Assembly (NCBI RefSeq): GCF_004765795.1
Contig: NZ_SBIV01000006.1
Location: 1-64,000, forward strand
Source: Halorussus marinus
Lineage (GTDB): Archaea; Halobacteriota; Halobacteria; Halobacteriales; Haladaptataceae
DNA: 64,000 bases
Reading direction: 5' to 3'
This document shows positions 1 to 64,000 of the stretch, piece after piece. The position numbers and the translations under genes were made by a program. The notes under the pieces are model-generated. The model worked only from the letters and a program-made list of their open reading frames with translations. It was not told the origin of the DNA and ran no database searches. Positions within the stretch are counted from its first letter, which is position 1. Each line of letters begins with the position of its first letter.

Positions 1-2
1 CT

Positions 3-200
3 TTGAGCAACCGGTACAACCTCCCCGATGAAGCGGGAGATTTGCGTCATGGTCAACGGAACTCTCCCGCTTCAACTCCTTTGATTTAGCGGCCTACCTC
101 TCTGCCGTATGGCGATTCAACACAGCCCCGTGAAGGGGTTAAGGTCTACGATACCACGAACGCGGCAAAGTATTGGTTCGTAAACGGCAGTTGGGTATAG
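3..200 (+). pseudogene. 3' end of an upstream provirus-type gene, interrupted by an in-frame TAG
   Basis: One frame reads from the window edge to a TAG at 198-200, with a second in-frame TAG at 87-89. The part after the first stop reads GDSTQPREGVKVYDTTNAAK and then YWFVNGSWV, which resembles the end of phage or provirus tail and adhesin proteins. It lies just before the beta-helix protein that starts at 210. Either the gene is broken, or the TAG ends a first protein and the remainder is no longer translated. The upstream part is outside the window, so its function cannot be stated. Confidence 0.35.
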
Positions 201-209
201 ATTCACGGC

Positions 210-1187
210 GTGGCGTCAGCAGGCCGCGTGTTCAATCTGGCGGGAGATACGCCAGTCAAACTCCAGAACGTCCGCATCAAGAATATCGACTTGTCAAACC
301 AGACGGGGCAACGCGGTACCTTCGACATAAACGCGGCAATCTCCCGTCTTGAACTCCAGAACGTCGAGTTCGCCTTTGAGACAGTCACCGGTATGGGATC
401 GAACAAATACAAGGCTGTTAACGGAGGGGGAAGCAACACCGTTGGCGTATTCCGAGCAGAATCGTGCGATGTGACCGGAGCGATAACGACCAACCGAGCG
501 ACTCGCGAGTTTTTCAACGCCTTCTCGGTGGACGTGGCGAGTTTCGGCGTTGTCACGGACTGCACTTTTGACCGGCTCGACCAGTACTGCACGTTCCTGA
601 ACGCGAACGGTGAGGGGGCAACGGTCATCGTGAGCGACAACGCGTCGCTGCGGTGCGGGAACGGCGACCAGTTCAGGGCCGGGTCGAAGGGCAATGGCGA
701 GATTGTCAAAATCGAGGGCAACACCGTCAGCGGGACGGCAAACACCGCCGATGTTGGAGCGGATGCGGACATTCACGGCGACCGTGGCATCATTATCCAA
801 GGGACCGGGACGACCGATGCCGTGACGGTTGCGGACAACACCGTCCGGGGCGTTCTGGTCGGGTTTGACATTCAGCGGGGCGTGCGGTCGCTCATCGTCG
901 AAGGAAACCACATTTACAACTGTGGTCACTACGACACGGCGAACCAGTCCCGTCCCGGTATTCTCTCCCGGACGAACGTGCGGAATAACGGGTTCGTGAA
1001 GGTCAACGGGAACCACGTCATCAACGAGACGGTAGACCGAGCGATGGAGCCGGGTATCGAGGTGCGAGAGACGGACGGGAACAGCACTGAGGACGCCACC
1101 GTGACGGAGAATTCCGTGAAGGGCTACGAGACGAACGGCGTGGTCGTTGCGGCGACTACGCAGGACGTGCGGGACAACACGACGTGA
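210..1187 (+). CDS. Right-handed parallel beta-helix repeat protein
   Basis: A 325-residue protein with a GTG start. It has short repeating rungs rich in V, I, N and G, such as 'ITVADNTVRGV'-like and 'VKVNGNHVIN'-like units, typical of the pectate-lyase or tailspike beta-helix fold. No signal peptide or membrane segment is visible. Such proteins are often receptor-binding tailspikes or polysaccharide-active enzymes, and its position between a tail-like remnant and a tail-hub-like gene (2872-5553) supports a viral origin. I see no clear catalytic residues. Substrate and activity are unknown; it could also be a surface protein of the host. Confidence 0.7.
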   Translation: MASAGRVFNLAGDTPVKLQNVRIKNIDLSNQTGQRGTFDINAAISRLELQNVEFAFETVTGMGSNKYKAVNGGGSNTVGVFRAESCDVTGAITTNRATREFFNAFSVDVASFGVVTDCTFDRLDQYCTFLNANGEGATVIVSDNASLRCGNGDQFRAGSKGNGEIVKIEGNTVSGTANTADVGADADIHGDRGIIIQGTGTTDAVTVADNTVRGVLVGFDIQRGVRSLIVEGNHIYNCGHYDTANQSRPGILSRTNVRNNGFVKVNGNHVINETVDRAMEPGIEVRETDGNSTEDATVTENSVKGYETNGVVVAATTQDVRDNTT

Positions 1188-1233
1188 CCGTTCCGATACA
1201 CTAATAGACGGTTCGTGGGTTAACAGGCAAATA

Positions 1234-2727
1234 ATGGGCTACCAGTTACGGAACATCTGCACAGACAGTACCGAAAAATTCTGGTACTTGGTCTGGATTC
1301 TCCCGGCAAGTGCCGTTCTCCCACTCCTCTTTGCACCTTTACTCATCCAGTACCGTGCAACCCGGGAAGTCGCAGGCTACTACCAAGCTCTCGCGTTTGC
1401 CCACGACGGACTCCAGTCATTCTCCTACCTCACCCCAAGAGAGAGCTTTAGTTCCCTCCACCTCTCAAGCCTCCTCACTGCACCATTCGCACACCTGGGT
1501 TTCGGCATACGGCTCGTCAGCATCACTGCCGCAATCGCCGCAACAATTCTCATCGGCCAGCTCGCATGGCACCGGTTCGGACGAACCGCAGGACTTCTCG
1601 CCCCACTATTCCTCTGGGCGCACCCGCTGTTCCTCCGCTTCTCGTATGGCGTCTTCCCGGAGGCACTCAGCATCGTACTCACGACGGGCGCAGTTGCCGC
1701 TATGTGGCGGTTCGTCGAGACTGATCATGACTGGTTATTCGGCCTTTCAGTTGCACTCCTCGTTCTCGCAATGGCGAATCACTTCTGGGAAGCCGTCATC
1801 GGCTTGCCGCTCTTCGTGATTCTCATCACCCGGCGGTACTACCTGCACGCACTCCTCCTGTCGCTTGTTACTGCCGGGACGGCCGGAACAATCTGGATGA
1901 TTCGTCGCGTCCTCGGTCCCGTTGAATCCGGGAAACTCCTCGAACGCGGAACCATCGTGACTGACCCGGGGCTTCTTGTGTCTAGCGACTACTGGCTCGC
2001 CCACCTCCAGTCGATTCACCCGGTCGACCTCATGTTTACGCTGACCCTTCCCACCGCACTTCTCGCGCTCGCGGGCAGCCTCCGCTGGTGGCTGGTATCG
2101 CGTGAGGAGCGCGCTCTTGTCCTCGCGGCATGGTTGACGAGCGGCCTCGTCATTCCGATTGGAATCCCGCCCGGGTATCTCACCCACGATTACTATCTGT
2201 GGGGCGTCCTCGCACCGCTCGCGCTCGCAGGCGGCGTTTTCGTGCAATACACTACAGGACGACTACGAGATCGGGGGCATCCACGGCTGGCAGGCCACAC
2301 GGTCCAGGCCGTAATCGTGCTACTCGTGTGTTCGGCATTCGGCTTCGGCCTCATTGTTGATGGGGGACTGCTCTCCGGCACGGGCGTCCCGGTTGCGGGC
2401 GAGTTCGACGGTCAATTAAGCGACCGGGATGGAATCGCGGTCAGTGAGCTGGCCGTCGCCGGGGAGGAAGTTGACCGCGCGGACGTGTCGGCAGCGAACG
2501 AGATCGTGTTTGTCGGAGACTGGAAACGCGGGTATTCTGGGCCAGTCGGAGTTGTTCTCGCGCAGACGGACGTATTAGTGAAGGGGTGGGAAGATCCACG
2601 GTACGAGCATCGGGGACGCCACGGTGCGTTTTCGCCACGGTTCGCTGATACTCCAGCGGCGGTTGAGGACTGCGGCGTGCAAGTCGTTCTCCATAATGAC
2701 GATAGTGTTGTGGTCCAGAGTTGTTGA
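1234..2727 (+). CDS. Polytopic membrane protein, GT-C/family-39-like glycosyltransferase
   Basis: About 497 residues from the ATG at 1234; the frame stays open to 1147 but the earlier stretch is Arg-rich and unlikely to be protein. About ten hydrophobic segments run from residue 17 to 400, followed by a soluble C-terminal domain of about 100 residues. The layout, a short N-terminal tail, an early extracytoplasmic loop and a long membrane region, resembles dolichol-phosphate-mannose or ArnT-type transferases. The usual acidic DE-type motif in the first loop is not obvious. A role in glycosylating surface proteins is plausible given the S-layer gene at 6393, but that is inference. Confidence 0.6.
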   Translation: MGYQLRNICTDSTEKFWYLVWILPASAVLPLLFAPLLIQYRATREVAGYYQALAFAHDGLQSFSYLTPRESFSSLHLSSLLTAPFAHLGFGIRLVSITAAIAATILIGQLAWHRFGRTAGLLAPLFLWAHPLFLRFSYGVFPEALSIVLTTGAVAAMWRFVETDHDWLFGLSVALLVLAMANHFWEAVIGLPLFVILITRRYYLHALLLSLVTAGTAGTIWMIRRVLGPVESGKLLERGTIVTDPGLLVSSDYWLAHLQSIHPVDLMFTLTLPTALLALAGSLRWWLVSREERALVLAAWLTSGLVIPIGIPPGYLTHDYYLWGVLAPLALAGGVFVQYTTGRLRDRGHPRLAGHTVQAVIVLLVCSAFGFGLIVDGGLLSGTGVPVAGEFDGQLSDRDGIAVSELAVAGEEVDRADVSAANEIVFVGDWKRGYSGPVGVVLAQTDVLVKGWEDPRYEHRGRHGAFSPRFADTPAAVEDCGVQVVLHNDDSVVVQSC

Positions 2728-2871
2728 GTTCGGCGCTCTACATACCGCGGCGTCCATTCTCTTCAGACCCTAATTGAACTATTCGTTCTTGTACAAGATA
2801 TAACTGAGTCCGACCAGTCTCAGCCTTGAGCATCGTCCCGTCGAACCAACTTCTGACATCCAGAGAGATCC

Positions 2872-5553
2872 ATGCCTGAACTCGGTACCAAAGACCTCGG
2901 CACGACCGAACTCGGAACGCCTAGTTCCCAGACCACCAGAACGCTCACCGCAACCGGCGCGCTCACTACCGCGTCTGGCGCCGGCGCAACCCTCACTACC
3001 ACCGGGACGCTCACCGCGACCGGCGCGATCGCGTCGACATCGCCCAGTGGCGCTGTCCTGAACATCGTCGACGAAACCACGTCCGAGCTCGGCGCTGGAA
3101 CGCTCGGCACCGGCGAGCTCGGCGTTGCCCCTAACCCCAACACCGTCACGCTGACGGCGCAGAGCACGACCGCGGACGCTCGCGGCGCGACCACGGATCT
3201 GCTCACCTCGACGACGCTGCTCGCGACCGGCGCGACCGCCAGGGTATCTACTCCTGGTGCGACGCTCAACACGATCTCGGGCGGCATCCTCGGCACCGGC
3301 GAACTCGGCGGTGGCGAGCTCGGCGTCGAGACTGGCACCTCGGGCGTGTTCATGTCCGCCGACGGAACGACCGCAGACGCATCGGGCGGTGGAAATGCGA
3401 AACTCATCTCGCTCGATCTGCCCGAGGTCGCGACCGGCAGTCGTGGCTGGCACGTCGAAATCGATCATCCATCCGGCCGCACGCTCTCGCCCGAGCTGCT
3501 CGACGACCCCCAGTTCACGCCCGTGCTGAACGGCCGACCGAGAGTGACGATCCCCGTCCCGCGCGACGAGAAGTGGCTGTCCGAGGCGTTCGACGAAGCA
3601 CGCCTCTCCGTCTGGAAGGACGGCCGGATCCTCCCGATCGACGAACTCATCTCGGTCCGCATGGAGCCTGGCCGGACGGTGCTCGTCGGACGGGGTGGAC
3701 GGGCGCTCGCTGGCCGGGTTCAGGCCGAGTACGACAACAAGCAAGCCCACGAGGCCGTCCGGGAGCTTGGCGAGGCGAACACTCCGTACGTGATGAACGT
3801 CGACGATCCCGCGACCTCGCTCCAGTCAGACCAGCTGATGCAGTCCGGCGACGACAGTAGCGAACTTCGCGGAGTACTTGTCGAGCCGATCGCGCCGACA
3901 GACCCCGTCGAAATCGTTGATGGCCAGCTGCAACTCCAGCAGTCGGCGGTCGTGAAAGAAGGCGAATCCGTCGCAGGGTTCTCGGTGAGTGGAGGAGAGT
4001 ATTCAGGTGGGGCTGCTGTCCAACACGAACTGCTCCCGAACACCTATACGTGGGATATCTCGTTCCTATACGACGTGGAGGCCGAACACGTCGGTATCGC
4101 CGTCCGGAACAAGATCGAAGATGGCTCCGACATCGAGGGCGTGAACTGGTACTTTAACGGCGAGCAGTTGGACTCCGTGACTGGCGGCTTCCTCCCGATC
4201 GAGTGGTCTGATTTCAGCGACGGCCCTCGATTCCAGGGCAGCGGATATAACGGCTACACTGGTGAAACATTAGAGGCAGGCGAGACGTACGAACTAGAAC
4301 TGGAGGTTGTCGACGACGGCTCTCCCGGCGGGTATCATGTGGATCTAGTTTCCGTCTACGACACCCGATTTAACTACACATGGGACAACGATAACGGCGG
4401 GAACGGCGGCTACCTTGATGGCCCCGAGTTGAAACCGGACGCGTTCGAGGTCGTGTTCGACGATGTCGCCTCTGCGTTCAACGTCGACACCGGACAGATC
4501 GATATCGGGATCGACGACACGTCCGGCGGGCAAGCGCTCGCCCTCTCAAACGACCGCGGAGGGTCGTACACCACGGCGTCAAACACCGACACGCTCGACG
4601 TCGACTTCCAGGACGCCGGGAGTACACTCCGCTGGAAAGTAACCCTCTCCCGGTACGGCAGTCGGACCGGCGAGACACCAAAACAGGGATTCAACAGCCA
4701 GTCACTAGATTCGTTCGAGCTCCGAGCAGACCTCGAGGACACGCCGGTGCTTACTCAGCAGACGTACGACGGTGCGCTCGTCGACGTCCTGAACCAGATC
4801 GCGGACTACGGTGACTTCATCTGGGAGTTCCGCCGTGAATCGCGCGACGAGTGGAGTCTCGAGTGGACGAAGCCCGGCCAGCGGACCGCGGACATCGACG
4901 ACGATATCGCGGACTATCAGGTGGAGAAGACAACTGAGCGCCGGTACGACCGCGCAATCATCAAGGGCGCGAACCAGCCCGTTCGCGGCGAGCGCTTCAC
5001 TGCCGTCGAAGGCTCGTGGGTGGACCTCAACCAGTCCTCTCTGGTGTCGGCGACGGAGACTGTGCGCGACCCGTCGAGCGGTGAGACGTTTGAACTCAAC
5101 CGCGATTTCGACCTCGACCGCCAGGAGGGCCGCATCCGAGTGCGGCCGGGTGGCGCGATGGCCGACGGCTCGGTCTATGAGATCGACTACGAATTCAAGA
5201 CCCGTGGATCGTACACTGCTGAGGACGCCGATGACGATCCGGACGAGATGGTGCGGACGATCTCGTCGATCACGTCGAACCGTGGCTGTGAGCAGGCGGC
5301 GCTCTACTTGATCCGCAACATCAAGGATCCGCTCTGGGAGGCGGAGGTAACCGTGTCGACAGCTGACGCAGGTCGGTCGCTGGTAGACGACCTCGCACTC
5401 GAAGGACTGCCGACGCGCGGTGAGCGGATGGAGATTCAGGAGATCCAGCAGACGCCCCAGGAGGTCGTGTTGCGGCTCGGGAGCCGGCAATCGGTTGGTG
5501 AGGTCGTCAACGATATTCAGTCCTGGATCAGCACGGTCAGCGAACGGGTCTAG
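2872..5553 (+). CDS. Provirus tail-hub/baseplate-like protein with N-terminal ELG repeats
   Basis: 893 residues. Residues 1-165 contain three imperfect units built from 'LGTxELG' motifs followed by Thr/Ala-rich beta stretches (ELGTPSSQ, GTGELGVAP, GTGELGGGELG). The middle (about 250-560) is acidic and Gly/Tyr-rich and looks like an inserted beta-sandwich, perhaps carbohydrate-binding. From about 615 to the end the pattern is that of phage tail-hub or late-control proteins: a 'VLNQIADYGDFIWEF' segment, then a 'DYQVEKTTERRYDRAIIKG' stretch, then a beta-rich end. No membrane segment. It is a large structural gene left in a region that also carries an integrase remnant. The assignment rests on pattern, not on a search. 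Confidence 0.55.
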   Translation: MPELGTKDLGTTELGTPSSQTTRTLTATGALTTASGAGATLTTTGTLTATGAIASTSPSGAVLNIVDETTSELGAGTLGTGELGVAPNPNTVTLTAQSTTADARGATTDLLTSTTLLATGATARVSTPGATLNTISGGILGTGELGGGELGVETGTSGVFMSADGTTADASGGGNAKLISLDLPEVATGSRGWHVEIDHPSGRTLSPELLDDPQFTPVLNGRPRVTIPVPRDEKWLSEAFDEARLSVWKDGRILPIDELISVRMEPGRTVLVGRGGRALAGRVQAEYDNKQAHEAVRELGEANTPYVMNVDDPATSLQSDQLMQSGDDSSELRGVLVEPIAPTDPVEIVDGQLQLQQSAVVKEGESVAGFSVSGGEYSGGAAVQHELLPNTYTWDISFLYDVEAEHVGIAVRNKIEDGSDIEGVNWYFNGEQLDSVTGGFLPIEWSDFSDGPRFQGSGYNGYTGETLEAGETYELELEVVDDGSPGGYHVDLVSVYDTRFNYTWDNDNGGNGGYLDGPELKPDAFEVVFDDVASAFNVDTGQIDIGIDDTSGGQALALSNDRGGSYTTASNTDTLDVDFQDAGSTLRWKVTLSRYGSRTGETPKQGFNSQSLDSFELRADLEDTPVLTQQTYDGALVDVLNQIADYGDFIWEFRRESRDEWSLEWTKPGQRTADIDDDIADYQVEKTTERRYDRAIIKGANQPVRGERFTAVEGSWVDLNQSSLVSATETVRDPSSGETFELNRDFDLDRQEGRIRVRPGGAMADGSVYEIDYEFKTRGSYTAEDADDDPDEMVRTISSITSNRGCEQAALYLIRNIKDPLWEAEVTVSTADAGRSLVDDLALEGLPTRGERMEIQEIQQTPQEVVLRLGSRQSVGEVVNDIQSWISTVSERV

Positions 5554-5752
5554 AGTTTAACCTACAGACTGGCCGGATCACGTCGCGGTGGTGGTTAAGA
5601 TCACGGACTCGCCGGTCGACATGTCCGACAAGGAGAGATAGAAAGATTATTTTCGCTAGAAAGCACTCCACTAAATCGCGTGACAGCGGCGCATCCGATT
5701 AGCAGCTCACGTTCAATCTCTCTCAGCACGACTACGAATCGACATCGTAACC

Positions 5753-5872
5753 TCACTCGCGCAACTGCGCCGCGACCTCGTCGATGCGCCGTAGTCCCAC
5801 AAGCAGTGCGGCCTCCCGTAGGTCTGCCTTCCGAACTGACTTGTCGAGTTGCTTCTTGACCGACCTGAGCAT
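5753..5872 (-). CDS. Possible 39-residue helical protein or remnant
   Basis: ATG to TGA, reading MLRSVKKQLDKSVRKADLRE then AALLVGLRRIDEVAAQLRE. The amphipathic, charge-patterned sequence looks like real helical protein rather than chance. An in-frame stop lies a few codons upstream of the ATG, so this is either a tiny gene or the last piece of a broken one. Function unknown. Confidence 0.35.
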   Translation of the reverse strand: MLRSVKKQLDKSVRKADLREAALLVGLRRIDEVAAQLRE

Positions 5873-6086
5873 CTCGCTTGGCGTCTAGTGCATGGATTAC
5901 GTGGGTTGACGGCCGAGGCTCTGATTGAGGTGTGGGAAGTATCCACAACCTATAGAAGATCACGATTGAGGCTAGATCGTGAGAGTGTTAGAGGTATCAT
6001 CCACCAGCACTAACGGGGTTGTACAGTCGTCTCAATCGTCGTAATATTAGATCCGCTGGTAATTAGAGTATAGCGTTTGGGAAAAA

Positions 6087-6130
6087 CCATGGCTTCGCGC
6101 CGGATGACGGCGCGAAGTCCCTACCCATGG
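6087..6130. repeat. Extended hairpin flanked by CCATGG palindromes
   Basis: CTTCGCGCC (6093-6101), a 7-nt loop, then GGCGCGAAG (6109-6117) form a perfect 9-bp stem. Identical CCATGG palindromes lie outside at 6087-6092 and 6125-6130 and can pair with each other to extend it. It sits in the AT-rich gap and is not followed by a T-run, so it is not an obvious terminator. It could be an IS or MITE end, or an RNA structure. Confidence 0.5.
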
Positions 6131-6392
6131 CAGGCACGCCGTCTGCAGTTTGAAACCAACCAAACCTGTTCAGGGCGTGCGATTGATGATAATAATACAA
6201 CATTTATAGTGTTTCTCATTTGTCTTGTATTATAGTTAATGAGTATTTCTTACTGACTTGAAAACACAAAGCATTTAATACGATAGGATAATTGACGTGA
6301 TGTACCCCTACCCGACAGGCGTTGAGTAATGTTGCAGCCCTCCACGGGTATTCGCAACACAAAGGCCCTGTCACCCGAAACAAACGCAAACA

Positions 6393-8768
6393 ATGACAAC
6401 GACAAACGACAAGATCCGCAGTGTGGTGCTGTCTGCGCTAATGGTCATGTCCGTATTCGCGGGCGCGACCGCCTTCGCAGGCTCAGCCGCAGCGAATCAC
6501 GGCGCAGACTCAGCAGAGTCGCTGACGACTCCCAATTCATATTGGGATGGTGAAGAGCTTACAATTGACATTACTAACATTTACGACGACGCTGTCGCCA
6601 ACGACGACACTCTCGAACTGCGCGAGTGGGACGGTAGTGACGACGGCGTCGGCTCCCGCGTCACGCAGATCCCGCTCTCCGAAGGGACCGCCACTCTCGA
6701 AGAGGACGGTCTCGACGGCCAGTACGTCATCACGACCACTGGCCGGGAGCCGATCGTCTTCGACTCCGAAGAGGGTCCTTTCCTCTATGAGGACGCCGGA
6801 GACGTGACCGGAACTTACTCGGAAAGCGACGCTGTGTTCTCGTTCTCCGAGCAGGAGTTCAACGTGACTCCCGACAGTGTCAACGTGAGCTCTGGCAGTA
6901 ACTCGATCACGGATGTCGAGATCGACTCGAACCGTGGCCGCTACAAAATCAACGTTTCCGCCGACGGCGACCTGAGCGCAAACGAACTCTACGATGCGTT
7001 CTATGGCGAACTCCCAGGTGACGCAGACGATCCTGTGAGTGAAGACAACATCGAAAAGCACAGCGCCGACGACGGTAGTCACAGTGAGGCCGGCACGCAA
7101 AGTTCAATCATCATCTCCGGCGCGTCGACCGATTCAGTTTACAGCGCCGACTTCAGTGAGTTCGAAACCGACGAGTACGAACTCACGTACCAGGTCGTCG
7201 ACGCAGCGGGCGAAGACACGATGGACGTCAACGTCTCGGAAGCCGGCGACGCCGATGTCCGACTCCCGAACGACGTTGTCTCGAACGAGCGCGGTGACGA
7301 CATCGAGTTCAACGTCTCGTTCGAAAACACCGAGACTGCCGACTTCCAGTTCGGTGACACCGAAGCCAACTTCGTGACTCGGTTCCGGGTCACGCAGGGT
7401 GATGACTTCGAGACAGACAACGTCACGCTGACCATCGAAACGGACGAAATCACCGACCAGAACGATCCGACTGAGTTCATCAATGCCGAGTACGGCTCGG
7501 TCACTGCGCCCGGCTACGACAGCAGTGGTGACGGCGATTACTACGGTGTCTGGACGGGCGGCAACATCGAGCTGGAGAACGATGACGGATCTGCCGTCAC
7601 GGACGACAAGAGCACGCTTGGGTCCGCGATCGCGAAAGGGAACTACGATCTGAGCGCGTACCTCACGGACACGGCTGACGCGTATCAGGATCGGGCCGAC
7701 AAGACGAGCATCAATATCGCGCAGCGCTCGACTGACGCTGTCGATACGTGGGTTATCCCTGACTCCGGGTCGCCGGACGACCTCGATGCGCTCCTCGATA
7801 AAGTTAACAACAGCGACACGATCACGTCCAGCGGTATGCTCGTTGTCGAGGTCCAGGCATCGGGAATCTACGGCTACATCGACGATACGGGCGACTTCAC
7901 TGGCTCGGATAACAACGAGGTCGGCCACGATGCAGACGACTACCTCGAAAACAACGGTAAGAACGGCGTCTTCGTGAACGTCACGCAAGACGACGCGGGT
8001 CCGAACGCGGTGTCGTCCCAGTACTACGCGACCGCCGCTCAGCAGTACTACGAGGATGCGGAGAACAACACGTTCTACCTCACCTTCGATACCTCCAGCA
8101 TGGGTAACGGCGACGGTCTCGTGACTGGCAACTCCTACACCGCGAACTTCTCGGTGCTCGAGGAGTACAACGCGTTCACCGACGATAATGAGGAAGTGTC
8201 CTCGGAGTTCAACTACGAAGAGCAGGATGTTGAGCTCAGCAATCTGAACGACGATGACGAGCTCATGCTCCCGAACTCGGAGAACGCGACGATCGAGGGC
8301 ACGAGCAACCTCCCGCCGGGTACCGAGGTCGATGTTGAGGTCGAATCCTCGGGTAACTACTGGTCGGACAACCCCGAACTCGACGCTGATGGCGAGTTCT
8401 CGACGAACTTCGACCTCACTGAGCTTGAGAACGGGACTGAAGTCGACGTAACTGCGTCCGCTGGTAGTGCCGAGCACGAAGTGAGTGCGACTATCATGTC
8501 CGACTACGAGCAGGACGGCGGCGAGGACGAGACGACGACCGAAGAGACGACCGAAGAGACGACCGAGGAGACGACCGAAGAGACGACCGAGGAGACGACC
8601 GAGGAGACGACCGAAGAGACGACCGAAGAGACGACCGAGGAGACGACCGAAGCGACCGAAACCACGGAAGGTGACGGTGGCGACGGTGGCATCCCCGGCT
8701 TCGGCATGGCTGTCTCGCTGGTCGCGCTCATCGCGGCCGCGCTGCTGGCAGTCCGCCGTAGCAACTAA
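6393..8768 (+). CDS. csg: S-layer surface glycoprotein precursor (PGF-CTERM)
   Basis: 791 residues. The start 'MTTTNDKIRSVVLSALMVMS' with cleavage after 'SAAA' (about residue 34) is the typical haloarchaeal surface-glycoprotein signal peptide. The body is very acidic, beta-rich and has many N-X-S/T sites (NVT, NVS, NFS, NAT) for AglB-type N-glycosylation. Residues 712-755 are a Glu-Thr tandem repeat, the usual O-glycosylated stalk. The C-terminus 'GIPGFGMAVSLVALIAAALL' followed by 'AVRRSN' is a PGF-CTERM signal for archaeosortase A and lipid attachment. It should be the main cell-envelope subunit. A 9-bp hairpin follows the stop. The gene is monocistronic with AT-rich upstream DNA. Confidence 0.9.
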   Translation: MTTTNDKIRSVVLSALMVMSVFAGATAFAGSAAANHGADSAESLTTPNSYWDGEELTIDITNIYDDAVANDDTLELREWDGSDDGVGSRVTQIPLSEGTATLEEDGLDGQYVITTTGREPIVFDSEEGPFLYEDAGDVTGTYSESDAVFSFSEQEFNVTPDSVNVSSGSNSITDVEIDSNRGRYKINVSADGDLSANELYDAFYGELPGDADDPVSEDNIEKHSADDGSHSEAGTQSSIIISGASTDSVYSADFSEFETDEYELTYQVVDAAGEDTMDVNVSEAGDADVRLPNDVVSNERGDDIEFNVSFENTETADFQFGDTEANFVTRFRVTQGDDFETDNVTLTIETDEITDQNDPTEFINAEYGSVTAPGYDSSGDGDYYGVWTGGNIELENDDGSAVTDDKSTLGSAIAKGNYDLSAYLTDTADAYQDRADKTSINIAQRSTDAVDTWVIPDSGSPDDLDALLDKVNNSDTITSSGMLVVEVQASGIYGYIDDTGDFTGSDNNEVGHDADDYLENNGKNGVFVNVTQDDAGPNAVSSQYYATAAQQYYEDAENNTFYLTFDTSSMGNGDGLVTGNSYTANFSVLEEYNAFTDDNEEVSSEFNYEEQDVELSNLNDDDELMLPNSENATIEGTSNLPPGTEVDVEVESSGNYWSDNPELDADGEFSTNFDLTELENGTEVDVTASAGSAEHEVSATIMSDYEQDGGEDETTTEETTEETTEETTEETTEETTEETTEETTEETTEETTEATETTEGDGGDGGIPGFGMAVSLVALIAAALLAVRRSN
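8530..8660 (+). repeat. Tandem 12-bp coding repeat (GAGACGACCGAR)
   Basis: About ten near-identical copies of GAGACGACCGAR (R is A or G) encode the (E)ETTEETT stalk of the S-layer protein. The third-base A/G alternation is the main variation. Such arrays change copy number easily by slippage, which would change stalk length in steps of four residues without a frameshift. Confidence 0.85.
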
Positions 8769-8780
8769 CGTCCGCTAACC

Positions 8781-8803
8781 ATCGAACCCTCACCGGGTTC
8801 GAT
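8781..8803 (+). terminator. Hairpin after the S-layer gene
   Basis: ATCGAACCC, loop TCACC, then GGGTTCGAT: a perfect 9-bp stem 12 nt after the stop codon, followed by TTTG. It probably ends or stabilises the abundant S-layer mRNA. Confidence 0.6.
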
Positions 8804-8999
8804 TTGACGTGCCCCTCGCAGCTTCCATTTTTGCGGTAATTACCTTGCGATCCGAATTATTGAATCCTTTACTCCAATTTTAATACGGATGTGGTGTACT
8901 CTAAACGTCCTGGCAGGTCCAGTGTCCCACATATATACTTATGAAACTACTATATGCTATTAATATCTACATCTAACTTTAGATATGATATATATAATA
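8804..8999. other. AT-rich spacer with no gene seen
   Basis: Between the S-layer terminator and the integrase remnant. It includes an unusually AT-rich stretch (8930-9000, 'ATATGATATATATAATAG'-like). No convincing open frame or RNA. Confidence 0.5.
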
Positions 9000-9548
9000 G
9001 AAGGTGCGGGACACCGGTGCTCGTTGGCGTTGTCGAAGACGGCGATGTAGCGAGCGACGATACTGCTCCCACGCGTCCAGCCGTGATGGTCTTCGAGATG
9101 TCGGCGCGGTCGCGACCTCCTTCAGGATGTCTCGGACGCGGTTGTTCGAGATAGAGTCCGGAGAAGTCAGCTTGCAGAACCGGGGATCGCTGTCGTCGCC
9201 GGGATGGTCGTCGAGCTACTTCCGGGCGTAGAGGACCGCGAGGACGAGCACGGGCGATCGACGGCCAGTCTTCCCGTCGAGGGTGCCGTGGAGGCCGTAC
9301 TGGTGGTCGGTGGCTGCGCCAGCGGTTCGGTCGAAGAGATCGCCCGGCCGGGAGCCGAGGTCCCAGGCGAGCGCGACGAGTGTGCGGTCGCGGGAGTTGA
9401 GACAGGCATCGAGCATCGGCGGGGTGTCTTCGTCCCAGTGCAGCATGTCGGTCGGGTCCGGCGCGGGATCGTATTTGTATCGGGCGTGTAAAGATCGGAT
9501 GTAAAGCCCTTCCCAAGCGTTTCTGGCGATCCGCCGAACGCTTACTCT
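9000..9548 (-). pseudogene. Decayed haloarchaeal tyrosine recombinase (integrase)
   Basis: Pieces of one integrase can be read across all three minus-strand frames. From 9548 down: 'RNAWEGLYIRSLHARYKYDP', then 'DMLHWDEDTPPMLDACLNSR' and 'GSRPGDLFD' (core-domain Arg region), 'GLHGTLDGKTGRRSPVLV' (beta-hairpin Lys), a TAG in place of the residue before 'LDDHPGDD', then 'FCKLTSPDSISNNRVRDILK', a frameshift near 'EVADRADISKT', and finally 'HHGWTRGSSIVARYIAVFDN' (His...Tyr block). The N-terminal third is missing. Stop and frameshifts make it non-functional. It marks an old integration event beside the S-layer gene. Confidence 0.8.
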
Positions 9549-9884
9549 CTAGTCCCGCGCCTTCGAGTCGGTATGCGACCCGTACGATGTGCCGCCTCGG
9601 ACCGCTCGGACCGATCGGCATCGGATACACGCGGCCTGAACTGACGAAGGCAACGCCTGATTACCTCGCGAACCGAGAGCGTAACCCCGCCGTACCGACT
9701 CGTCGATCGGCTCGCCGAAACCGGCGCAGAGTCGGTTCTAAATTTTATCGCGGCGCCTCGGACGGTTATGAAACGTTTCGGTTCCGGAGCGGTCGCGCTG
9801 AACTGATCTGAAATCGCGCTAACGCTCGTCGGCTTATAAGGTCTCGCTCGTGGTACGTGTCATCGCGGTCGAGGTGACCCCACG
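9549..9884. other. Gap with no supported gene
   Basis: About 335 bp. It holds the broken edge of the integrase remnant and a TATA-like 'GGCTTATAAGG' at 9830-9840, about 45 nt before the ATG at 9885. No RNA gene or conserved frame was recognised. Confidence 0.5.
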
Positions 9885-10178
9885 ATGCCCGAATCGTCCC
9901 TCCAACAGGAAAACGGCTCCGCCGTGAGTTCCCCTGCCGACGCTGGCGAAGCGACCGCAGGGCGTCACAAGCTCTCAGCGCTGTTCGAGCGGTACCACGA
10001 GCACGCGCTCACCACGCCGTTCGAGGTGCTCGGTTTCTGGGCGGCGGTCGCGCTCCCGTTTCTCTACCTGCCGCTCTTGCTCACCGGGCTCTCTACGGAC
10101 GCCGAACTGATCACGTTCCTCGGACTCCTCGCGCTCAACGTCGCGGCCCTCCTCGCCGGCCACGACCACAAGCGGTGA
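9885..10178 (+). CDS. Small haloarchaeal membrane protein
   Basis: 97 residues. The first about 45 are polar and Ala/Glu/Ser-rich; two hydrophobic helices follow (about 46-66 and 72-90), ending 'GHDHKR'. No known motif. Small two-helix proteins of this kind are widespread in haloarchaea and mostly uncharacterised. It ends about 80 nt before the aldo/keto reductase and reads in the same direction, but co-transcription is uncertain. Confidence 0.7.
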   Translation: MPESSLQQENGSAVSSPADAGEATAGRHKLSALFERYHEHALTTPFEVLGFWAAVALPFLYLPLLLTGLSTDAELITFLGLLALNVAALLAGHDHKR

Positions 10179-10258
10179 CGAGGCCGCCCGGGCCCCGTTT
10201 TCGTCGTCGACTCGCGGAGATAGACGCGTTTAACCGCCGGCCGGACGACGGTGTACGC

Positions 10259-11227
10259 ATGGGTCTGGACACGGTGTCGCTCGGGCGGACCGGCACGAAG
10301 GTCAGCGAACTCGCCTTTGGGACGTGGCGCTTCGGCCGCGAGAACGACGAGGACGACGTCGAGATCGGTAAAGAGCGCGCCCACGAACTCCTCGACGCCT
10401 ACGCCGCGGCGGGCGGCAACTTCATCGACACCGCCGACATGTACGGCGACGGCCGGAGCGAGGAGTACATCGGCGACTGGCTCGCCGACCGCGACCGCGA
10501 GGAGTTCGTGATCGCCTCGAAGATCTACTGGCCGACCCGCGAGGACCCGAACGGCTGGGGGCTCTCGCGCAAGCACCTCCGAAACAGCATCGAGGGGATC
10601 CTCGACCGGCTCGGCACCGACTACGTCGACCTGCTCTACGTCCACCGGTGGGACGACGACACGCCGGTCGAGGAGTTCATGCGGACCCTCGACGGCTTCG
10701 TTCGCGACGGCAAGGTCAACTACCTCGGCGCCTCGACGCTCGAACCAAACGCCTGGAAAGTCGCCAAGGCGAACGAGATCGCCGACCGGCGCGGCTACGA
10801 GCCGTTCAAACTCGCCCAACCCCGCTACAATCTCGCCAACCGCGAGATCGAGGGCAACTACCTCGAGATGTGTACGGACTACGACATCGGCGTGGTGCCC
10901 TGGAGCCCGCTGGCCGGCGGCTTCCTGACCGGCAAGTACGAGCGCGACGCCGAGCCGCCGGAGGGGACCCGGGGTGCGACCGACCAGCAGTTCCGTGAGT
11001 CGTATCTCACTCCGGAGAACTTCGACGCGCTGGAGGCGGCCGAAGCGATCGCCGACGCGGTCGACGCCACGCCCGCGCAGGTCAGTCTGGCGTGGCTCGT
11101 CCACCACGGGCGGGTCACCGCGCCCATCGTCGGCGCTCGCACGGTCGACCAGCTAGAGGAGAACCTCGCGGCCGCCGAGATCGACCTCACCGCCGACCAG
11201 TTCGACCGACTGGCGAACGCGAAGTGA
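10259..11227 (+). CDS. Aldo/keto reductase
   Basis: 322 residues from the ATG at 10259 (MGLDTVSLG); the frame continues upstream to 10175 but that part is not conserved-looking. The catalytic tetrad can be followed: D in 'FIDTADMYG' with Y in the same motif, K in 'VIASKIYW', H in 'LLYVHRWDDD'. The C-terminal 'PIVGARTVDQLEENLAA' is the cofactor-binding loop. These (beta/alpha)8 enzymes reduce aldehydes and ketones with NADPH in the cytoplasm. The sequence resembles the Tas/YajO-type branch. Substrate unknown. Confidence 0.9.
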   Translation: MGLDTVSLGRTGTKVSELAFGTWRFGRENDEDDVEIGKERAHELLDAYAAAGGNFIDTADMYGDGRSEEYIGDWLADRDREEFVIASKIYWPTREDPNGWGLSRKHLRNSIEGILDRLGTDYVDLLYVHRWDDDTPVEEFMRTLDGFVRDGKVNYLGASTLEPNAWKVAKANEIADRRGYEPFKLAQPRYNLANREIEGNYLEMCTDYDIGVVPWSPLAGGFLTGKYERDAEPPEGTRGATDQQFRESYLTPENFDALEAAEAIADAVDATPAQVSLAWLVHHGRVTAPIVGARTVDQLEENLAAAEIDLTADQFDRLANAK

Positions 11228-11253
11228 GCGGCTCGGCCGACTCGTTTTCCCCG

Positions 11254-11448
11254 CTATCGGCTCACGACGTACGCCACCACCAGCACCGCGACGGCGAGCA
11301 CCGAGATCGCGGGATGGGAAAGCGTCTCGACGCTCAAGAAGTACAGTGCGGCGTTGGCGACCGCGACGCCCGCACCGGCGGCGAACAGCGCCTCGGTTCG
11401 GGCGTCGGCGCCGGTCGCCGGCGGGTCGCCGACCGTCCAGTCGTTCAT
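11254..11448 (-). CDS. Small two-helix membrane protein
   Basis: 64 residues, ATG at 11448. A polar N-terminus (MNDWTVGDPPATGADARTEA) is followed by two hydrophobic segments (about 21-38 and 45-63) ending 'VVSR'. No enzyme motif. It is convergent with the aldo/keto reductase and lies 40 nt downstream of the EamA gene on the same strand. Conserved haloarchaeal hypothetical protein; function unknown. Confidence 0.65.
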   Translation of the reverse strand: MNDWTVGDPPATGADARTEALFAAGAGVAVANAALYFLSVETLSHPAISVLAVAVLVVAYVVSR

Positions 11449-11488
11449 CCCGGAGTGGTGGCGACGGCGCCATCATAGTCCTTCCGGA

Positions 11489-12415
11489 CTACCGTCGAGT
11501 GATCGCGGCCCGGATTCGGGGGAGTTCGCGGGCGAGCGCCCGGCGCTTCAGCAGGCAGAACCCCGCGAAGATGACGAGGAAGCCGACCGCCGTCGCGGGG
11601 GTGACCTGCTCGTCGAGGAACCACCACCCCGAGAGCGCGGCGAAGACGGGCGCGACGTACGACACCAGATTGATCTCGATCGGGCCGAGTCGGTCGAGGA
11701 GATCGAAGTACACCAGAAAGCCGAGCGCGCTCGCCGCGACCGAGAGGTACGCCATCGCGGCGATCGACTCGGGGGTCCACGCGACCGCCGACAGCGACTC
11801 GGTCGGCAGGGCGGCGCTGGCGGCGTGCATCAGCCCCGCGCCGAGGAGCATCGACCACGCCTCCATCGTCTCGATCGGGAGTTCGGCCTCGATCCGCCGG
11901 GTCAGCACGCTCCCGAGCGCGAACGCCAGAGCGGCCGCGAACACCAGCCCCTTCCCGACCACGTCGGCGGCGAGCAGGTTGTTGGGATCCGGTCGGCTTA
12001 GGACGACGACCCCGACCAGCCCGAGCGCGAGCCCCGCCGTCCCGGCGGCCGTCAGGCGTTCGCTCGGTAGCAGTAGCCGCGCGAAGCCCGTCGTCAACAC
12101 CGGGCTGAGGCTCACGATGACCGAGGCCGTTGCGCTCGTGGTGTGTTGCTCGCCCACGAAGAGGAAGGCGTGATAGCCCGCGATCAACAGCGCCCCGCCG
12201 ACCGCGACCAGCGACCACTCGCCGCGGGTCCGGGGCCGCCAGCGCTCGGTCGCGTACACCGCGTAGCCGAGCATGATGACTCCCGCGATGTCGTAGCGGA
12301 TCGCGGCGAACAACACCGGCGGAAAGTACTCGAGTCCGGCCTTGATGGCCATGAACGCCGACCCCCAGACGGCCGCCAACACGACGAACAGCGCGACGTT
12401 ACGGTATCTGCTCAC
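11489..12415 (-). CDS. EamA/DMT-family transporter
   Basis: 308 residues with a GTG start. Ten hydrophobic segments in two repeated five-helix halves are characteristic of the drug/metabolite transporter superfamily. The 'AAVWGSAFMAIKAGLEYFPP' start and the second-half 'ASALGFLVYFDLLDRLGPIE' are classic EamA signatures. Members export amino acids, metabolites or toxic compounds across the cytoplasmic membrane; the substrate cannot be deduced. The Arg-rich C-terminus faces the cytoplasm. Confidence 0.9.
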   Translation of the reverse strand: MSRYRNVALFVVLAAVWGSAFMAIKAGLEYFPPVLFAAIRYDIAGVIMLGYAVYATERWRPRTRGEWSLVAVGGALLIAGYHAFLFVGEQHTTSATASVIVSLSPVLTTGFARLLLPSERLTAAGTAGLALGLVGVVVLSRPDPNNLLAADVVGKGLVFAAALAFALGSVLTRRIEAELPIETMEAWSMLLGAGLMHAASAALPTESLSAVAWTPESIAAMAYLSVAASALGFLVYFDLLDRLGPIEINLVSYVAPVFAALSGWWFLDEQVTPATAVGFLVIFAGFCLLKRRALARELPRIRAAITRR

Positions 12416-12472
12416 GCCGACACATCACGGGCCGGGTGGGGTCAACGTTTCGAAGCGCGCTCTGCTTGCCGG

Positions 12473-12964
12473 TTAGTCGGCGCGTCGTTCGTCCCGGATC
12501 GCTCGCAGTACGTCTTGGCGCGCGACGATGCCGACGAGTTCGCCCTCGCTGACGACCGGCAGTCGGTTGATGTCCCGGTCGTCGTCGGCGAGCAGGTCGA
12601 GGATCGCGTCGAGGTCGGCGTCCGGGTCGACGGTCACCACGTCGTCGGTCATGATCGTCCGGACGGGCTTGCCCGCGTGTTTCAGCAGGTCGAGTTCGGC
12701 GTCGAGTTCGTCCCACGAGAGGTCGATCGCGTATTCGATGGTCTCTAAGAACGGCGGGAGCCCGACCGGGATCCAGAGGGTGCGGTCGCTCGGCTGGAAC
12801 AGGTGGACGAGGTCGTGTTGGGTCACCATGCCGACGACCTCGCCGTCGTCCACGACCGGAAAGCCGTTGAAGTCGACTCGGGCGAGCCGGGTCAGGACCT
12901 CGCCGATCTCGTCGTCGGGACTGACCGTCTCCACGTCGGTCGTCATCAGATCGCGGGCGTTCAT
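12473..12964 (-). CDS. Tandem CBS-domain protein
   Basis: 163 residues with two CBS units. The first begins 'MNARDLMTTDVETVSPDDEI' and contains 'NGFPVVDDGEVVGMVTQHDL'; the second starts around 'VRTIMTDDVVTVDPDADL' and ends 'INRLPVVSEGELVGIVARQD'. CBS pairs bind adenine nucleotides and regulate partner proteins. There is no catalytic domain here, so it probably acts as a separate sensor subunit. Its partner is not evident from the neighbours. Confidence 0.88.
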   Translation of the reverse strand: MNARDLMTTDVETVSPDDEIGEVLTRLARVDFNGFPVVDDGEVVGMVTQHDLVHLFQPSDRTLWIPVGLPPFLETIEYAIDLSWDELDAELDLLKHAGKPVRTIMTDDVVTVDPDADLDAILDLLADDDRDINRLPVVSEGELVGIVARQDVLRAIRDERRAD

Positions 12965-13056
12965 GTCGGTGCCGAGGGCCGCCCGGCCCGTATGCGTTCC
13001 GATGGCGGGCTCGGGCGGCGAGAGGAGTTACGGTCCGCGAGCCCGTCTCGGTTCCC

Positions 13057-13158
13057 ATGGCGGATCAGGACGGCTACGTCTGTGAGGCCTGTGGCGACGA
13101 GTTCGAGTCCGAACGGGCGCTCCGCGACCACGTCGACAGGGTGGGGCTGGTGAGCTGA
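13057..13158 (+). CDS. 33-residue zinc-finger-like protein
   Basis: ATG to TGA, 33 residues: 'ADQDGYVCEACGDEFESER' followed by 'ALRDHVDRVGLVS'. It has the CxxC knuckle and helix of the C2H2-type mini-proteins common in haloarchaea, but after the first His the expected second His is absent (HVDRV). It may bind zinc with another ligand or be degenerate. It lies in the gap between the CBS gene and the RNase H-like gene. Confidence 0.6.
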   Translation: MADQDGYVCEACGDEFESERALRDHVDRVGLVS

Positions 13159-13175
13159 CCGGGAGCCGCCCGCGG

Positions 13176-13811
13176 TCAGTCGCTGGCTCGGCGGTCGGCT
13201 CTGGAGGGCGGCGGGATCTGGGCCTCGCTCGATCCGATGTCTTCGGGGAGCAGACACCGCTCGGAGCCCGCGTTGACGTGTGCGTACTCGCTCGGCGCGT
13301 TCGCGAGCGCGTGGGCGGGGTTCGTGTCGCTCCCGACCACGGCGGCCCGTAGCTCCTCGAACCCGCAGATGCGCGCACGGATCCCGCGCCAGTGGTTCCG
13401 GTCGGCGGTCGGGATCCGCAGCTCTCTTGGGGGCGATCGGTCGCTCCGGCGGGTCGCCAGCGACGCGCTGTTGACGTTCGCCGCGAGGTCGTCGTGGTCG
13501 ACCACGACGCCGACCCGGGCGTCGGCGGGCGCCCGCTCGGCCAGCACGTCGAGCCCGAGGTGGAGCGCCCGGTACTCGGCGGCGTTGTTGTCCGCGACGG
13601 TGTCGTCCGGGAGCGCGATCCGTTCGACCCGTCGGCCGTCGCGCGTCTCGATGATCGCGCCGAGCCCGCCGCCGCCGCTGTCGAGGTCGTAGGAGCCGTC
13701 GGTGGCGACGTAGAAGTCCCGGTGGTGGGTTCGGGGCGGGTGGGCGATGTGGGGCGTGGGCGATTCGTCGAACAGTGCCCGGAGGGGAGCAGACCGGCCG
13801 TGAACGGCCAT
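13176..13811 (-). CDS. Ribonuclease H-like protein
   Basis: 211 residues. The RNase H fold is marked by 'FYVATDGSYD' (first Asp), 'GGGGLGAIIE', 'ADNNAAEYRALHLGLDVL' (Glu) and 'VGVVVDHDDLAANVN' (third acidic residue). The family (RNase HI/RVT_3-like) cleaves RNA in RNA-DNA hybrids in the cytoplasm. Compared with canonical RNase HI, the C-terminal half is divergent and about 60 residues longer, so the substrate may differ. A TATA-like 'CACTTAAGG' lies about 30 nt upstream of the start. Confidence 0.75.
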   Translation of the reverse strand: MAVHGRSAPLRALFDESPTPHIAHPPRTHHRDFYVATDGSYDLDSGGGGLGAIIETRDGRRVERIALPDDTVADNNAAEYRALHLGLDVLAERAPADARVGVVVDHDDLAANVNSASLATRRSDRSPPRELRIPTADRNHWRGIRARICGFEELRAAVVGSDTNPAHALANAPSEYAHVNAGSERCLLPEDIGSSEAQIPPPSRADRRASD

Positions 13812-14030
13812 ACGCTCGCTTCGGTGTCCGATCCCTTAAGTGTACGGCCGCGAGCCCCATCGCCGCGTCGAACGCCGCCGTCCGATGCGGACCCGTCCGC
13901 CCGCCGACACACGGTTTCGATCGTCCGTCTCCGGGCGAGTCGGGCGGTACCCTTATGTCGATCACCGTGGTCGTAATCGGACGGAACGGCGCCCGGCCGG
14001 ATCGGTTCCGGGCGCTCGGTCACCTCCACT

Positions 14031-14435
14031 ATGAGCCACGACCACTCCGGGGAGACGGACGTCTCGGCTCCCCACGCTCCGATGCAGGACGTACTGCCGA
14101 TGACCGGCGAGAGCGAGCGCCTCGACGCGGTGTTCCGGGCGCTCGCGGACCACCGCCGCCGATGGGTGTGTCACTACCTCGCCCGCCGGGACGGCCCCGC
14201 CTCGGTCGACGAGCTCGCCGAACTGCTCGCGGCCTCGACGACCGAGAAGCGCCGGGCGGTGCTCACCGCCGCCGAAATCGAGAAGACCCGAGCCGAGCTC
14301 CTCCAGATCCACCTCCCGAAGCTCTCGGAGGCCGGCGTCCTCGACCACGACACTGAGGCGAGTCGGGTCCGGTTCGCGGCAGACGACGACGTCGAGGACG
14401 TTCTGGGGGTCGCCTCGGAGACGGACTTCGAGTGA
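14031..14435 (+). CDS. Haloarchaeal winged-helix domain protein (DUF7344-like)
   Basis: 134 residues. The core 'LDAVFRALADHRRRWVCHYL' starts a winged-helix domain seen in many haloarchaeal regulators. A typical DNA-binding helix and wing follow to about residue 115 ('LPKLSEAGVLDHD', 'VRFAADDD'). The family is predicted to be transcriptional regulators, but targets are generally unknown. The gene is convergent with the malic enzyme, separated by 18 nt. Confidence 0.75.
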   Translation: MSHDHSGETDVSAPHAPMQDVLPMTGESERLDAVFRALADHRRRWVCHYLARRDGPASVDELAELLAASTTEKRRAVLTAAEIEKTRAELLQIHLPKLSEAGVLDHDTEASRVRFAADDDVEDVLGVASETDFE

Positions 14436-14453
14436 ATCGCGGGCTCGCGAACG

Positions 14454-16712
<2,259 letters not shown>

Positions 16713-16801
16713 GGCGCGACAAATCGCGCCCGTCCCTAAAAAACTATGCGAACCCGTCGAAATTGATTTCGACGAACGACGAACTCACGGGGTCGACTCG
16801 C

Positions 16802-17905
16802 TCACTCCTCGACGACCAGCACGTCCGGGCGCGAGACCGCGGCGTCGACGCCCTCGGCCGACACCTCGGTCGTCGGCCACCGGCCGGTGTCGGTCAGCAC
16901 CTCGAAGCCGCCGTCGGCCACCACCACCGTGTCCTCGCTCTTCGCGCCCGCGACCGTGGGGTTCCACGCGTAGGCCATCGGCGCGGTCACCGCGTGGTCG
17001 GCGTCGGGCCTCGCGATCCACTCGCGGCCGGCGAACCCGGCCGCCCCGCCCTGATGGTGTCGCCGCCACTCCCCGGGGTGGCCCGCCCGGTCGTAGGCGT
17101 CCCGAATCGCGTCGAAGACGTCGCCGGCGGTCCCGCCCCGCTCGGCCGCGTCCCGGGTCGCGCCGAGCGCCGCGACCTCGACCGCCCGGGCGGCCTCGTG
17201 GCGGTCTCGCAGGTCCGCGAGCGCCCCGTCGGCCAGCGCCGACTCGAAGGCGACCGTCCGGGTCGCGCTCGCGTGCAACCCGCCGCGCTCGGCGGTCACC
17301 GACACCAGCGCGTACCCGCCGAGTTCGGCGTCGGTCGGGGTGTAGTGGCGGTAGGTACGGGCGCGCTCGGCGCCGCCGACCAGCGCGACCGGCGCCTCGA
17401 TGTCGCGGGCCGACAGCGCGACCCGGAGCGCGGAGGCGACCTCGGTCTCGGCGTCGCCGGGCCGGAGCTCGCGGCAGACCGCCTCCAGCGCGCTCGCGGT
17501 CTCGCGGCCGAGTTCGCGGTAGCGCGCGACGTCGTCGTCGGTCAGCGGCTGGCGAACCCGGCGGGGCTCGATCGACTCGAACCCCGGCACCTCGAAGTCG
17601 GCCGCGGCGGGCTCGGGCGCGCGGTCGGCCACCGCGGCCGCGAGCGACGTCTCGTGCCACGCGAACGACGACACCGAGACGCCCGCGTCGAGTTCCTCCT
17701 CGCGGAGCCGGTCGGCCTCGATGTTGCTGGTCACGACCTCGAGGCCGTCGCCGTCGTAGCCGACCGCGGCGACGCCGACTTCTGCCTCGCGGTCGACGAC
17801 GTTGCTCGCGCCGGTCAGCCACGCGAACGCGTTCGGCCGGCCGAACCACACCGATTCGAGGTCCCGGTCGTCGAGGGCGGCGTCGAGGCGCTCGTGTTTG
17901 GTCAT
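16802..17905 (-). CDS. M24-family (Xaa-Pro dipeptidase-like) protein lacking metal ligands
   Basis: 367 residues. The N-terminal creatinase-type domain (1-140) and the C-terminal pita-bread fold are recognisable from 'RHYTPTDAELGGYALVSVTA', 'HHQGGAAGFAGREWI' and 'AYAWNPTVAGAKSEDTVVV'. In metallopeptidases the fold carries two Asp, a His and two Glu. Here the first Asp site reads 'VSVTAERGGLHASATRT', with Ala/Ser where the Asp ligands belong, although His and Glu remain. It is probably not a standard metallopeptidase and may be a creatinase-like or binding protein. Conserved in haloarchaea as 'M24 family peptidase'. Confidence 0.75.
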   Translation of the reverse strand: MTKHERLDAALDDRDLESVWFGRPNAFAWLTGASNVVDREAEVGVAAVGYDGDGLEVVTSNIEADRLREEELDAGVSVSSFAWHETSLAAAVADRAPEPAAADFEVPGFESIEPRRVRQPLTDDDVARYRELGRETASALEAVCRELRPGDAETEVASALRVALSARDIEAPVALVGGAERARTYRHYTPTDAELGGYALVSVTAERGGLHASATRTVAFESALADGALADLRDRHEAARAVEVAALGATRDAAERGGTAGDVFDAIRDAYDRAGHPGEWRRHHQGGAAGFAGREWIARPDADHAVTAPMAYAWNPTVAGAKSEDTVVVADGGFEVLTDTGRWPTTEVSAEGVDAAVSRPDVLVVEE

Positions 17906-18080
17906 GCGTGGTCGGTCGCCGGCGACCGCCTTGAAGGGCGCGGCTTCGACGGCCGCGGGCGGCGTCCGCCTCCGAGCCGCGGTCGGACAACTCTAAGTGC
18001 GACCGGCCGAAACGTCCGATGAGGGGAGTTCAAACCGTGCAACTCAACACACGATTCGCGTCGACGGGAGGGCCGCGCTG

Positions 18081-18557
18081 ATGGTTCGATTCCGACACCT
18101 CGCGGCGGTCACCACCGGGCTGACGTTCTCGCTCATCCTGCTTGGGGTCTACACCGCCGCGATGGGCGCGGGACTGTCGTGCTCGGCCCAGTGGCCGCTC
18201 TGTGACGGCGGCGTGCTCCCGCAGACGTTCCCGAGCTTCGTCGAGTGGTTCCACCGCCTCGTCGCGATGATCACCGGCTTCTTCATCATCGCCACGACGG
18301 TCGGCGCGTGGAAGTACCACGCCGAGCGCCGGATCCGCGGGGCCGCGACCCTCGCGCTCGCGGTCACGCCGCTCCAGATGGTGCTGGGCGGGGCGACGGT
18401 CTTCGTCTACACCCCGGTCGTGCAGGTGGCCCACCACGCCGCCGCGCTCACCATCTTCGGGTCGCTTATGGCGACCACGCTGTGGTCCTACGAGAGCGAG
18501 CGCGCCCCCGAGAGCCGGTCGACCGACGCGGCCGCGGGCTATCCGAGCGACGACTGA
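18081..18557 (+). CDS. Heme A synthase-like membrane protein (CtaA/Cox15 half-size)
   Basis: 158 residues from the ATG at 18081; a GTG at 17997 would add 28 polar residues and is less likely. Four hydrophobic helices. 'GAGLSCSAQWPLCDG' holds the paired Cys loop and 'EWFHRLVAM' and 'VQVAHHAAA' hold the helix-buried His residues that ligate heme. Bacterial CtaA has eight helices in two such halves; the archaeal short form has four. It would convert heme O to heme A for terminal oxidases. Confidence 0.8.
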   Translation: MVRFRHLAAVTTGLTFSLILLGVYTAAMGAGLSCSAQWPLCDGGVLPQTFPSFVEWFHRLVAMITGFFIIATTVGAWKYHAERRIRGAATLALAVTPLQMVLGGATVFVYTPVVQVAHHAAALTIFGSLMATTLWSYESERAPESRSTDAAAGYPSDD

Positions 18558-18648
18558 CCCTGATTTTAGCGGCTCTCCCGTCCGAATTTCGACCTTTCAG
18601 GCCAACGGTTATGTGTGACCGTACTGCACGTAGTACCGGGGGAAACAA

Positions 18649-19554
18649 ATGAACGTAAACAGACGGACGTTCGTTCGGGGGAGCGCAGGCATCGTCGGCG
18701 GACTCACGCTCGGGGGCGTGGCCGCCGGACAGGACGACGAGACGATCCGGATCGGCTCGGACATCCCGTACAATCCGTTCGAGTACCGCACCGAGGACGG
18801 GACGCTGGTGGGGTTCGACGTCGACGTAGCCGAGGCCGTCTTCGCCGAGCAGATGGACAGGGAGTACGAGTTCGTCCAGACCGGCTTCGACACGATCATC
18901 CCGAGTCTCAACAACGGGAACTTCCGGATCATCATGTCGGCGATGACGATCAACGAACAGCGCGCCGAGCAGGTCGACTTCTCGGACCCGTACTTCATCG
19001 CGTTTCAGACGGTGGCGGTGCTCGAAAGCGGGGACGTCCAGAGCCTCGAAGACCTCCGGGGCCGGACGGTCGCCGTCCAGAAGGGGACGACCGGAGAGGC
19101 GGCCGCCCAGGACCTCCAAGAGCAGTTCGACGGCGAACTCACGATCGACAGCTACGACCAGATCACCGGCGCGTTCAACGCCCTACGCAACGCCCAGGCG
19201 GTCGCGGTCATCAACGACAACGCGGTCAACCTCCAGTACGTCGACGAACGCGACTCCGTCGTGATGCTGGAGGGCGAGGGCCAGGCCGCCGAGGAGTTCG
19301 ACGACGCGCCGCCGTACCTCACGCTCACCGTCGAGCGCTACGGCATCGCGTTCAGGCAGGACGACGACGAGTTCCGCGAGCAGGTCAACGAGGCGCTCGC
19401 CGCGGTGATCGAGAGCGGCCGGTACGCCGAAATTTACCGCGAGTACTTCCCGGGCGACCCGCCGGCGGGCATCGTCGGCGACGCCGGGACGACGACGGCC
19501 GACGGCGAGACGACCGACGAGGCGCCGACCGAGACCACCGCCGACGGCGGGTAG
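18649..19554 (+). CDS. ABC transporter, amino-acid-binding protein (Tat-exported)
   Basis: 301 residues. 'NRRTFVRGSAGIVGGLTLGG' is a twin-arginine signal. The mature part (from about residue 26) follows the solute-binding type 3 family: 'IRIGSDIPYNPFEYRTEDG', 'GFDVDVAEAVFAEQM' and 'DTIIPSLNNGNFRIIMSAMT'. Unusually, no lipobox Cys follows the signal, so it may be anchored by an uncleaved signal or be free at the cell surface. A Thr/Glu-rich tail ends the protein. It starts the operon with the permease (19561) and ATPase (20420). Confidence 0.92.
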   Translation: MNVNRRTFVRGSAGIVGGLTLGGVAAGQDDETIRIGSDIPYNPFEYRTEDGTLVGFDVDVAEAVFAEQMDREYEFVQTGFDTIIPSLNNGNFRIIMSAMTINEQRAEQVDFSDPYFIAFQTVAVLESGDVQSLEDLRGRTVAVQKGTTGEAAAQDLQEQFDGELTIDSYDQITGAFNALRNAQAVAVINDNAVNLQYVDERDSVVMLEGEGQAAEEFDDAPPYLTLTVERYGIAFRQDDDEFREQVNEALAAVIESGRYAEIYREYFPGDPPAGIVGDAGTTTADGETTDEAPTETTADGG

Positions 19555-19560
19555 CTCGCG

Positions 19561-20427
19561 ATGGGGGAGACGTACGCCGACGACGCGTCGGTCGAGGAGA
19601 CCGCCGGAGACGGCCTGCTGACCGACGAACGCGTCAGGATCGCGGGGCTCGCGGTCGCGGTCGTGTTCACCCTGGCCGTCGCGGGCTTCGTCGGGCTCGT
19701 GTTGGTCGACTACGTCGACTACGACCTGCTGGCCGCGGTCTTTCCGCGATTCGTGTTCGCGTTTCTCCGGGTGCTGATGGTCGTGGTCATCTCCAGCGTG
19801 CTCGCGGTCACGGCCGGGGTGTTCGTCGGCCTCGGTCGGGTCTCCCGGACGTCGCTGACCTACTCGATCGCCACCGCGTACGTCCAGTTCTTCCGGGGGA
19901 CGCCGCTCCTGTTCCAGCTTTTCATCATCTATCTGGGCATCCCGTCGCTGTGGCCGCCGGGCCAGTTCCCGATCAGCCAGAGCTGGACGGTCGTCCCGGG
20001 CGTCCTCTCGATCGACTGGAGTTTCATCACGGCGGTCGTCGCGCTCACGCTGAACCACGCCGCCTACGTCGGCGAGGCGGTCAAGGGCGGCATCAACGCC
20101 GTCCCGGAAGGCCAGATGGAGGCCGCCCGATCGCTCGGGATGTCGTACGTCGACTCGATGCGCGAGATCGTCCTGCCACAGGCGTGGCGCAACGCGCTTG
20201 CGGCCATCGGCAACGATCAGGTGATCCTGGTGAAAGACACCTCGCTTCTGACCGTCATCGCGTTCCCAGAGATACTCACCGTCTTCCGGGAGGTCAACTC
20301 GAACCAGTTCGACGCGTGGACGCCGATCGTGCTGGTCGCGGTGACGTACCTCGCCATCACGCTCCCGCTGATGTGGCTCGTCCAGTACCTCGAAGACCGC
20401 GCCGAATGGGGGGCCGACCGTGCGTGA
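19561..20427 (+). CDS. ABC transporter, amino-acid permease (HisM/GlnP type)
   Basis: 288 residues, six or so membrane segments after a polar N-terminus. '[20 protein letters not shown]' and the EAA-type loop '[20 protein letters not shown]' followed by '[17 protein letters not shown]' identify the polar-amino-acid permease family, with the EAA loop docking onto the ATPase. It begins 6 nt after the binding protein and overlaps the ATPase gene by 8 nt, so the three genes form one transport operon. Confidence 0.93.
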
Positions 20428-21160
20428 CTCGGCCCCGGCGGTCGCCTTCGACGGCGTGAACAAGTACTTCGGCGAGACCCACGTCCTGAAAGACGTCGAC
20501 CTCGCGGTCGAGGACGGCGCGGTCGTCGTGATCGTCGGCCCGAGCGGCTCGGGCAAGTCGACGCTCCTGCGGTGCGTGAACCGGCTGGAGGAGGTCCAGT
20601 CGGGCGAGGTCCGGATTCAGGGGGAGTCGATCACCGACCCCGACGTGGACGTCAATCGGCTCCGCCAGCGGGTCGGGATGGTGTTCCAGCACTTCAACCT
20701 CTTCCCGCACAAGACCGCTCTGGAGAACGTCACGCTCGCGCCGATCCGCGTTCGCGGGCTCCCGGCCGAGCAAGCGATCCGGCGTGGCCGAGACCTGCTC
20801 GCGGAGGTCGGGCTGGCCGAGCAGGCCGACTCGTACCCCGCCGAGCTGTCGGGCGGCCAGCAACAGCGGGTCGCCATCGCCCGGGCGCTGGCGATGGACC
20901 CGAGCGTGATGCTGTTCGACGAGGTCACCTCCGCGCTCGACCCCGAGCTCGTCGGGGAAGTGCTCGAAGTGATGCGGGCGCTCGCCGACGAGGGGATGAC
21001 GATGCTGGTCGTGACCCACGAGATGGGGTTCGCCCGCGAGGTGGGCGACCGCGTCGTGTTGATGTCCGACGGCCGGATCGTGGAGTCGGCGCCGCCCCCG
21101 GAGTTCTTCGAGCGCCCCGAGACCGACCGGGCCCAGCGGTTCCTCTCGCGGGTTCGGTGA
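20420..21160 (+). CDS. glnQ: ABC transporter, amino-acid ATPase (GlnQ type)
   Basis: 246 residues, GTG start inside the end of the permease gene. Walker A 'GPSGSGKST', Q-loop '[17 protein letters not shown]', signature '[14 protein letters not shown]', Walker B '[12 protein letters not shown]' and switch 'VVTHEMGFA' are all intact. It powers uptake of a polar amino acid (glutamine, glutamate, arginine or histidine type) with the upstream permease and binding protein. Confidence 0.94.
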
Positions 21161-21228
21161 CGCCCGACGCTGTCAGCGCCGCCGTCGCGGGCGGGCTGTT
21201 CCGGAGTCGCGCTCGGGCAGAGGTTCGG

Positions 21229-21891
21229 TCAGGCCTCGCTGACCGTGCGTCGCTCGCCCGCCGGAAGCGTCGGCTCGTCGCGCCCGTCGTCGAGCGTCTC
21301 GTTGGCCACCTCGCGGCCGACCCGGTCGTCGAACCGATAGAGGTCGCGGGCCCGCGTCGAGAGGTTCCGAGCGCGTTCGAGGTCGACGTCGTAGGTGTCG
21401 CGCATCACTTCCGGGAGCGTCTCGGCGGCGCGGACGGTCCGATTGGCCCGGACCTCGACGCCGCGGGCCCGGATCACGAGCTCGGAGACCGACGACCGGT
21501 ACTCGCCCGCCGACAGCTCGTGTGCGTCCCGAGCCTCGGTCAGGTTGGCTCGGATCGCCTCGAGACGCTCGACGTACGCCTCGATGGTCCCGACCTCGTC
21601 GGCGAGGACCCGCGCGCGATCGGCGTCGCCGGTCGCGTTCGCCAACCGCTCGGAGAGGCTCCGGTTCCAGAGTTCGCCCTCGACGGTCGCGCCCTGCGCG
21701 CCGACCGCGCCGGCGAGATGCTGGCCCGGCGCGACGGTGGTGTTGTTCTCGCTGGTCGTCTCCTGGCCCGGCCACTCGGGGTCGGCCCACGGCTCGTCGC
21801 CGTCGGGCTCGGTCGGTCGGTCGGCGGCCGCGACCGGGGCGATCGACGCCATGACCATCACGCCCGCAATCGCGATTACCGCGGCTTTCAT
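21229..21891 (-). CDS. Secreted helical protein
   Basis: 220 residues from the ATG at 21891; the frame is open far upstream only because it shadows the next gene. A signal peptide 'MKAAVIAIAGVMVMASIAPV' with 'AAA' cleavage is followed by an acidic linker and a long helical, Arg/Glu/Ala-rich domain with Asn-glycosylation sites (NNTT, NRS, NAT, NLT, NRT, NLS). No known enzyme motif. It lies 80 nt downstream of a membrane-anchored regulator gene that also has a signal peptide; the two may act together at the cell surface. Confidence 0.65.
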   Translation of the reverse strand: MKAAVIAIAGVMVMASIAPVAAADRPTEPDGDEPWADPEWPGQETTSENNTTVAPGQHLAGAVGAQGATVEGELWNRSLSERLANATGDADRARVLADEVGTIEAYVERLEAIRANLTEARDAHELSAGEYRSSVSELVIRARGVEVRANRTVRAAETLPEVMRDTYDVDLERARNLSTRARDLYRFDDRVGREVANETLDDGRDEPTLPAGERRTVSEA

Positions 21892-21971
21892 CGATCGTTT
21901 CCACGGCCCCAACCGCCAATAAGCCGCCGTTACTGAACCCGGATTAACCCGAATTAAGCGGCGTTCACCCC

Positions 21972-22943
21972 TCAAAGCTCCTCCTGCGGGAGCGCGAGGA
22001 CGTTCTCGCGGCCGAGCCGGAAGCTCTCTATTTTCCCCTGCTCGCGGAGGCTTCCAACCACCTGACTCGTCTTGGCCTCGGTCCACCCGAGCTCTTCGAC
22101 GATCGCCTTCTGTTTGACGCGCCCGCCGCGGCGTTCGAGCAGTCGCAACACCCGCTCTTCGTTGCTCAACAGTTCCTCGGGCATGTCGTCGTCGGGGTCG
22201 CCGACCTCCTCGCGGCGGTAGAGCCACCAGCCGCCGGCGACCGCGGCCCCGAGAACACCGAGCGCGCCGACCGCGGCGCCGACCGCCCGCCACGGCACCT
22301 GCGGGCCGGTCGCGGGCGGCGCGACCACGATCCGGGGCTCGTCGCGGCCGAAGGTCAGTTCGCCGATCCACACCGCGGTCCCGTTTCGCTCCTCGTCGGG
22401 CGGCGGTCGAATCGCCGTCGCCTCGTAGCTCTGGGGCCACGAGATCAGCAGTCGGGTCTTGTCGTCGAGCGGGAGCCCGCCGATCGCGTCGCCGATCCGG
22501 AGCCGGTCGCCCGCCGTATCGGCGAACTGGTGCCACTGGAACGAGTAGGTGACGACGCCGTACCGCTGGGGGAACTGGCGGATCTCGGCGTCGACGGTGT
22601 AGTTCTCGCCGGTCATGTTGCGACCGGTGGCGCGCTCGGCGCTCGCGATCGTGCTCGCCATCCGATCGGTGAACTGGTCGGTGTACTCTGTCGAGTTGTT
22701 CTCGACGTCGTCTCTGAGACTCTCGAACGCGGCGGCGGTCTCGCCGTCGTCGAGTCGCGTCCGGTAGGCGACCGCCCACGTCGCGGTCCCGTTCTCGTGG
22801 ACCTGCACGTCGAGGATGATGGTGTCGGCGGTGACGTCCGGCGTCGCGGTCTGGGACGCGGCGGCCGTCACGCCGGGTCCACCGACGGCGGCCGTCAGGC
22901 AGACGACGACCGCCAGCACCGCCCCGAACTGTCGAGCCCCCAT
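21972..22943 (-). CDS. Membrane-anchored winged-helix regulator with extracellular domain
   Basis: 323 residues, start at 22943 (MGARQFGAVL). It has a signal peptide (1-30), an extracellular beta-rich domain (about 31-220, with N-glycosylation sites), one transmembrane helix ('VGALGVLGAAVAGGWWLY', about 235-255), then a cytoplasmic winged helix: 'LSNEERVLRLLERRGGRVKQ' and 'TEAKTSQVVGSLREQGKIES'. This layout is a common haloarchaeal one-component membrane regulator design: a sensing domain outside and a DNA-binding domain inside. Target and signal unknown. Confidence 0.78.
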   Translation of the reverse strand: MGARQFGAVLAVVVCLTAAVGGPGVTAAASQTATPDVTADTIILDVQVHENGTATWAVAYRTRLDDGETAAAFESLRDDVENNSTEYTDQFTDRMASTIASAERATGRNMTGENYTVDAEIRQFPQRYGVVTYSFQWHQFADTAGDRLRIGDAIGGLPLDDKTRLLISWPQSYEATAIRPPPDEERNGTAVWIGELTFGRDEPRIVVAPPATGPQVPWRAVGAAVGALGVLGAAVAGGWWLYRREEVGDPDDDMPEELLSNEERVLRLLERRGGRVKQKAIVEELGWTEAKTSQVVGSLREQGKIESFRLGRENVLALPQEEL

Positions 22944-23186
22944 TCGTCGTGAGTCTCCGACGCGCACGAAAAAATGGGTTGCGCTAATTAGGATCGACTT
23001 ATCGAGCGCGTGTCTGTTCCACGCCCCGTTTCTCGATAGTATCGGCTCCTTACTCGGAGTATGGGATCGATACGACGCTAAATTCGCGGTGAATTCGGCA
23101 CAACCCGGACCCACCTCCGCCAATCGGCTTTCAGGGTTTCGGGGGTTGAAACCGCTGTCAGTCCAAGGCGAAATCGGCGAGACACA

Positions 23187-23504
23187 ATGTCGAAGACCGA
23201 AACGCAGCCGACGAACGCGACAGAGTACGACCGCGAGACACGACAGGCGCCCCTCCGGGTGCAGGCCGACTGGTCGGGTACCGAGACCCTCGACTCGGCG
23301 ATCACCTGCGCGATCTCTCGGGCGACCGGCGACGCGGTCACCGAGCTGGCGCCCCTCTACGAGTACATGGACCCCGACGCGCTCCACGCGTTCGTCGCGT
23401 CCATGCGCGACCGGGAGACGGAGACGAGCATCACCTTCGAGTACGAGCGCCACGACGTCACCGTCCGCGGGGACGGCGAGATTCTGGTGTGGCCCCGGAG
23501 CTAG
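23187..23504 (+). CDS. HalOD1 domain protein
   Basis: 105 residues. After about 25 polar residues comes the haloarchaeal HalOD1 output domain: 'SAITCAISRATGDAVTELAP' and 'MDPDALHAFVASM', ending with a beta-strand pair 'FEYERHDVTVRGDGEILV'. HalOD1 proteins are thought to be stand-alone signalling outputs in haloarchaea; the partner is unknown. It overlaps rfcL at the 3' end by 4 nt on the opposite strand. Confidence 0.8.
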   Translation: MSKTETQPTNATEYDRETRQAPLRVQADWSGTETLDSAITCAISRATGDAVTELAPLYEYMDPDALHAFVASMRDRETETSITFEYERHDVTVRGDGEILVWPRS

Positions 23505-24952
23505 CCGAAGTCGGTCAGCCCCGCCTGGGTGTCGTCGGTCCCCCCGTCGTCGCCCGCCGACTCCTCGGCCCCAGACTCGGCGTCGTCGGACGCCTCGCTC
23601 TCGTCCGCGCCGTCGCCCCCGTTCGACTGTGAACCGAAGCTCCCCTCGAACGCGCCGCCCGAGTGTTCGACCGCCCGCTCCTCGCGGAGCGTCTCGGCGT
23701 CGGCCACGACGTCCTGTACCTTGTTCGTGTCTTCGCCGCTCCCCGTCACGAACGAGACGTGTTCGGCGTCGAGGTCGTACTTCGCGGTCATCGCCACGGT
23801 CAGCTCGCGGTTCTTGCAGTGGTGGGTCATCGCCGCCAGGAACGGGAGCATCTCCCGGCGGGCGGTCGACATGCTCACGCCGTCGGCCGCCGCGATCTTC
23901 CGGGCGACGTAGTCGCGCTTCTTGCGGTTGCCCTTCGAACTCCCGAGTTTCCGCCAGTAGCTCGGCGGGCCGTAGCGGGTCCACCCGCCCTTCTCCCCGC
24001 GGCGGGCGGCGGCGACCCCGCCCGCGATGTTGTCGCCGGCGTAGCGCCAGTACGAGTAGTCCTGGGAGGCCCGGACTCGGCCGAGCCACTTGTCGGCGTT
24101 CGCGAGAAAGTCGTACGCGACCGCGAGCTCCTCGCCCTCGTAGTCTTTCGGGACGTTGTCCTCGACCCAGTTCAGCATGTCGTCGGGCGTCTCGTCGACG
24201 TCGTAGGACTGCCTGAGCGCCCCTCGGGCGTCCTCTTCTTTGAACAGCGCGTCGAGGAAATCGAAGATGCCGCTGGTGTCGTCGCGCTCGCCGGTGACCT
24301 CCACGTCGGCCTCGGTCAGGCGCTCGCTTGTCTCGGCGACCGCCTGGAGGTCGTTGACCGCCGAGCGCAGGTCGCCGCTGTTCTTGTCCGCGATCGCCCG
24401 GAGCGCGTCGTCGTCGAACTCGACGCCCTCCTGCCGGCAGATGTCCCGGAGGACGGGCACGATCGACCGGGCGGACACGTCCCGGAACTCGATCGTCTCG
24501 CAGGCGTTTCGAAGCGATTTCGACATGTCGTAGAACTCGTTTGCGATGAGCACCATCGGCTGGCCCGCCGCCCGGACCACGTCGCCGATCGCCCGCGAGC
24601 CGCCCCGGTCGACGTTGCCGTGGAGGTTGTCGGCCTCGTCCATGACGATGAGCTGGCGGCCGTCGGCGCCGCCGGTCAGCGCCCGATTCTGTGAGGCCCC
24701 GCCCGCGAGCTTCTCGACCACGTCGGCGGTGCGCTGGTCGCTGGCGTTGAGTTCGATGGTCGGCCACCCCATGTCGGCCGCCAGTGCGTGGGCCGCCGAG
24801 GTCTTGCCGACGCCGGGACGCCCGTGGACGATGACGGCGTCCCGGTGGTCGTCCCACGTCTCGGCCCACTCCTTTAGCTGGTCGCGGGCCTTGTTGTTCC
24901 CGCGGACCTCCGAGAGGGTCGAGGGCCGGTACTTCTCGGTCCAGTCGGTCAT
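23501..24952 (-). CDS. rfcL: Replication factor C large subunit
   Basis: 483 residues. 'DWTEKYRPSTLSEVRGN' is the archaeal RFC start. Walker A 'GRPGVGKTSAAHALA', Walker B 'QLIVMDEADNLHG' and sensor-1 region 'VLIANEFYD' mark the AAA+ module. Helical domains follow to about 400, then an acidic, Glu/Ser-rich low-complexity tail ends in 'TQAGLTDFG', a PCNA-interacting (PIP) box. With the small subunit (not in this window) it loads PCNA onto primed DNA. Complete and normal. Confidence 0.96.
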   Translation of the reverse strand: MTDWTEKYRPSTLSEVRGNNKARDQLKEWAETWDDHRDAVIVHGRPGVGKTSAAHALAADMGWPTIELNASDQRTADVVEKLAGGASQNRALTGGADGRQLIVMDEADNLHGNVDRGGSRAIGDVVRAAGQPMVLIANEFYDMSKSLRNACETIEFRDVSARSIVPVLRDICRQEGVEFDDDALRAIADKNSGDLRSAVNDLQAVAETSERLTEADVEVTGERDDTSGIFDFLDALFKEEDARGALRQSYDVDETPDDMLNWVEDNVPKDYEGEELAVAYDFLANADKWLGRVRASQDYSYWRYAGDNIAGGVAAARRGEKGGWTRYGPPSYWRKLGSSKGNRKKRDYVARKIAAADGVSMSTARREMLPFLAAMTHHCKNRELTVAMTAKYDLDAEHVSFVTGSGEDTNKVQDVVADAETLREERAVEHSGGAFEGSFGSQSNGGDGADESEASDDAESGAEESAGDDGGTDDTQAGLTDFG

Positions 24953-24995
24953 TGGGCGTCGGTAGGGGCGAGCGGCGTTTAGTGGTTGCGGAGCG

Positions 24996-25370
24996 TTACT
25001 CCTCGTTCTCCGCTTTCAGGTCGAGTCGCGGAGAGAAGTCTTCGTACGTACGGTCGCTGGAGACGATAGTGTCGCCATCAGATTCGACGAGGTGGAGCGC
25101 GTCGAACGGGGCGAATCCGTGATCTTCGACGTACGTGGCCGCCGCGACGACCGTATCCAAATCGCCACGAACTTCGACGAGGTTTGCGGCGTTCGTGACT
25201 ACCCGTTCTGTGTCGCGGTCCTCGCGGTAAGCCACGAAGAGAAGTTCGATGAGCGTGAACTGCGACGTCCACAGCTCGTCTCTGTGGTCGCGGTAAACCG
25301 CTTCGGCGGTGTCTCCGAGCCAGTCTTCGTCTTTGATGAGGGCCAGCAAGAAATCTGTTTCAGCGTACAT
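24996..25370 (-). CDS. vapC: PIN-domain toxin
   Basis: 124 residues. PIN-domain acidic residues are visible: 'MYAETDFLLALIKDEDW' (Asp6), 'FTLIELLFVA' (Glu), 'GFAPFDALHL' (Asp) and 'IVSSDRTYEDF' (Asp). VapC toxins are ribonucleases that cleave tRNA or other RNAs. The gene begins immediately after the stop of the antitoxin gene (25371), as expected of a VapBC operon. The C-terminus is acidic (ENEE). Confidence 0.88.
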   Translation of the reverse strand: MYAETDFLLALIKDEDWLGDTAEAVYRDHRDELWTSQFTLIELLFVAYREDRDTERVVTNAANLVEVRGDLDTVVAAATYVEDHGFAPFDALHLVESDGDTIVSSDRTYEDFSPRLDLKAENEE

Positions 25371-25601
25371 TTAGCGCCCAGCTTCGTCCAGTGTCGCTTC
25401 ACGTGCTTCCGCTCTGAGTTCCTCTGGCGTCTTCTCGACCTCGGAAAACTCGTCTCGCAGCGCGTCAAGAGGGTCGTCTGCGACCGGAATCAGTTTGATT
25501 CCGTCGTGGAGGTCGACGACGTGGTAGTGGTCTCCGTATCGTTCTCGAATCTCCTTCGGGAGCGTCAGCCGTCCCCGGTCGTCGAGCGTCGCATCGGACA
25601 T
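25371..25601 (-). CDS. vapB: AbrB/SpoVT-type antitoxin
   Basis: 76 residues from the ATG at 25601. 'SDATLDDRGRLTLPKEIRER' is the swapped-hairpin AbrB DNA-binding signature. The C-terminal 35 residues, acidic and helical, would wrap the PIN toxin encoded next. A TATA-like element at 25624-25636 lies about 27 nt upstream, so the pair is likely leaderless and autoregulated. Confidence 0.88.
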   Translation of the reverse strand: MSDATLDDRGRLTLPKEIRERYGDHYHVVDLHDGIKLIPVADDPLDALRDEFSEVEKTPEELRAEAREATLDEAGR

Positions 25602-25623
25602 ACGCTCTCCTACGATGGGTAAG

Positions 25624-25636
25624 CGTAAAATATTTC
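25624..25636 (-). promoter_or_regulatory. TATA-like promoter of vapBC
   Basis: On the minus strand the sequence AAATATTTTACGC lies 24-35 nt before the vapB ATG, the usual place for an archaeal TATA box of a leaderless transcript. Confidence 0.55.
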
Positions 25637-25806
25637 CCCAAAATCGCTCGTTCACCCACCAAACCACCCACCGGGGGTGTACCGCATAGAGTGGTGATAC
25701 TGGTTGCGGACTGCGAGACGCTCTCCGTTGCAGCGACGCCCGATGGCCTGCCACGCGCTCGCACGCACGGACAACGCTTTTCTCCGGGCGCTCCGACGCT
25801 CCGGAC

Positions 25807-26409
25807 ATGTTCCCCGAGCGCATCGAGACCGAGCGGCTCGTCCTCGAACCGCTCACGACCGAAAACGTCGACGTACTGGCGCTCTACCGGCACTGCTCGC
25901 ACCACAATCCCCACATCGAGGAGATCACCGAGCACATCTCGTGGGAGCCCCACGAGACGCCCAAAGAGACCCTCGAGTTCGTCGAAGCCCAAGAGACCGC
26001 GCGCGCGAACGGCGAGGACGCGACGTACGTCATCCGCCCGAAAGCGGGCGAGGACGGCGCGGGCGAGATCGCGGGAGCGACCGGGCTCCACCCCGAGTGG
26101 GACCGCCGGACCGGGGTGCTCGGCGCGTGGCTCCGCAAGCCCTTCTGGGGTCGGGGGTACTCCGGCGAGCGCGCCGCCGCGCTGATGGAGGTCGCGTTCG
26201 ACCGACTCGACCTCGAACTCGTGGCGGTGACCCACCACGCGGGCAACGAGAAGTCCCGGCGGGCGATCGAGAAGTACGTCGAGGCCCACGGCGGCCAACA
26301 CGAGGGACGGCTCAGAAACTACCACCCCGACCCCGACGGGCCGGCCGACGCCCACCGCTACACCGTCACCCGCGAGCAGTGGGCGCAAAACCGGGGTGAC
26401 GAGGAGTGA
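25807..26409 (+). CDS. GNAT N-acetyltransferase (RimJ/RimL type)
   Basis: 200 residues. 'IETERLVLEPLTTENVD' opens the RimJ-type GNAT domain. 'GVLGAWLRKPFWGRGYSGER' is the acetyl-CoA pyrophosphate-binding motif A, and 'VAVTHHAGNEKSRRAIEKYV' is motif B. It acetylates N-termini of proteins or small-molecule amines. Its stop overlaps the GTG start of the next gene (GTGA), suggesting translational coupling. Confidence 0.88.
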   Translation: MFPERIETERLVLEPLTTENVDVLALYRHCSHHNPHIEEITEHISWEPHETPKETLEFVEAQETARANGEDATYVIRPKAGEDGAGEIAGATGLHPEWDRRTGVLGAWLRKPFWGRGYSGERAAALMEVAFDRLDLELVAVTHHAGNEKSRRAIEKYVEAHGGQHEGRLRNYHPDPDGPADAHRYTVTREQWAQNRGDEE

Positions 26410-26636
26410 CCGGCGAGGTCTTCGACGTTCACGACCACCGCCACGCGCTCAAGCTCCACCGCGACACCGGCGAGCGCGAGCTCTGGGAGAACCGCAAGGG
26501 GCTCGACTGTCCGGCCTGCGAGGAGCCGTTCGCCGACCTCCTCGTCTCCGAGCGTCGGCACAACAGCTTCGAGCGCCCCGACGGGCGGTTCTGCGTGGTT
26601 CGCGAACCCGACCGACTGTTGGTGTTCTCCCACTGA
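26406..26636 (+). CDS. Small CxxC protein ('flagella cluster'-type)
   Basis: 76 residues, GTG start overlapping the acetyltransferase stop. One 'CPACEEPFADLLVSE' zinc-knuckle-like motif sits in a short beta-rich protein with a conserved His/Asn/Ser region (RRHNSFE). Similar haloarchaeal proteins carry the name flagella cluster protein, but no function is demonstrated. It is probably translated together with the GNAT enzyme. Confidence 0.7.
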   Translation: MTGEVFDVHDHRHALKLHRDTGERELWENRKGLDCPACEEPFADLLVSERRHNSFERPDGRFCVVREPDRLLVFSH

Positions 26637-26679
26637 CCGAGCCACAAACTATTCACCGGACCGGTCGGTGGCCCCGACT

Positions 26680-27270
26680 ATGTCGGTAACTGAGGACCGT
26701 TCGGCCGTTCGCGGCGTGTTCACGCGCGGGCGACTCGCCTGCGGCGCGATGGCGGGCGTCACGGCGTGGCTCGCCGGGTATCTGGTGGCGTACGTCTGGA
26801 AGGCCGCCGAGGTCTCGGAGGCGTTGCGGGGCGTGGGATTCGTCTCCCAACTGCTCGGCGGCGGGAGCGTCCCGGTCTGGAAGGGGGTCTCGTGGCTCTT
26901 TCTGAACGCCCACTTCGTCGACGTGCGCTTTCCGACCGTGGCGGGCGGGAGCCGGATGGTCAACTTCGTGACCGGCGGCGACGGGCCGATCGCGCTCGTC
27001 GCGGCCCCCGCGCTGGCGCTCGCGGTCGCCGGCGCGTTGGTGGCTTACGACCGGCGGGGGAGCCTCCTCGACCGCGCGACCGCCGGCGCGACCGTCGTCG
27101 CGGGCTACCTCCCGGCGTCGGTCGCGGTCGCGTTCCTCGCGACCCACGCCCTCGGCGACACCGGCGCCGCGATCGCGCCCGATCCGGTGACCGGCGTCCT
27201 GCTCGCGGGACTGGTCTACCCCGTCGCATTCGGCGCGCTCGGCGGCGCCGCGACCGCCGCGCTGGACTGA
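26680..27270 (+). CDS. Haloarchaeal multi-pass membrane protein
   Basis: 196 residues from the ATG at 26680 (MSVTEDRS); a GTG 12 nt upstream is possible. Four or five hydrophobic segments: about 25-45, 60-75 (weaker), 98-118, 128-150 and 168-190. Gly/Ala-rich throughout, no catalytic motif. It resembles a family of haloarchaeal transmembrane proteins of unknown function. Convergent with the CDP-glycerol transferase-like gene. Confidence 0.7.
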   Translation: MSVTEDRSAVRGVFTRGRLACGAMAGVTAWLAGYLVAYVWKAAEVSEALRGVGFVSQLLGGGSVPVWKGVSWLFLNAHFVDVRFPTVAGGSRMVNFVTGGDGPIALVAAPALALAVAGALVAYDRRGSLLDRATAGATVVAGYLPASVAVAFLATHALGDTGAAIAPDPVTGVLLAGLVYPVAFGALGGAATAALD

Positions 27271-27284
27271 GACGAGCGTTTTTC

Positions 27285-28532
27285 TCACGACGCGTTCGAG
27301 GCCGCCAGCCGTCGCCGGACGACTCGATACACCGCGTCCGCCCGGCAGTAGTCGGGATCCGAACGCTCGAACAACGCCTCTCCGAGCGCCCGCCGGCGGG
27401 TCGCGTCGGGGTCCGCGTCGGGTCCGGCCGCCGCGGCGTCGAGCGTCCGGTCGAGCGCCGCCAGCAGTTCCGGGAACGTCCGGGCGACCGGTCCCGGCGT
27501 GACCGCCTCGTAGTCGAAGTAGAACCCCCGTTCGGCGCGGTACCGATCGAGGTCGAAGGCGTAGAACGCCACCGGCCGGTTCCGGAGGAGGAAGTCGAAG
27601 TACACCGACGAGTAGTCGGTGACCAGCGCGTCGACCGCCCGGAGCAGGGGGTAGACGTCCGTCGGTTCGGGGAGCGCCACCACCCGCGAGAGTCCCTCCG
27701 GGAGGTCGAGGCTCTCTTTCGGGTGGGGCTTGACGACGAGGTAGGCCTCGCGCTCGGCGAGGAACTCTTCGAGCGCCTCGAAGTCGACGTTCGCGGCGAT
27801 CGCCCCGGGGTCCCACTCCCGATACGTCGGGAGGTAACAGACCACTCGATGGTCGGCCGCGATCGACCGGACCCGCGCGAGCGCCGCCGCGTCGGTGCCC
27901 AGATCCTCGCCCGGGATCGACCCCAGTAGCGCGTCGTTGCGGGGGTAGCCCGTCGCGACCATCTTCGGGCGGGCGACCCCGAGTCCGGACTCGAAGGGTC
28001 GGATCGTGCCGTCGCCGGGGACGGTCAGGAGGTCGAACGCCCGAGCCATCGCGGCGTGGCCGGCCCGGACCGGCGCGGGCGCGTCGGCGAACCCCGCGTC
28101 CCACGAGACGTGTTTCAGGGGAATGCCGTGCCACAGCAGTACCGTCAGTGCCCCGGCACAGCAGGGCATGGCGAGGTCGCGGTGGCCCTGCGTGAGGAAC
28201 ACGGCGCCGGCCCGGAGGTTGACCGCCAGCCCGCGAAGCGAGTAACAGTGGTACGCCTCGTAGCCGGCCCGCCGGAGCTCCGCGACGACCGCCCGGTCCT
28301 TCGAGAGCCAGACCGGCCGGATATCGGGGTGATCGGCCGCGACGCGGAGAAAGAGGTACTTGCTGTTGTCCGCGAACGCCTCCCCGCCGCGCGCGCCGAA
28401 CGCCCACAGCCGGTCGTCGCGCTCCCAGAGGGGCGAGAGGGCGCTCACCGCGACGTAGAGCATCCACTGCGCGAGAAACGAGAGGTGGTCGGCGACCGCG
28501 AGCGCTCGCTCGCGGAGCGCTCTCACGTCCAT
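27285..28532 (-). CDS. CDP-glycerol:glycerophosphate glycerophosphotransferase family protein
   Basis: 415 residues from the ATG at 28532 (MDVRALRER); the frame is open to 28736 but the extra part is poor. A GT-B fold of the TagB/TagF family is indicated by 'VFLTQGHRDLAMPCC', 'VLLWHGIPLKH', 'YPRNDALL', 'YLPTYREWD' and 'DALVTDYSSVYFDFL'. Bacterial members make teichoic acid; in haloarchaea the product is unclear and may be a surface polymer. There is a hydrophobic N-terminal patch (about 20-40) that could be a membrane anchor. Confidence 0.85.
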   Translation of the reverse strand: MDVRALRERALAVADHLSFLAQWMLYVAVSALSPLWERDDRLWAFGARGGEAFADNSKYLFLRVAADHPDIRPVWLSKDRAVVAELRRAGYEAYHCYSLRGLAVNLRAGAVFLTQGHRDLAMPCCAGALTVLLWHGIPLKHVSWDAGFADAPAPVRAGHAAMARAFDLLTVPGDGTIRPFESGLGVARPKMVATGYPRNDALLGSIPGEDLGTDAAALARVRSIAADHRVVCYLPTYREWDPGAIAANVDFEALEEFLAEREAYLVVKPHPKESLDLPEGLSRVVALPEPTDVYPLLRAVDALVTDYSSVYFDFLLRNRPVAFYAFDLDRYRAERGFYFDYEAVTPGPVARTFPELLAALDRTLDAAAAGPDADPDATRRRALGEALFERSDPDYCRADAVYRVVRRRLAASNAS

Positions 28533-28742
28533 CGCTCGGGACTCCCGGCGCTTCGTTGGTCCGTCCGACGCGGCCTCGACAGCGAGGTCACCGATGCGTA
28601 CAGCATCCGCCGATCCGACGACGGGGGCCGGCAAAAAGGTCCTGCCAGAGAGTGGGGGTTGGTACCGACCATCGTGAGGACTGTTCGCGATCGCTCTGGG
28701 CTTTAGCAGGGGTTTTACCCCGCCGCCGCCACTCACGGCCTA

Positions 28743-29936
28743 ATGAGCTACAAGATCGGACTGGTCGGGAAACCGTCCGTCGGAAAGTCCACGTTCTTCA
28801 ACGCCGCGACGATGAACGACGTGCCCGAGGGCGCCTACCCCTTCACGACCATCGACCCCGCGGTCGGCGAGGCGTACGTCCGGGTCGACTGCGCCGCCCC
28901 GGAGTTCGACGAGGAGTGCACCCCGAACGTGGGGTTCTGCGAGGACGGCACCCGGTTCGTCCCGACGAAGCTCGTCGACGTGGCCGGGCTGGTCCCCGGC
29001 GCCCACGAGGGCCGCGGGCTCGGCAACCAGTTTCTGACCGACCTCAACGAGGCCGACGTGCTGGTCCACGTCGTCGACTTCTCGGGGACGACCGACCTCG
29101 AAGGCGAGCCGGTCGAGGACCACGACCCCCGCGAGGACATCGACTTCCTCGAAGGCGAACTCGACATGTGGTATCTCGAAGTGCTCGAGAAGGGGATCGA
29201 GCGCTACGAGTCGGGCTACGACGGCGAGGACGACGAGATCGAGGTCGAACTCGCCGAGCAGATGAGCGCGTTCCGGATCAACAAAGACGAGATCAAACGC
29301 GAGATCCTCTCGCTCGACCTCGAACTCGACCCGGCGACGTGGGACGAGACCGATCGGGAGGACCTCGCCCGCGCGATCCGCACGGAGACGAAGCCGATGG
29401 TGATCGCGGCGAACAAGATGGACACCCCCGAGGCCCAGGAAAACTACGAGGCGATCACCTCCGACCCCGACTACGAGCACCTGACGGTGGTCCCGGTCAG
29501 CGCCCACGCCGAGAAGGCGCTCAAGAAAGCCGACGAGCAGGGCGCGGTCGACTACCGGCCGGGCGACGGGGAGTTCGACATCGTGGGCGACGTCTCGGGC
29601 GACCAGCGCGAGGGGCTCGAAGCCATCGAGGGGTTCGTCGCCGAGTACGACGGCACCGGCGTCCAGCGCGCGCTCGAAACCGCGCTGTTCGACGAGCTCG
29701 GGATGGTGCCGGTGTTCCCGGGCGGCGCGAACGGGCTCGGCAACGAGCGCGGCGAGGTGTTGCCCGACTGCTTTCTCCTGCCTGAGGGGTCGACCGCCGA
29801 GGACTTCGCCTACCACATCCACTCGGACCTCGGGGAGGGCTTTCTCCACGGCATCGACTGTCGGAGCAACCGCCAGGTTGGCGCGAACACCCGGCTCGAC
29901 GCCCGGGACGTCATCGACATCGTCTCGACGAACTGA
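28743..29936 (+). CDS. ychF: Obg-like ATPase/GTPase YchF
   Basis: 397 residues, as usual for the archaeal family. G1 'GLVGKPSVGKSTFFNAATM', G3 'KLVDVAGLVPGAHEGRGLG' and G4-like 'VIAANKMD' are intact, and the C-terminal TGS domain ends 'LDARDVIDIVSTN'. It is a ribosome-associated, redox-sensitive ATPase in the cytoplasm. Monocistronic with a nearby promoter in the GC-rich gap. Confidence 0.94.
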   Translation: MSYKIGLVGKPSVGKSTFFNAATMNDVPEGAYPFTTIDPAVGEAYVRVDCAAPEFDEECTPNVGFCEDGTRFVPTKLVDVAGLVPGAHEGRGLGNQFLTDLNEADVLVHVVDFSGTTDLEGEPVEDHDPREDIDFLEGELDMWYLEVLEKGIERYESGYDGEDDEIEVELAEQMSAFRINKDEIKREILSLDLELDPATWDETDREDLARAIRTETKPMVIAANKMDTPEAQENYEAITSDPDYEHLTVVPVSAHAEKALKKADEQGAVDYRPGDGEFDIVGDVSGDQREGLEAIEGFVAEYDGTGVQRALETALFDELGMVPVFPGGANGLGNERGEVLPDCFLLPEGSTAEDFAYHIHSDLGEGFLHGIDCRSNRQVGANTRLDARDVIDIVSTN

Positions 29937-29947
29937 AATTTAAGTGG
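29936..29947 (+). promoter_or_regulatory. TATA-like promoter of the zinc-ribbon gene at 29969
   Basis: AAATTTAAGTGG is centred about 27 nt before the ATG at 29969, implying a leaderless transcript starting just after ychF. Confidence 0.6.
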
Positions 29948-29968
29948 AGTGGGGCCGTCGGGTCGCGT

Positions 29969-30172
29969 ATGGCGACCGACCCGCGCTGTCCCGACTGCGG
30001 CGTGACGATGGAAGGCGTCGACGTTCGAACTGGCGGCGGCTACGAACTCAGCGTCCAGACCGACGAGAAGCGCGAGGGCCTGCTGGGGTCGCTCGGGATG
30101 AACGAGTCTCTCGACGTCTCGCCGCGGCTCTGTCCGGAGTGTGGCCTCGTGCGGCTCTACGCCGACCTCTGA
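29969..30172 (+). CDS. Small zinc-ribbon protein
   Basis: 67 residues with two CxxC knuckles, 'PRCPDCGVTMEGV' and 'PRLCPECGLVRLYADL', framing a short acidic beta-rich core. Probably a zinc-ribbon fold. It has a near copy 57 nt downstream (30229-30429), so the pair is a recent tandem duplication. No enzyme motif; function unknown. Confidence 0.75.
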   Translation: MATDPRCPDCGVTMEGVDVRTGGGYELSVQTDEKREGLLGSLGMNESLDVSPRLCPECGLVRLYADL

Positions 30173-30228
30173 GCCGGACCGTTCCGAACACCGACACGTT
30201 TTTCGCGCCGCGTCGACGACCAAAGCGT

Positions 30229-30429
30229 ATGGCAGGCGACCCGCGCTGTCCGGACTGCGACGTCGCGCTGGAGGACGCCGAACTGTTCACGGGGCAGGGC
30301 GAACTGCGGGTCAGGACCGAGGCGGACGGCGACGACGTGCTCGCGGCGGTTGGGCTCAAGGAGGCGCTCGACGTGACGCCCCGGCGGTGTCCGGACTGCG
30401 GGCTGGTGCGGTTCTACGCGATCGAGTGA
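30229..30429 (+). CDS. Small zinc-ribbon protein, paralogue of the preceding gene
   Basis: 66 residues: 'DPRCPDCDVALEDAELF' and 'CPDCGLVRFYAIE'. It shares the layout of the gene at 29969 (both start MA.DPRCPDC and end CP.CGLVR.YA), with the middle diverged. Together they lie immediately left of the integrated element and just upstream of the stranded sucC promoter. Confidence 0.75.
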   Translation: MAGDPRCPDCDVALEDAELFTGQGELRVRTEADGDDVLAAVGLKEALDVTPRRCPDCGLVRFYAIE

Positions 30430-30466
30430 GGACCGACAGACCCCGCCGTCGGAACCGAACCGGCGG

Positions 30467-30476
30467 GATTTAAGCG
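30467..30476 (+). promoter_or_regulatory. Stranded original promoter of sucC
   Basis: GATTTAAGCG lies about 27 nt before an ATG at 30501 that begins MKLHDF and stops after 8 codons. MKLHEYQ is the start of sucC, now at 41064. This TATA element is therefore most simply read as the original leaderless sucC promoter, cut off from the gene by insertion of the element. Confidence 0.6.
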
Positions 30477-30500
30477 ACCGGCGGACGCCGTTTCGAGTGC

Positions 30501-30514
30501 ATGAAGCTCCACGA
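30501..30514 (+). repeat. Left attachment site (attL), stranded sucC start
   Basis: ATGAAGCTCCACGA, 13 of 14 identical to the first 14 nt of sucC at 41064; the 8-bp CTCCACGA is exact in both. After it the left copy diverges and hits a stop (MKLHDFHS). The core crossover site is likely within CTCCACGA. Confidence 0.6.
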
Positions 30515-30575
30515 TTTTCATTCATAGGTTGCACGGAACTTTTTTGATTCAGCAGACCGTGTGTGACTTAGCGTC

Positions 30576-31889
30576 ATGACAGCCACGCCCCAAAGCGAAC
30601 TGAAAAGCCGACTTACCACGCTCGCGGAGAGCGCAGAAGACGGCGAAATCGACACTGACGACCACGACGCCATCAAGTCATTCATCGCCGCCTACAACCC
30701 AAACGACCTGCTGGAAACGCCGCCCGGCAACGACTCGACTCTGAAAACCGGAACCTGCAACGTCTACATCTCCCGTCTCACCGAAGCAGCCCGACGAATC
30801 ACGCTCACTGACGCTACCGCTGACGACGTGAACGGGATTCTTCAATCGCTCAGCGACGCTGACCGCTCCGAGTGGACCGTTCACGGCTATTCAACGGCCT
30901 TCCGCAAATTCTACACTTATTACGAGGGCGGACCTGACCCTGACGAGATTACTATGATAGACACGCCGAACGAAAGTGCGTTTAGCCCTGACGATATGCT
31001 TACGCCCGACGAAATCCACGAGTTACTCAACAGCGCCGATAATCCGCGCGACCGCGCCGTATTCGCGCTGCTCATATACACCGGAATGCGGAACAACGCC
31101 CTCCGTACACTCCGCATTGGCGACGTTTATCCACAGGAAGGCGAATGGCAGGTCAACACCGACCGAACAGACGGCCTGAAAGGCGTTGAAAAGTACGGAC
31201 AGCGGCGGCCGCTGTTAGCTGCTGTCAAACCCGTCCGCGACTGGCTTTCCTACCATCCGGAGAGCGACAACCCCGACGCCTACCTCATCACGGGCCGACC
31301 AAAGTACGGGAAGTCTGACCCCTCCAGCCCGGTCGCCGGGTCAACTATTCGGCGCGTCGTTGACCGCCTTGTTGACGCCGCCGACAATCCGTCCATCAAC
31401 CGCAAGCCGACGCACCCACACATGATGCGGCACAATTTCGTCACCATATGTAAGAGAGATTATGGTCTGCCCGACGAAACAGTCAAACATTTTATCGGTC
31501 ATTCGCCCAGCTCGCGGGTCATGGAAACGACCTACTCCCACCTGTCGGATGAAGACCACATCGAGCGCGCCGAGGTGGCGGCAGGACTCCGCGAGCCGTC
31601 CGAGGACGACTCGCCGCTCACGCCCAAAGGTCCGTGCCCGACCTGCGACGAGCCACTTGCTCCCGGCGCGAAGGCGTGTCCCAACTGTGGGCAGGTGTTC
31701 ACTCCCGATGCGAAGGCTATTGAAGACAAAATCGATACCGACCTGAAACAGTCCTACGCCCGAGTGGACCCAGACGACGAAAGCACACAGGAAGCGCTTA
31801 ACGCCCTCGACACACTCACTCAACACCCTGACATCCTTAAGAAGCTCACACAAAACTCTGAAACAATAGAAAAACTCCGTGATAAATAG
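30576..31889 (+). CDS. int: Tyrosine recombinase (integrase) with C-terminal zinc ribbon
   Basis: 437 residues. SAM-like N-terminal domain (about 20-125), catalytic domain with Arg in 'YTGMRNNALRTLRIGDV' (about 171), Lys in 'GLKGVEKYGQRR', His/Arg in 'HPHMMRHNFVT' (about 282), 'FIGHSPSSRVMETTYSHL' with the nucleophilic Tyr at about 320. Residues 350-372 add a zinc ribbon 'CPTCDEPLAPGAKACPNCGQ', then a helical tail. It is intact and 65 nt from attL, so it is the likely enzyme that inserted the element at sucC. Codon use is less G+C-rich than its neighbours. Confidence 0.92.
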   Translation: MTATPQSELKSRLTTLAESAEDGEIDTDDHDAIKSFIAAYNPNDLLETPPGNDSTLKTGTCNVYISRLTEAARRITLTDATADDVNGILQSLSDADRSEWTVHGYSTAFRKFYTYYEGGPDPDEITMIDTPNESAFSPDDMLTPDEIHELLNSADNPRDRAVFALLIYTGMRNNALRTLRIGDVYPQEGEWQVNTDRTDGLKGVEKYGQRRPLLAAVKPVRDWLSYHPESDNPDAYLITGRPKYGKSDPSSPVAGSTIRRVVDRLVDAADNPSINRKPTHPHMMRHNFVTICKRDYGLPDETVKHFIGHSPSSRVMETTYSHLSDEDHIERAEVAAGLREPSEDDSPLTPKGPCPTCDEPLAPGAKACPNCGQVFTPDAKAIEDKIDTDLKQSYARVDPDDESTQEALNALDTLTQHPDILKKLTQNSETIEKLRDK

Positions 31890-31910
31890 AATGGGAGAAG
31901 AGTGACGGGC

Positions 31911-32192
31911 TCAGTCGTCCGCTGCCGTCTCGGCGAGGTACCAACACCTCCAGCAGGCCAGCAGCGCGTCGTGGTCCGACTCGGCCAGCGCGTCCCCGTC
32001 GTTGCGGTCACACCGCGCGCCGTGGTTGAGCCCGAGCGCGTCCGCCCGCTCGACCGCGTCGAACGCCGCCGCGCCGGGCTCCGTCTCGTCGGCCCGCCTG
32101 CCGTCGTCGCGCGGCTCGGGCGCCGCGTCGCGCGCCATTGCCGCCCGCTCACGCCGGTACCCGCGCCGGAGCTCCGCGAGCTCTCGGTCCAT
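31911..32192 (-). CDS. Hypothetical element protein
   Basis: 93 residues, charged and helical at the N-terminus (MDRELAELRRGYRRERAAMA), with one 'CWRCWYLAE' CxxC motif and an earlier Cys (GARCDRND) near the end. It starts 1 nt after the stop of the SWIM gene, so the two are one operon. It ends 21 nt from the integrase stop on the other strand. No family recognised. Confidence 0.6.
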   Translation of the reverse strand: MDRELAELRRGYRRERAAMARDAAPEPRDDGRRADETEPGAAAFDAVERADALGLNHGARCDRNDGDALAESDHDALLACWRCWYLAETAADD

Positions 32193-32193
32193 C

Positions 32194-32619
32194 TCAGTCG
32201 TCCCCCTCGACGGTCACACGCCCGCCGTCAGTCGCCACAGCGCCCGTCTCAGCCGTCGCCGCGACCGCCGCCTCGACCCGCGCCCGCCGCTCGTCAAACC
32301 GAGCGATGAGGCGCTCGTCAAACGCGCGCTCGTCGTCCGCCGCATCGAGCACGGCGCCGAGCTGCGCGTCGCGGGCGCCGGTCCAGAATTGGACCCGTCG
32401 GACGTGCTTGCAGCCGCCCTCGGGCGAGCGGTGCTGGTAATCGGGGCAGGTGCAGCGCCCCTCAATGTGGTCGACCTCGTACCGCGTGCCCTCCTCACTG
32501 TAGATTTCGTACACGCCGCCGCCGACCGCGTGGGGCAGCAGGTGCTCGGTGAGAGCGCGCACGTCGCGGGCGTCGAGATTTTCGAGCGTTTCAAGTTCGT
32601 CGGTGGTTTTCTCGCACAT
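32194..32619 (-). CDS. SWIM zinc-finger protein
   Basis: 141 residues. 'YEVDHIEGRCTCPDYQHRS' continuing with 'PEGGCKHVRRVQ' is a CxCxnCxH SWIM domain. SWIM domains mediate DNA or protein binding and are common in haloarchaeal plasmids and proviruses. The rest is helical and charged. The gene is divergently transcribed from the HTH gene at 32856, with shared repeat-containing DNA between them. Confidence 0.8.
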   Translation of the reverse strand: MCEKTTDELETLENLDARDVRALTEHLLPHAVGGGVYEIYSEEGTRYEVDHIEGRCTCPDYQHRSPEGGCKHVRRVQFWTGARDAQLGAVLDAADDERAFDERLIARFDERRARVEAAVAATAETGAVATDGGRVTVEGDD

Positions 32620-32720
32620 GGGTTCTCAGCTCCGTGAGAAGCCCACCCGGCCGGGCGTGCCAGCGCCCGGGCGTTTTCCGTACCGCCACGCCCCGAGGGC
32701 CGTGTGTTCTCCTCATTTAA

Positions 32721-32824
32721 TTCGTACGTGCGTATTTACCTTAAACCCTGATATCGGCTTCGAAGGATGTTCTTGTGCAATTAGTACGTTTGTGCGAACA
32801 AAGTAATAGGGCGTACATACGAAC
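32721..32824. promoter_or_regulatory. Three related operator-like repeats in the divergent promoter
   Basis: Between the SWIM gene and the HTH gene lie TTCGTACGTGCGTA (32721-32734), GTACGTTTGTGCGAAC (32784-32799) and GTACATACGAAC (32813-32824). They share GTAC, a purine-rich spacer and CGAA(C). The spacing to both starts and the neighbouring HTH protein suggest sites for an element repressor. Confidence 0.4.
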
Positions 32825-32855
32825 ATTTTTCTGTTTATCGCTCATTCGTGTAAGC

Positions 32856-33131
32856 ATGGGAAACGGGGACCCCGAGAGTAGTAGCGGCCGCCCGCGCCGC
32901 GTCAGCGACGACGACATTCTCCACGCCGTCCGCGAGGTCGCCCGAGAGGACCGCGTCGCCACAACCAGCGAGGTCGAGGACCGCGTCGCTCTCTCCCGCC
33001 GCGGCGTCCAAAAACGCCTACGCGACCTCCACGAGCGCGGCAAAATCCAGAGCAAAGAGGTTGGCGCACGAGGGCGCGTTTGGTGGGTTGAAGATAGTCA
33101 CTTGCCCGACAACGAGGATAACACTGAGTGA
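32856..33131 (+). CDS. Small winged-helix DNA-binding protein
   Basis: 91 residues from the ATG at 32856; the frame extends to 32775 but the extra stretch includes the operator repeats. 'RVSDDDILHAVREVAREDRV' and 'SRRGVQKRLRDLHERGKIQS' form a winged helix with recognition helix, ending in an aromatic 'GRVWWVED'. Probable repressor or activator of the element, located beside the likely operator repeats. Target unknown. Confidence 0.75.
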   Translation: MGNGDPESSSGRPRRVSDDDILHAVREVAREDRVATTSEVEDRVALSRRGVQKRLRDLHERGKIQSKEVGARGRVWWVEDSHLPDNEDNTE

Positions 33132-33176
33132 GAAGTTAGTCGGGTCGAAAAGGGTCTACCGTCGTCTTCTTACGAT

Positions 33177-33488
33177 TTAATTCTCAGACGTAGCTGATTC
33201 GGGCTCGTGGAGTGTAATTGTTCCATCAGTCTCAACCTGAACAGTGTAACTGTCGTATTTAAACTGGACTTGACCATCTGTGGTACGGGGTATTCCGCTT
33301 GACCGAGGGCCGAAAAGCGCGTCGAGAGCCTCTGGGTCAATGAAATTCGAAAGAACCGCCAACTCGGCCGGTTCAGCATCATTCAATGCGGCAACAGCGG
33401 AGATGAGTTCCTCGCTTACGGATTCTTCTTCGGGATTGCACGTTGTCTGATACGTCGTTGAATTTTCTGTGTTCGAGTCGTTAGTCAT
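33177..33488 (-). CDS. HalOD1 domain protein on the element
   Basis: 103 residues: a polar N-terminus, then 'SEELISAVAALNDAEPAEL' and 'FIDPEALDALF', a beta pair 'QVQFKYDSYTVQVETDGTIT'. It is the same family as the gene at 23187. Its ATG lies immediately beside the left end of the IS630 copy, so its original upstream DNA was probably displaced by the insertion. Confidence 0.75.
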   Translation of the reverse strand: MTNDSNTENSTTYQTTCNPEEESVSEELISAVAALNDAEPAELAVLSNFIDPEALDALFGPRSSGIPRTTDGQVQFKYDSYTVQVETDGTITLHEPESATSEN

Positions 33489-33500
33489 GGGGGCTGATAC

Positions 33501-34018
33501 TCACAGACATAAGTACGTGAAGACATCTGGAACTTCGATCCGATTGAGTGCAGAGAGCGCAGCATCACGAAGATCGTCGAGTGTGTCGAACAGACGGTTT
33601 CCAAGTTCTTGATCGAGTTGTCGCCAGCACTCTTCCGCGGGGTTCAGCTCTGGTGAACCCCGCGGAAGGTAACACAGTTCGATCGGCGTGTCTTCGACGA
33701 ATTCCTGCACTGCGTTGGCCGTAAAATACGAGGCGTTGTCCAAGACAACGCAGATTTTCTCGCCGAACTCGGTTTGGAGGGCGTCTAGCAAGCGAATCGT
33801 CGTGTCGCTGTTGAAGTTCTCGGCACAGGGGAGAAAGAACGTTTCTCCGGAATCGCTGACCGCACCGAGCAGCTTGATGCTGTCCCACGCGCCCGTCACC
33901 GGCAGTGACGGGCGCTCTCCTTCTGGAAACCACGCATAGATCAGCGTCGAGAGTACCTGGCGCGTCTGATCGATGGTCAGGATCGTGTATTCATCGTCCA
34001 AGTTGTCGCGCTTTTTTT
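33501..34018 (-). CDS. IS630 transposase, catalytic part (frame B)
   Basis: Entered by a -1 shift at the A7 run (T7 on the plus strand, 34012-34018); an in-frame ATG is also present at 34001. DDE residues are visible: Asp in 'ILTIDQTRQVL', Asp in 'VVLDNASYFTANAV', Glu in 'SPELNPAEECWRQL', the IS630 signature. About 166 residues as an independent frame. The -1 shift joins it to the DNA-binding half. Confidence 0.82.
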
Positions 34019-34522
34019 GAACCCTTCCTGCCAGGCTTCTTGGGCCCTTTCGTCGGATTTGTAGAACTCCGGCCGGGCTGTCTTCCAGGACAGCCCGGCC
34101 TCAGACATCAATCGTCGGACGTGGCGTTCACAGTACTCAACATCGAATTCTTCGGCAAGGTAGTGACGAGCTAGTGGAACAGACCACGCGGGCGCATCTA
34201 GCCCAGCTTCCTCGGGTGATTCGTGGAGTGCCTCAACGAACTTGTCGTGCTGTTGGCCAGAGAGCTCAGACGGTCTCCCGGAACGGTGTTCGTCGTAGAC
34301 AACCTCCTCGAACGGCTCGTCGGCGAGCCGTTCGAGTCGGTCAAGCCAGCGTGAGAGCCAGCCAGCAGTGTATCCGTAGCGTTCAGCAACATCTTCCATC
34401 GTCGCTTCGTCTTCTTCGAGGGAGTTGATCGCCGCCATAACCCGCTGTGTCGGCTTTTTCCCCTCGACCTCTGCCAAGACCTGGCGGAGGTCGTCGGTAG
34501 ATACGTCGTTGAGGGAAGCCAT
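33977..34522 (-). CDS. IS630 transposase, DNA-binding part (frame A)
   Basis: 181 residues. HTH segments 'MEDVAERYGYTAGWLSRWLD' and a second around 'YCERHVRRLMSEAGLSWK' bind the IS ends. The frame runs out shortly after 'GFKKSATTW'. A -1 shift on the A7 run at 34012-34018 would give 'FKKKRDNLDDEYTIL', joining it to the DDE domain. Alternatively this copy is a natural two-frame IS. Confidence 0.78.
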   Translation of the reverse strand: MASLNDVSTDDLRQVLAEVEGKKPTQRVMAAINSLEEDEATMEDVAERYGYTAGWLSRWLDRLERLADEPFEEVVYDEHRSGRPSELSGQQHDKFVEALHESPEEAGLDAPAWSVPLARHYLAEEFDVEYCERHVRRLMSEAGLSWKTARPEFYKSDERAQEAWQEGFKKSATTWTMNTRS

Positions 34523-34560
34523 ATCAGAACAACGTCTTCCTATTTGAAAAAGATTCAGCC

Positions 34561-34914
34561 GTCAGTATGATTACGAGATAGTTAGTTGGCTAATACAAAT
34601 CCATCGGTGATTTTCGCTCAGAATTCTTTTTGATAAAGTGAACGATTTCCTCAAACGCTCACGGTGCGGCATTACTCATCCTCGGCAGCACCCAGCGGCC
34701 ACTCCCCGCGGGCCTTCAGTGTTCACGCGCGGCTCGACCCCGGCGCGGCCCGGTCTGCTCACGCTCAACCCCCGGGGTCCGGCCGCCCGTCACGGGGCTC
34801 GCGCCGCCGCAGTCAGCCGAGTATCCGTCTCGGCGTCCCCGCGGTCGGCGTCGGCGCACCACCGCCGACGCCACCGCCACCACACCACCGCCGCCCCCCG
34901 CCCGAGAGCCGCGC
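34561..34914. other. GC-rich stretch with no convincing gene
   Basis: Between the IS and the DpdA-like stop codon. Several open frames exist on both strands, but all have Arg/Pro/Ala-rich composition typical of chance frames in GC-rich DNA. It contains one GTTCACGCG copy at 34721. Confidence 0.5.
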
Positions 34915-35589
34915 TCACGCGCCCGAGGCGTGGTCGCCGAGCGTTGTCTGCCGTTCGAACCGTTCAAGAATATTATACCGCTCACCGCGCGTCACGCTCG
35001 TCGTGTCGACGCTCTCGACCCCGAGCGCCTCAGCCCACGCCAGCGCGTCCGCGAACCCCGCCGCCGGCGGCCGCCCGATATGTACCGACAGCCCCGCGTC
35101 GTGGGCCGCCTCGGTCAGCTCCTCGGCGTGCGACAGCTTCCAGCGGTCCGACCCGCCGATGAACACGGTCGCCGCGTTCACGGCCTCCGCGAGCGCCAGC
35201 ACCCGCGCCGGCGTCATCCCGTCCTGTGCCGCGACCGCTCGGGGCAGCGTCGAGCTCCCGAGCCCCCGCGCGTCGAGCCGCTTCGCGAACGTTCGGGTTC
35301 GCAGCTCCGACGCGTCGGCGTCGCCGACCACGTCCGGCAGCACCACAAACTCCGGCTCGCGCCCGTTCGCGCGCTCCGGTATCTCCTCAACCCGCGACAG
35401 CCACGCGTCCGCCGACCACTCCTCGGGGCGCTCACGCGCCGCGAAACACCCGTTGTCGAGCGCGTAGGGCACGTTCACGCCCGCCGTGAATCGCTCCGGC
35501 AGCCACATCGCGCCGTGACAGTGCGAGGGCGCCGCCGCTCGACACTTCCGCAGCTTCTCGACCGTCGGCACGCCGTGTAAAATCAGCAT
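34915..35589 (-). CDS. TGT/DpdA-like transglycosylase (predicted 7-deazaguanine insertion enzyme)
   Basis: 224 residues. In order: 'YALDNGCFA' (Asp45, aligning with the TGT DSGGYQ base-binding motif), 'FVVLPDVVGD' (Asp86, TGT Asp156), 'AVAAQDGM' (Gln122, TGT Gln203), 'VFIGGSDRWK' (Gly-Gly, TGT GGLAVGE), 'VHIGRP', then 'LGVESVDTTS' (Asp195, TGT nucleophile Asp280). The zinc site of tRNA-guanine transglycosylases is absent and the protein is much shorter, as in phage DpdA proteins. Likely TIM barrel exchanging guanine for a 7-deazaguanine in DNA. Last of a three- or four-gene block. Function is inferred from motifs only. Confidence 0.65.
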   Translation of the reverse strand: MLILHGVPTVEKLRKCRAAAPSHCHGAMWLPERFTAGVNVPYALDNGCFAARERPEEWSADAWLSRVEEIPERANGREPEFVVLPDVVGDADASELRTRTFAKRLDARGLGSSTLPRAVAAQDGMTPARVLALAEAVNAATVFIGGSDRWKLSHAEELTEAAHDAGLSVHIGRPPAAGFADALAWAEALGVESVDTTSVTRGERYNILERFERQTTLGDHASGA

Positions 35590-35600
35590 GGGGCGCCGGG

Positions 35601-36206
35601 TTATCGTCGGTCGCCCTCGTCGTCGTCGTCACCCGGCGGCCATTTCCCCCGGCGCTTGAGCCGCTTGCGCTCGCTCTCGTACGCCGGTCGACCGCGCCGA
35701 ACCATCCGCCCGTTCACGTTCAGACGGTCCGGCCCCTCGGGCTCGTCGCCGTCGCCGTCGTCGGCGTTCGCCGAGAGGTTCTCGCTGTATTGCTCCATCG
35801 TCCCATTAATCGCCGCGTCCGAGCCCGAGGCGTCGGCGTTCGCCGAGAGCGCGCCCGGGCCGTCGACGTTGGTCGCGCCGCGTTCACGCGCCGTCCCGGC
35901 GGGCATCCCGCCCGAGTCGTCGTCGCGGTCGAGCTCCTTGACGGCGTCGCGCGACGCCTTCGCGTGGGGGGTTCCGAACCCCGGGCCGGGGATGTCGTGG
36001 CCCGCGACCGCGTTCGCCGCCAGCGTGTTCACGTCGCCGCTCACGGGGCTCGCGCCGGTCATATCCGCCACGATGAGCGCCATATCCCGCAGCACGTCGG
36101 TATCGAACGTGCGGAGGGCGGCCTCGTCGCGGTCGGTGTTCGCCGCGATAGTCTTGATGAACGTCGCTCGCGTCGCGTCGTCGTCGTGGTCGTCGTCGTT
36201 CGTCAT
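35601..36206 (-). CDS. Acidic element protein with LxANA repeats
   Basis: 201 residues from the ATG at 36206. An Asp-rich N-terminus, then a helical region, then repeated 'TIAANTD', 'NTLAANAVAG', 'GALSANADASG', 'ENLSANADDG' motifs, ending in a basic patch 'ERKRLKRRGKW' and an acidic tail. No family recognised. It ends 11 nt before the DpdA-like gene and must be co-transcribed with it. It could be an accessory or DNA-binding partner, but nothing proves this. Confidence 0.6.
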   Translation of the reverse strand: MTNDDDHDDDATRATFIKTIAANTDRDEAALRTFDTDVLRDMALIVADMTGASPVSGDVNTLAANAVAGHDIPGPGFGTPHAKASRDAVKELDRDDDSGGMPAGTARERGATNVDGPGALSANADASGSDAAINGTMEQYSENLSANADDGDGDEPEGPDRLNVNGRMVRRGRPAYESERKRLKRRGKWPPGDDDDEGDRR

Positions 36207-36425
36207 GGTAGTGTCGTGGTGTCGAGGCGCCGCCGGTGCCCGCCGCTCTCGTCGTCGCGCTCGTCGCTGCTCGCGGCTCGGCTCGTCGTCGCTCAACCGC
36301 TGGAGGGCACGCCGTCGCACTCTATCGGGGTGTTACCGCGCCTCAACCATCAGTGTTCCCCACAGAGCCCCGCAGAAACGCCTACTTGCGTTATAACCGC
36401 GTTAAATCCCTTCGTTCAGCTCAGC

Positions 36426-36701
36426 TCAGACCGACAGTAACTCCTCAATATCCTCCTGGTCGAGCTCACCGTCCCGAATCCGCTCCCCAATCGCCTCCGG
36501 GTCGTGTCCACGCGCCCGCAGCTCGCCCCGCACCTCCCGCGGCGCGAACGGCAGTGACTCCGCCAGCACCCGCCACGGCGCGCTCCGCAGCCGCGCCGCA
36601 CGCCGCTCCGACTCGTCCGACGGGTCGAACGCCAGCCGCCCCTCATCGTCTAACAGCGCGCTCCCACTCCCGCTCTCGTCGCCGCTGTCACGGTTACTCA
36701 T
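36426..36701 (-). CDS. Hypothetical acidic element protein
   Basis: 91 residues: a polar N-terminus, 'FDPSDESERRAARLRSAPWR', and a helical 'AIGERIRDGELDQEDIEELL'. Composition fits real haloarchaeal protein. It lies between the HTH-type gene (36778) and the repeat protein (35601) in the same direction, so it belongs to the element's main operon. No family recognised. Confidence 0.55.
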   Translation of the reverse strand: MSNRDSGDESGSGSALLDDEGRLAFDPSDESERRAARLRSAPWRVLAESLPFAPREVRGELRARGHDPEAIGERIRDGELDQEDIEELLSV

Positions 36702-36777
36702 ACCCGCCGCTCACACCTCGACCCCATTGATTCTTCCCCACCGCCGCGAACGTCCGAGCGCCACGCTCACGCCCTTC

Positions 36778-37656
36778 TCACGCGCCCTCGCTCTCACTCT
36801 CGCTCCCGTCCTCGACCTCGGCCTCACCCGCCTCAGCGTCGAGTTCCACGTCGTCGTCGCTCGCCGCCGGCGGGTCCAGCAGCGTCGCCCGGTCGCCCTC
36901 GTTCACATCATCGTCTGACAACCACAACGCGAGCTGCCCGCGCGCTACGTCGTCCTCAATCACATCTGCCGGCGCCTCACCCCGCTGCGCCCACTCCGGC
37001 GGCTCGTCCGGAATCTCCACGTCCGACTGGTCCTCCACGATGGTTTTCCGCGACCGCCACCGGCTAATCTCCCCCACGCGCTCCAGCGCCGCGTCCAGCT
37101 CCTCCGCGTCCCACTCTCCCGACCCCAGCCCACTGTGCTCACGGTCCCCGCTCCCGCCGTGTTCACGCGCCCCTCGGCCCCCGACGCTGTCGCCGCCCCC
37201 GTCGAGGTCGGCGTCGAGCCCGAGCACGTCAGCCCACGCCCGCGCCTCTTTCCCCGCCTTCTCCAACGCCCGCCAATCCTCCTCGCCCGCGTCGAGCAGG
37301 CCACGAACCACTCGGTTCCGTACCACCGACAGGTCCGCCACGAAGTCCTCACGGTCTACGTTCTCCGCGAGATACGTCCGGAGCCGCTTCTTGTCCTTAC
37401 AGATGGTTGCCGCCGACACGTCACACTCCTCTGCCCATCGTGACGGGCTCACGTCGTCCACCGTCGTCGGCCCCGACTCCGACAGCACCAACTCCAGCAG
37501 GTACGCCCGGCGCTCACGCCACCCCATCTCCGCCGGCGCCTTGTCGCCCGGCACGCTCACCTCCATGTAGTCCACACGCGGTCCCTCACCGCCGTCGTCG
37601 TCATCGTCGCTATCGCTCCCGCTCGCCGTGTTCGTGGTCGTGTTCTTCGCCGTCAT
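36778..37656 (-). CDS. Element HTH protein with acidic tail
   Basis: 292 residues. An Asp-rich N-terminus is followed by 'GWRERRAYLLELVLSESGPT' and 'SPSRWAEECDVSAATICKDK', which look like a helix-turn-helix with a recognition helix, then a helical 'VVRNRVVRGLLDAGEEDWRA' region and a very acidic C-terminal 80 residues. This layout resembles phage terminase-small-subunit or replication-accessory HTH proteins. It lies upstream of the DpdA-like gene block. Role uncertain. Confidence 0.6.
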   Translation of the reverse strand: MTAKNTTTNTASGSDSDDDDDGGEGPRVDYMEVSVPGDKAPAEMGWRERRAYLLELVLSESGPTTVDDVSPSRWAEECDVSAATICKDKKRLRTYLAENVDREDFVADLSVVRNRVVRGLLDAGEEDWRALEKAGKEARAWADVLGLDADLDGGGDSVGGRGAREHGGSGDREHSGLGSGEWDAEELDAALERVGEISRWRSRKTIVEDQSDVEIPDEPPEWAQRGEAPADVIEDDVARGQLALWLSDDDVNEGDRATLLDPPAASDDDVELDAEAGEAEVEDGSESESEGA

Positions 37657-37793
37657 ACTAAACCGATATTTACCGTTTACCGCTCCCGCTCCTTGGGGTT
37701 TCCGCCGCGAGCGGAGCCCACACGCTAAAATTCAGGCATCCCAACGCCGACGAAAGGAGCTCACGATTCCCGCGAATCTATCGTATCCTGCGG

Positions 37794-37943
37794 CTATTGG
37801 CAGCTTAGGCCCTCATCGACCACTTCAAACTCCAGAGAAAGACATTCAGTGCAGGCAGGGTCGAAAGGTAGCACTTCACCGCTCTTTAAGCGTGCTCTCC
37901 GAGTTTCCCCGCATTGGACACATTCAATCGTAATGACCGTCAC
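37794..37943 (-). CDS. 49-residue double CxxC zinc-finger protein
   Basis: GTG start at 37943, stop TAG at 37794. It reads 'TVITIECVQCGETRRARLKS', then 'GEVLPFDPACTECLSLEFEV' and 'VDEGLSCQ'. Two CxxC pairs 20 residues apart form a plausible zinc ribbon. A strong TATA-like element (37967-37978) lies about 29 nt upstream, so it is likely a leaderless gene in its own right. Small zinc-ribbon proteins like this are frequent regulators on haloarchaeal elements. Confidence 0.65.
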   Translation of the reverse strand: MTVITIECVQCGETRRARLKSGEVLPFDPACTECLSLEFEVVDEGLSCQ

Positions 37944-37966
37944 TGTTAGACCGTGAATCGCTCGGG

Positions 37967-37978
37967 AATTATAAATCC
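37967..37978 (-). promoter_or_regulatory. TATA-like promoter of the 49-residue zinc-finger gene
   Basis: AATTATAAATCC on the plus strand (GGATTTATAATT on the minus strand), centred about 29 nt before the GTG at 37943. Confidence 0.55.
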
Positions 37979-38211
37979 GCAGTTGTATTGCGACAGTTGC
38001 ACGGGCAATTCTGACTAATGAAGCCGTGCTACCAATTACGTTTAGTCACACGCTGCGCCCCCGAGCCGCGCGACCGCCTCGACCGCGACCACCACCCACC
38101 CGGAGCGCGAGCAGGAGTGGGGCCAAAGCGCGCTGGCAGGGTAAGATAACCCCGCAGATTTCTCAGCGAGCGCGAGCGGCCCTGAAACGCCGCTCCAAGT
38201 AAGTACAGCAC

Positions 38212-38236
38212 CCCATGCGAAGAACCCATAACTGGC
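38212..38236 (+). repeat. Direct repeat, copy 1
   Basis: CCCATGCGAAGAACCC followed by 3 variable nt and ACTGGC. Copy 2 starts at 38369. The copies fall in different reading frames of the overlapping open frame, so conservation is at the DNA level. Confidence 0.7.
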
Positions 38237-38300
38237 TCCCGCCTCGACCGCTCTCGACCCGGACGCAACCGCCGCGAGAACGGCCACACGCCGCCAGAGA

Positions 38301-38318
38301 GCGGCGTGAACACGCCGC
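38301..38318. repeat. Perfect palindrome, candidate nick-site hairpin
   Basis: GCGGCGTG AA CACGCCGC: an 8-bp stem with a 2-nt centre, midway between the two direct repeats. Its position beside an HUH Rep gene makes it a candidate double-strand origin structure, though a terminator for the upstream genes is also possible. Confidence 0.45.
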
Positions 38319-38368
38319 GACCCCCGGCGTCTCAAACACGCCACCACCACATTAAGAGAGCTAAGCGG

Positions 38369-38393
38369 CCCATGCGAAGAACCCCTTACTGGC
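38369..38393 (+). repeat. Direct repeat, copy 2
   Basis: CCCATGCGAAGAACCC, 3 variable nt, ACTGGC, matching copy 1 at 38212-38236 at 22 of 25 positions. Confidence 0.7.
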
Positions 38394-38602
38394 CTCGGTA
38401 CCCGGCCCGCTCGACGCCGTCGACTCGTCGAAACACCCCACACAGAATATGGAATCTCACCGAGCATCTCACTCGACAAACGTGAATCGGCCGAGCAGTT
38501 CGAGCACCCGACACTCTCGACGTGTTCACACGCCGCGCCGAACAGCGCCGCCGCTCGCGACCGCACCGCGTCGAGCCCGGCCGGGGTCACGCGCCCCCGG
38601 CG

Positions 38603-40237
38603 TCAATCCGCCGGCGGTGACTCGACCGGCGGCGGGTCTTCCGGTATCTGCGCCGGCCGCGGCCGCCCGAGCTCCTCCCACTCCTCGCGGGCCTCCCGCA
38701 GCGCGTCGAGCGTCGCGTCGTCACGCGCCTCGACCCACGACTCGTCGCCGAGGTACTCGTCGGCCTCCCACATCGGCCGCAACTGGCCGCGACAGCGGGG
38801 CGCCGAGGTCGAGGTCGACTCAGCGTCGGCCTCGCTCTCGTCGCCACTGCTCGCCCCTGTGGGGTCGTCAACGAACGCCGGCCGATGGTCGCTTCCCGCC
38901 GGCACGTCCCACGCTCTGGACTGCGCCGAGGCGTCCCACGCCTCGGCCTCGGTCGCGTCGAGCTCGCCCGCCGGCGCGGGTGCGTCGTCGCTCCCGTTCC
39001 ACGTCGCCCGCGGCCCGAGGTCGTCGGGCGCCCGCCCGGTGGCAGTCACACCCGACCCCGACGCGACCCGGACCGCCGCCGGCGTCTCGGGTGTCGCGGG
39101 GTCGCGCGGCTCGGCGTCGGCGTCGGCGTGGTCGTGCGCGTCGGCGTCGGCGTCCTCGACCGGCGCCGAGCAGCGGGGTTCGGGAAACTCGACGCCGAGC
39201 ACGTCGGGCGCCGCGGACCGCAGCGCCGCCGTCGCCTCGGCGCGCACGTCGTCGTACGCCTCGAAATTCGCCACCTCACCGAATTGCCGGATTGCCGACC
39301 GAAACGCGCCGTCGTCGCCGAGCCGCAGCCCGGTGTGACTCACCGCGTACAGCGTCGCCCGCGCCAGCGCGACGAGGTCGCGGATAGACGTCGAGGAGTC
39401 CGGGTCGGCCTCGGTGATTCGCTCGACCACCACGCCGGTCTGCTCCTCTATCTCACGCGTCACAGCGCCGCCCTCAACCCAGTCCGAGACGGCGATAACG
39501 TGGAAGTGGGGCGCGTAGACCAGAAACTCGTCGCGGACGGCCTCCCACGTCCAGTCGTCGCTCTCGACCTTCCCGAGCACGTCCGCCCACGTCATATCGC
39601 CGTCGCCCGACTCGTGACCCTTCACCTCGCCGCGATACTCCTCGGTGATTCGCCACGGGTGATAGATTATCGTCCCCGTATCTACACTGATTTGCCGCAT
39701 CAGACGCTTTACGACCTGAAACCCGCGGTCGAGCGGGTCTTTGGCGTTCACGCGGAACCCGATTCCGGCGAGCGAAACCGTGAGGTGGTGTTTCTTGACG
39801 CTCCGGCCGGATTGGGCGCCCCACGTCTTCGCGAGCGACTGGGTTTTGGCGACCGGCTCGACCGCCCGCTGGAACGCCCACGACTGCCAGCAGCGCGGAC
39901 ACCGCGAGCGCCGGCATGTCCGGCCGACCGAGACGGGCTCCCCGCAGTCGCCACAGAACAGCGCCGATATCTCGTCGCCGCAGTCGTCGCCCTTCGCGCC
40001 CGAGCCCGGCGAGACGCCCTCGGTCAGCTCGTCGTCGTACGCTCGACCGTCCGGCTCGCTCACCTCAATCGCGTTCCACGTCTCCCGGTCCGGGTGGAGG
40101 GTCACGCGCCGCCGGTCGTGGTCGGCGTCCTCGGGCGCGTCCGTCTCGAAACACACTGCCGACGCGGTCGAGCTGTCGGCCGCGCGGCTCGACCCCGGCG
40201 TGTCCGGTACGCCCGCCGGCGTCCCCGGTGGGCTCAT
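38603..40237 (-). CDS. HUH-type replication initiation protein (Rep)
   Basis: 544 residues. An N-terminal zinc-finger region 'LFCGDCGEPVSVGRTCRRS' and 'RCPRCWQSW' (about 93-120). Then the rolling-circle Rep core: 'KKHHLTVSLAG' (motif I), 'YAPHFHVIAVSDW' (motif II, HUH, about 245), and 'LARATLYAVSHTGL' (candidate motif III Tyr, about 299). The C-terminal 190 residues are acidic, Asp/Ala/Pro-rich linker ending in a helical 'DALREAREEWEELGRP'. It probably nicks the element's origin to start rolling-circle replication. It starts inside the stop of the small upstream gene (ATGA). Confidence 0.75.
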   Translation of the reverse strand: MSPPGTPAGVPDTPGSSRAADSSTASAVCFETDAPEDADHDRRRVTLHPDRETWNAIEVSEPDGRAYDDELTEGVSPGSGAKGDDCGDEISALFCGDCGEPVSVGRTCRRSRCPRCWQSWAFQRAVEPVAKTQSLAKTWGAQSGRSVKKHHLTVSLAGIGFRVNAKDPLDRGFQVVKRLMRQISVDTGTIIYHPWRITEEYRGEVKGHESGDGDMTWADVLGKVESDDWTWEAVRDEFLVYAPHFHVIAVSDWVEGGAVTREIEEQTGVVVERITEADPDSSTSIRDLVALARATLYAVSHTGLRLGDDGAFRSAIRQFGEVANFEAYDDVRAEATAALRSAAPDVLGVEFPEPRCSAPVEDADADAHDHADADAEPRDPATPETPAAVRVASGSGVTATGRAPDDLGPRATWNGSDDAPAPAGELDATEAEAWDASAQSRAWDVPAGSDHRPAFVDDPTGASSGDESEADAESTSTSAPRCRGQLRPMWEADEYLGDESWVEARDDATLDALREAREEWEELGRPRPAQIPEDPPPVESPPAD

Positions 40238-40371
40238 CTGCTCACCTCCCGGTCGCCTTGGTCACCGCGGTTGTGGTCGCTGTCGTCGCGGTCAACGTGG
40301 TTGTTGTCGTCCGTCTCGAAATAAATCGCGCTTCGCGTTGTCGGTCGCCTCCTCGTTATCGTGTCCGGCAT
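40234..40371 (-). CDS. 45-residue protein translationally coupled to Rep
   Basis: ATG at 40371, stop TGA at 40234-40236, overlapping the Rep ATG as ATGA. The sequence is basic then polar: 'PDTITRRRPTTRSAIYFETD' and 'DNNHVDRDDSDHNRGDQGDR'. It may be a control protein or simply couple Rep translation. No family recognised. Confidence 0.5.
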   Translation of the reverse strand: MPDTITRRRPTTRSAIYFETDDNNHVDRDDSDHNRGDQGDREVSR

Positions 40372-40397
40372 CGACGCGCGCGGGGGGTTGCTCCAAC

Positions 40398-40541
40398 TCA
40401 CTCGTCCGCGACCTCCAATAGCACCTCGGCCACGTCAGAAGCTGGGAGGTCACTTTCGGCGAGGGCTTCGAGGTCTTCTCGGTGCTCGTTGATTCGTTCG
40501 GTGGCGTCGTTCGAGTCGTAGGCGTCGCTGGTCGTGTGCAT
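40398..40541 (-). CDS. 47-residue acidic protein, first gene of the Rep operon
   Basis: ATG at 40541: 'HTTSDAYDSNDATERINEHR' followed by 'EDLEALAESDLPASDVAEVL', stop at 40398. It is helical and acidic and lies 26 nt before the next small gene, on the same strand as Rep. Possibly a replication-control or antitoxin-like protein; function unknown. Confidence 0.5.
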   Translation of the reverse strand: MHTTSDAYDSNDATERINEHREDLEALAESDLPASDVAEVLLEVADE

Positions 40542-41063
40542 CTTAGTCGATAGACTGCTTGATAATCACATGACCCGACAGACGGAGGTCGCCCAAATGC
40601 TCAAGAAGCCGGAGATACGACTAACGAACGAACCTCAACCGGTGTCGGTTGTGGGTTCGTTGTCGTCTCCGACGAGCATTCCGCCCGTCTGGGGTCATCA
40701 CGGTGCTGAGCGTCGGGGTGAGGGTTAATCACCGCCACTACCCCGGCGCTTTCTTCCGTTCTGGCGTGTCCTGTTTTGAGAGACGGGTGGGCTCGCGTCA
40801 ACTAAAGCACTGCGCAAGATTCATGGCTCTCAAGGCCTGAGAACGCAGAAATCGCAACTTCGTTGCTAACGCCGTTATCGTATATGTGTCATTACTCTCC
40901 GATAGATTTCAGGAATCTCCATCCAGCAAAAGGACCGAAATGCTAACTTTGTTTGATTCCGGTTGTGGAGACGCCGAGGTAGGCTCGCTTTTGGGGCGTG
41001 GCCTCCTCGGCGGATTCCGATACTACTAACTCTCGTCCGAGGAAAATACCGTGCGAGCCACTA
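40542..41063. other. Right end of the element, no supported gene
   Basis: About 520 bp, lower in G+C, with weak open frames on both strands (for example 40571-40728 plus strand). It must now supply the promoter for sucC: TATA-like CGATACTAC near 41018 and a GAGG at 41038 are candidates, neither well placed. The promoter of the Rep operon should lie near 40560-40640. Confidence 0.45.
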
Positions 41064-41077
41064 ATGAAACTCCACGA
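41064..41077 (+). repeat. Right attachment site (attR) inside the start of sucC
   Basis: ATGAAACTCCACGA, the first 14 nt of sucC and a near match to 30501-30514. Confidence 0.6.
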
Positions 41078-42209
41078 ATATCAGGCGAAGAGCGTCTTCG
41101 CCGACGCGGGAATCCCGACCCCCGCGTCGACGTTGGCGTCGTCCGTCGACGAGGTCGTCGAGGCCGCCGAGGAGATCGGCTACCCCGTCGCGGTCAAGGC
41201 ACAGGTCCACGTCGGCGGCCGCGGGAAGGCCGGCGGGATCAAGCTCGTCGAGGACCGCGAGGAGGCCGAGGCGGCGGCCGAGGACATCCTCGGGATGGAC
41301 CTCAAAGGCTACACCGTCGAGGAGGTCCTCGTCGAGGCCGCGGTCGACTTCAAAAACGAGCTCTACGTCGGGGTCACGATGGACCGCGGCGAGGGCAAGC
41401 CCGTCGCGATGGTCTCGACCAAGGGCGGGGTCAACATCGAGGAGGTCGCCGAGGAAGACCCCGACGCCATCGCCCGCGAACACGTCGATCCCGCGTTCGG
41501 GATGCACCCCTATCAGGCCCGGAAGGTCGTCTACGACGCCGGCGTCCCGGCGGCGGTCGCCTCCGACGTCGCGTCGGTCCTGCGGACGCTCTTCCAGCTG
41601 TGGGACGATCGGGACGCCAGCGACATCGAGGTCAACCCCCTGATGGTGACCGAGGACGACGAGATCGTCGCCGCCGACGCGGTCATGAACATCGACGACG
41701 ACGCCCTCTTCCGCCAGCAGGAGCTCGCGGAGATGGAAGAAGAGACCTACGAGGACGACCTCGAGCGCAAGGCCGGCGAGTACGGCTTCGACTACGTCCG
41801 GCTCGACGGCAACACGGGCATCATCGGCAACGGCGCGGGGCTCGTGATGACGACCCTCGACCTCGTCGACTACTACGGCGGCTCGCCCGCCAACTTCCTC
41901 GACATCGGGGGCGGCGCGAAGGCCGAGCGCGTGGCAAACGCCCTCGATATGGTGTTCTCCGACGAGAACGTCGACGCCGTCGTGTTCAACATCTTCGGCG
42001 GCATCACCCGGGGCGACGAGGTGGCGAAAGGCATCAACGACGCCCTCGAACAGTTCGACGAGATCCCCAAGCGCGTGGTCGTCCGGCTCGCGGGCACCAA
42101 CGCCGAGGAGGGCCGCGAGATCCTCAACGACGACCTCGTGACGGTCGAGGAGACCCTCGAAGACGCGGTCCAGCGTGCGGTCGAGTACGCCGAGGAGGTA
42201 GAAGCATGA
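41064..42209 (+). CDS. sucC: Succinyl-CoA ligase (ADP-forming) beta subunit
   Basis: 381 residues from the ATG at 41064. The frame is open upstream to 40998, but MKLHEYQAK is the conserved family start. ATP-grasp features: '[20 protein letters not shown]', 'DIEVNPLMV' and '[18 protein letters not shown]', with the nucleotide-binding and subunit-contact domains intact. With SucD it makes succinate, CoA and ATP in the TCA cycle. Its first 14 nt are the right attachment site of the element, so its 5' codons may have come from the element (AAA for AAG at Lys2). It overlaps sucD by ATGA. Confidence 0.95.
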
Positions 42210-43075
42210 GTGTGCTAGTCGACGAAGACACCCGAGTTATCGTGCAGGGCATCACCGGTGGGGAAGGCAAGTTCCACACCCAGCAGATGATGGAGTACGG
42301 CACCAACGTCGTCGCCGGCGCGGTGCCGGGCAAGGGCGGCCAGGAGGTCGCGGGCGTGCCCGTCTACGACACGGTCGAGCGCGCCGCAATCGAGGAGGAC
42401 GCCGACGCATCGGTCATCTTCGTCCCGCCGGCGTTCGCGGGCGACGCCGTCTTCGAGGCGCTCGACGCCCCGATCGACCTCGCGGTCGCCATCACCGAGG
42501 GCATCCCCACTCAGGACATGGCGAAGGTGAAAAAGCGCCTCTCGGAGGTCGACACCCGTCTTCTCGGGCCGAACTGCCCGGGCATCATCACCCCCGGCGA
42601 GTCGAAACTCGGCATCCTGCCGGGCAACATCTTCGAGTCCGGTAACGTCGGACTGGTCTCGCGGTCGGGCACCCTCACCTACCAGGTCGTCGACAACCTC
42701 ACCTCGCGGGGCATCGGCCAGACCACCGCGGTCGGCATCGGCGGCGACCCCATCATCGGGACGGACTTCATCGACGCGCTCGAACTGTTCGAGAGCGACC
42801 CCGACACCGACGCGGTCGTGATGTGCGGAGAGATCGGCGGCGAGGACGAGGAGGACGCCGCCGCCTACATCGCCGAGCACATGGACACGCCGGTCGCCGG
42901 CTTCATCGCGGGCCGGACCGCGCCGCCGGGCAAGCGCATGGGCCACGCGGGCGCCATCGTCTCCGGTAGCGGCACCGGCACCGCCGAGAGCAAGATCGAG
43001 GCGCTCAACGACGCGGGCGTCCCCGTCGGCGACACCCCGAACGAAGTCGCCGACCACGTCGAGGACTTCCTGTAG
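42206..43075 (+). CDS. sucD: Succinyl-CoA ligase (ADP-forming) alpha subunit
   Basis: 289 residues, ATG overlapping the sucC stop. '[20 protein letters not shown]' is the CoA-binding Rossmann start. '[20 protein letters not shown]' and '[20 protein letters not shown]' carry the phosphorylated His (in GHAGAI). Length and motifs are normal. Co-transcribed with sucC. Confidence 0.96.
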
Positions 43076-43677
43076 CTACGCCGGCGAGTCGGCGGCGCCG
43101 TCGTCCCCCGAGGGGACGGCCGACCCGTCCGGTTCGACTCTCTTGGTCCATTTTTTCTCGACGGCGCTGTTGGCGACGACGACGACGTCGCCCGACTCGG
43201 TCTCGAATCGGCTCTTCCGGAGTTCGATGGTCCGGACGGTCCCGGTCACGTCGCCGGCGACCACCCTGTCGCCGGGAGCGAAATCGGGGTCTCGAAGGAG
43301 GTAGACGCCCGCGACGGTGTCGGCGAGCATGTTCGATAGCGCGTAGCTCACTCCGAGCGCGACGAACCCCGTCGCGGTGCCGAGGCTGGCGGCGATCTCG
43401 CCCATCCCGAGAATCTTCAGGAGCGCGAGCACGACGCCGAACCACAGGAAGACGCTCACGACGGTCCGAACAGCCCGGCGACGAGCTCGTCGTCGCCCGA
43501 GTACAGCCGATCGAGCGATCCCCTGACCAGCCCCATGACGAGCTTGATGGCGACGTACGCGGCCACGAGAAACAGTACCGCGGTCGCGAGCCTCGGAATC
43601 GCCTCGACGAACGTCGATCTGAGCTCCCGTATCGACGCCGCGAGGACGCCGGATAGGTCCGCCTGTCGGGGTCCCAT
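43076..43677 (-). pseudogene. Mechanosensitive (MscS-family) ion channel, frameshifted
   Basis: The N-terminal part (43677 to 43456) ends 'GDDELVAGLFGPS' at a stop. The next frame continues 'RTVVSVFLWFGVVLALLKIL', 'GYALSNM'-type pore helix 'ATGFVALGVSYALSNMLADT', '[20 protein letters not shown]' and '[13 protein letters not shown]'. A single missing base near 43467 would restore a roughly 200-residue MscS protein. Either a real mutation or a sequencing error. The channel would release osmolytes under hypo-osmotic shock. Confidence 0.8.
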
Positions 43678-43725
43678 AGCCGTGACACAAACGCGGAGGT
43701 GCCAAGAAGCTTCGGTCGGGTCGCG

Positions 43726-43950
43726 TCAGCGGGCGTCTTCGAGACCGACGAAGGCGTCGTCGCTCGCGGTGAGCCACGTCGACATGCGATCGACGCCCGA
43801 GAGGCCGCGGGGAAAGACCGTTCGTCGGTCCGGGCGGTCGTCGTACGAAACGACCACGGAGTCGAGGGCGGGATCGAGGCGATCGCCGGCGGCGGATCGC
43901 GACTCGTCGGGGCGGTCCGATTCGGTTCGGATATCGGGTTCGTTGCTCAT
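43726..43950 (-). CDS. Small haloarchaeal protein (DUF7511-like)
   Basis: 74 residues from the ATG at 43950. A polar N-terminus, then 'LDSVVVSYDDRPDRRTVFPR', 'VDRMSTWLTASDDAFVGLED' and 'AR'. This short beta/alpha pattern recurs in many haloarchaeal proteins of unknown function. A TATA-like stretch (44007-44016) lies upstream, with a leader of about 50 nt. Confidence 0.7.
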   Translation of the reverse strand: MSNEPDIRTESDRPDESRSAAGDRLDPALDSVVVSYDDRPDRRTVFPRGLSGVDRMSTWLTASDDAFVGLEDAR

Positions 43951-44006
43951 GGTAGTCCGACCGCATCTATCGGTACCGCCCCGAGTGATTAAGCGTTTTC
44001 TATGAG

Positions 44007-44016
44007 AAATATATAG
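44007..44016 (-). promoter_or_regulatory. TATA-like element upstream of the DUF7511-like gene
   Basis: CTATATATTT on the minus strand, about 60 nt before the ATG at 43950. Confidence 0.45.
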
Positions 44017-44071
44017 CGGTACCCGTCTCTCGGGACGGCTCCCCGTTCGCTCGCGGGCGAGTCCCCTCACC

Positions 44072-44446
44072 TCACAGCCACTCGTCGGCCCACTCCTCGA
44101 TCTCGTCGAAGACGGGACACAGCGACCGGCCCTTCTCGGTGAGACTGTAGTAGGTCGCGACCGGAGCGTCTTCCTCCAGTCGCCGGGTCACGAAGCCCGT
44201 CTCCTGGAGGTCGTCGAGCACCCGCGAGAGGGTCCGGGAACTCGCGTCGGTCGAACGCTTGAGTTCGTTGAACCGCTTTTCGCCGTCCTGGAGGTCGTGG
44301 AGCACGATGAGCCGCCACGTCGAGCCGATCTGCTCGATCGAGTCGATAACCGAACACGCGCTCTCGCTGTACTCGTCGTCGGAGTCGAGATCGTTAGACT
44401 GCTGGTCGCCTACTGCCATGATCGAGTCGAGGCGCTCGCGGCCCAT
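44072..44446 (-). CDS. HxlR-family transcriptional regulator
   Basis: 124 residues if started at the ATG at 44446; an internal ATG at 44419 is also possible. 'CSVIDSIEQIGSTWRLIVLH', 'GEKRFNELKRSTDASSRTLS', 'RVLDDLQETGFVTRRLEE' and 'YYSLTEKGRSLCPVFDEIEE' form the HxlR winged helix. HxlR proteins sense aldehydes, quinones or redox stress. It is divergent from the dioxygenase/esterase pair and probably controls it. Confidence 0.9.
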   Translation of the reverse strand: MGRERLDSIMAVGDQQSNDLDSDDEYSESACSVIDSIEQIGSTWRLIVLHDLQDGEKRFNELKRSTDASSRTLSRVLDDLQETGFVTRRLEEDAPVATYYSLTEKGRSLCPVFDEIEEWADEWL

Positions 44447-44588
44447 ATAGGTTCCTCTTCGAATCAGGTAACACGGTGAAACTGGCGACCGGCGCGGGCG
44501 ACGGCCGGATAACACGGGTGCCACCCGGTGACGCGGGCGTCCGCGAGCGCCTAAGTGGTTCAAGACCGAAGCAGGTATCACAGAGACA

Positions 44589-44613
44589 CTGGCACCGCGT
44601 CACGCCGGCGCCA
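44589..44613. promoter_or_regulatory. Inverted repeat before the dioxygenase start (candidate HxlR operator)
   Basis: CTGGCACCG (44589-44597) and CCGGCGCCAG (44604-44613) form an inverted repeat with one mismatch, about 16 nt before the ATG at 44629 and downstream of a TATA-like TAAGTGG near 44551. Confidence 0.4.
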
Positions 44614-44628
44614 GTCTCCCCACGCACC

Positions 44629-45576
44629 ATGACCCACAACGTCAACGGCATCCACCACGTCACGGCGATCGCGAGCGATCCGCGAGCCAACGCACAGTTC
44701 TACACCGAGGTCCTCGGCCTCCGCCTCGTCAAGCGGACGGTGAACTTCGACGACACCTCGACGTACCACCTCTACTACGGCGACGAGACCGGGACGCCCG
44801 GCACCGTCCTGACGTTCTTCCCGTTCGGCGGCGGCCGGCGCGGCCGGCCCGGACGCGGGCAGGCGACCGCGACCGCGTTCGTCGTGCCCGAGGGGTCGCT
44901 CGACTACTGGGCCGACCGACTCGACGCCGAGGGCCTCGACGTCGGGGCGCCCACCGAGCGGTTCGGCGAGGCGGTCCTGCCGTTCGCCGACCCCGACGGC
45001 CAGCCCCTCGAACTCGTCGCGGGCGAGTCCGACGTCGCGCCGTGGAGCGGCGGGCCGATCCCGGACGAGCACGCGATCCGGGGCTTCCACGGGGTGACGC
45101 TCCACTCGGCCGACCCGGAAGTGACCGGGTCGGTGCTCGAAGCGATGGGCTACGAGTCCGACGGCGAGGACGGCGACCGGCGTCGGTACCGGACGGCGGG
45201 CGAGCGCGCGACAGTCGTCGACCTCCGGACCGACGACCGCGGCCCCCGCGGCGAGCCCGGCGTCGGCACGGTCCACCACGTCGCCTTCCGGACGCCGGAC
45301 GAGGAGTCCCAGTCGGCGTGGCGCGATCGCCTCTCGGAGATCGGGCTGTCGGTGACCTCCCAGAAGGATCGTCGGTACTTCCGGTCGATCTACGTCCGCG
45401 AGCCCGGCGGCGTGCTGTTCGAGATCGCCACCGACGGCCCGGGGTTCACCCGCGACGAGTCGGTCGCGGAGCTCGGTAGCGACCTCAAGCTCCCCGAGTG
45501 GCTCGAAGCCGACCGTGAGCGCATCGAGGCCGGGCTCGCCGACCTCGACGCCGCCGACCCGCAGGAGGCCGACTGA
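44629..45576 (+). CDS. Ring-cleaving dioxygenase (VOC/glyoxalase family, MhqO-like)
   Basis: 315 residues from the ATG at 44629. Two glyoxalase-type halves: 'NGIHHVTAIASDPRANAQFY' and 'AIRGFHGVTLHSADPEVTGS', then 'VGTVHHVAFRTPDEE' and 'RDRRYFRSIYVREPGGVLFE'-like end. Metal ligands are His in 'HHVTAI', His in 'HHVAFR' and Glu in 'LFEIA'. The family cleaves hydroquinones or catechols. It is followed 1 nt later by an esterase, as in the bacterial mhq-type operons. Confidence 0.88.
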   Translation: MTHNVNGIHHVTAIASDPRANAQFYTEVLGLRLVKRTVNFDDTSTYHLYYGDETGTPGTVLTFFPFGGGRRGRPGRGQATATAFVVPEGSLDYWADRLDAEGLDVGAPTERFGEAVLPFADPDGQPLELVAGESDVAPWSGGPIPDEHAIRGFHGVTLHSADPEVTGSVLEAMGYESDGEDGDRRRYRTAGERATVVDLRTDDRGPRGEPGVGTVHHVAFRTPDEESQSAWRDRLSEIGLSVTSQKDRRYFRSIYVREPGGVLFEIATDGPGFTRDESVAELGSDLKLPEWLEADRERIEAGLADLDAADPQEAD

Positions 45577-45577
45577 G

Positions 45578-46219
45578 ATGGCGGGACCCCATCAGGGCCA
45601 GCCGGTCGCGGCGGCCGGTCCCGACCCCGAGGACGCCGCGGCGGGCGCCGTGCTGGTCCACGGTCGCGGCGCGCGCGCTCGGAGCATCCTCGGGATGGCC
45701 GGGGAGTTCGGCGTCGAGGACGTCGCCTACCTCGCGCCACAGGCCCGGCGCGGAAGCTGGTACCCCAACTCGTTCATGGAGCCGATGGACTCGAACGAGC
45801 CGGGACTCTCCTCTGCGCTCCGGGCGGTCGCCGACGCCCTCGAAACGCTCACCGACGCCGGCATCCCTCGCGAGCGCATCCTCCTGCTCGGCTTCTCGCA
45901 GGGGGCCTGTCTCGCCAGCGAGTTCGTCGCGCGCAACGCCGGGCGGTACGGCGGACTCGCGGCGTACAGCGGCGGCGTCATCGGCCCGGAGGGGACGCCC
46001 CGGGATTACGACGGCTCGCTCGACGGGACGCCCGTCTTCCTGGGATGTAGCGATCGGGACCCCCACATCCCGCTCGAACGCGTCCACGAGACAGCCGACG
46101 TGTTCGAGGAGCTGGACGGCGACGTGACCGAGCGCATCTACGAGGGGATGGGCCACACGGTCAACGACGAGGAGATCGCGTTCGTCGCCGACCTGCTCGC
46201 GGATCTGGTCGCCGAATAG
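45578..46219 (+). CDS. Alpha/beta hydrolase (MhqD-like carboxylesterase)
   Basis: 213 residues. 'VLVHGRGARARSI' oxyanion region, nucleophile elbow 'LLLGFSQGACLASEF' (Ser), Asp in 'CSDRDPHIPLERV' and His in 'EGMGHTVNDEE'. It belongs to the phospholipase/carboxylesterase family and is paired with the dioxygenase directly upstream, consistent with a role in quinone or aromatic detoxification. Confidence 0.9.
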   Translation: MAGPHQGQPVAAAGPDPEDAAAGAVLVHGRGARARSILGMAGEFGVEDVAYLAPQARRGSWYPNSFMEPMDSNEPGLSSALRAVADALETLTDAGIPRERILLLGFSQGACLASEFVARNAGRYGGLAAYSGGVIGPEGTPRDYDGSLDGTPVFLGCSDRDPHIPLERVHETADVFEELDGDVTERIYEGMGHTVNDEEIAFVADLLADLVAE

Positions 46220-46239
46220 CGCCGGTCCGGTTCCGACGG

Positions 46240-47253
46240 TCACAGCACCGCGTCGAGAACGTCGCTCGCGCCGGCCCGCCGGACCACGGCCCGGACGACG
46301 TCCTGTGCGCCCGCGAGGTTGTCCGAGTCGCCGTCCAGCACGAGGAGCTTCGCGGGCCGGCCCTCCTCGATCAGCCCGGCGTCGAGGCCCGCGATCTCCG
46401 CGCCGTTGCGCGTCGCCATCCTGAGCACCTCGCGGGCGCTCAAGTCGGCGAGCTTGGCGGCGAACTCCATCTCGCGGAACATCGACGGGCTGTTCAGCAT
46501 CACGTTGTCGGTCCCCAGCGCGACGGTCGTCCGCTCGGCGAGGTCGCGGATCGGCGGGACGCCGACGCCGGTGACGAGGTTCGAGCGCGGACAGACCACC
46601 ACCGGGATCTCGCTGTCGGCGACTCGGTCGAGGTGGAGCGACTCGGGGTGGACCATGTGGACGAGGAAGTCGGGGGCGAGGTCGAGCGCGGGGTTGATGT
46701 CGGTGGCGTCGCGCTCGCCGGCGTGGATGCCAAACAGCTTGCCTGCCCGGTCGGTCGCGGTGCGCTCGCGGCCGAACTCGGCGTCGCGGGCGCCGCTCGC
46801 GCCGAAGCCGTCGGCGGCCTCCATCGCCTCGACGGTCTCCCGGCCCAGGATGACGGGGTCGACGGCCAGCCGCTCGGCGGCCTCCCGGAGCGCGTAGACG
46901 CCCTCGACGCCGCCCTCCCGGAACTCGAGGAACGAGGCGGTGCCGGTCTGCTCCATGAACCGGATCGACCGCCGCATCGCCGCGACCTTCTCCTCGCGGG
47001 AGGCCTGCCGGAGCAGTCGGTGTTTCAGTCCGTCGGGCGGCGCGACCAGTTCGTCGAGGTCCAGCCCGCCGCCGGCCTCCTTGGCGATCGAGTCGCCGAT
47101 GTGAGTGTGGGCGTTGACGAACGCCGGGAGGATCACCTTCGAGGACTCGACCGACTCTTCTTCGACCGCGACGATCTCGCCGTCCTCGGCGACGACCCGT
47201 CCCTCGACGGGCTCGAACTCGGGGCCGCGCAGGACGGTACCCTCCACGATCAT
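46240..47253 (-). CDS. Amidohydrolase family protein
   Basis: 337 residues. The HxH motif is 'PAFVNAHTHIGDSIAKEAGG', with later His in 'GIHAGERD' and 'HMVHPESLH' and Asp in 'VALGTDNVMLNSPSM'. A TIM-barrel metal hydrolase of the chlorohydrolase/deaminase branch. Substrate unknown. Cytoplasmic, no signal. Convergent with the esterase gene. Confidence 0.87.
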   Translation of the reverse strand: MIVEGTVLRGPEFEPVEGRVVAEDGEIVAVEEESVESSKVILPAFVNAHTHIGDSIAKEAGGGLDLDELVAPPDGLKHRLLRQASREEKVAAMRRSIRFMEQTGTASFLEFREGGVEGVYALREAAERLAVDPVILGRETVEAMEAADGFGASGARDAEFGRERTATDRAGKLFGIHAGERDATDINPALDLAPDFLVHMVHPESLHLDRVADSEIPVVVCPRSNLVTGVGVPPIRDLAERTTVALGTDNVMLNSPSMFREMEFAAKLADLSAREVLRMATRNGAEIAGLDAGLIEEGRPAKLLVLDGDSDNLAGAQDVVRAVVRRAGASDVLDAVL

Positions 47254-47481
47254 AGTCGAGGATTATCGGGCGGGGCCTTCAATTCCGCTATTCGTTCACG
47301 GGGCTCTCGCCGTGCGATGTTCCCGACGAAGCGGACTACAGGTCGCGCCTGCGCTCGGCGACACAAACCACGGAACACACCGCATTCCGCCGCGACCGAC
47401 CGAAGGGAGAGCGGACCGAGGAGCCGTCGAACGAGCACCGAAGGTGCTCGTGAGGCGGTGACGACGTGTTTTTCATCGACG

Positions 47482-47522
47482 TTTTGCAAGGGCGCGCCGC
47501 TCGGGGCGCGCCCGCTGCAAAA
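47482..47522. terminator. Long palindromic hairpin between two minus-strand genes
   Basis: TTTTGCA, AG, GGCGCGCC, loop GCTCGG, GGCGCGCC, CGC, TGCAAAA. It follows the HD hydrolase stop (47530) on the minus strand and precedes the amidohydrolase. Its TTTTGCAAGGGCG part matches the dispersed repeat seen at 52744 and 59264. Confidence 0.6.
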
Positions 47523-47529
47523 GGTCGTC

Positions 47530-48753
47530 TCAGAACTCGTCCAGCGTCGTCGGCGTCCCCCGGGTCCGGATCTCGCTGACGAGCGCGCCGTCGGTCTCCA
47601 GTTCGAGCACCGACTCGGCGGCCCGTCCGACCGACTCGGTCGCATCGGCGGGGGCGTACACGCCGAGGCGCCACTGCTCGCGCTGGACCCGTCGGAGCGC
47701 CGAGACCAGCGCCGACTGCCGGCCGAGCCCCCGGGTCTCGCCGTTGACGATGACCCGGGTCGAGGACTCGGTCATGCTCGGTCGGTCGAGCACGTCGACG
47801 ATGACCTCGCGGTCGTCGACGCCGGCCTCGGCCGCGATCTCGGCCTCGTAGTCGCGGATGTCGTCGTGGCCGGCGTCGACGACCGACTCGGGCACGTCGC
47901 GCATCTCGGCCCACACCGCCCGCTTGTAGAGGTCCCGATGGCCGAGCCGCCGGGCGAACTCCCGGGTGCCGTCGGCGCGCCGGAGCGCGGCGAACAGGTC
48001 GTGGTCGTCCATCCGGCGGAGCTCGGCGGGGGTCGTCTCGCCGTCGGCGAGCAGGCGCTGGCTGGCCCGCTGGAGCATCCCGCGACAGATCCGGGTGACG
48101 TGGTGGTTGTAGACGGTCGGGTTCATCAGCGCCCGCGCCAAAAGCAGGCTCTCGGCGGTCGGGACGTTGCCCTCGTCGAGCACGAGCTCGCCGTCGATGA
48201 GCGTGAGCTCCCGGACCAGCCGGGCGTGGTCGATGGTGCCGTAGGGGACGCCGGTGTGGTGGGCGTCCCGGACGAGGTAGTCCATCCGGTCGACGTCGAG
48301 TTCGCCGGCGACGATCTGGCCCAGCTTTCGCTCGCCTGCGACGAGGTCCGCGACCGCCCCGGGGTCGAGGTCGTGGTCGCGGAGCACCTCGCCGACCGCG
48401 TTCTCCGCGAGCAGATCGTGGACGTCGTCGTGGTACTTCCCGGTGTGGCGGTGGATGACCGCCTCGATGGTGTGGCTGTACGGCCCGTGGCCGACGTCGT
48501 GGAGGATGGCGGCCGCTTTCACCCGCTCGGCACGCGCGCCCTCGATGCCGAGGTGGTCGAGCGCCTCGCAGGCCAGATAGTAGACGCCGAGGCTGTGCTC
48601 GAACCGGGTGTGGTTCGCAGAGGGGTAGACGAGGTGGGCGGGACCCAGCTGCTTGATGCGCCGGAGCCGCTGGACTGCGGGCGTGTCGAGCAACGCCCGG
48701 GCCACGCCCTCGACCTCGATGTGGTCGTGGACGCTGTCCTTGATCGTCTTCAT
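47530..48753 (-). CDS. HD-domain phosphohydrolase (dNTPase-like)
   Basis: 407 residues from the ATG at 48753. 'IKDSVHDHIEVEGVARALLD' and 'QRLRRIKQLGPAHLVYPSAN' lead to His in 'HTRFEHSLGVYYLACEAL', the HD pair in 'AAILHDVGHGPYSHT' and Asp in 'ELDVDRMDYLVRDA'. This is the archaeal/bacterial SAMHD1-like HD family, which hydrolyses dNTPs or other phosphates. Complete. Divergent from cofD. Confidence 0.92.
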   Translation of the reverse strand: MKTIKDSVHDHIEVEGVARALLDTPAVQRLRRIKQLGPAHLVYPSANHTRFEHSLGVYYLACEALDHLGIEGARAERVKAAAILHDVGHGPYSHTIEAVIHRHTGKYHDDVHDLLAENAVGEVLRDHDLDPGAVADLVAGERKLGQIVAGELDVDRMDYLVRDAHHTGVPYGTIDHARLVRELTLIDGELVLDEGNVPTAESLLLARALMNPTVYNHHVTRICRGMLQRASQRLLADGETTPAELRRMDDHDLFAALRRADGTREFARRLGHRDLYKRAVWAEMRDVPESVVDAGHDDIRDYEAEIAAEAGVDDREVIVDVLDRPSMTESSTRVIVNGETRGLGRQSALVSALRRVQREQWRLGVYAPADATESVGRAAESVLELETDGALVSEIRTRGTPTTLDEF

Positions 48754-48843
48754 GCCCCCGGATTCGGCGGCTTCGTATAAAAACAGACGGACGCGGGCGC
48801 CGACAGCGCAAGCATTTACCCGTCCGAAGACGCACGTCGGGGT

Positions 48844-49851
48844 ATGACGACGTTTCTCTCCGGGGGCACCGGGACCCCGAAGCTCCTCGCCGGCGCCGAG
48901 TCGGTGTTCGACCCGGCGGCGGTCACCGTGGTCGCCAACACCGGCGACGACGTGGAGCTCGGGGGCCACCTGGTCTCTCCCGACGTCGACACCGTCCTGT
49001 TCGAGCAGGGCGACGTGCTCGACCGCGATCGGTGGTGGGGCATCGCAGACGACACGACCGAGACCCACGAGGAACTGGCCACCCTCGCGGAGGCGGCCGG
49101 CCTCGAATCGGGGCCGCGCTACCTGCCCGACGAGGCCCAGACCGCGGGCCGGGAGATCGCGCGCTGGCGGCGCTTCTCCGGGGTCGCGGAGTTCATGGAG
49201 ATCGGCGACCGCGACCGGGCGGTCCACCTCACCCGGACGGGGTTGCTCGACGAGGGCCACACGCTGACCGAGGCCACTCGGCGGCTCTGCGAGGCGTTCG
49301 ACGTGCCCGTGGACGTGGTGCCGATGAGCGACGATCCGGTCGCGAGCATCGTCCACACCACCGACGCGAGCGACTACCCCGACGAACTCCACTTCCAGTC
49401 GTTCTGGGTCGCCCACCGAGCGGCCCCGCCGGTCGACGACGTGGAGTTCCGCGGGGCCGACCGGGCCGAGCCGTCGCCGGCCGCGCTCGGGGCGATCGAG
49501 GAAGGCCCGGTCGTCGTCGGCCCCTCGAACCCCGTGACGAGCATCGGCCCGATGGTCGCCATCGACCGCCTGCGCGAGGCGCTCGACGAGACCACCGTCG
49601 TGGCCGTCTCGCCGTTCGTCGAGGACGAGGTGTTCTCCGGCCCGGCCGCGAAGCTGATGGAGGCCGTCGGCTACGAGCCCTCGACGCGGGGCGTCGCGGC
49701 GGCCTACCCGTTCGCGGACGCGTTCGTGCTCGACGAGGCCGACGGCACCGACCTCGACCGGCCGGTCGTCAGGACCGACACCGAGATGAACGACGAGGCC
49801 GACGCCGAGCGGGTCGCCCGCGCCGTCGCCGACGCGCTGGAGGTGGCCTGA
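48844..49851 (+). CDS. cofD: 2-phospho-L-lactate transferase (coenzyme F420 synthesis)
   Basis: 335 residues. Start '[20 protein letters not shown]' (Gly-rich nucleotide loop), '[20 protein letters not shown]' and '[18 protein letters not shown]' are CofD signatures. It transfers phospholactate (or phosphoenolpyruvate) to Fo to make F420-0. A TATA-like AAGCATTTACCCG lies 23-35 nt upstream. It heads a four-gene operon in which every stop overlaps the next start. Confidence 0.95.
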
Positions 49852-50618
49852 TGTTCGAGCCCCGCGTCGCGCTCGCCAGCCTCAGCGGGCGGTCGGACGC
49901 CGCGTGGGCTCGCGCCGGCGAGTCGTTCGCTGGCGCGGCTTTCCTCGGCGGGATCGCGCTCGACGACCCGACCCGCGAGGCGGCCCGCCGGCTGGTCGCC
50001 CGGGACCGCGAGGAGTTTCTGCCCGACGATCCGGTGGCGTTCGTCGCCGACCAGCTCGACGACCTCGCGGACGCCGACCTCCGGCCCGGCGTCAACGTCC
50101 GGACGAGTTCGCTCGGCCCGCTTCGGGCGGTCGCCCGCGCCTGCGCCGACCGCGGGGCCGTCCTCGAACTCAACGCCCACTGTCGACAGGACGAGATGTG
50201 CGCCGCGGGCGCCGGCGAGGCGCTCCTCCGCGACCCCGACCGGCTGGCCGAGCAGGTTCGCGCCGCGGCCGCGGAGGGCGCCGCCGTGAGCGTGAAGGTC
50301 CGGGCCGAACTCCCGGACGTGGCCCTCCCGGCGGTCGCCCGGACGATCGCCGACGCCGGCGCCGACGCGGTCCACGTCGACGCGATGGACTCCGAGGGCG
50401 TGGTCGCCGAGGTCGCCGACGCCGCCGACCTGTTCGTGATCGCGAACAACGGCGTCCGCGACGAGGCCACCGTCCGGGAGTATCTGGCCTGCGGCGCCGA
50501 CGCGGTGAGTGTCGGGCGACCGAGCGACGATCCCCGCGTCCTCCGGCGCGTGCGGGCGGCGACCGCGTCGTGGTTCGCCGACGAACGCCCCGTCGACCGC
50601 GAGGGGGTGGCGCCGTGA
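49851..50618 (+). CDS. tRNA-dihydrouridine synthase-like flavoprotein
   Basis: 255 residues, ATG overlapping the cofD stop (TGATG). A TIM barrel of the Dus type: 'FAGAAFLGGIALDDPTREAA', 'LELNAHCRQDEMCAAGAGEA', 'AVSVKVRAELPDVALPAVAR', 'GADAVHVDAMDSEG', 'FVIANNGVRDEATVREYLAC' and 'GADAVSVGRPS'. It is shorter than bacterial Dus and lacks the full C-terminal helical domain, so it may act on a different substrate. Operon with cofD. Confidence 0.82.
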   Translation: MFEPRVALASLSGRSDAAWARAGESFAGAAFLGGIALDDPTREAARRLVARDREEFLPDDPVAFVADQLDDLADADLRPGVNVRTSSLGPLRAVARACADRGAVLELNAHCRQDEMCAAGAGEALLRDPDRLAEQVRAAAAEGAAVSVKVRAELPDVALPAVARTIADAGADAVHVDAMDSEGVVAEVADAADLFVIANNGVRDEATVREYLACGADAVSVGRPSDDPRVLRRVRAATASWFADERPVDREGVAP

Positions 50619-51451
50619 CCCCCTCCGAGCACGCCCAGCTCGCGCTCTTGCTGGAGGTGGCGGGCACGCCCAAGCCCGGCAACGTCGACCGGGAGCGCGA
50701 CCTCCCGGACCTCCGGTTCGAGCACTTCCTCGCCGGGACCGTGGGCGCCGGCGAGGGACTCCGGTCGGCCGCCGACGGCGCGCCGGTCGGCGAGGCGTTC
50801 GAGCGGGCGGTCGAGGGGATGAGCCGCCAGTCTGGGGGCAACACGCAGTTCGGCGCACTACTGTTGCTCGTCCCGCTCGTCAGGGCCGCGGCGGCCGACG
50901 ATCTCTCGCCGGACGGCGCGACTCGCGTCGTCGAGGACACGACGGTCGAGGACGCCGCGAACTTCTACCGGGCGTTCGACCACGTCGACGTGTTCGTCGG
51001 CGACCCGCCCGAGGACGCCGACGCGCTCGACGTGCGCCGGGGGTCCGATGCGGTGCCGGCGGTCCGCGAGCGTGAGCTGTCACTGTACGACGTGCTCGCG
51101 CTGGGGGACGACGACGATGACGTGGCGGCCGAGTGGACCGGCGGCTTCGAGCGCACCTTCTGGGCGGCCGACCGGCTCGCGGACTTCGAGGGGCCGGCGT
51201 CGGGCCGGGCCGCGCGGGTCTACCTCGAACTCCTCGCGCGCGAACCCGACACCCTCGTCGCGACCAAGCACGGCCGGAAAGCCGCAGAGAGCGTCCGGGT
51301 TCGGGCGCAGGAGGCGCTCGAAGGCGGGCCGGCGGTCGTCGAGGCGTTCGCCGAGTCGCTGGTCGCCGACGGGATCAATCCGGGCACGACCGCAGACGTC
51401 ACCGCGGCGGCGCTGTTCGTCGCGCTCGCGCGCGGAGAGGTGTCGGTGTGA
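50615..51451 (+). CDS. Triphosphoribosyl-dephospho-CoA synthase family protein (CitG/MdcB-like)
   Basis: 278 residues, GTG start overlapping the previous stop. 'LALLLEVAGTPKPGNVDRER' contains the CitG 'PKPGNVD' motif; 'RQSGGNTQFGALLLLVPLVR' and 'DGINPGTTADVTAAALFVAL' complete it. Bacterial members make the citrate-lyase prosthetic-group precursor; archaeal ones have no demonstrated role. The operon context with cofD suggests cofactor metabolism. Confidence 0.85.
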   Translation: MTPSEHAQLALLLEVAGTPKPGNVDRERDLPDLRFEHFLAGTVGAGEGLRSAADGAPVGEAFERAVEGMSRQSGGNTQFGALLLLVPLVRAAAADDLSPDGATRVVEDTTVEDAANFYRAFDHVDVFVGDPPEDADALDVRRGSDAVPAVRERELSLYDVLALGDDDDDVAAEWTGGFERTFWAADRLADFEGPASGRAARVYLELLAREPDTLVATKHGRKAAESVRVRAQEALEGGPAVVEAFAESLVADGINPGTTADVTAAALFVALARGEVSV

Positions 51452-52059
51452 CCGACGCCGACCGCGCGCCCGACGCGGACGCCGGCGCCGACGCGTGGCC
51501 GATCGAGTTCCGGGGCGTCACCGAGTCGGTCGTGACGACGCTCGGCCCGAACGACCGGTGGAACGTCGCGGCGCTGGGGCTCCATCCGCCCGCGTCGCCC
51601 GGCGAGCCGGTGACGGCCCGGACGTGGGGCGACACCCGGACGCGACGGAACTTCCGGCGGCAGGGCGGCGGCTACGTCCAGTTCGTCCGGGACCCCGTGG
51701 CGTTCGTTGACGCCGCGCTCTCGATCTGGGAGGTAGACGAGCCGGTGCTCGACGCGGCGGACGCGTGGGCCGAGATCGGCGCCGAGCGCGTCGCCGTCGG
51801 CGAGTCGGGCGACACCGAGTGGGCCGAGTGGCGGCTCTCGCCCCGCGATACCGGGATCGAACGCGAGGTCGTCCCGACGACGAACCGCGGGTTCAGCGCG
51901 GTCGTCGAGGCGACGGTCGCGGCCTCGCGGCTGGGCGTCGAGGCGTACGACGAGGAGACGCTCCGCGAGCGGTTAGACTACTTCGAGGACGTCGGGCGGA
52001 CGTGCGGGGGCGACCGGGTGCGCGAGGCGTTCGACCGACTCGTCGACCGACTCGACTGA
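51448..52059 (+). CDS. DUF447 family protein (predicted flavin-binding)
   Basis: 203 residues, GTG start overlapping the upstream stop. 'VTESVVTTLGPNDRWNVAAL' and 'VTARTWGDTRTRRNF' open a split-barrel, FMN-binding-like fold; 'VPTTNRGFSAVVEATVAASR' is the conserved second half. Archaeal DUF447 proteins often lie beside F420 or methanopterin genes. It ends the cofD operon. Confidence 0.82.
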   Translation: MTDADRAPDADAGADAWPIEFRGVTESVVTTLGPNDRWNVAALGLHPPASPGEPVTARTWGDTRTRRNFRRQGGGYVQFVRDPVAFVDAALSIWEVDEPVLDAADAWAEIGAERVAVGESGDTEWAEWRLSPRDTGIEREVVPTTNRGFSAVVEATVAASRLGVEAYDEETLRERLDYFEDVGRTCGGDRVREAFDRLVDRLD

Positions 52060-52140
52060 GGGTCGAGACCGAATCACTTCACTGCTCTCGGAACGCCGAC
52101 CCGGGAGTCGGCTCTCCGTGGCGACGCCTCGATCGAAAAG

Positions 52141-52163
52141 CGCCCCGGCGACGCTCCGGGGCG
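52141..52163 (-). terminator. Hairpin after the small gene at 52166
   Basis: CGCCCCGG, loop CGACGCT, CCGGGGCG. On the minus strand it follows the stop at 52166 and is itself followed by CTTTTCGATC, so it looks like a terminator for that gene. Confidence 0.5.
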
Positions 52164-52165
52164 GA

Positions 52166-52333
52166 TCAAAACTCGTCTTTGCGGTCGATGGTGACCGTCC
52201 AGTCGGGGATCTCGTCGGGGACGTATTCGAGCTCCCAGACGCCCTCTACCTCCTTTCCCTCCCCGAAGGATCGGAGGACGAGCGCTTCGAGCTCTTCTTT
52301 GAACGTCGGGTCCGCTGTGTCGTTGTGATCCAT
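52166..52333 (-). CDS. Small conserved haloarchaeal protein
   Basis: 55 residues from the ATG at 52333: 'DHNDTADPTFKEELEALVLR', 'FGEGKEVEGVWELEYVPDEI', then 'PDWTVTIDRKDEF'. The acidic sequence and its beta-rich end look like real protein. No family recognised. The frame is open a little further upstream but this is the best start. Confidence 0.6.
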   Translation of the reverse strand: MDHNDTADPTFKEELEALVLRSFGEGKEVEGVWELEYVPDEIPDWTVTIDRKDEF

Positions 52334-52458
52334 GGCTCTCAGAACGGCGCTCTGTGTCCGTACGATGAGGTCCGAAACCAAGTGTATTTATAGTTACGAA
52401 ACGCCCGAGTCGGCGCTCGGACCCGAGGCTCCGTCGCGCGACGACCGCGAACGAATGG

Positions 52459-52466
52459 GTTTAAGG
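52459..52466 (+). promoter_or_regulatory. TATA-like promoter of rps17e
   Basis: GTTTAAGG, about 27 nt before the ATG at 52490, consistent with a leaderless ribosomal-protein transcript. Confidence 0.6.
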
Positions 52467-52489
52467 TTCCCAACGGAAAAGTTGCTGGC

Positions 52490-52663
52490 ATGCCAATCAA
52501 GCCGGACTACGTCAAGAAGACGGGTACCATCCTGCTCGACCGATATCCCGAAGCGTTCACCGACGACTTCGACCAGAACAAAGAGAGCGTCACGAAGCTC
52601 ACCAACATCGAGTCGAAGGGCGTCCGCAACCGGATCGCGGGCTACGTCACCCGCAAGCAGTAA
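52490..52663 (+). CDS. rps17e: 30S ribosomal protein S17e
   Basis: 57 residues: 'PIKPDYVKKTGTILLDRYPE', 'AFTDDFDQNKESVTKLTNIE', 'SKGVRNRIAGYVTRKQ'. This is a complete archaeal S17e, a small subunit protein absent from bacteria. It has its own leaderless promoter. A hairpin terminator and a dispersed repeat follow. Confidence 0.95.
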   Translation: MPIKPDYVKKTGTILLDRYPEAFTDDFDQNKESVTKLTNIESKGVRNRIAGYVTRKQ

Positions 52664-52724
52664 CACGACCTTTTACTGCGGTCGGCGCACGAACGCGCCT
52701 CCCTCCTAAAACGTCGGTGAAAAA

Positions 52725-52753
52725 CCACCGGGAGAACAGCGCTCTCCCGGCGG
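52725..52753 (+). terminator. Hairpin after rps17e
   Basis: CCACCGGGAGA, loop ACAGCGC, TCTCCCGGCGG, followed by TTTTGATC. The stem has one mismatch. It lies 60 nt after the S17e stop. Confidence 0.55.
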
Positions 52754-52778
52754 TTTTGATCGAGCGTTTGCAAGGGCG
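52744..52778 (+). repeat. Dispersed repeat, copy 1
   Basis: Begins CTCCCGGCGGTTTTGATC and continues GAGCGTTTGCAAGGGCG. A close inverted copy is at 59264-59296, and the TTTTGCAAGGGCG part recurs at 47482. All three lie in gaps just after genes. Confidence 0.65.
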
Positions 52779-52838
52779 CCACCCGCAACAAACCGTCGAA
52801 CCCAAACCGTTTTCCTACCGTAGCGCTCACCCACGACA

Positions 52839-53873
52839 ATGACAGTACGTGTCGGCGTTCTCGGTGCGACGGGCGCGGTCGGCCAGCGATTCATTCAGTT
52901 GCTCGACGGCCACCCCGAGTTCGAACTGGCGGCGGTAACCGCGAGCGAGTCGAGCGCGGGACGGACCTACCGCGACGCGGCCAAGTGGCGCATCGACGCC
53001 CCCATCCCCGAGGCGGCCGCCGAACTCACCGTACGATCGACCGACCCCGAGTCGGTGCCAGACGACGTCGACCTCCTCTTCTCGTCGCTCCCGTCGGGCG
53101 TGGCCGCCGAGGTCGAACCGGCGTTCGCCGAGGCGGGCTACGTGCTCTCGTCGAACTCCTCGAACGAGCGGATGGCCGACGACGTGCCCCTCGTGATCCC
53201 CGAGATCAACCCGGGCCACCTCGACCTGCTCGAAGTCCAGCGCGACGAGCGCGGCTGGGACGGCGCGGTGCTCAAGAACCCCAACTGCTCGACCATCACG
53301 ATGGTTCCGACGCTCGCGGCGCTCGCGCCGTCCGGGCTCGAACGAGTCCACGTCTCGACGCTTCAGGCGGTCTCCGGGGCGGGCTACTCGGGCGTCTCCT
53401 CGATGGAGATCCTCGACAACGTGCTCCCCCACATCGGCGGCGAGGAGGACAAGATGGAGACCGAATCCCGGAAACTGCTGGGTTCGTTCGACGGCGCGAC
53501 CCTCTCTCACCACGACGTGTCGGTCTCGGCGTCGTGCAACCGCGTGCCGACCATCGACGGACATATCGAGAACGTCTGGGCCGAGACCGACGAGGCCGTC
53601 TCGCCGACCGACGTCGAGGACGCGTTCCGGGGCGTCGAGAGCCTCGACCTGCCGAGTTCGCCCGAGCCGCTGATCCACGTCTTCGAGGACCCCGAGCGGC
53701 CCCAGCCCCGCCTCGACCGCCACGTCGGCGACGGGATGGCGATCGCGGCCGGCGGCGTCCAGGAGACCGACAGCGGCGTCCAGTACAACTGTCTGGCGCA
53801 CAACACGATCCGCGGGGCGGCCGGCGCGGCGGTGCTGAACGGCGAACTCCTCGCGAGCGAGGGGTGGCTGTAG
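52839..53873 (+). CDS. asd: Aspartate-semialdehyde dehydrogenase
   Basis: 344 residues. 'VRVGVLGATGAVGQRFIQLL' is the NADP-binding start, 'KNPNCSTITMVPTLAAL' holds the catalytic Cys, and 'SHHDVSVSASCNRVPTIDGH' the His/Arg substrate region. It makes aspartate semialdehyde for Lys, Thr, Met and Ile. Complete and normal. Confidence 0.96.
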   Translation: MTVRVGVLGATGAVGQRFIQLLDGHPEFELAAVTASESSAGRTYRDAAKWRIDAPIPEAAAELTVRSTDPESVPDDVDLLFSSLPSGVAAEVEPAFAEAGYVLSSNSSNERMADDVPLVIPEINPGHLDLLEVQRDERGWDGAVLKNPNCSTITMVPTLAALAPSGLERVHVSTLQAVSGAGYSGVSSMEILDNVLPHIGGEEDKMETESRKLLGSFDGATLSHHDVSVSASCNRVPTIDGHIENVWAETDEAVSPTDVEDAFRGVESLDLPSSPEPLIHVFEDPERPQPRLDRHVGDGMAIAAGGVQETDSGVQYNCLAHNTIRGAAGAAVLNGELLASEGWL

Positions 53874-53910
53874 GCGCGCCCGAGACGGCGTCGGTCTCCG
53901 GGGCGGGCAA

Positions 53911-54873
53911 TCAGACGACGCGGTTTTCCAGCGGCTCGCCCGCCGCCAGCCGATCCAGATTCGTCGCCACGATGTCGGCCTGCCGGGCGTAGTACTCGGG
54001 GGTGTGTCCGGAGCAGTGAGGGGTGATCAGGCAGTTCTCGAAGTTCCAGAGCGGGTGGTCTTCGGGCAGGGGTTCGGGGTCGGTCACGTCGAGGGCCGCC
54101 CCGCGGACGTACTCGCTCCGGAGCGCGTCGACCAGCGCGTCGGTGTCGACGACCGGGCCGCGGGCGACGTTGACGACGACCGACTCGGGCGGCAGGGTGG
54201 TGAACTCCGGGGCGCCGACGAGCCCGCGCGTGGTCTCGGTCAGCGGACACGCCAACACGAGGTAGTCGGTCCGGGCGAGCGCGTCGTGGAACTCGTCGGG
54301 GTCGAAGCCGACGACCTCGTCGGTCGGCCCGCCCTTCGAGGGGGTGTACCGGACGCCGATCGTGTCGACGCCGAACCCTTCGAGGCGCTCGACGACGGCC
54401 CGCCCGATGGCCCCTAACCCGACCACGGTGACGGTGCTATCCTGGAGTTCGTACGCCTGGAAGTGGCGCCACTCGCGGTTCCGCTGGCGGCGCCACCCCT
54501 CGTGGAGGCGCCGGGCGAACACGAGGAGGTTGCCGACGACGTGCTCGCCGATGTTCGGGCCGTGCACGCCCGAGGCGTTGGTGACCGCCACGCCCCGGTC
54601 TTCGAACGCGTCGAGGGGCAGGTGGCCTGTCCCGGCGTACGCGCAGGCGAACAGTTCGATCTCCGCTGCGTGCGCGAGCAGTTCCTCGTCGATCTCCATC
54701 CCGGTGACCACCGGCGCGCGCTCGATGAACTCGCGCTCCTCGGCCGGCGTTCGGGCGACCCGCACGTCGGCCTCGGGCAGGCGCTCGCGGAGCGCCGCGG
54801 CGTAGTCGCTCAGGGCCATTCCGTGGGTCGGCTTCCGCAGAACGAGCACGTCTGGCGTGTCGGCGTCGGACAT
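53911..54873 (-). CDS. D-2-hydroxyacid dehydrogenase (NAD-binding)
   Basis: 320 residues from the ATG at 54873. 'VTVVGLGAIGRAVVERLEGF' is the NAD loop; Arg in 'VVNVARGPVVD', Glu in 'ALDVTDPEPLPEDHPLW' and His in 'NCLITPHCSGHT' are the catalytic set. 'ITPHCSG' replaces the more common TPHIG/TPHVA. Substrate unknown (glycerate, lactate or phosphoglycerate type). Confidence 0.9.
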   Translation of the reverse strand: MSDADTPDVLVLRKPTHGMALSDYAAALRERLPEADVRVARTPAEEREFIERAPVVTGMEIDEELLAHAAEIELFACAYAGTGHLPLDAFEDRGVAVTNASGVHGPNIGEHVVGNLLVFARRLHEGWRRQRNREWRHFQAYELQDSTVTVVGLGAIGRAVVERLEGFGVDTIGVRYTPSKGGPTDEVVGFDPDEFHDALARTDYLVLACPLTETTRGLVGAPEFTTLPPESVVVNVARGPVVDTDALVDALRSEYVRGAALDVTDPEPLPEDHPLWNFENCLITPHCSGHTPEYYARQADIVATNLDRLAAGEPLENRVV

Positions 54874-54951
54874 GTGGGGCGGTTCGGGAGCGAGTCCCAA
54901 AATAGCACTCCAATCGGCGAGGCGTCGGCTGAAGAATTAACGGCCTTAGAA

Positions 54952-55026
54952 TGCTCGCTAGGGGATTTGAACCCCTGTCATTGGCTCGAAAGGCCAATAT
55001 GATTGGCCGGGCTACACCAAGCGAGC
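54952..55026 (-). tRNA. tRNA-Glu (UUC)
   Basis: Minus strand GCTCGCT ... AGCGAGC acceptor stem (7 bp), D-arm around GGTGTAGCCCGGCC, anticodon stem TTGGC/GCCAA with loop CTTTCGA (anticodon TTC at positions 34-36), T-arm AGGGG-TTCAAAT-CCCCT, discriminator A at 54952. CCA is not encoded. The long D-loop region is normal for haloarchaeal tRNA-Glu. Followed 115 nt upstream (plus-strand right) by an HNH endonuclease gene. Confidence 0.95.
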
Positions 55027-55140
55027 TAGCTTTCGTTCGGGGACCGCCTCCGAACGTACTCTGACCGATGGCCTGCATACTTATAAACGCAACTAATTCG
55101 AGCTGTCCCCGTCCCCGATTCACCGAGTGGCCGTTCGTCG

Positions 55141-55827
55141 CTACCGCTTCGCCTCGAACAGAATCTCGACCGGCTCCTCGAACTCGATCGCGCCGTGATC
55201 TGCCCGCGGGTGACATCGGTTACAGAGCAACACCAGGTTTTCCGCTCGATGTGCGTCCTCTATCGCGAGTTCGTCGGCGCTACGAAAGACGCGAACTGGG
55301 ACGATGTGATGCACTTCGAGCCGACGGTCTGAGCCGCCGTGGCCGCAGTGCTGACACTCTTTGTCTCGCTCCCGGATACGCTCTCGCATCACTGACCAGC
55401 CCGAGCCGTATCGGTTGCTGTAGCCGCCGCGCCAGTTGGGGTTCGCATCACCGGCCGTCGATTCGCTCATTTTCCGGCGCGTCTCCTCGGATCGAACAGT
55501 CCCCGTGAGCGACTCGGAGATCTTCCCGCGAACTTCGGACGGAAGCTCGGTTCCTCGCTGAGACTCGGAAATCCGTCGGCGAGTTCGTTCGGAGACCGAG
55601 CGGTTTTCTAGCGACTTCGAAATCCGTTTTTTCACGTTCTCTGCTCGTTCTCGTCCGTACATCGGGTGATTCTCTCCGCGCATCTCGCGCGTCGGGATGT
55701 CGAACCGGTTCATGTACCGACGCACTTGTCTGACCGAGATCCCACACTCCTCGGCGATTTCCCGCTGTGTCAGGTTCTCCTCCCAGTACTTGATTTCGAG
55801 CCACCAGCCGTTCCGGTATCGCTTCAC
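55141..55827 (-). CDS. HNH endonuclease with HTH and NUMOD-like repeats
   Basis: 228 residues, GTG start at 55827. 'LTQREIAEECGISVRQVRRY' is an N-terminal helix-turn-helix. Then NUMOD-type repeats: 'NHPMYGRERAENVKKRISKS', 'SVSERTRRRISESQRG', 'TVRSEETRRKMSES'. The HNH domain is 'CQHCGHGGSDRRLEVHHIVP' and 'AENLVLLCNRCHPRADH', with both CxxC pairs. This is the free-standing homing-endonuclease layout. It lies beside tRNA-Glu. Confidence 0.88.
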   Translation of the reverse strand: MKRYRNGWWLEIKYWEENLTQREIAEECGISVRQVRRYMNRFDIPTREMRGENHPMYGRERAENVKKRISKSLENRSVSERTRRRISESQRGTELPSEVRGKISESLTGTVRSEETRRKMSESTAGDANPNWRGGYSNRYGSGWSVMRERIRERDKECQHCGHGGSDRRLEVHHIVPVRVFRSADELAIEDAHRAENLVLLCNRCHPRADHGAIEFEEPVEILFEAKR

Positions 55828-55849
55828 GCGTTAGTTTAGGAGATATACC

Positions 55850-55861
55850 GATATAAATTTT
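55850..55861 (-). promoter_or_regulatory. TATA-like promoter of the HNH gene
   Basis: AAAATTTATATC on the minus strand, 24-34 nt before the GTG at 55827. Confidence 0.55.
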
Positions 55862-55977
55862 AGATGGGGTGTTCTTGTTCCTGCTAATTGCGACCGAAAA
55901 GGAGACGGTCGAAATCGCGCCGCCCGAACCCGGGGTCCCTTACCGTCGACGGCGAGCCCCGACGGCGGTCGCTTCGC

Positions 55978-57957
55978 TCACTTCCCTTGGAAGTCGGGCT
56001 CGCCGTCGCCCATGAACGCCGTGACGCCCTCCATCAGGTCGTCGGTGTTCATCAGGTGGCCGAACGCCTGGGACTCGACTTCGAGGCCCGCGTCGGTGTC
56101 GTCCCGGCCCGCGAGCATCGCCCGCTTGGTGTACTTCTGGGCGATGGGCGGCCCCGCCGCGAGGTCGGCCGCGAGCTCGAACGCCCGGTCGCCGAACTCG
56201 TCGGGAGCGACGACCTCGTTGACGAAGCCGTACGACGCCATCGTCTCGGCGTCGAAGCGGTCTGCGGTGAAGATGATCTCTTTCGCGCGACCTTCACCGA
56301 CGATGTGCTTGAGCCGCTGGGTGCCGCCCCAGCCCGGCAACAGACCCAGATCGTGTTCGGGCTGGCCCAGCTCCGAGCGGTCGGTCGCGATGCGCATGTC
56401 CGCGCAGGTCGCCAGCTCCATCCCGCCGCCGAGACAGTAGCCGTCGATGGCGGCGACGACGGGCATCGGACACGCCTCCAGCTTGCCGAACGTCTCTTGG
56501 CCCTTCTTCGAGAGCTCGACCGCAGTGAGCGGGTCTCCGCCGCCAGCGGCCATGCTCTGGACGTCCGCGCCCGCGGAGAACGCCTTGTCGCCGGCTCCGA
56601 CGACCAGGAGCGCACGCACGTCCTCGTCGGCTTCGAGCGCGTCGACGGCGTCGGCGAGGTCGTCGAGCAGTTCCTCGCTGACCGTGTTCATCCGGTGGGG
56701 TCGATCGAGAACGACCTTCCCGACCATCTCGCCGGGCTTCTCGACCCGGATCGTGTCGAACTCGTAGGCGTCGCCGCCGTCGCCGTCGGCCTCGTCGCCG
56801 TAGAAGCCGCCCTCGTCGGCGGCCGTCCGGAGCGCGTCGCTCGGCTCGTAGCGGGCCGCGCCGGTCTCCTCGTGGAGTTTTTCGAGCGTCTCGACGAGGG
56901 CGTCGAGTCCGGCGTCGTCGGCCAGCTTCGCGGGGCCGTCGGGGAAGCCCGCCCCGAGCATGACCGCCTCGTCGATCGCCGCCGGGTCCGCCACGTCGTT
57001 GCCGACGAGCTTGGCGACCTCGTTGGCCATCACCGCCTGAAGTCGACGGACCGCGGCCTCGCTCCCGGCGTCGGTCGGGATCTCGACGCCGCCGTCCTCG
57101 TAGTCGTAGAACCCCTCGCCGGTCTTCTTGCCCAGCGTCTCGGCCTCGACCTTCTCGACCAGCAGGGGACACGGCTCGTAGGCGTCGCCCAGCACGTCGT
57201 GCATGTAGTCGAGGACGTGGTAGCCGACGTCGATGCCGACCTGATCGGCGAGTTCGAAGCTCCCCATCGGCAGGCCCATGTCGAACTTGGTGGCGCTGTC
57301 GACTTCGGCGACGGTGTACTCGCCGGATTCGACCATCCACGCCGCCTCGTTCATCAGGGGCACGAGGATCCGGTTCACGATGAATCCGGGGCTGTCCTTC
57401 CGGACCCGGACCGGGGTCTTGCCCATCTCCTCGGCGAGGGCCTCGGTCAGTTCGAGCACCTCGTCGTCGGTGTGGGCTCCGGAGATGACCTCTACGAGCT
57501 GCATCCGGACCGGCGGATTGAAAAAGTGCATCCCGCAGAACCGCTCGGGGCGCTCGGTGACCTCCGAGAGCTCGGTGATCGAGAGGCTGGAGGTGTTGGT
57601 GGCGAACACCGCGCTGTCGGGCGCGTACTCCTCCAGTTCGCCGTAGACGTCCTTTTTGATCTCCATCTTCTCGGGCACCGCCTCGATCACGAAGTCGGCG
57701 TCTTCGACCGCCTGCTCGAAGTCCACCAGCGCCGTCACCCGATCGAGCGCCGCGTCGGCCTCCTCGTCGGTGATCCGGTCGTTCTCCGCGAGCTTGCCGA
57801 GGCTCCACTCGATCTGGTCGTAGCCGTTCTGGACGAACTCCTCTTTGATGTCCCGGAGGTTCACGTCGAACCCCGCGAGGGCCGCGACCTCCGCGATGCC
57901 GTGGCCCATGTTTCCGGCGCCGAGAACTGCGACGGTGTTGATATCTTCGACTTCCAT
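55978..57957 (-). CDS. 3-hydroxyacyl-CoA dehydrogenase/enoyl-CoA hydratase fusion
   Basis: 659 residues from the ATG at 57957 (MEVEDINTV). N-terminal dehydrogenase: 'VAVLGAGNMGHGIAEVAALA' (NAD loop), 'VATNTSSLSITELSEV', 'GMHFFNPPVRMQLVEVI' (His). From about residue 410 the enoyl-CoA hydratase/isomerase crotonase fold: 'SAGADVQSMAAGGGD' and 'PMPVVAAIDGYCLGGGMELA'. The archaeal domain order (dehydrogenase first) differs from bacterial FadB. It performs two beta-oxidation steps. Divergent from an acyl-CoA dehydrogenase. Confidence 0.95.
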   Translation of the reverse strand: MEVEDINTVAVLGAGNMGHGIAEVAALAGFDVNLRDIKEEFVQNGYDQIEWSLGKLAENDRITDEEADAALDRVTALVDFEQAVEDADFVIEAVPEKMEIKKDVYGELEEYAPDSAVFATNTSSLSITELSEVTERPERFCGMHFFNPPVRMQLVEVISGAHTDDEVLELTEALAEEMGKTPVRVRKDSPGFIVNRILVPLMNEAAWMVESGEYTVAEVDSATKFDMGLPMGSFELADQVGIDVGYHVLDYMHDVLGDAYEPCPLLVEKVEAETLGKKTGEGFYDYEDGGVEIPTDAGSEAAVRRLQAVMANEVAKLVGNDVADPAAIDEAVMLGAGFPDGPAKLADDAGLDALVETLEKLHEETGAARYEPSDALRTAADEGGFYGDEADGDGGDAYEFDTIRVEKPGEMVGKVVLDRPHRMNTVSEELLDDLADAVDALEADEDVRALLVVGAGDKAFSAGADVQSMAAGGGDPLTAVELSKKGQETFGKLEACPMPVVAAIDGYCLGGGMELATCADMRIATDRSELGQPEHDLGLLPGWGGTQRLKHIVGEGRAKEIIFTADRFDAETMASYGFVNEVVAPDEFGDRAFELAADLAAGPPIAQKYTKRAMLAGRDDTDAGLEVESQAFGHLMNTDDLMEGVTAFMGDGEPDFQGK

Positions 57958-58071
57958 ACCCGTACGCTCACTTGCCGGCCGTTTCAACGTTTCCCTCTCG
58001 GAATAAGAAACTCTGAGTGAGTTTATTTACGGTTACAAAGGAATTTACGGTCGGGTGTGCAATCGGCGCAC

Positions 58072-59226
58072 ATGGACTTTGGACTATCCGACGAGCAGAT
58101 CGCGATCCGCGACGAAGTGCGGAAGTTCGCCGAAAACGAGATCGAACCGGTCGCCGGCGAGTACGATCAGGCCGAAAAGTACCCCTGGGACGTGATGGAC
58201 AAGGCCGCCGAGATGGGCCTGACCGGCTCGAACATCCCCGTCGAGTACGGCGGCGCGGGCTACACGCCCCTCGAAACCGCCATCATCGTCGAGGAGTTGT
58301 TCGCGGTCGACCCCGGCATCGGGCTGTGTATCACCTCCGCGGCGTTCGGCGCGGACGCCATCCGGGAGTTCGGCACCGAAGAGCAAAAAGAGCAGTACCT
58401 CCGCCCGGTCGCGGAGGGCGAGGCCGTGATGGGCGCCGCCATCTCCGAACCCGACACCGGCTCGGACGTCTCGTCGGTCTCGACCAGCGCCGAGAAGGAC
58501 GGCGACGAGTGGGTGCTCAACGGCAACAAGATGTGGATCACGAACGGCTCGGTCGGCGACTACTTCGTCGTGATGTGCGAGACCGACCCCGAGATCGAAG
58601 ACCGGTACGCCGGCTTCTCCCAGATCGTCGTCGAGTCCGACCGCGACGGCTTCGAGGCCGACAAGATCACGGGCAAACTCGGCATCCGGGCGAGCGACAC
58701 CGCCGAGCTCATCTTCGACGACGTCCGGGTCCCCGAGGAGAACCTCGTGGGCCAGCGCGGGATGGGCTTCCCCCAGCTCATGCAGTTTTTCGACGAGACC
58801 CGCACGATGGTCGCCGCCCAGGGCGTCGGCATCGCCAAGGGCGCCTGCGAGCGCGCCCTGGAGTACGCCCAGGAGCGCGACCAGTTCGGCCAGCCGATCT
58901 CCGAGTTCCAGGCCATCCAGCACAAGCTCGCCGAGATCCACACCAAGACCGAGGCCGCGCGCAACCTCACCTACAAGTCGGCGTGGAGCATCAACAACGA
59001 GGACGACCAGCTCACCCAGCTCGCGTCGATGGCCAAGGAGTTCTCCTCGCGGGTCGCGGTCGAAGCCGCCGACGAGGCGGTCCAGATCCACGGCGGGTCG
59101 GGCTACGTCAACGACTTCGACGTCGAGCGGCTCTATCGGGACGCGAAGATCACCCAGATCTACGAGGGAACCACCGAGATCCAGAAGAACATCATCGCCC
59201 GCGAGCTACTGGGCAAAGGGTTCTAG
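58072..59226 (+). CDS. Acyl-CoA dehydrogenase
   Basis: 384 residues from the ATG at 58072 (a GTG 15 nt upstream is possible). '[20 protein letters not shown]' and '[20 protein letters not shown]' are FAD/substrate motifs; catalytic Glu is in '[20 protein letters not shown]'. It makes trans-2-enoyl-CoA, feeding the fusion enzyme encoded divergently upstream. TATA-like TTTATTTAC lies near 58022. Confidence 0.95.
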
Positions 59227-59527
59227 ACGACCGACGACCCTTTCGAAGGGCGGCGCATAAACGCGCCGCCCTTGCAAACGCTCCATCAAAACCGCCGGAA
59301 GAGGGAAGCTCTCCCGAGCCTGCGTTCGCTCCGTTCACGCAGACACGGCGTTCCTCCCGCCGTTCGCTTCGCTCACTCTGGTCGTCGCTTGGTCCGCTCG
59401 CTCGTCGTGGTCCGAGAGAGCGACGCTCTCTCCTCATCACGAAAGGCGATGGCGTTCGAACGACGACGCTCCTCGCTCGCGGTGCGATTGCTGGTGCTCA
59501 CAGCATCGCACGACTACGGCATCGCGC
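59227..59527. other. Gap between convergent genes with a dispersed repeat
   Basis: About 300 bp. It holds the inverted repeat copy at 59264-59296 and GC-rich open frames of chance composition. No gene supported. Confidence 0.5.
59264..59296 (-). repeat. Dispersed repeat, copy 2 (inverted)
   Basis: CGCCGCCCTTGCAAACGCTC then CATCAAAACCGCC: the reverse complement of the 52744 copy with few differences, just after the acyl-CoA dehydrogenase stop. Confidence 0.65.
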
Positions 59528-60583
59528 CTACGCCCACGTCTCCCCAAGCACTCGAAGCCAGTTGTCGCGGGCGATCTTCTCCACTTCGTCCTCGTCGAAC
59601 CCCCTGTCTCGAATTGCGGCGAGCACGTCGGAGAGCCCGGTCGCGTCGCCGATCGGGTCGGGGATGGTCGCGCCGTCGAAGTCCGACCCGAGCGCGACGT
59701 GGTCGACGCCGACGCGGTCGGCGACGTACTCGACGTGATCGACCAGCGTCGCGATCGGCGTGTCGGGGTCGCTCTCGCCGTCCGGGCGGAGAAACCCCAC
59801 CGCAAAGGTGATTCCGACGAGCCCGCCCGAGGCGGCGATCGCGTCGAGCTGTTCGTCGGTCAGGTTTCGGCTCGACGGACAGATGGCGTGGACCGCGCCG
59901 TGGCTCACCACGAGCGGATCGGTCGACAGCGCCGCGACGTCTTCGAACCCGGCGGCGTTGAGGTGCGCGAGGTCGACGACGATCCCCCGGTCGTTGCAGG
60001 CCGCGACGAGGTCCCGACCGGCGTCGGTGAGTCCGGGACCCGCGTCGGGCGTCCCGGGGTACTCGAACCGGACGCCGTGGCCGAAGGCGTTCGGGCGGCT
60101 CCACACCGGTCCGATCGAGCGCACGCCCGCGGCGTAGAGGAGATCGAGGTTCGAGAGGTCGGGGGCGACCGCCTCGGCGCCTTCGAGGTGCGGGATCGCG
60201 GCGAGCGCGTCCGAGTCGAGCGCGGCGTCGAGGGCCTCGGCGTCGCCGACGATCCGGACCGCGCCGTCCGAGTCGGCCCGGATGCGGTGGAGTCGCGCCA
60301 GCGCGTCGTAGGTGAACGCCCTCGCTCGCTCGCGGTCGACCGCCGGCGGGAGGTCCATCTCGTAGCCCTCGGCGGTCGGCTCGCGGTCGTACTCGTGGTC
60401 GTCGTTCGGGACGAACACCGCGAACAGGCCGCCGGCGAGGCCGCCGTCGCGGGCCCGCGGGAGGTCGAGGTGGCCCGCCTCGCGTCGCTCGAAGAACGAG
60501 CGACCGCCCTCCCGGCCGTCCGCTCGGACGTCGAGGAGGGTGTCGTTGTGCCCGTCGAACACCGCGACCGGAGCGTTCGTCAT
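59528..60583 (-). CDS. Membrane-dipeptidase family (M19) peptidase
   Basis: 351 residues. 'VFDGHNDTLLDVRADG' (His and Asp ligands), 'AIPHLEGAEAV' (Glu), 'VVSHGAVHAICPSSRNLTDE' (His) and 'HVALGSDFDGAT' (Asp) are the M19 zinc-site set. No signal peptide, so cytoplasmic despite the family name. Hydrolyses dipeptides or beta-lactam-like bonds; substrate unknown. Confidence 0.92.
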   Translation of the reverse strand: MTNAPVAVFDGHNDTLLDVRADGREGGRSFFERREAGHLDLPRARDGGLAGGLFAVFVPNDDHEYDREPTAEGYEMDLPPAVDRERARAFTYDALARLHRIRADSDGAVRIVGDAEALDAALDSDALAAIPHLEGAEAVAPDLSNLDLLYAAGVRSIGPVWSRPNAFGHGVRFEYPGTPDAGPGLTDAGRDLVAACNDRGIVVDLAHLNAAGFEDVAALSTDPLVVSHGAVHAICPSSRNLTDEQLDAIAASGGLVGITFAVGFLRPDGESDPDTPIATLVDHVEYVADRVGVDHVALGSDFDGATIPDPIGDATGLSDVLAAIRDRGFDEDEVEKIARDNWLRVLGETWA

Positions 60584-60626
60584 ACCGGGTCGGCGTCCCG
60601 GAGACCTGTCAATCTGTCGACCGGGA

Positions 60627-61997
60627 TCAGGCCGAGTACTCGTCCTCGCGGAACTGGACGTACTTGCCGCCCCGGTACTTTCGCTTGGTGGTCTTGTACT
60701 TGGTGACCAGCTTCGCGCCGGTCAGCCCCGAGGAGAGCTTCCAGTCGAGGAGTTTGCCCTCGCTCTCGTCGGCGAGGATGTCGCTGGCGACCGCGAACGT
60801 CCGGTCCCAGTCGTCGGGGCCGTAGTCGGCGACGATGTCGGCGAACGCGACGTTCCGGAGTATCTCGTCGCCGATCGCGTCCTTCCAGCGGTCGTTGTAG
60901 CCGTCGAGTCGGCCCTTGCCGGCGAGTTCGCCCGCGATGGCGCCGGTGCGGGCCGCGACGTGGTACCCGCCCTCGTGAAACGCCGAGGTGGTCCCCATCG
61001 CGCCGCCGACCACCGCGACGTTGGCGTCGACCGGCGAGTCGATCGGCCGGGTCGAGGAGATCGGGTAAGTCTCGGTGCCGCCGGTCTTGCCCCGGTCCTC
61101 GACGCGAGGGAACTCCGAGAGGTCGTACTCGTCGCCGTACTCGCGTTCGAGCAGGCGGTCGATGTACTCGTTCGGTCGCGGGAGCGCCTCGTCGTCGTCC
61201 CGGAGCAGGTCGTACCCCGCCGGGTCGTCGACGTCGTCGAGGCGCATCCCGATCGGCATCGTGAGCCCGACACGGGCGACCGTCCCGTCGTTCGGGAACA
61301 CCCACGGGTAGGCGGTCTCGCCGGGCATCACGCCCCACCAGAACTTGAGCGCGTCGGGGTCGAACAGCTCCTCGGGGAACTCCCGGTACTCCTGGTAGGC
61401 GATGTGGTTGGCGGTGTCGGGCGACAGCACCTCCGAGATCGGGCGGTCGGCCGGGCTGAACCGGTCGAGGACCCGCATCGTGACCTGTCGCTGGGGGCCG
61501 TCTGCGAGCACGAGGTAGTCGGCCTCGATCGCCTCGCCCGACGAGAGCGCCAGTGTGTGGGTCGGCGCGCCGGTCAGGTCGGTCTCGACGTCGGTCACGC
61601 TGGTCCCGACCCGGTACTCGGCGCCAGCGGCCTCGGCGCGGTCGCGGAACCAGTCGTCCATCCGGGCGCGGTGGAAGGTGAACCCGAAGCCGTCGTACGA
61701 GGACTCGATGCCGGTGGCCCCGAGGACACACGACTCGGTCGGGCCGTAGAACTCCGTCCGGTCGAGTTCCCGGAGCACCACGTCGTCTGGGATCTCCTCG
61801 AAGGGGACGTCGAGGATGTCCACCCAGTAGTCGAGCATGCCGGCGGCGTCGGTCGAGTCCGGTCCCAGCGCCTCGCGGTCGGCGCGCGGGACGCCCTTCT
61901 CGACGAGGAGGGTCTGGGCCCCCTGTTCGGCGGCACAGCGGGCGGCGGAGGTCCCCGCGGGACCGCCGCCGACGATGGCGACGTCGACTCGCTTCAT
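60627..61997 (-). CDS. Geranylgeranyl reductase family FAD-dependent oxidoreductase
   Basis: 456 residues. 'VDVAIVGGGPAGTSAARCAA' is the FAD loop. The rest follows the digeranylgeranylglycerophospholipid reductase layout: 'VLADGPQRQVTMRVLD', 'VWGVMPGETAYPWVFPND'-like region and 'NVAVVGGAMGTTSAFHEGGY'. These enzymes saturate isoprenoid chains of archaeal lipids or related polyprenols. TATA-like GCATTTAATACC lies upstream (about 62021-62032, minus strand). Confidence 0.88.
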   Translation of the reverse strand: MKRVDVAIVGGGPAGTSAARCAAEQGAQTLLVEKGVPRADREALGPDSTDAAGMLDYWVDILDVPFEEIPDDVVLRELDRTEFYGPTESCVLGATGIESSYDGFGFTFHRARMDDWFRDRAEAAGAEYRVGTSVTDVETDLTGAPTHTLALSSGEAIEADYLVLADGPQRQVTMRVLDRFSPADRPISEVLSPDTANHIAYQEYREFPEELFDPDALKFWWGVMPGETAYPWVFPNDGTVARVGLTMPIGMRLDDVDDPAGYDLLRDDDEALPRPNEYIDRLLEREYGDEYDLSEFPRVEDRGKTGGTETYPISSTRPIDSPVDANVAVVGGAMGTTSAFHEGGYHVAARTGAIAGELAGKGRLDGYNDRWKDAIGDEILRNVAFADIVADYGPDDWDRTFAVASDILADESEGKLLDWKLSSGLTGAKLVTKYKTTKRKYRGGKYVQFREDEYSA

Positions 61998-62198
61998 ACG
62001 ACTACGGTTCCGCGCGGGGTATTAAATGCTTGACCTTCCCAATCCGTGAGACCTTCCGGCGCCGCGTTCGGCGACCGGCGCCGGAGTCGGCGGGGCGTTC
62101 CCGTTCGCGACCGCTCTCCGTCCGGACACGTCGCGGCGTCTCGGGTCCGACTGTTTCGAACCGAAATACTGATACTTCGATCGTCGCTGGTACGAGCC

Positions 62199-63395
62199 GT
62201 GAAAGCAATTGTCAACGGAACGGTCCACACTCTCACGGAGGCAGGGACCGTCGAGGACGGTGCGGTCCTGTTCGAGGACGGCGAGATCGTCGCGGCCGGC
62301 GCAGACGTGGACGTGCCCGACGACGCCGAGGTCGTAGACGCCGGCGGGCGCCACGTCACGCCCGGCCTCGTCGAGGCCCACAGCCACGCCGGGATGGGCG
62401 AGTGGGGCGAACCCGAGGACGGCGACGTCAACGAGGGGACCGACCCGATCACGCCCCACGTCAACGCGCTGGACGGCTTCCACCCCCGCGACGAGGAACT
62501 CCAGCACGCGTTTCAGGGCGGGGTGACGACCGTCAGCGCCCGGATGGGGAGCGGGAACGTCGTCGGCGGGATCATCTGCTCGATGAAGACCTACGGCGAC
62601 GTGGCCGACGAGATGCTCGTTCGCGAGGACGGGATGAAGGCCGCGATGGGCGAGAACCCAAAGCGGTTCCACGGCGAGCAAAAAGACCGGGAACCGGTCA
62701 CCCGGCCGGGCATCGCCGCCAAGCTCCGTCAGGCGCTGATGGACGCCGAAGACTACGTCGAGCGCCGCGCGAACGCCCGCGAGGAAGGCGAGCCGTTCGA
62801 CCGCGACCTCGGGATGGAGAACCTCGCCCGCGTCGTCGAGGGCGACCTCCCGCTTCGGGTCCACGCCCACCGCGCCGACGACATCGCCACCGTGTTCCGG
62901 ATCGCCGACGAGTTCGGCATCGAGGACCTCTCGATCGAACACGCCACCGAGGGCCACGTCCTCGCCGAGGAGTTCGCCGCTCGGGACGTGCCCGCGGTCG
63001 TCGGGCCGTCGATCTCGTCGGCGAGCAAGTACGAACTCCGAAACATCACCTTCGAGACGCCCGGCATCCTCCACGAGGCCGGCGTGAAAGTCGCGATCCA
63101 GACCGACGCGCCGGTGCTCCCCCAGGAGCACCTCGACGTCTGCGTCGGGCTGGCGGTCCGCGAGGGGCTCCCCGCCGAGGACGCGCTGGCGACCGTCACT
63201 CGCAACCCCGCCGAGATTCTGGGCATCGACGACCGAGTCGGCACGCTCGAAGCCGGCACCGACGCCGACGTCGTCGTCTGGGACGGCCCGATGTTCGATC
63301 TCGACTCGGACGCCCGACAGGTGTTCCTCGAAGGCGACCTGATCTACGACAGCGAGCGCGACGACGTCGACCCGCGCGAAGAGTACGCCTGGTAG
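62199..63395 (+). CDS. Amidohydrolase (imidazolonepropionase-type TIM-barrel hydrolase)
   Basis: 398 residues, GTG start at 62199; the frame is open to 62046 but that part lacks conserved features. 'GGRHVTPGLVEAHSHAGMGE' is the HxH motif, with later 'LRVHAHRADDIATVF', 'SIEHATEGHVL' and 'VAIQTDAPVLPQEHLDVCVG' metal/active-site residues and 'TRNPAEILGIDDRVG' end domain. Cytoplasmic amidohydrolase; substrate unknown. Confidence 0.9.
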   Translation: MKAIVNGTVHTLTEAGTVEDGAVLFEDGEIVAAGADVDVPDDAEVVDAGGRHVTPGLVEAHSHAGMGEWGEPEDGDVNEGTDPITPHVNALDGFHPRDEELQHAFQGGVTTVSARMGSGNVVGGIICSMKTYGDVADEMLVREDGMKAAMGENPKRFHGEQKDREPVTRPGIAAKLRQALMDAEDYVERRANAREEGEPFDRDLGMENLARVVEGDLPLRVHAHRADDIATVFRIADEFGIEDLSIEHATEGHVLAEEFAARDVPAVVGPSISSASKYELRNITFETPGILHEAGVKVAIQTDAPVLPQEHLDVCVGLAVREGLPAEDALATVTRNPAEILGIDDRVGTLEAGTDADVVVWDGPMFDLDSDARQVFLEGDLIYDSERDDVDPREEYAW

Positions 63396-63403
63396 CCGCC
63401 GGG

Positions 63404-64000
63404 TCACTCGACGCCGGTGATTTCGAACCGCGCGCCGCCGTCGGCCCCCTCGGTCACGCTGACGCTCCAGCCGTGGGCCTCGGCGACGTCCTCGACGATC
63501 GCGAGCCCGAAGCCCGTTCCGTCTCGGGCGGTCGAGAACCCGAACTCGAACGCGGCCTCGCGGTCGTCGGCCGGGATGCCCTCGCCGTCGTCTTCGACGT
63601 AGAAGCCGTCGCCGAGGTCGCCGATCGTGATCGCCACGCCGTCACCGCCCCGCTCGGGGGCGTCCTCGGGGCCCTCCGGGCGCCGTTCGTCCGTACCCCC
63701 GTGCTCGACCGCGTTCCGGACGAGGTTTTCGAGCAGTTGCTTGAGCCGGCCCCGGTCGGCCCGGACGGTCCGGTCGGTCTCGATCGAGAGCGTCGCGTCG
63801 GCCGTGTCGACGGTCCGCCAGCTCGCCTCGGCGAGGTCGGCGACCTCGATCGGCTCGGGGTCGGTCGCCGCCTCGCCCTCCCGGGCCAGCGTCAACAGAT
63901 CCTCGACGAGCGACTCCATCCGGTCGAGCGACCGCGCGACCGCGTCGAGGTGGTCGCTGTCACAGCTCTCGGTCGCGACTTCGAGTCGCCCCTGCGCGAC
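63404..64000 (-). CDS. Sensor histidine kinase, C-terminal part (runs off the window)
   Basis: The frame continues past 64000 with 'VAQGRLEVATESCDSDHLDA' (dimerisation-helix region). Visible: 'MESLVEDLLTLAREGEAATD', N-box 'LKQLLENLVRNAVEHGG', G1 'FYVEDDGEGIPADD', F/G2 'FEFGFSTARDGTGFGLAIVE' and the end 'WSVSVTEGADGGARFEITGV'. The ATP-binding domain is complete and intact. The sensor and H-box lie outside the window. Confidence 0.92.
   Translation of the reverse strand, partial: VAQGRLEVATESCDSDHLDAVARSLDRMESLVEDLLTLAREGEAATDPEPIEVADLAEASWRTVDTADATLSIETDRTVRADRGRLKQLLENLVRNAVEHGGTDERRPEGPEDAPERGGDGVAITIGDLGDGFYVEDDGEGIPADDREAAFEFGFSTARDGTGFGLAIVEDVAEAHGWSVSVTEGADGGARFEITGVE

Follow-up and report, generated by a model that had tools for sequence, protein, structure and literature searches.

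Does the short reading frame at positions 34915-35589 of this Halorussus marinus DNA (a stretch of 64,000 nucleotides, called the window below) encode an enzyme that inserts a 7-deazaguanine base into the DNA of a mobile element? The frame runs on the minus strand, starts with ATG and codes for a protein of 224 amino acids (aa), with a GC content of 0.88 at the third codon position. Its product shares 54% identity with the nearest homologue, from another species of the same genus, 32-36% with four homologues on haloarchaeal plasmids and about 28-37% with phage homologues. It is a genuine gene, referred to here as tgt-like for its resemblance to tRNA-guanine transglycosylases (TGTs); its product and the related proteins are called the compact family.

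The initial annotation had read in this protein five TGT-type motifs in order, both active-site aspartates and the loss of the tRNA-type zinc site, and these observations are borne out. DNGCF (residue 45), LPD (84), AQDG (121), GGSDRWK (145) and ESVD (192) follow one another, with HIGR at residue 170, and none of 200,000 shuffled versions of the protein reproduces the ordered set. In alignment, the active-site residues D45 and D195 correspond to D89 and D264 of the E. coli TGT and to D72 and D215 of DpdA, the DNA preQ0 insertase, from phage 9g. Likewise, D86 corresponds to D143 and D114, and G145-G146 to G213-G214 and G162-G163. Q122 is aligned with Q187 of the E. coli enzyme, but the 9g DpdA has H141 there. 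H170 falls on H196 of the 9g DpdA in the hhalign register; Hutinet et al. (PMC6884629) describe position 196 as a conserved DpdA histidine that DpdA2 lacks. Residues D45, P85, D86, G124, G145, G146, H170 and D195 are invariant in all 39 compact-family members compared, and Q122 has a single exception. The zinc ligands of the E. coli TGT (CxCxxC at 302/304/307, and H333) are located C-terminal to the aligned part; this site and the C-terminal part are absent from the window protein, which possesses just three scattered cysteines (16, 24 and 48). Together with the fold match described below, the alignment to TGT would place D45 and D195 in one pocket.

Structure prediction, proposed as a check by the initial annotation, gave a confident barrel. 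The AlphaFold model, computed with the window protein and viral relatives aligned as input, has a pLDDT of 91.1 and a pTM of 0.89, and its strands and helices alternate. In a fold search of the PDB, the top two matches are TGTs (E 3-4e-5) and TGTs make up most of the list. The bacterial DpdA 7ui4 ranks ninth (E 7.8e-5), but its solved chain has 413 residues against 224. The TIM barrel is a superfold, and the scores of non-TGT barrels come close in this search; hence, the fold alone lacks specificity. Several phage proteins annotated as queuine tRNA-ribosyltransferases match the model in the viral structure library BFVD. The same fold is also matched by an 877-aa ART-PolyVal-like phage protein (BFVD A0A6J5LU57), and this predicted similarity suggests that the barrel domain occurs within polyvalent proteins as well.

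The kinship with DpdA is settled by sequence comparison rather than by the fold. An hhalign comparison of the compact family with seven canonical phage DpdAs gave a probability of 96 and an E-value of 2.4e-9, with D45, D86, the GG pair, H170 and D195 in register; the unrelated barrel IGPS, used as a control with a roughly assembled alignment, reached a probability of 0.2. Searched against 4,491 decoy open reading frames (ORFs), the family HMM recovered 7/7 canonical phage DpdAs (E 7e-6 to 0.02) and zero unrelated proteins. In the reverse direction, the DpdA HMM recovered about 25 compact-family ORFs and one haloarchaeal DpdA/TGT homologue. Direct hhalign comparison with the TGT profile scores weakly (probability 5), with the register kept, so that the kinship with TGT rests on fold and register and not on score. 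The window protein therefore belongs to the TGT/DpdA superfamily and is nearer to DpdA than to TGT. The TGT/DpdA relation claimed earlier is thus confirmed by profile search on the DpdA side. Of the more specific DpdA-like reading, the superfamily and the closeness to DpdA stand, but the protein belongs to a separate, compact family and canonical DpdAs are longer.

This family has largely escaped the family databases. The window protein has no match in Pfam, NCBIfam or PADLOC, even at E = 10, and a sequence search of the PDB returned no matches with either the protein or the family profile as query. Only PHROGs contains a match, phrog_15826 (E 3.6e-28), annotated as a family of unknown function. 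The Pfam TGT family PF01702 does not match the window protein; as a DpdA detector this profile proved useless, missing even the canonical DpdAs of the phages Sonali and R29Z. With tblastn, 22 phage and 170 plasmid records match the family, and viral contigs hold hundreds more members (549/600 candidates confirmed). Among genomes of the same order, the gene is present in 21/392, spread over 14/95 genera. The distribution is sporadic and mobile, and the family is widespread on phages and on bacterial and haloarchaeal plasmids. In the literature searched, no report of activity was found for any member, nor any published description of the family or of its haloarchaeal plasmid branch. Some members are already called 'DpdA-like tRNA-guanine transglycosylase' by actinobacteriophage annotators (Phegasus, Sonali gp81, Aoka). 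These proteins belong to the same family, with about 30% identity and identical active-site residues; however, they come from bacteriophages and not from archaea, and 'DpdA-like' is an annotation. The present comparison gives a name to a family outside Pfam, NCBIfam and PADLOC.

Among characterized systems, the phage DpdAs (Enterobacteria phage 9g, CAjan) are the closest. They share with the compact family the in-register profile homology, the acid/base and nucleophile aspartates, the PDVVGD/LDxIGD motif, the GG loop and the equivalent of His196; moreover, preQ0 genes lie next door in the related viral contigs of the compact family. On the other hand, they measure 283-357 aa against about 200-224 aa, 9g has H141 where the compact family keeps the TGT-like glutamine, the haloarchaeal compact members have no adjacent preQ0 genes, and the activity of the compact proteins is a prediction. 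Because of its shorter length and lack of the canonical C-terminal region, the protein is filed as a compact variant and not as a canonical DpdA. Profile methods have identified DpdA2 of Vibrio phage nt-1 as a divergent branch of DpdA, but it is reported without the conserved histidine that the compact family keeps (PMC6884629). The compact protein resembles TGT and ArcTGT in its fold and in five positions for substrate binding or catalysis, but it lacks the zinc site, the C-terminal part and the PUA domain and stays below Pfam TGT detection.

The haloarchaeal virus HVTV-1, cited as a precedent by the initial annotation, turns out to be a weak one: it carries dPreQ1 in its DNA yet encodes no DpdA (PMC6884629). 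A direct link was also dismissed, as no halovirus record is matched by the window protein or by a haloarchaeal plasmid homologue. Better precedents are found in solo DpdAs working with host preQ0, namely those of HRTV-29 (PMC8651126), Salmonella phage 7-11 (PMC6884629) and Pantoea phage MED16 (PMC8306585). HRTV-29 is similar in setting, a haloarchaeal mobile element with a DpdA and no preQ0 genes (PMC8651126). Its DpdA is probably different from the compact family, since no halovirus is among the 22 phage records matching the latter. The authors of the MED16 study distinguished seven DpdA-like clusters (PMC8306585), and the compact family may be among them.

The viral relatives provide the link to 7-deazaguanine. 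QueC or QueD lies within the fetched stretch beside the compact gene in 38/80 viral loci, a set skewed towards a single conserved peptide pattern, with many near-identical loci; among representatives under 72% identity, preQ0-gene neighbours are present in 8/17. QueC and QueD are always on the same strand as the compact gene, nearly all within 75 bp and mostly at a distance of ≤27 bp or overlapping. For example, the order in one viral locus (L041) is QueD, QueC, compact gene, with QueC overlapping the last. On a DpdA-rooted tree of 39 compact proteins, three clades out of four contain preQ0-linked members: a proteobacterial plasmid/phage clade (L084), an actinophage/Vibrio phage clade (Sonali, R29Z) and a large phage clade. 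In the haloarchaeal clade, no preQ0 genes adjoin the compact gene. The association of the wider family with 7-deazaguanine is thus supported, but that of the haloarchaeal clade comes only through the family.

Canonical DpdA was found in 0/22 viral contigs searched whole, many of which are fragments, so that this absence is not proof. In many phages, the compact protein is the sole visible candidate for base insertion. Two phages possess the compact gene, a canonical DpdA and preQ0 genes together: in Arthrobacter phage Sonali (L008), the compact enzyme and the canonical DpdA are located at 4884-5501 and 7871-8761, and in Vibrio phage R29Z (L012) at 4767-5351 and 2638-3588. The compact enzyme may have a different or accessory role there. 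In phage Phegasus, which has a compact-family gene, neither a canonical DpdA nor QueC was detected. Furthermore, in phages and plasmids that lack preQ0 genes, the compact gene repeatedly has genes of the PAPS reductase family in its vicinity (L010:5598-6515, L007:6343-7386, L013:5626-7434, L015:2497-3636), perhaps marking another modification route.

The ability of the host to make preQ0, claimed from the outset, is confirmed by its genome, which encodes QueC (C1:416465, E 7e-73) and an ArcTGT/ArcS pair. QueC was present in 11/11 of the gene-bearing haloarchaea tested. The window element itself carries no Que genes.

The preferred reading, to which a probability of roughly 0.6 is given, is that the gene encodes a compact DpdA that puts host-made preQ0 into the DNA of the element and gives it resistance to restriction; we infer that the enzyme acts on DNA, that the inserted base is preQ0 and that the element benefits through protection. 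Asp195 would attack C1' of the deoxyribose of a DNA guanosine, guanine leaving and a covalent D195 intermediate being formed, with Asp45 as the general acid/base. The incoming 7-deazaguanine would be bound by Asp86, Gln122 and Gly145-146 before its attachment to the sugar. As the host already makes preQ0 for archaeosine and would supply it, the element would need to bring nothing but the inserting enzyme. Once modified, its DNA would resist restriction by the host or by rivals. The chemistry is already known, and the compact version is the new part. If the reading is true, 7-deazaguanine DNA reaches small archaeal plasmid-like elements without biosynthetic genes, and a minimal DNA base-exchange enzyme of about 200 aa becomes of use for the study of mechanism and as a tool. 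It would also identify the inserting enzyme of the many phages with QueC/QueD but no recognised DpdA. A bolder version can be put forward only tentatively: a widespread third class of DNA-guanine transglycosylase, a near-bare barrel, which on archaeal rolling-circle elements would act on replication intermediates with host preQ0, so that archaeal integrative plasmids, and not tailed viruses alone, would carry 7-deazaguanine DNA.

The main rival concerns the substrate. The same exchange chemistry could take place on free (deoxy)nucleotides or nucleosides, a polymerase then incorporating the modified dGTP, or on RNA. The case for DNA is weakened by the bare catalytic barrel, in which no nucleic-acid-binding domain is visible, and by the two phages with a canonical DpdA, where the DNA step is already covered; moreover, the 7-deazaguanine DNA of Campylobacter phages has been proposed to arise through nucleotide-level routes (PMC6884629). 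However, the closest profile is that of DpdAs, which are DNA enzymes and have the histidine in common with the compact family, and on most preQ0-encoding contigs the compact protein is the only inserting enzyme found. For RNA in particular, no tRNA-binding domain accompanies the protein. A nucleotide-level or RNA substrate is hence regarded as rather unlikely.

Removal of the base instead of its insertion appears improbable. Under such an explanation, the protein would be a glycosylase or hydrolase removing or salvaging 7-deazaguanine from DNA or nucleosides, for example against a Dpd-type defence of the host. Small changes can turn a retaining transglycosylase into a hydrolase, and a genome of the same order contains DpdA/TGT paralogues that could be part of a host modification system. 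Nevertheless, the overlapping operons with the base-making QueC and QueD suit insertion better, and the complete base-recognition set is retained. A slightly lower probability still is given to a role as accessory subunit, itself catalytically silent, of another TGT or DpdA, in the manner of the second subunit of the eukaryotic TGT: possible partners exist, the canonical DpdA in Sonali and R29Z and ArcTGT and ArcS in the host, but both catalytic aspartates are invariant (39/39) and most records lack another inserting enzyme. Finally, an unrelated TIM-barrel enzyme with TGT-like motifs acquired by convergence would agree with the similar E-values of non-TGT barrels and the weak direct TGT match, but is very improbable given the reciprocal HMM matches to DpdA among the decoys, the hhalign E-value and the preQ0 genes as neighbours.

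Neighbourhoods of the haloarchaeal relatives are varied. In the locus of the nearest homologue (G031; L156:7867-10049), the start of the homologue overlaps the end of a rolling-circle Rep gene (PF23343) and the homologue adjoins genes for a YgjP-like metallopeptidase and for type I restriction. Others adjoin DNA cytosine methyltransferases, a setting counted in favour of the preferred reading; in Halorubrum lacusprofundi pR1SE2 (L004, 11905-12672), the homologue is found near two such genes. Vesicle transfer is a known trait of the pR1SE lineage. Around the plasmid homologues, a conserved unnamed 240-aa protein is encoded in 8 loci and DUF6884 in 6 loci, and several haloarchaeal loci also have a RecB/Cas4-like nuclease (set: L003, L005, L006, L198, L201, L204); the three together are a candidate conserved cassette of haloarchaeal plasmids. 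DUF6884 and DUF4326 were considered as pathway partners and set aside: they recur in haloarchaeal plasmids and are absent from the window element, and the literature search found no paper linking them to the pathway. On a haloarchaeal chromosome (G003, L159:8434-9675), a 413-aa TGT/DpdA homologue has a large helicase and an ATPase-like gene as neighbours; the group may be a Dpd-type island of the host.

In the window, the putative compact DpdA is carried by an element with a tyrosine integrase (30576-31889, plus strand; C-terminal zinc ribbon; PF00589, E 3e-18; phrog_1, E 2.5e-28) and a rolling-circle replication initiator (38603-40237, minus strand), encoded about 10 kb apart. The latter has a cysteine-rich zinc region and a PHFHV (HUH) motif and is a relative of RepA from SNJ1 and HJIV1, two viruses of haloarchaea. 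Behind the integrase gene follow a small cargo protein with a weak SWIM zinc-finger match (32194-32619, minus strand, E 0.11), a winged-HTH regulator of halovirus type (32775-33131, plus strand; phrog_18890, E 1.5e-7) and a HalOD1 domain protein (33177-33488, minus strand; PF18545, E 3.3e-21). An IS630-type insertion sequence sits inside the element, between the HalOD1 and tgt-like genes; judging from the translations, its transposase (33501-34522, minus strand) is split over two frames that overlap (33977-34522 and 33501-34001).

The minus-strand run behind rep ends with the tgt-like gene. This run further comprises a hypothetical gene with an HTH-like N-terminal part, recognised by eye (36778-37656; phrog_15023, unknown function, E 1.4e-14), a hypothetical 91-aa gene without family match (36426-36701) and, 11 bp upstream of the tgt-like gene, a hypothetical gene for an acidic haloarchaeal protein, also without family match (35601-36320). 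This last gene is probably co-transcribed with the tgt-like gene, and its true start is probably an internal ATG near 36206. None of the other elements with a related Rep has the compact gene, which is therefore seen as cargo.

That the element is integrative, as was first claimed, agrees with the tyrosine integrase and the rolling-circle Rep, but the flanking att repeat was not found: the sequences immediately outside the element share no direct repeat longer than 9 bp. An inverted match of 13 bp, GCCACGCCCCAAA, lies close to both outer ends of the element, at 30582-30594 and 40990-41002; it is not a direct att repeat and is possibly due to chance.
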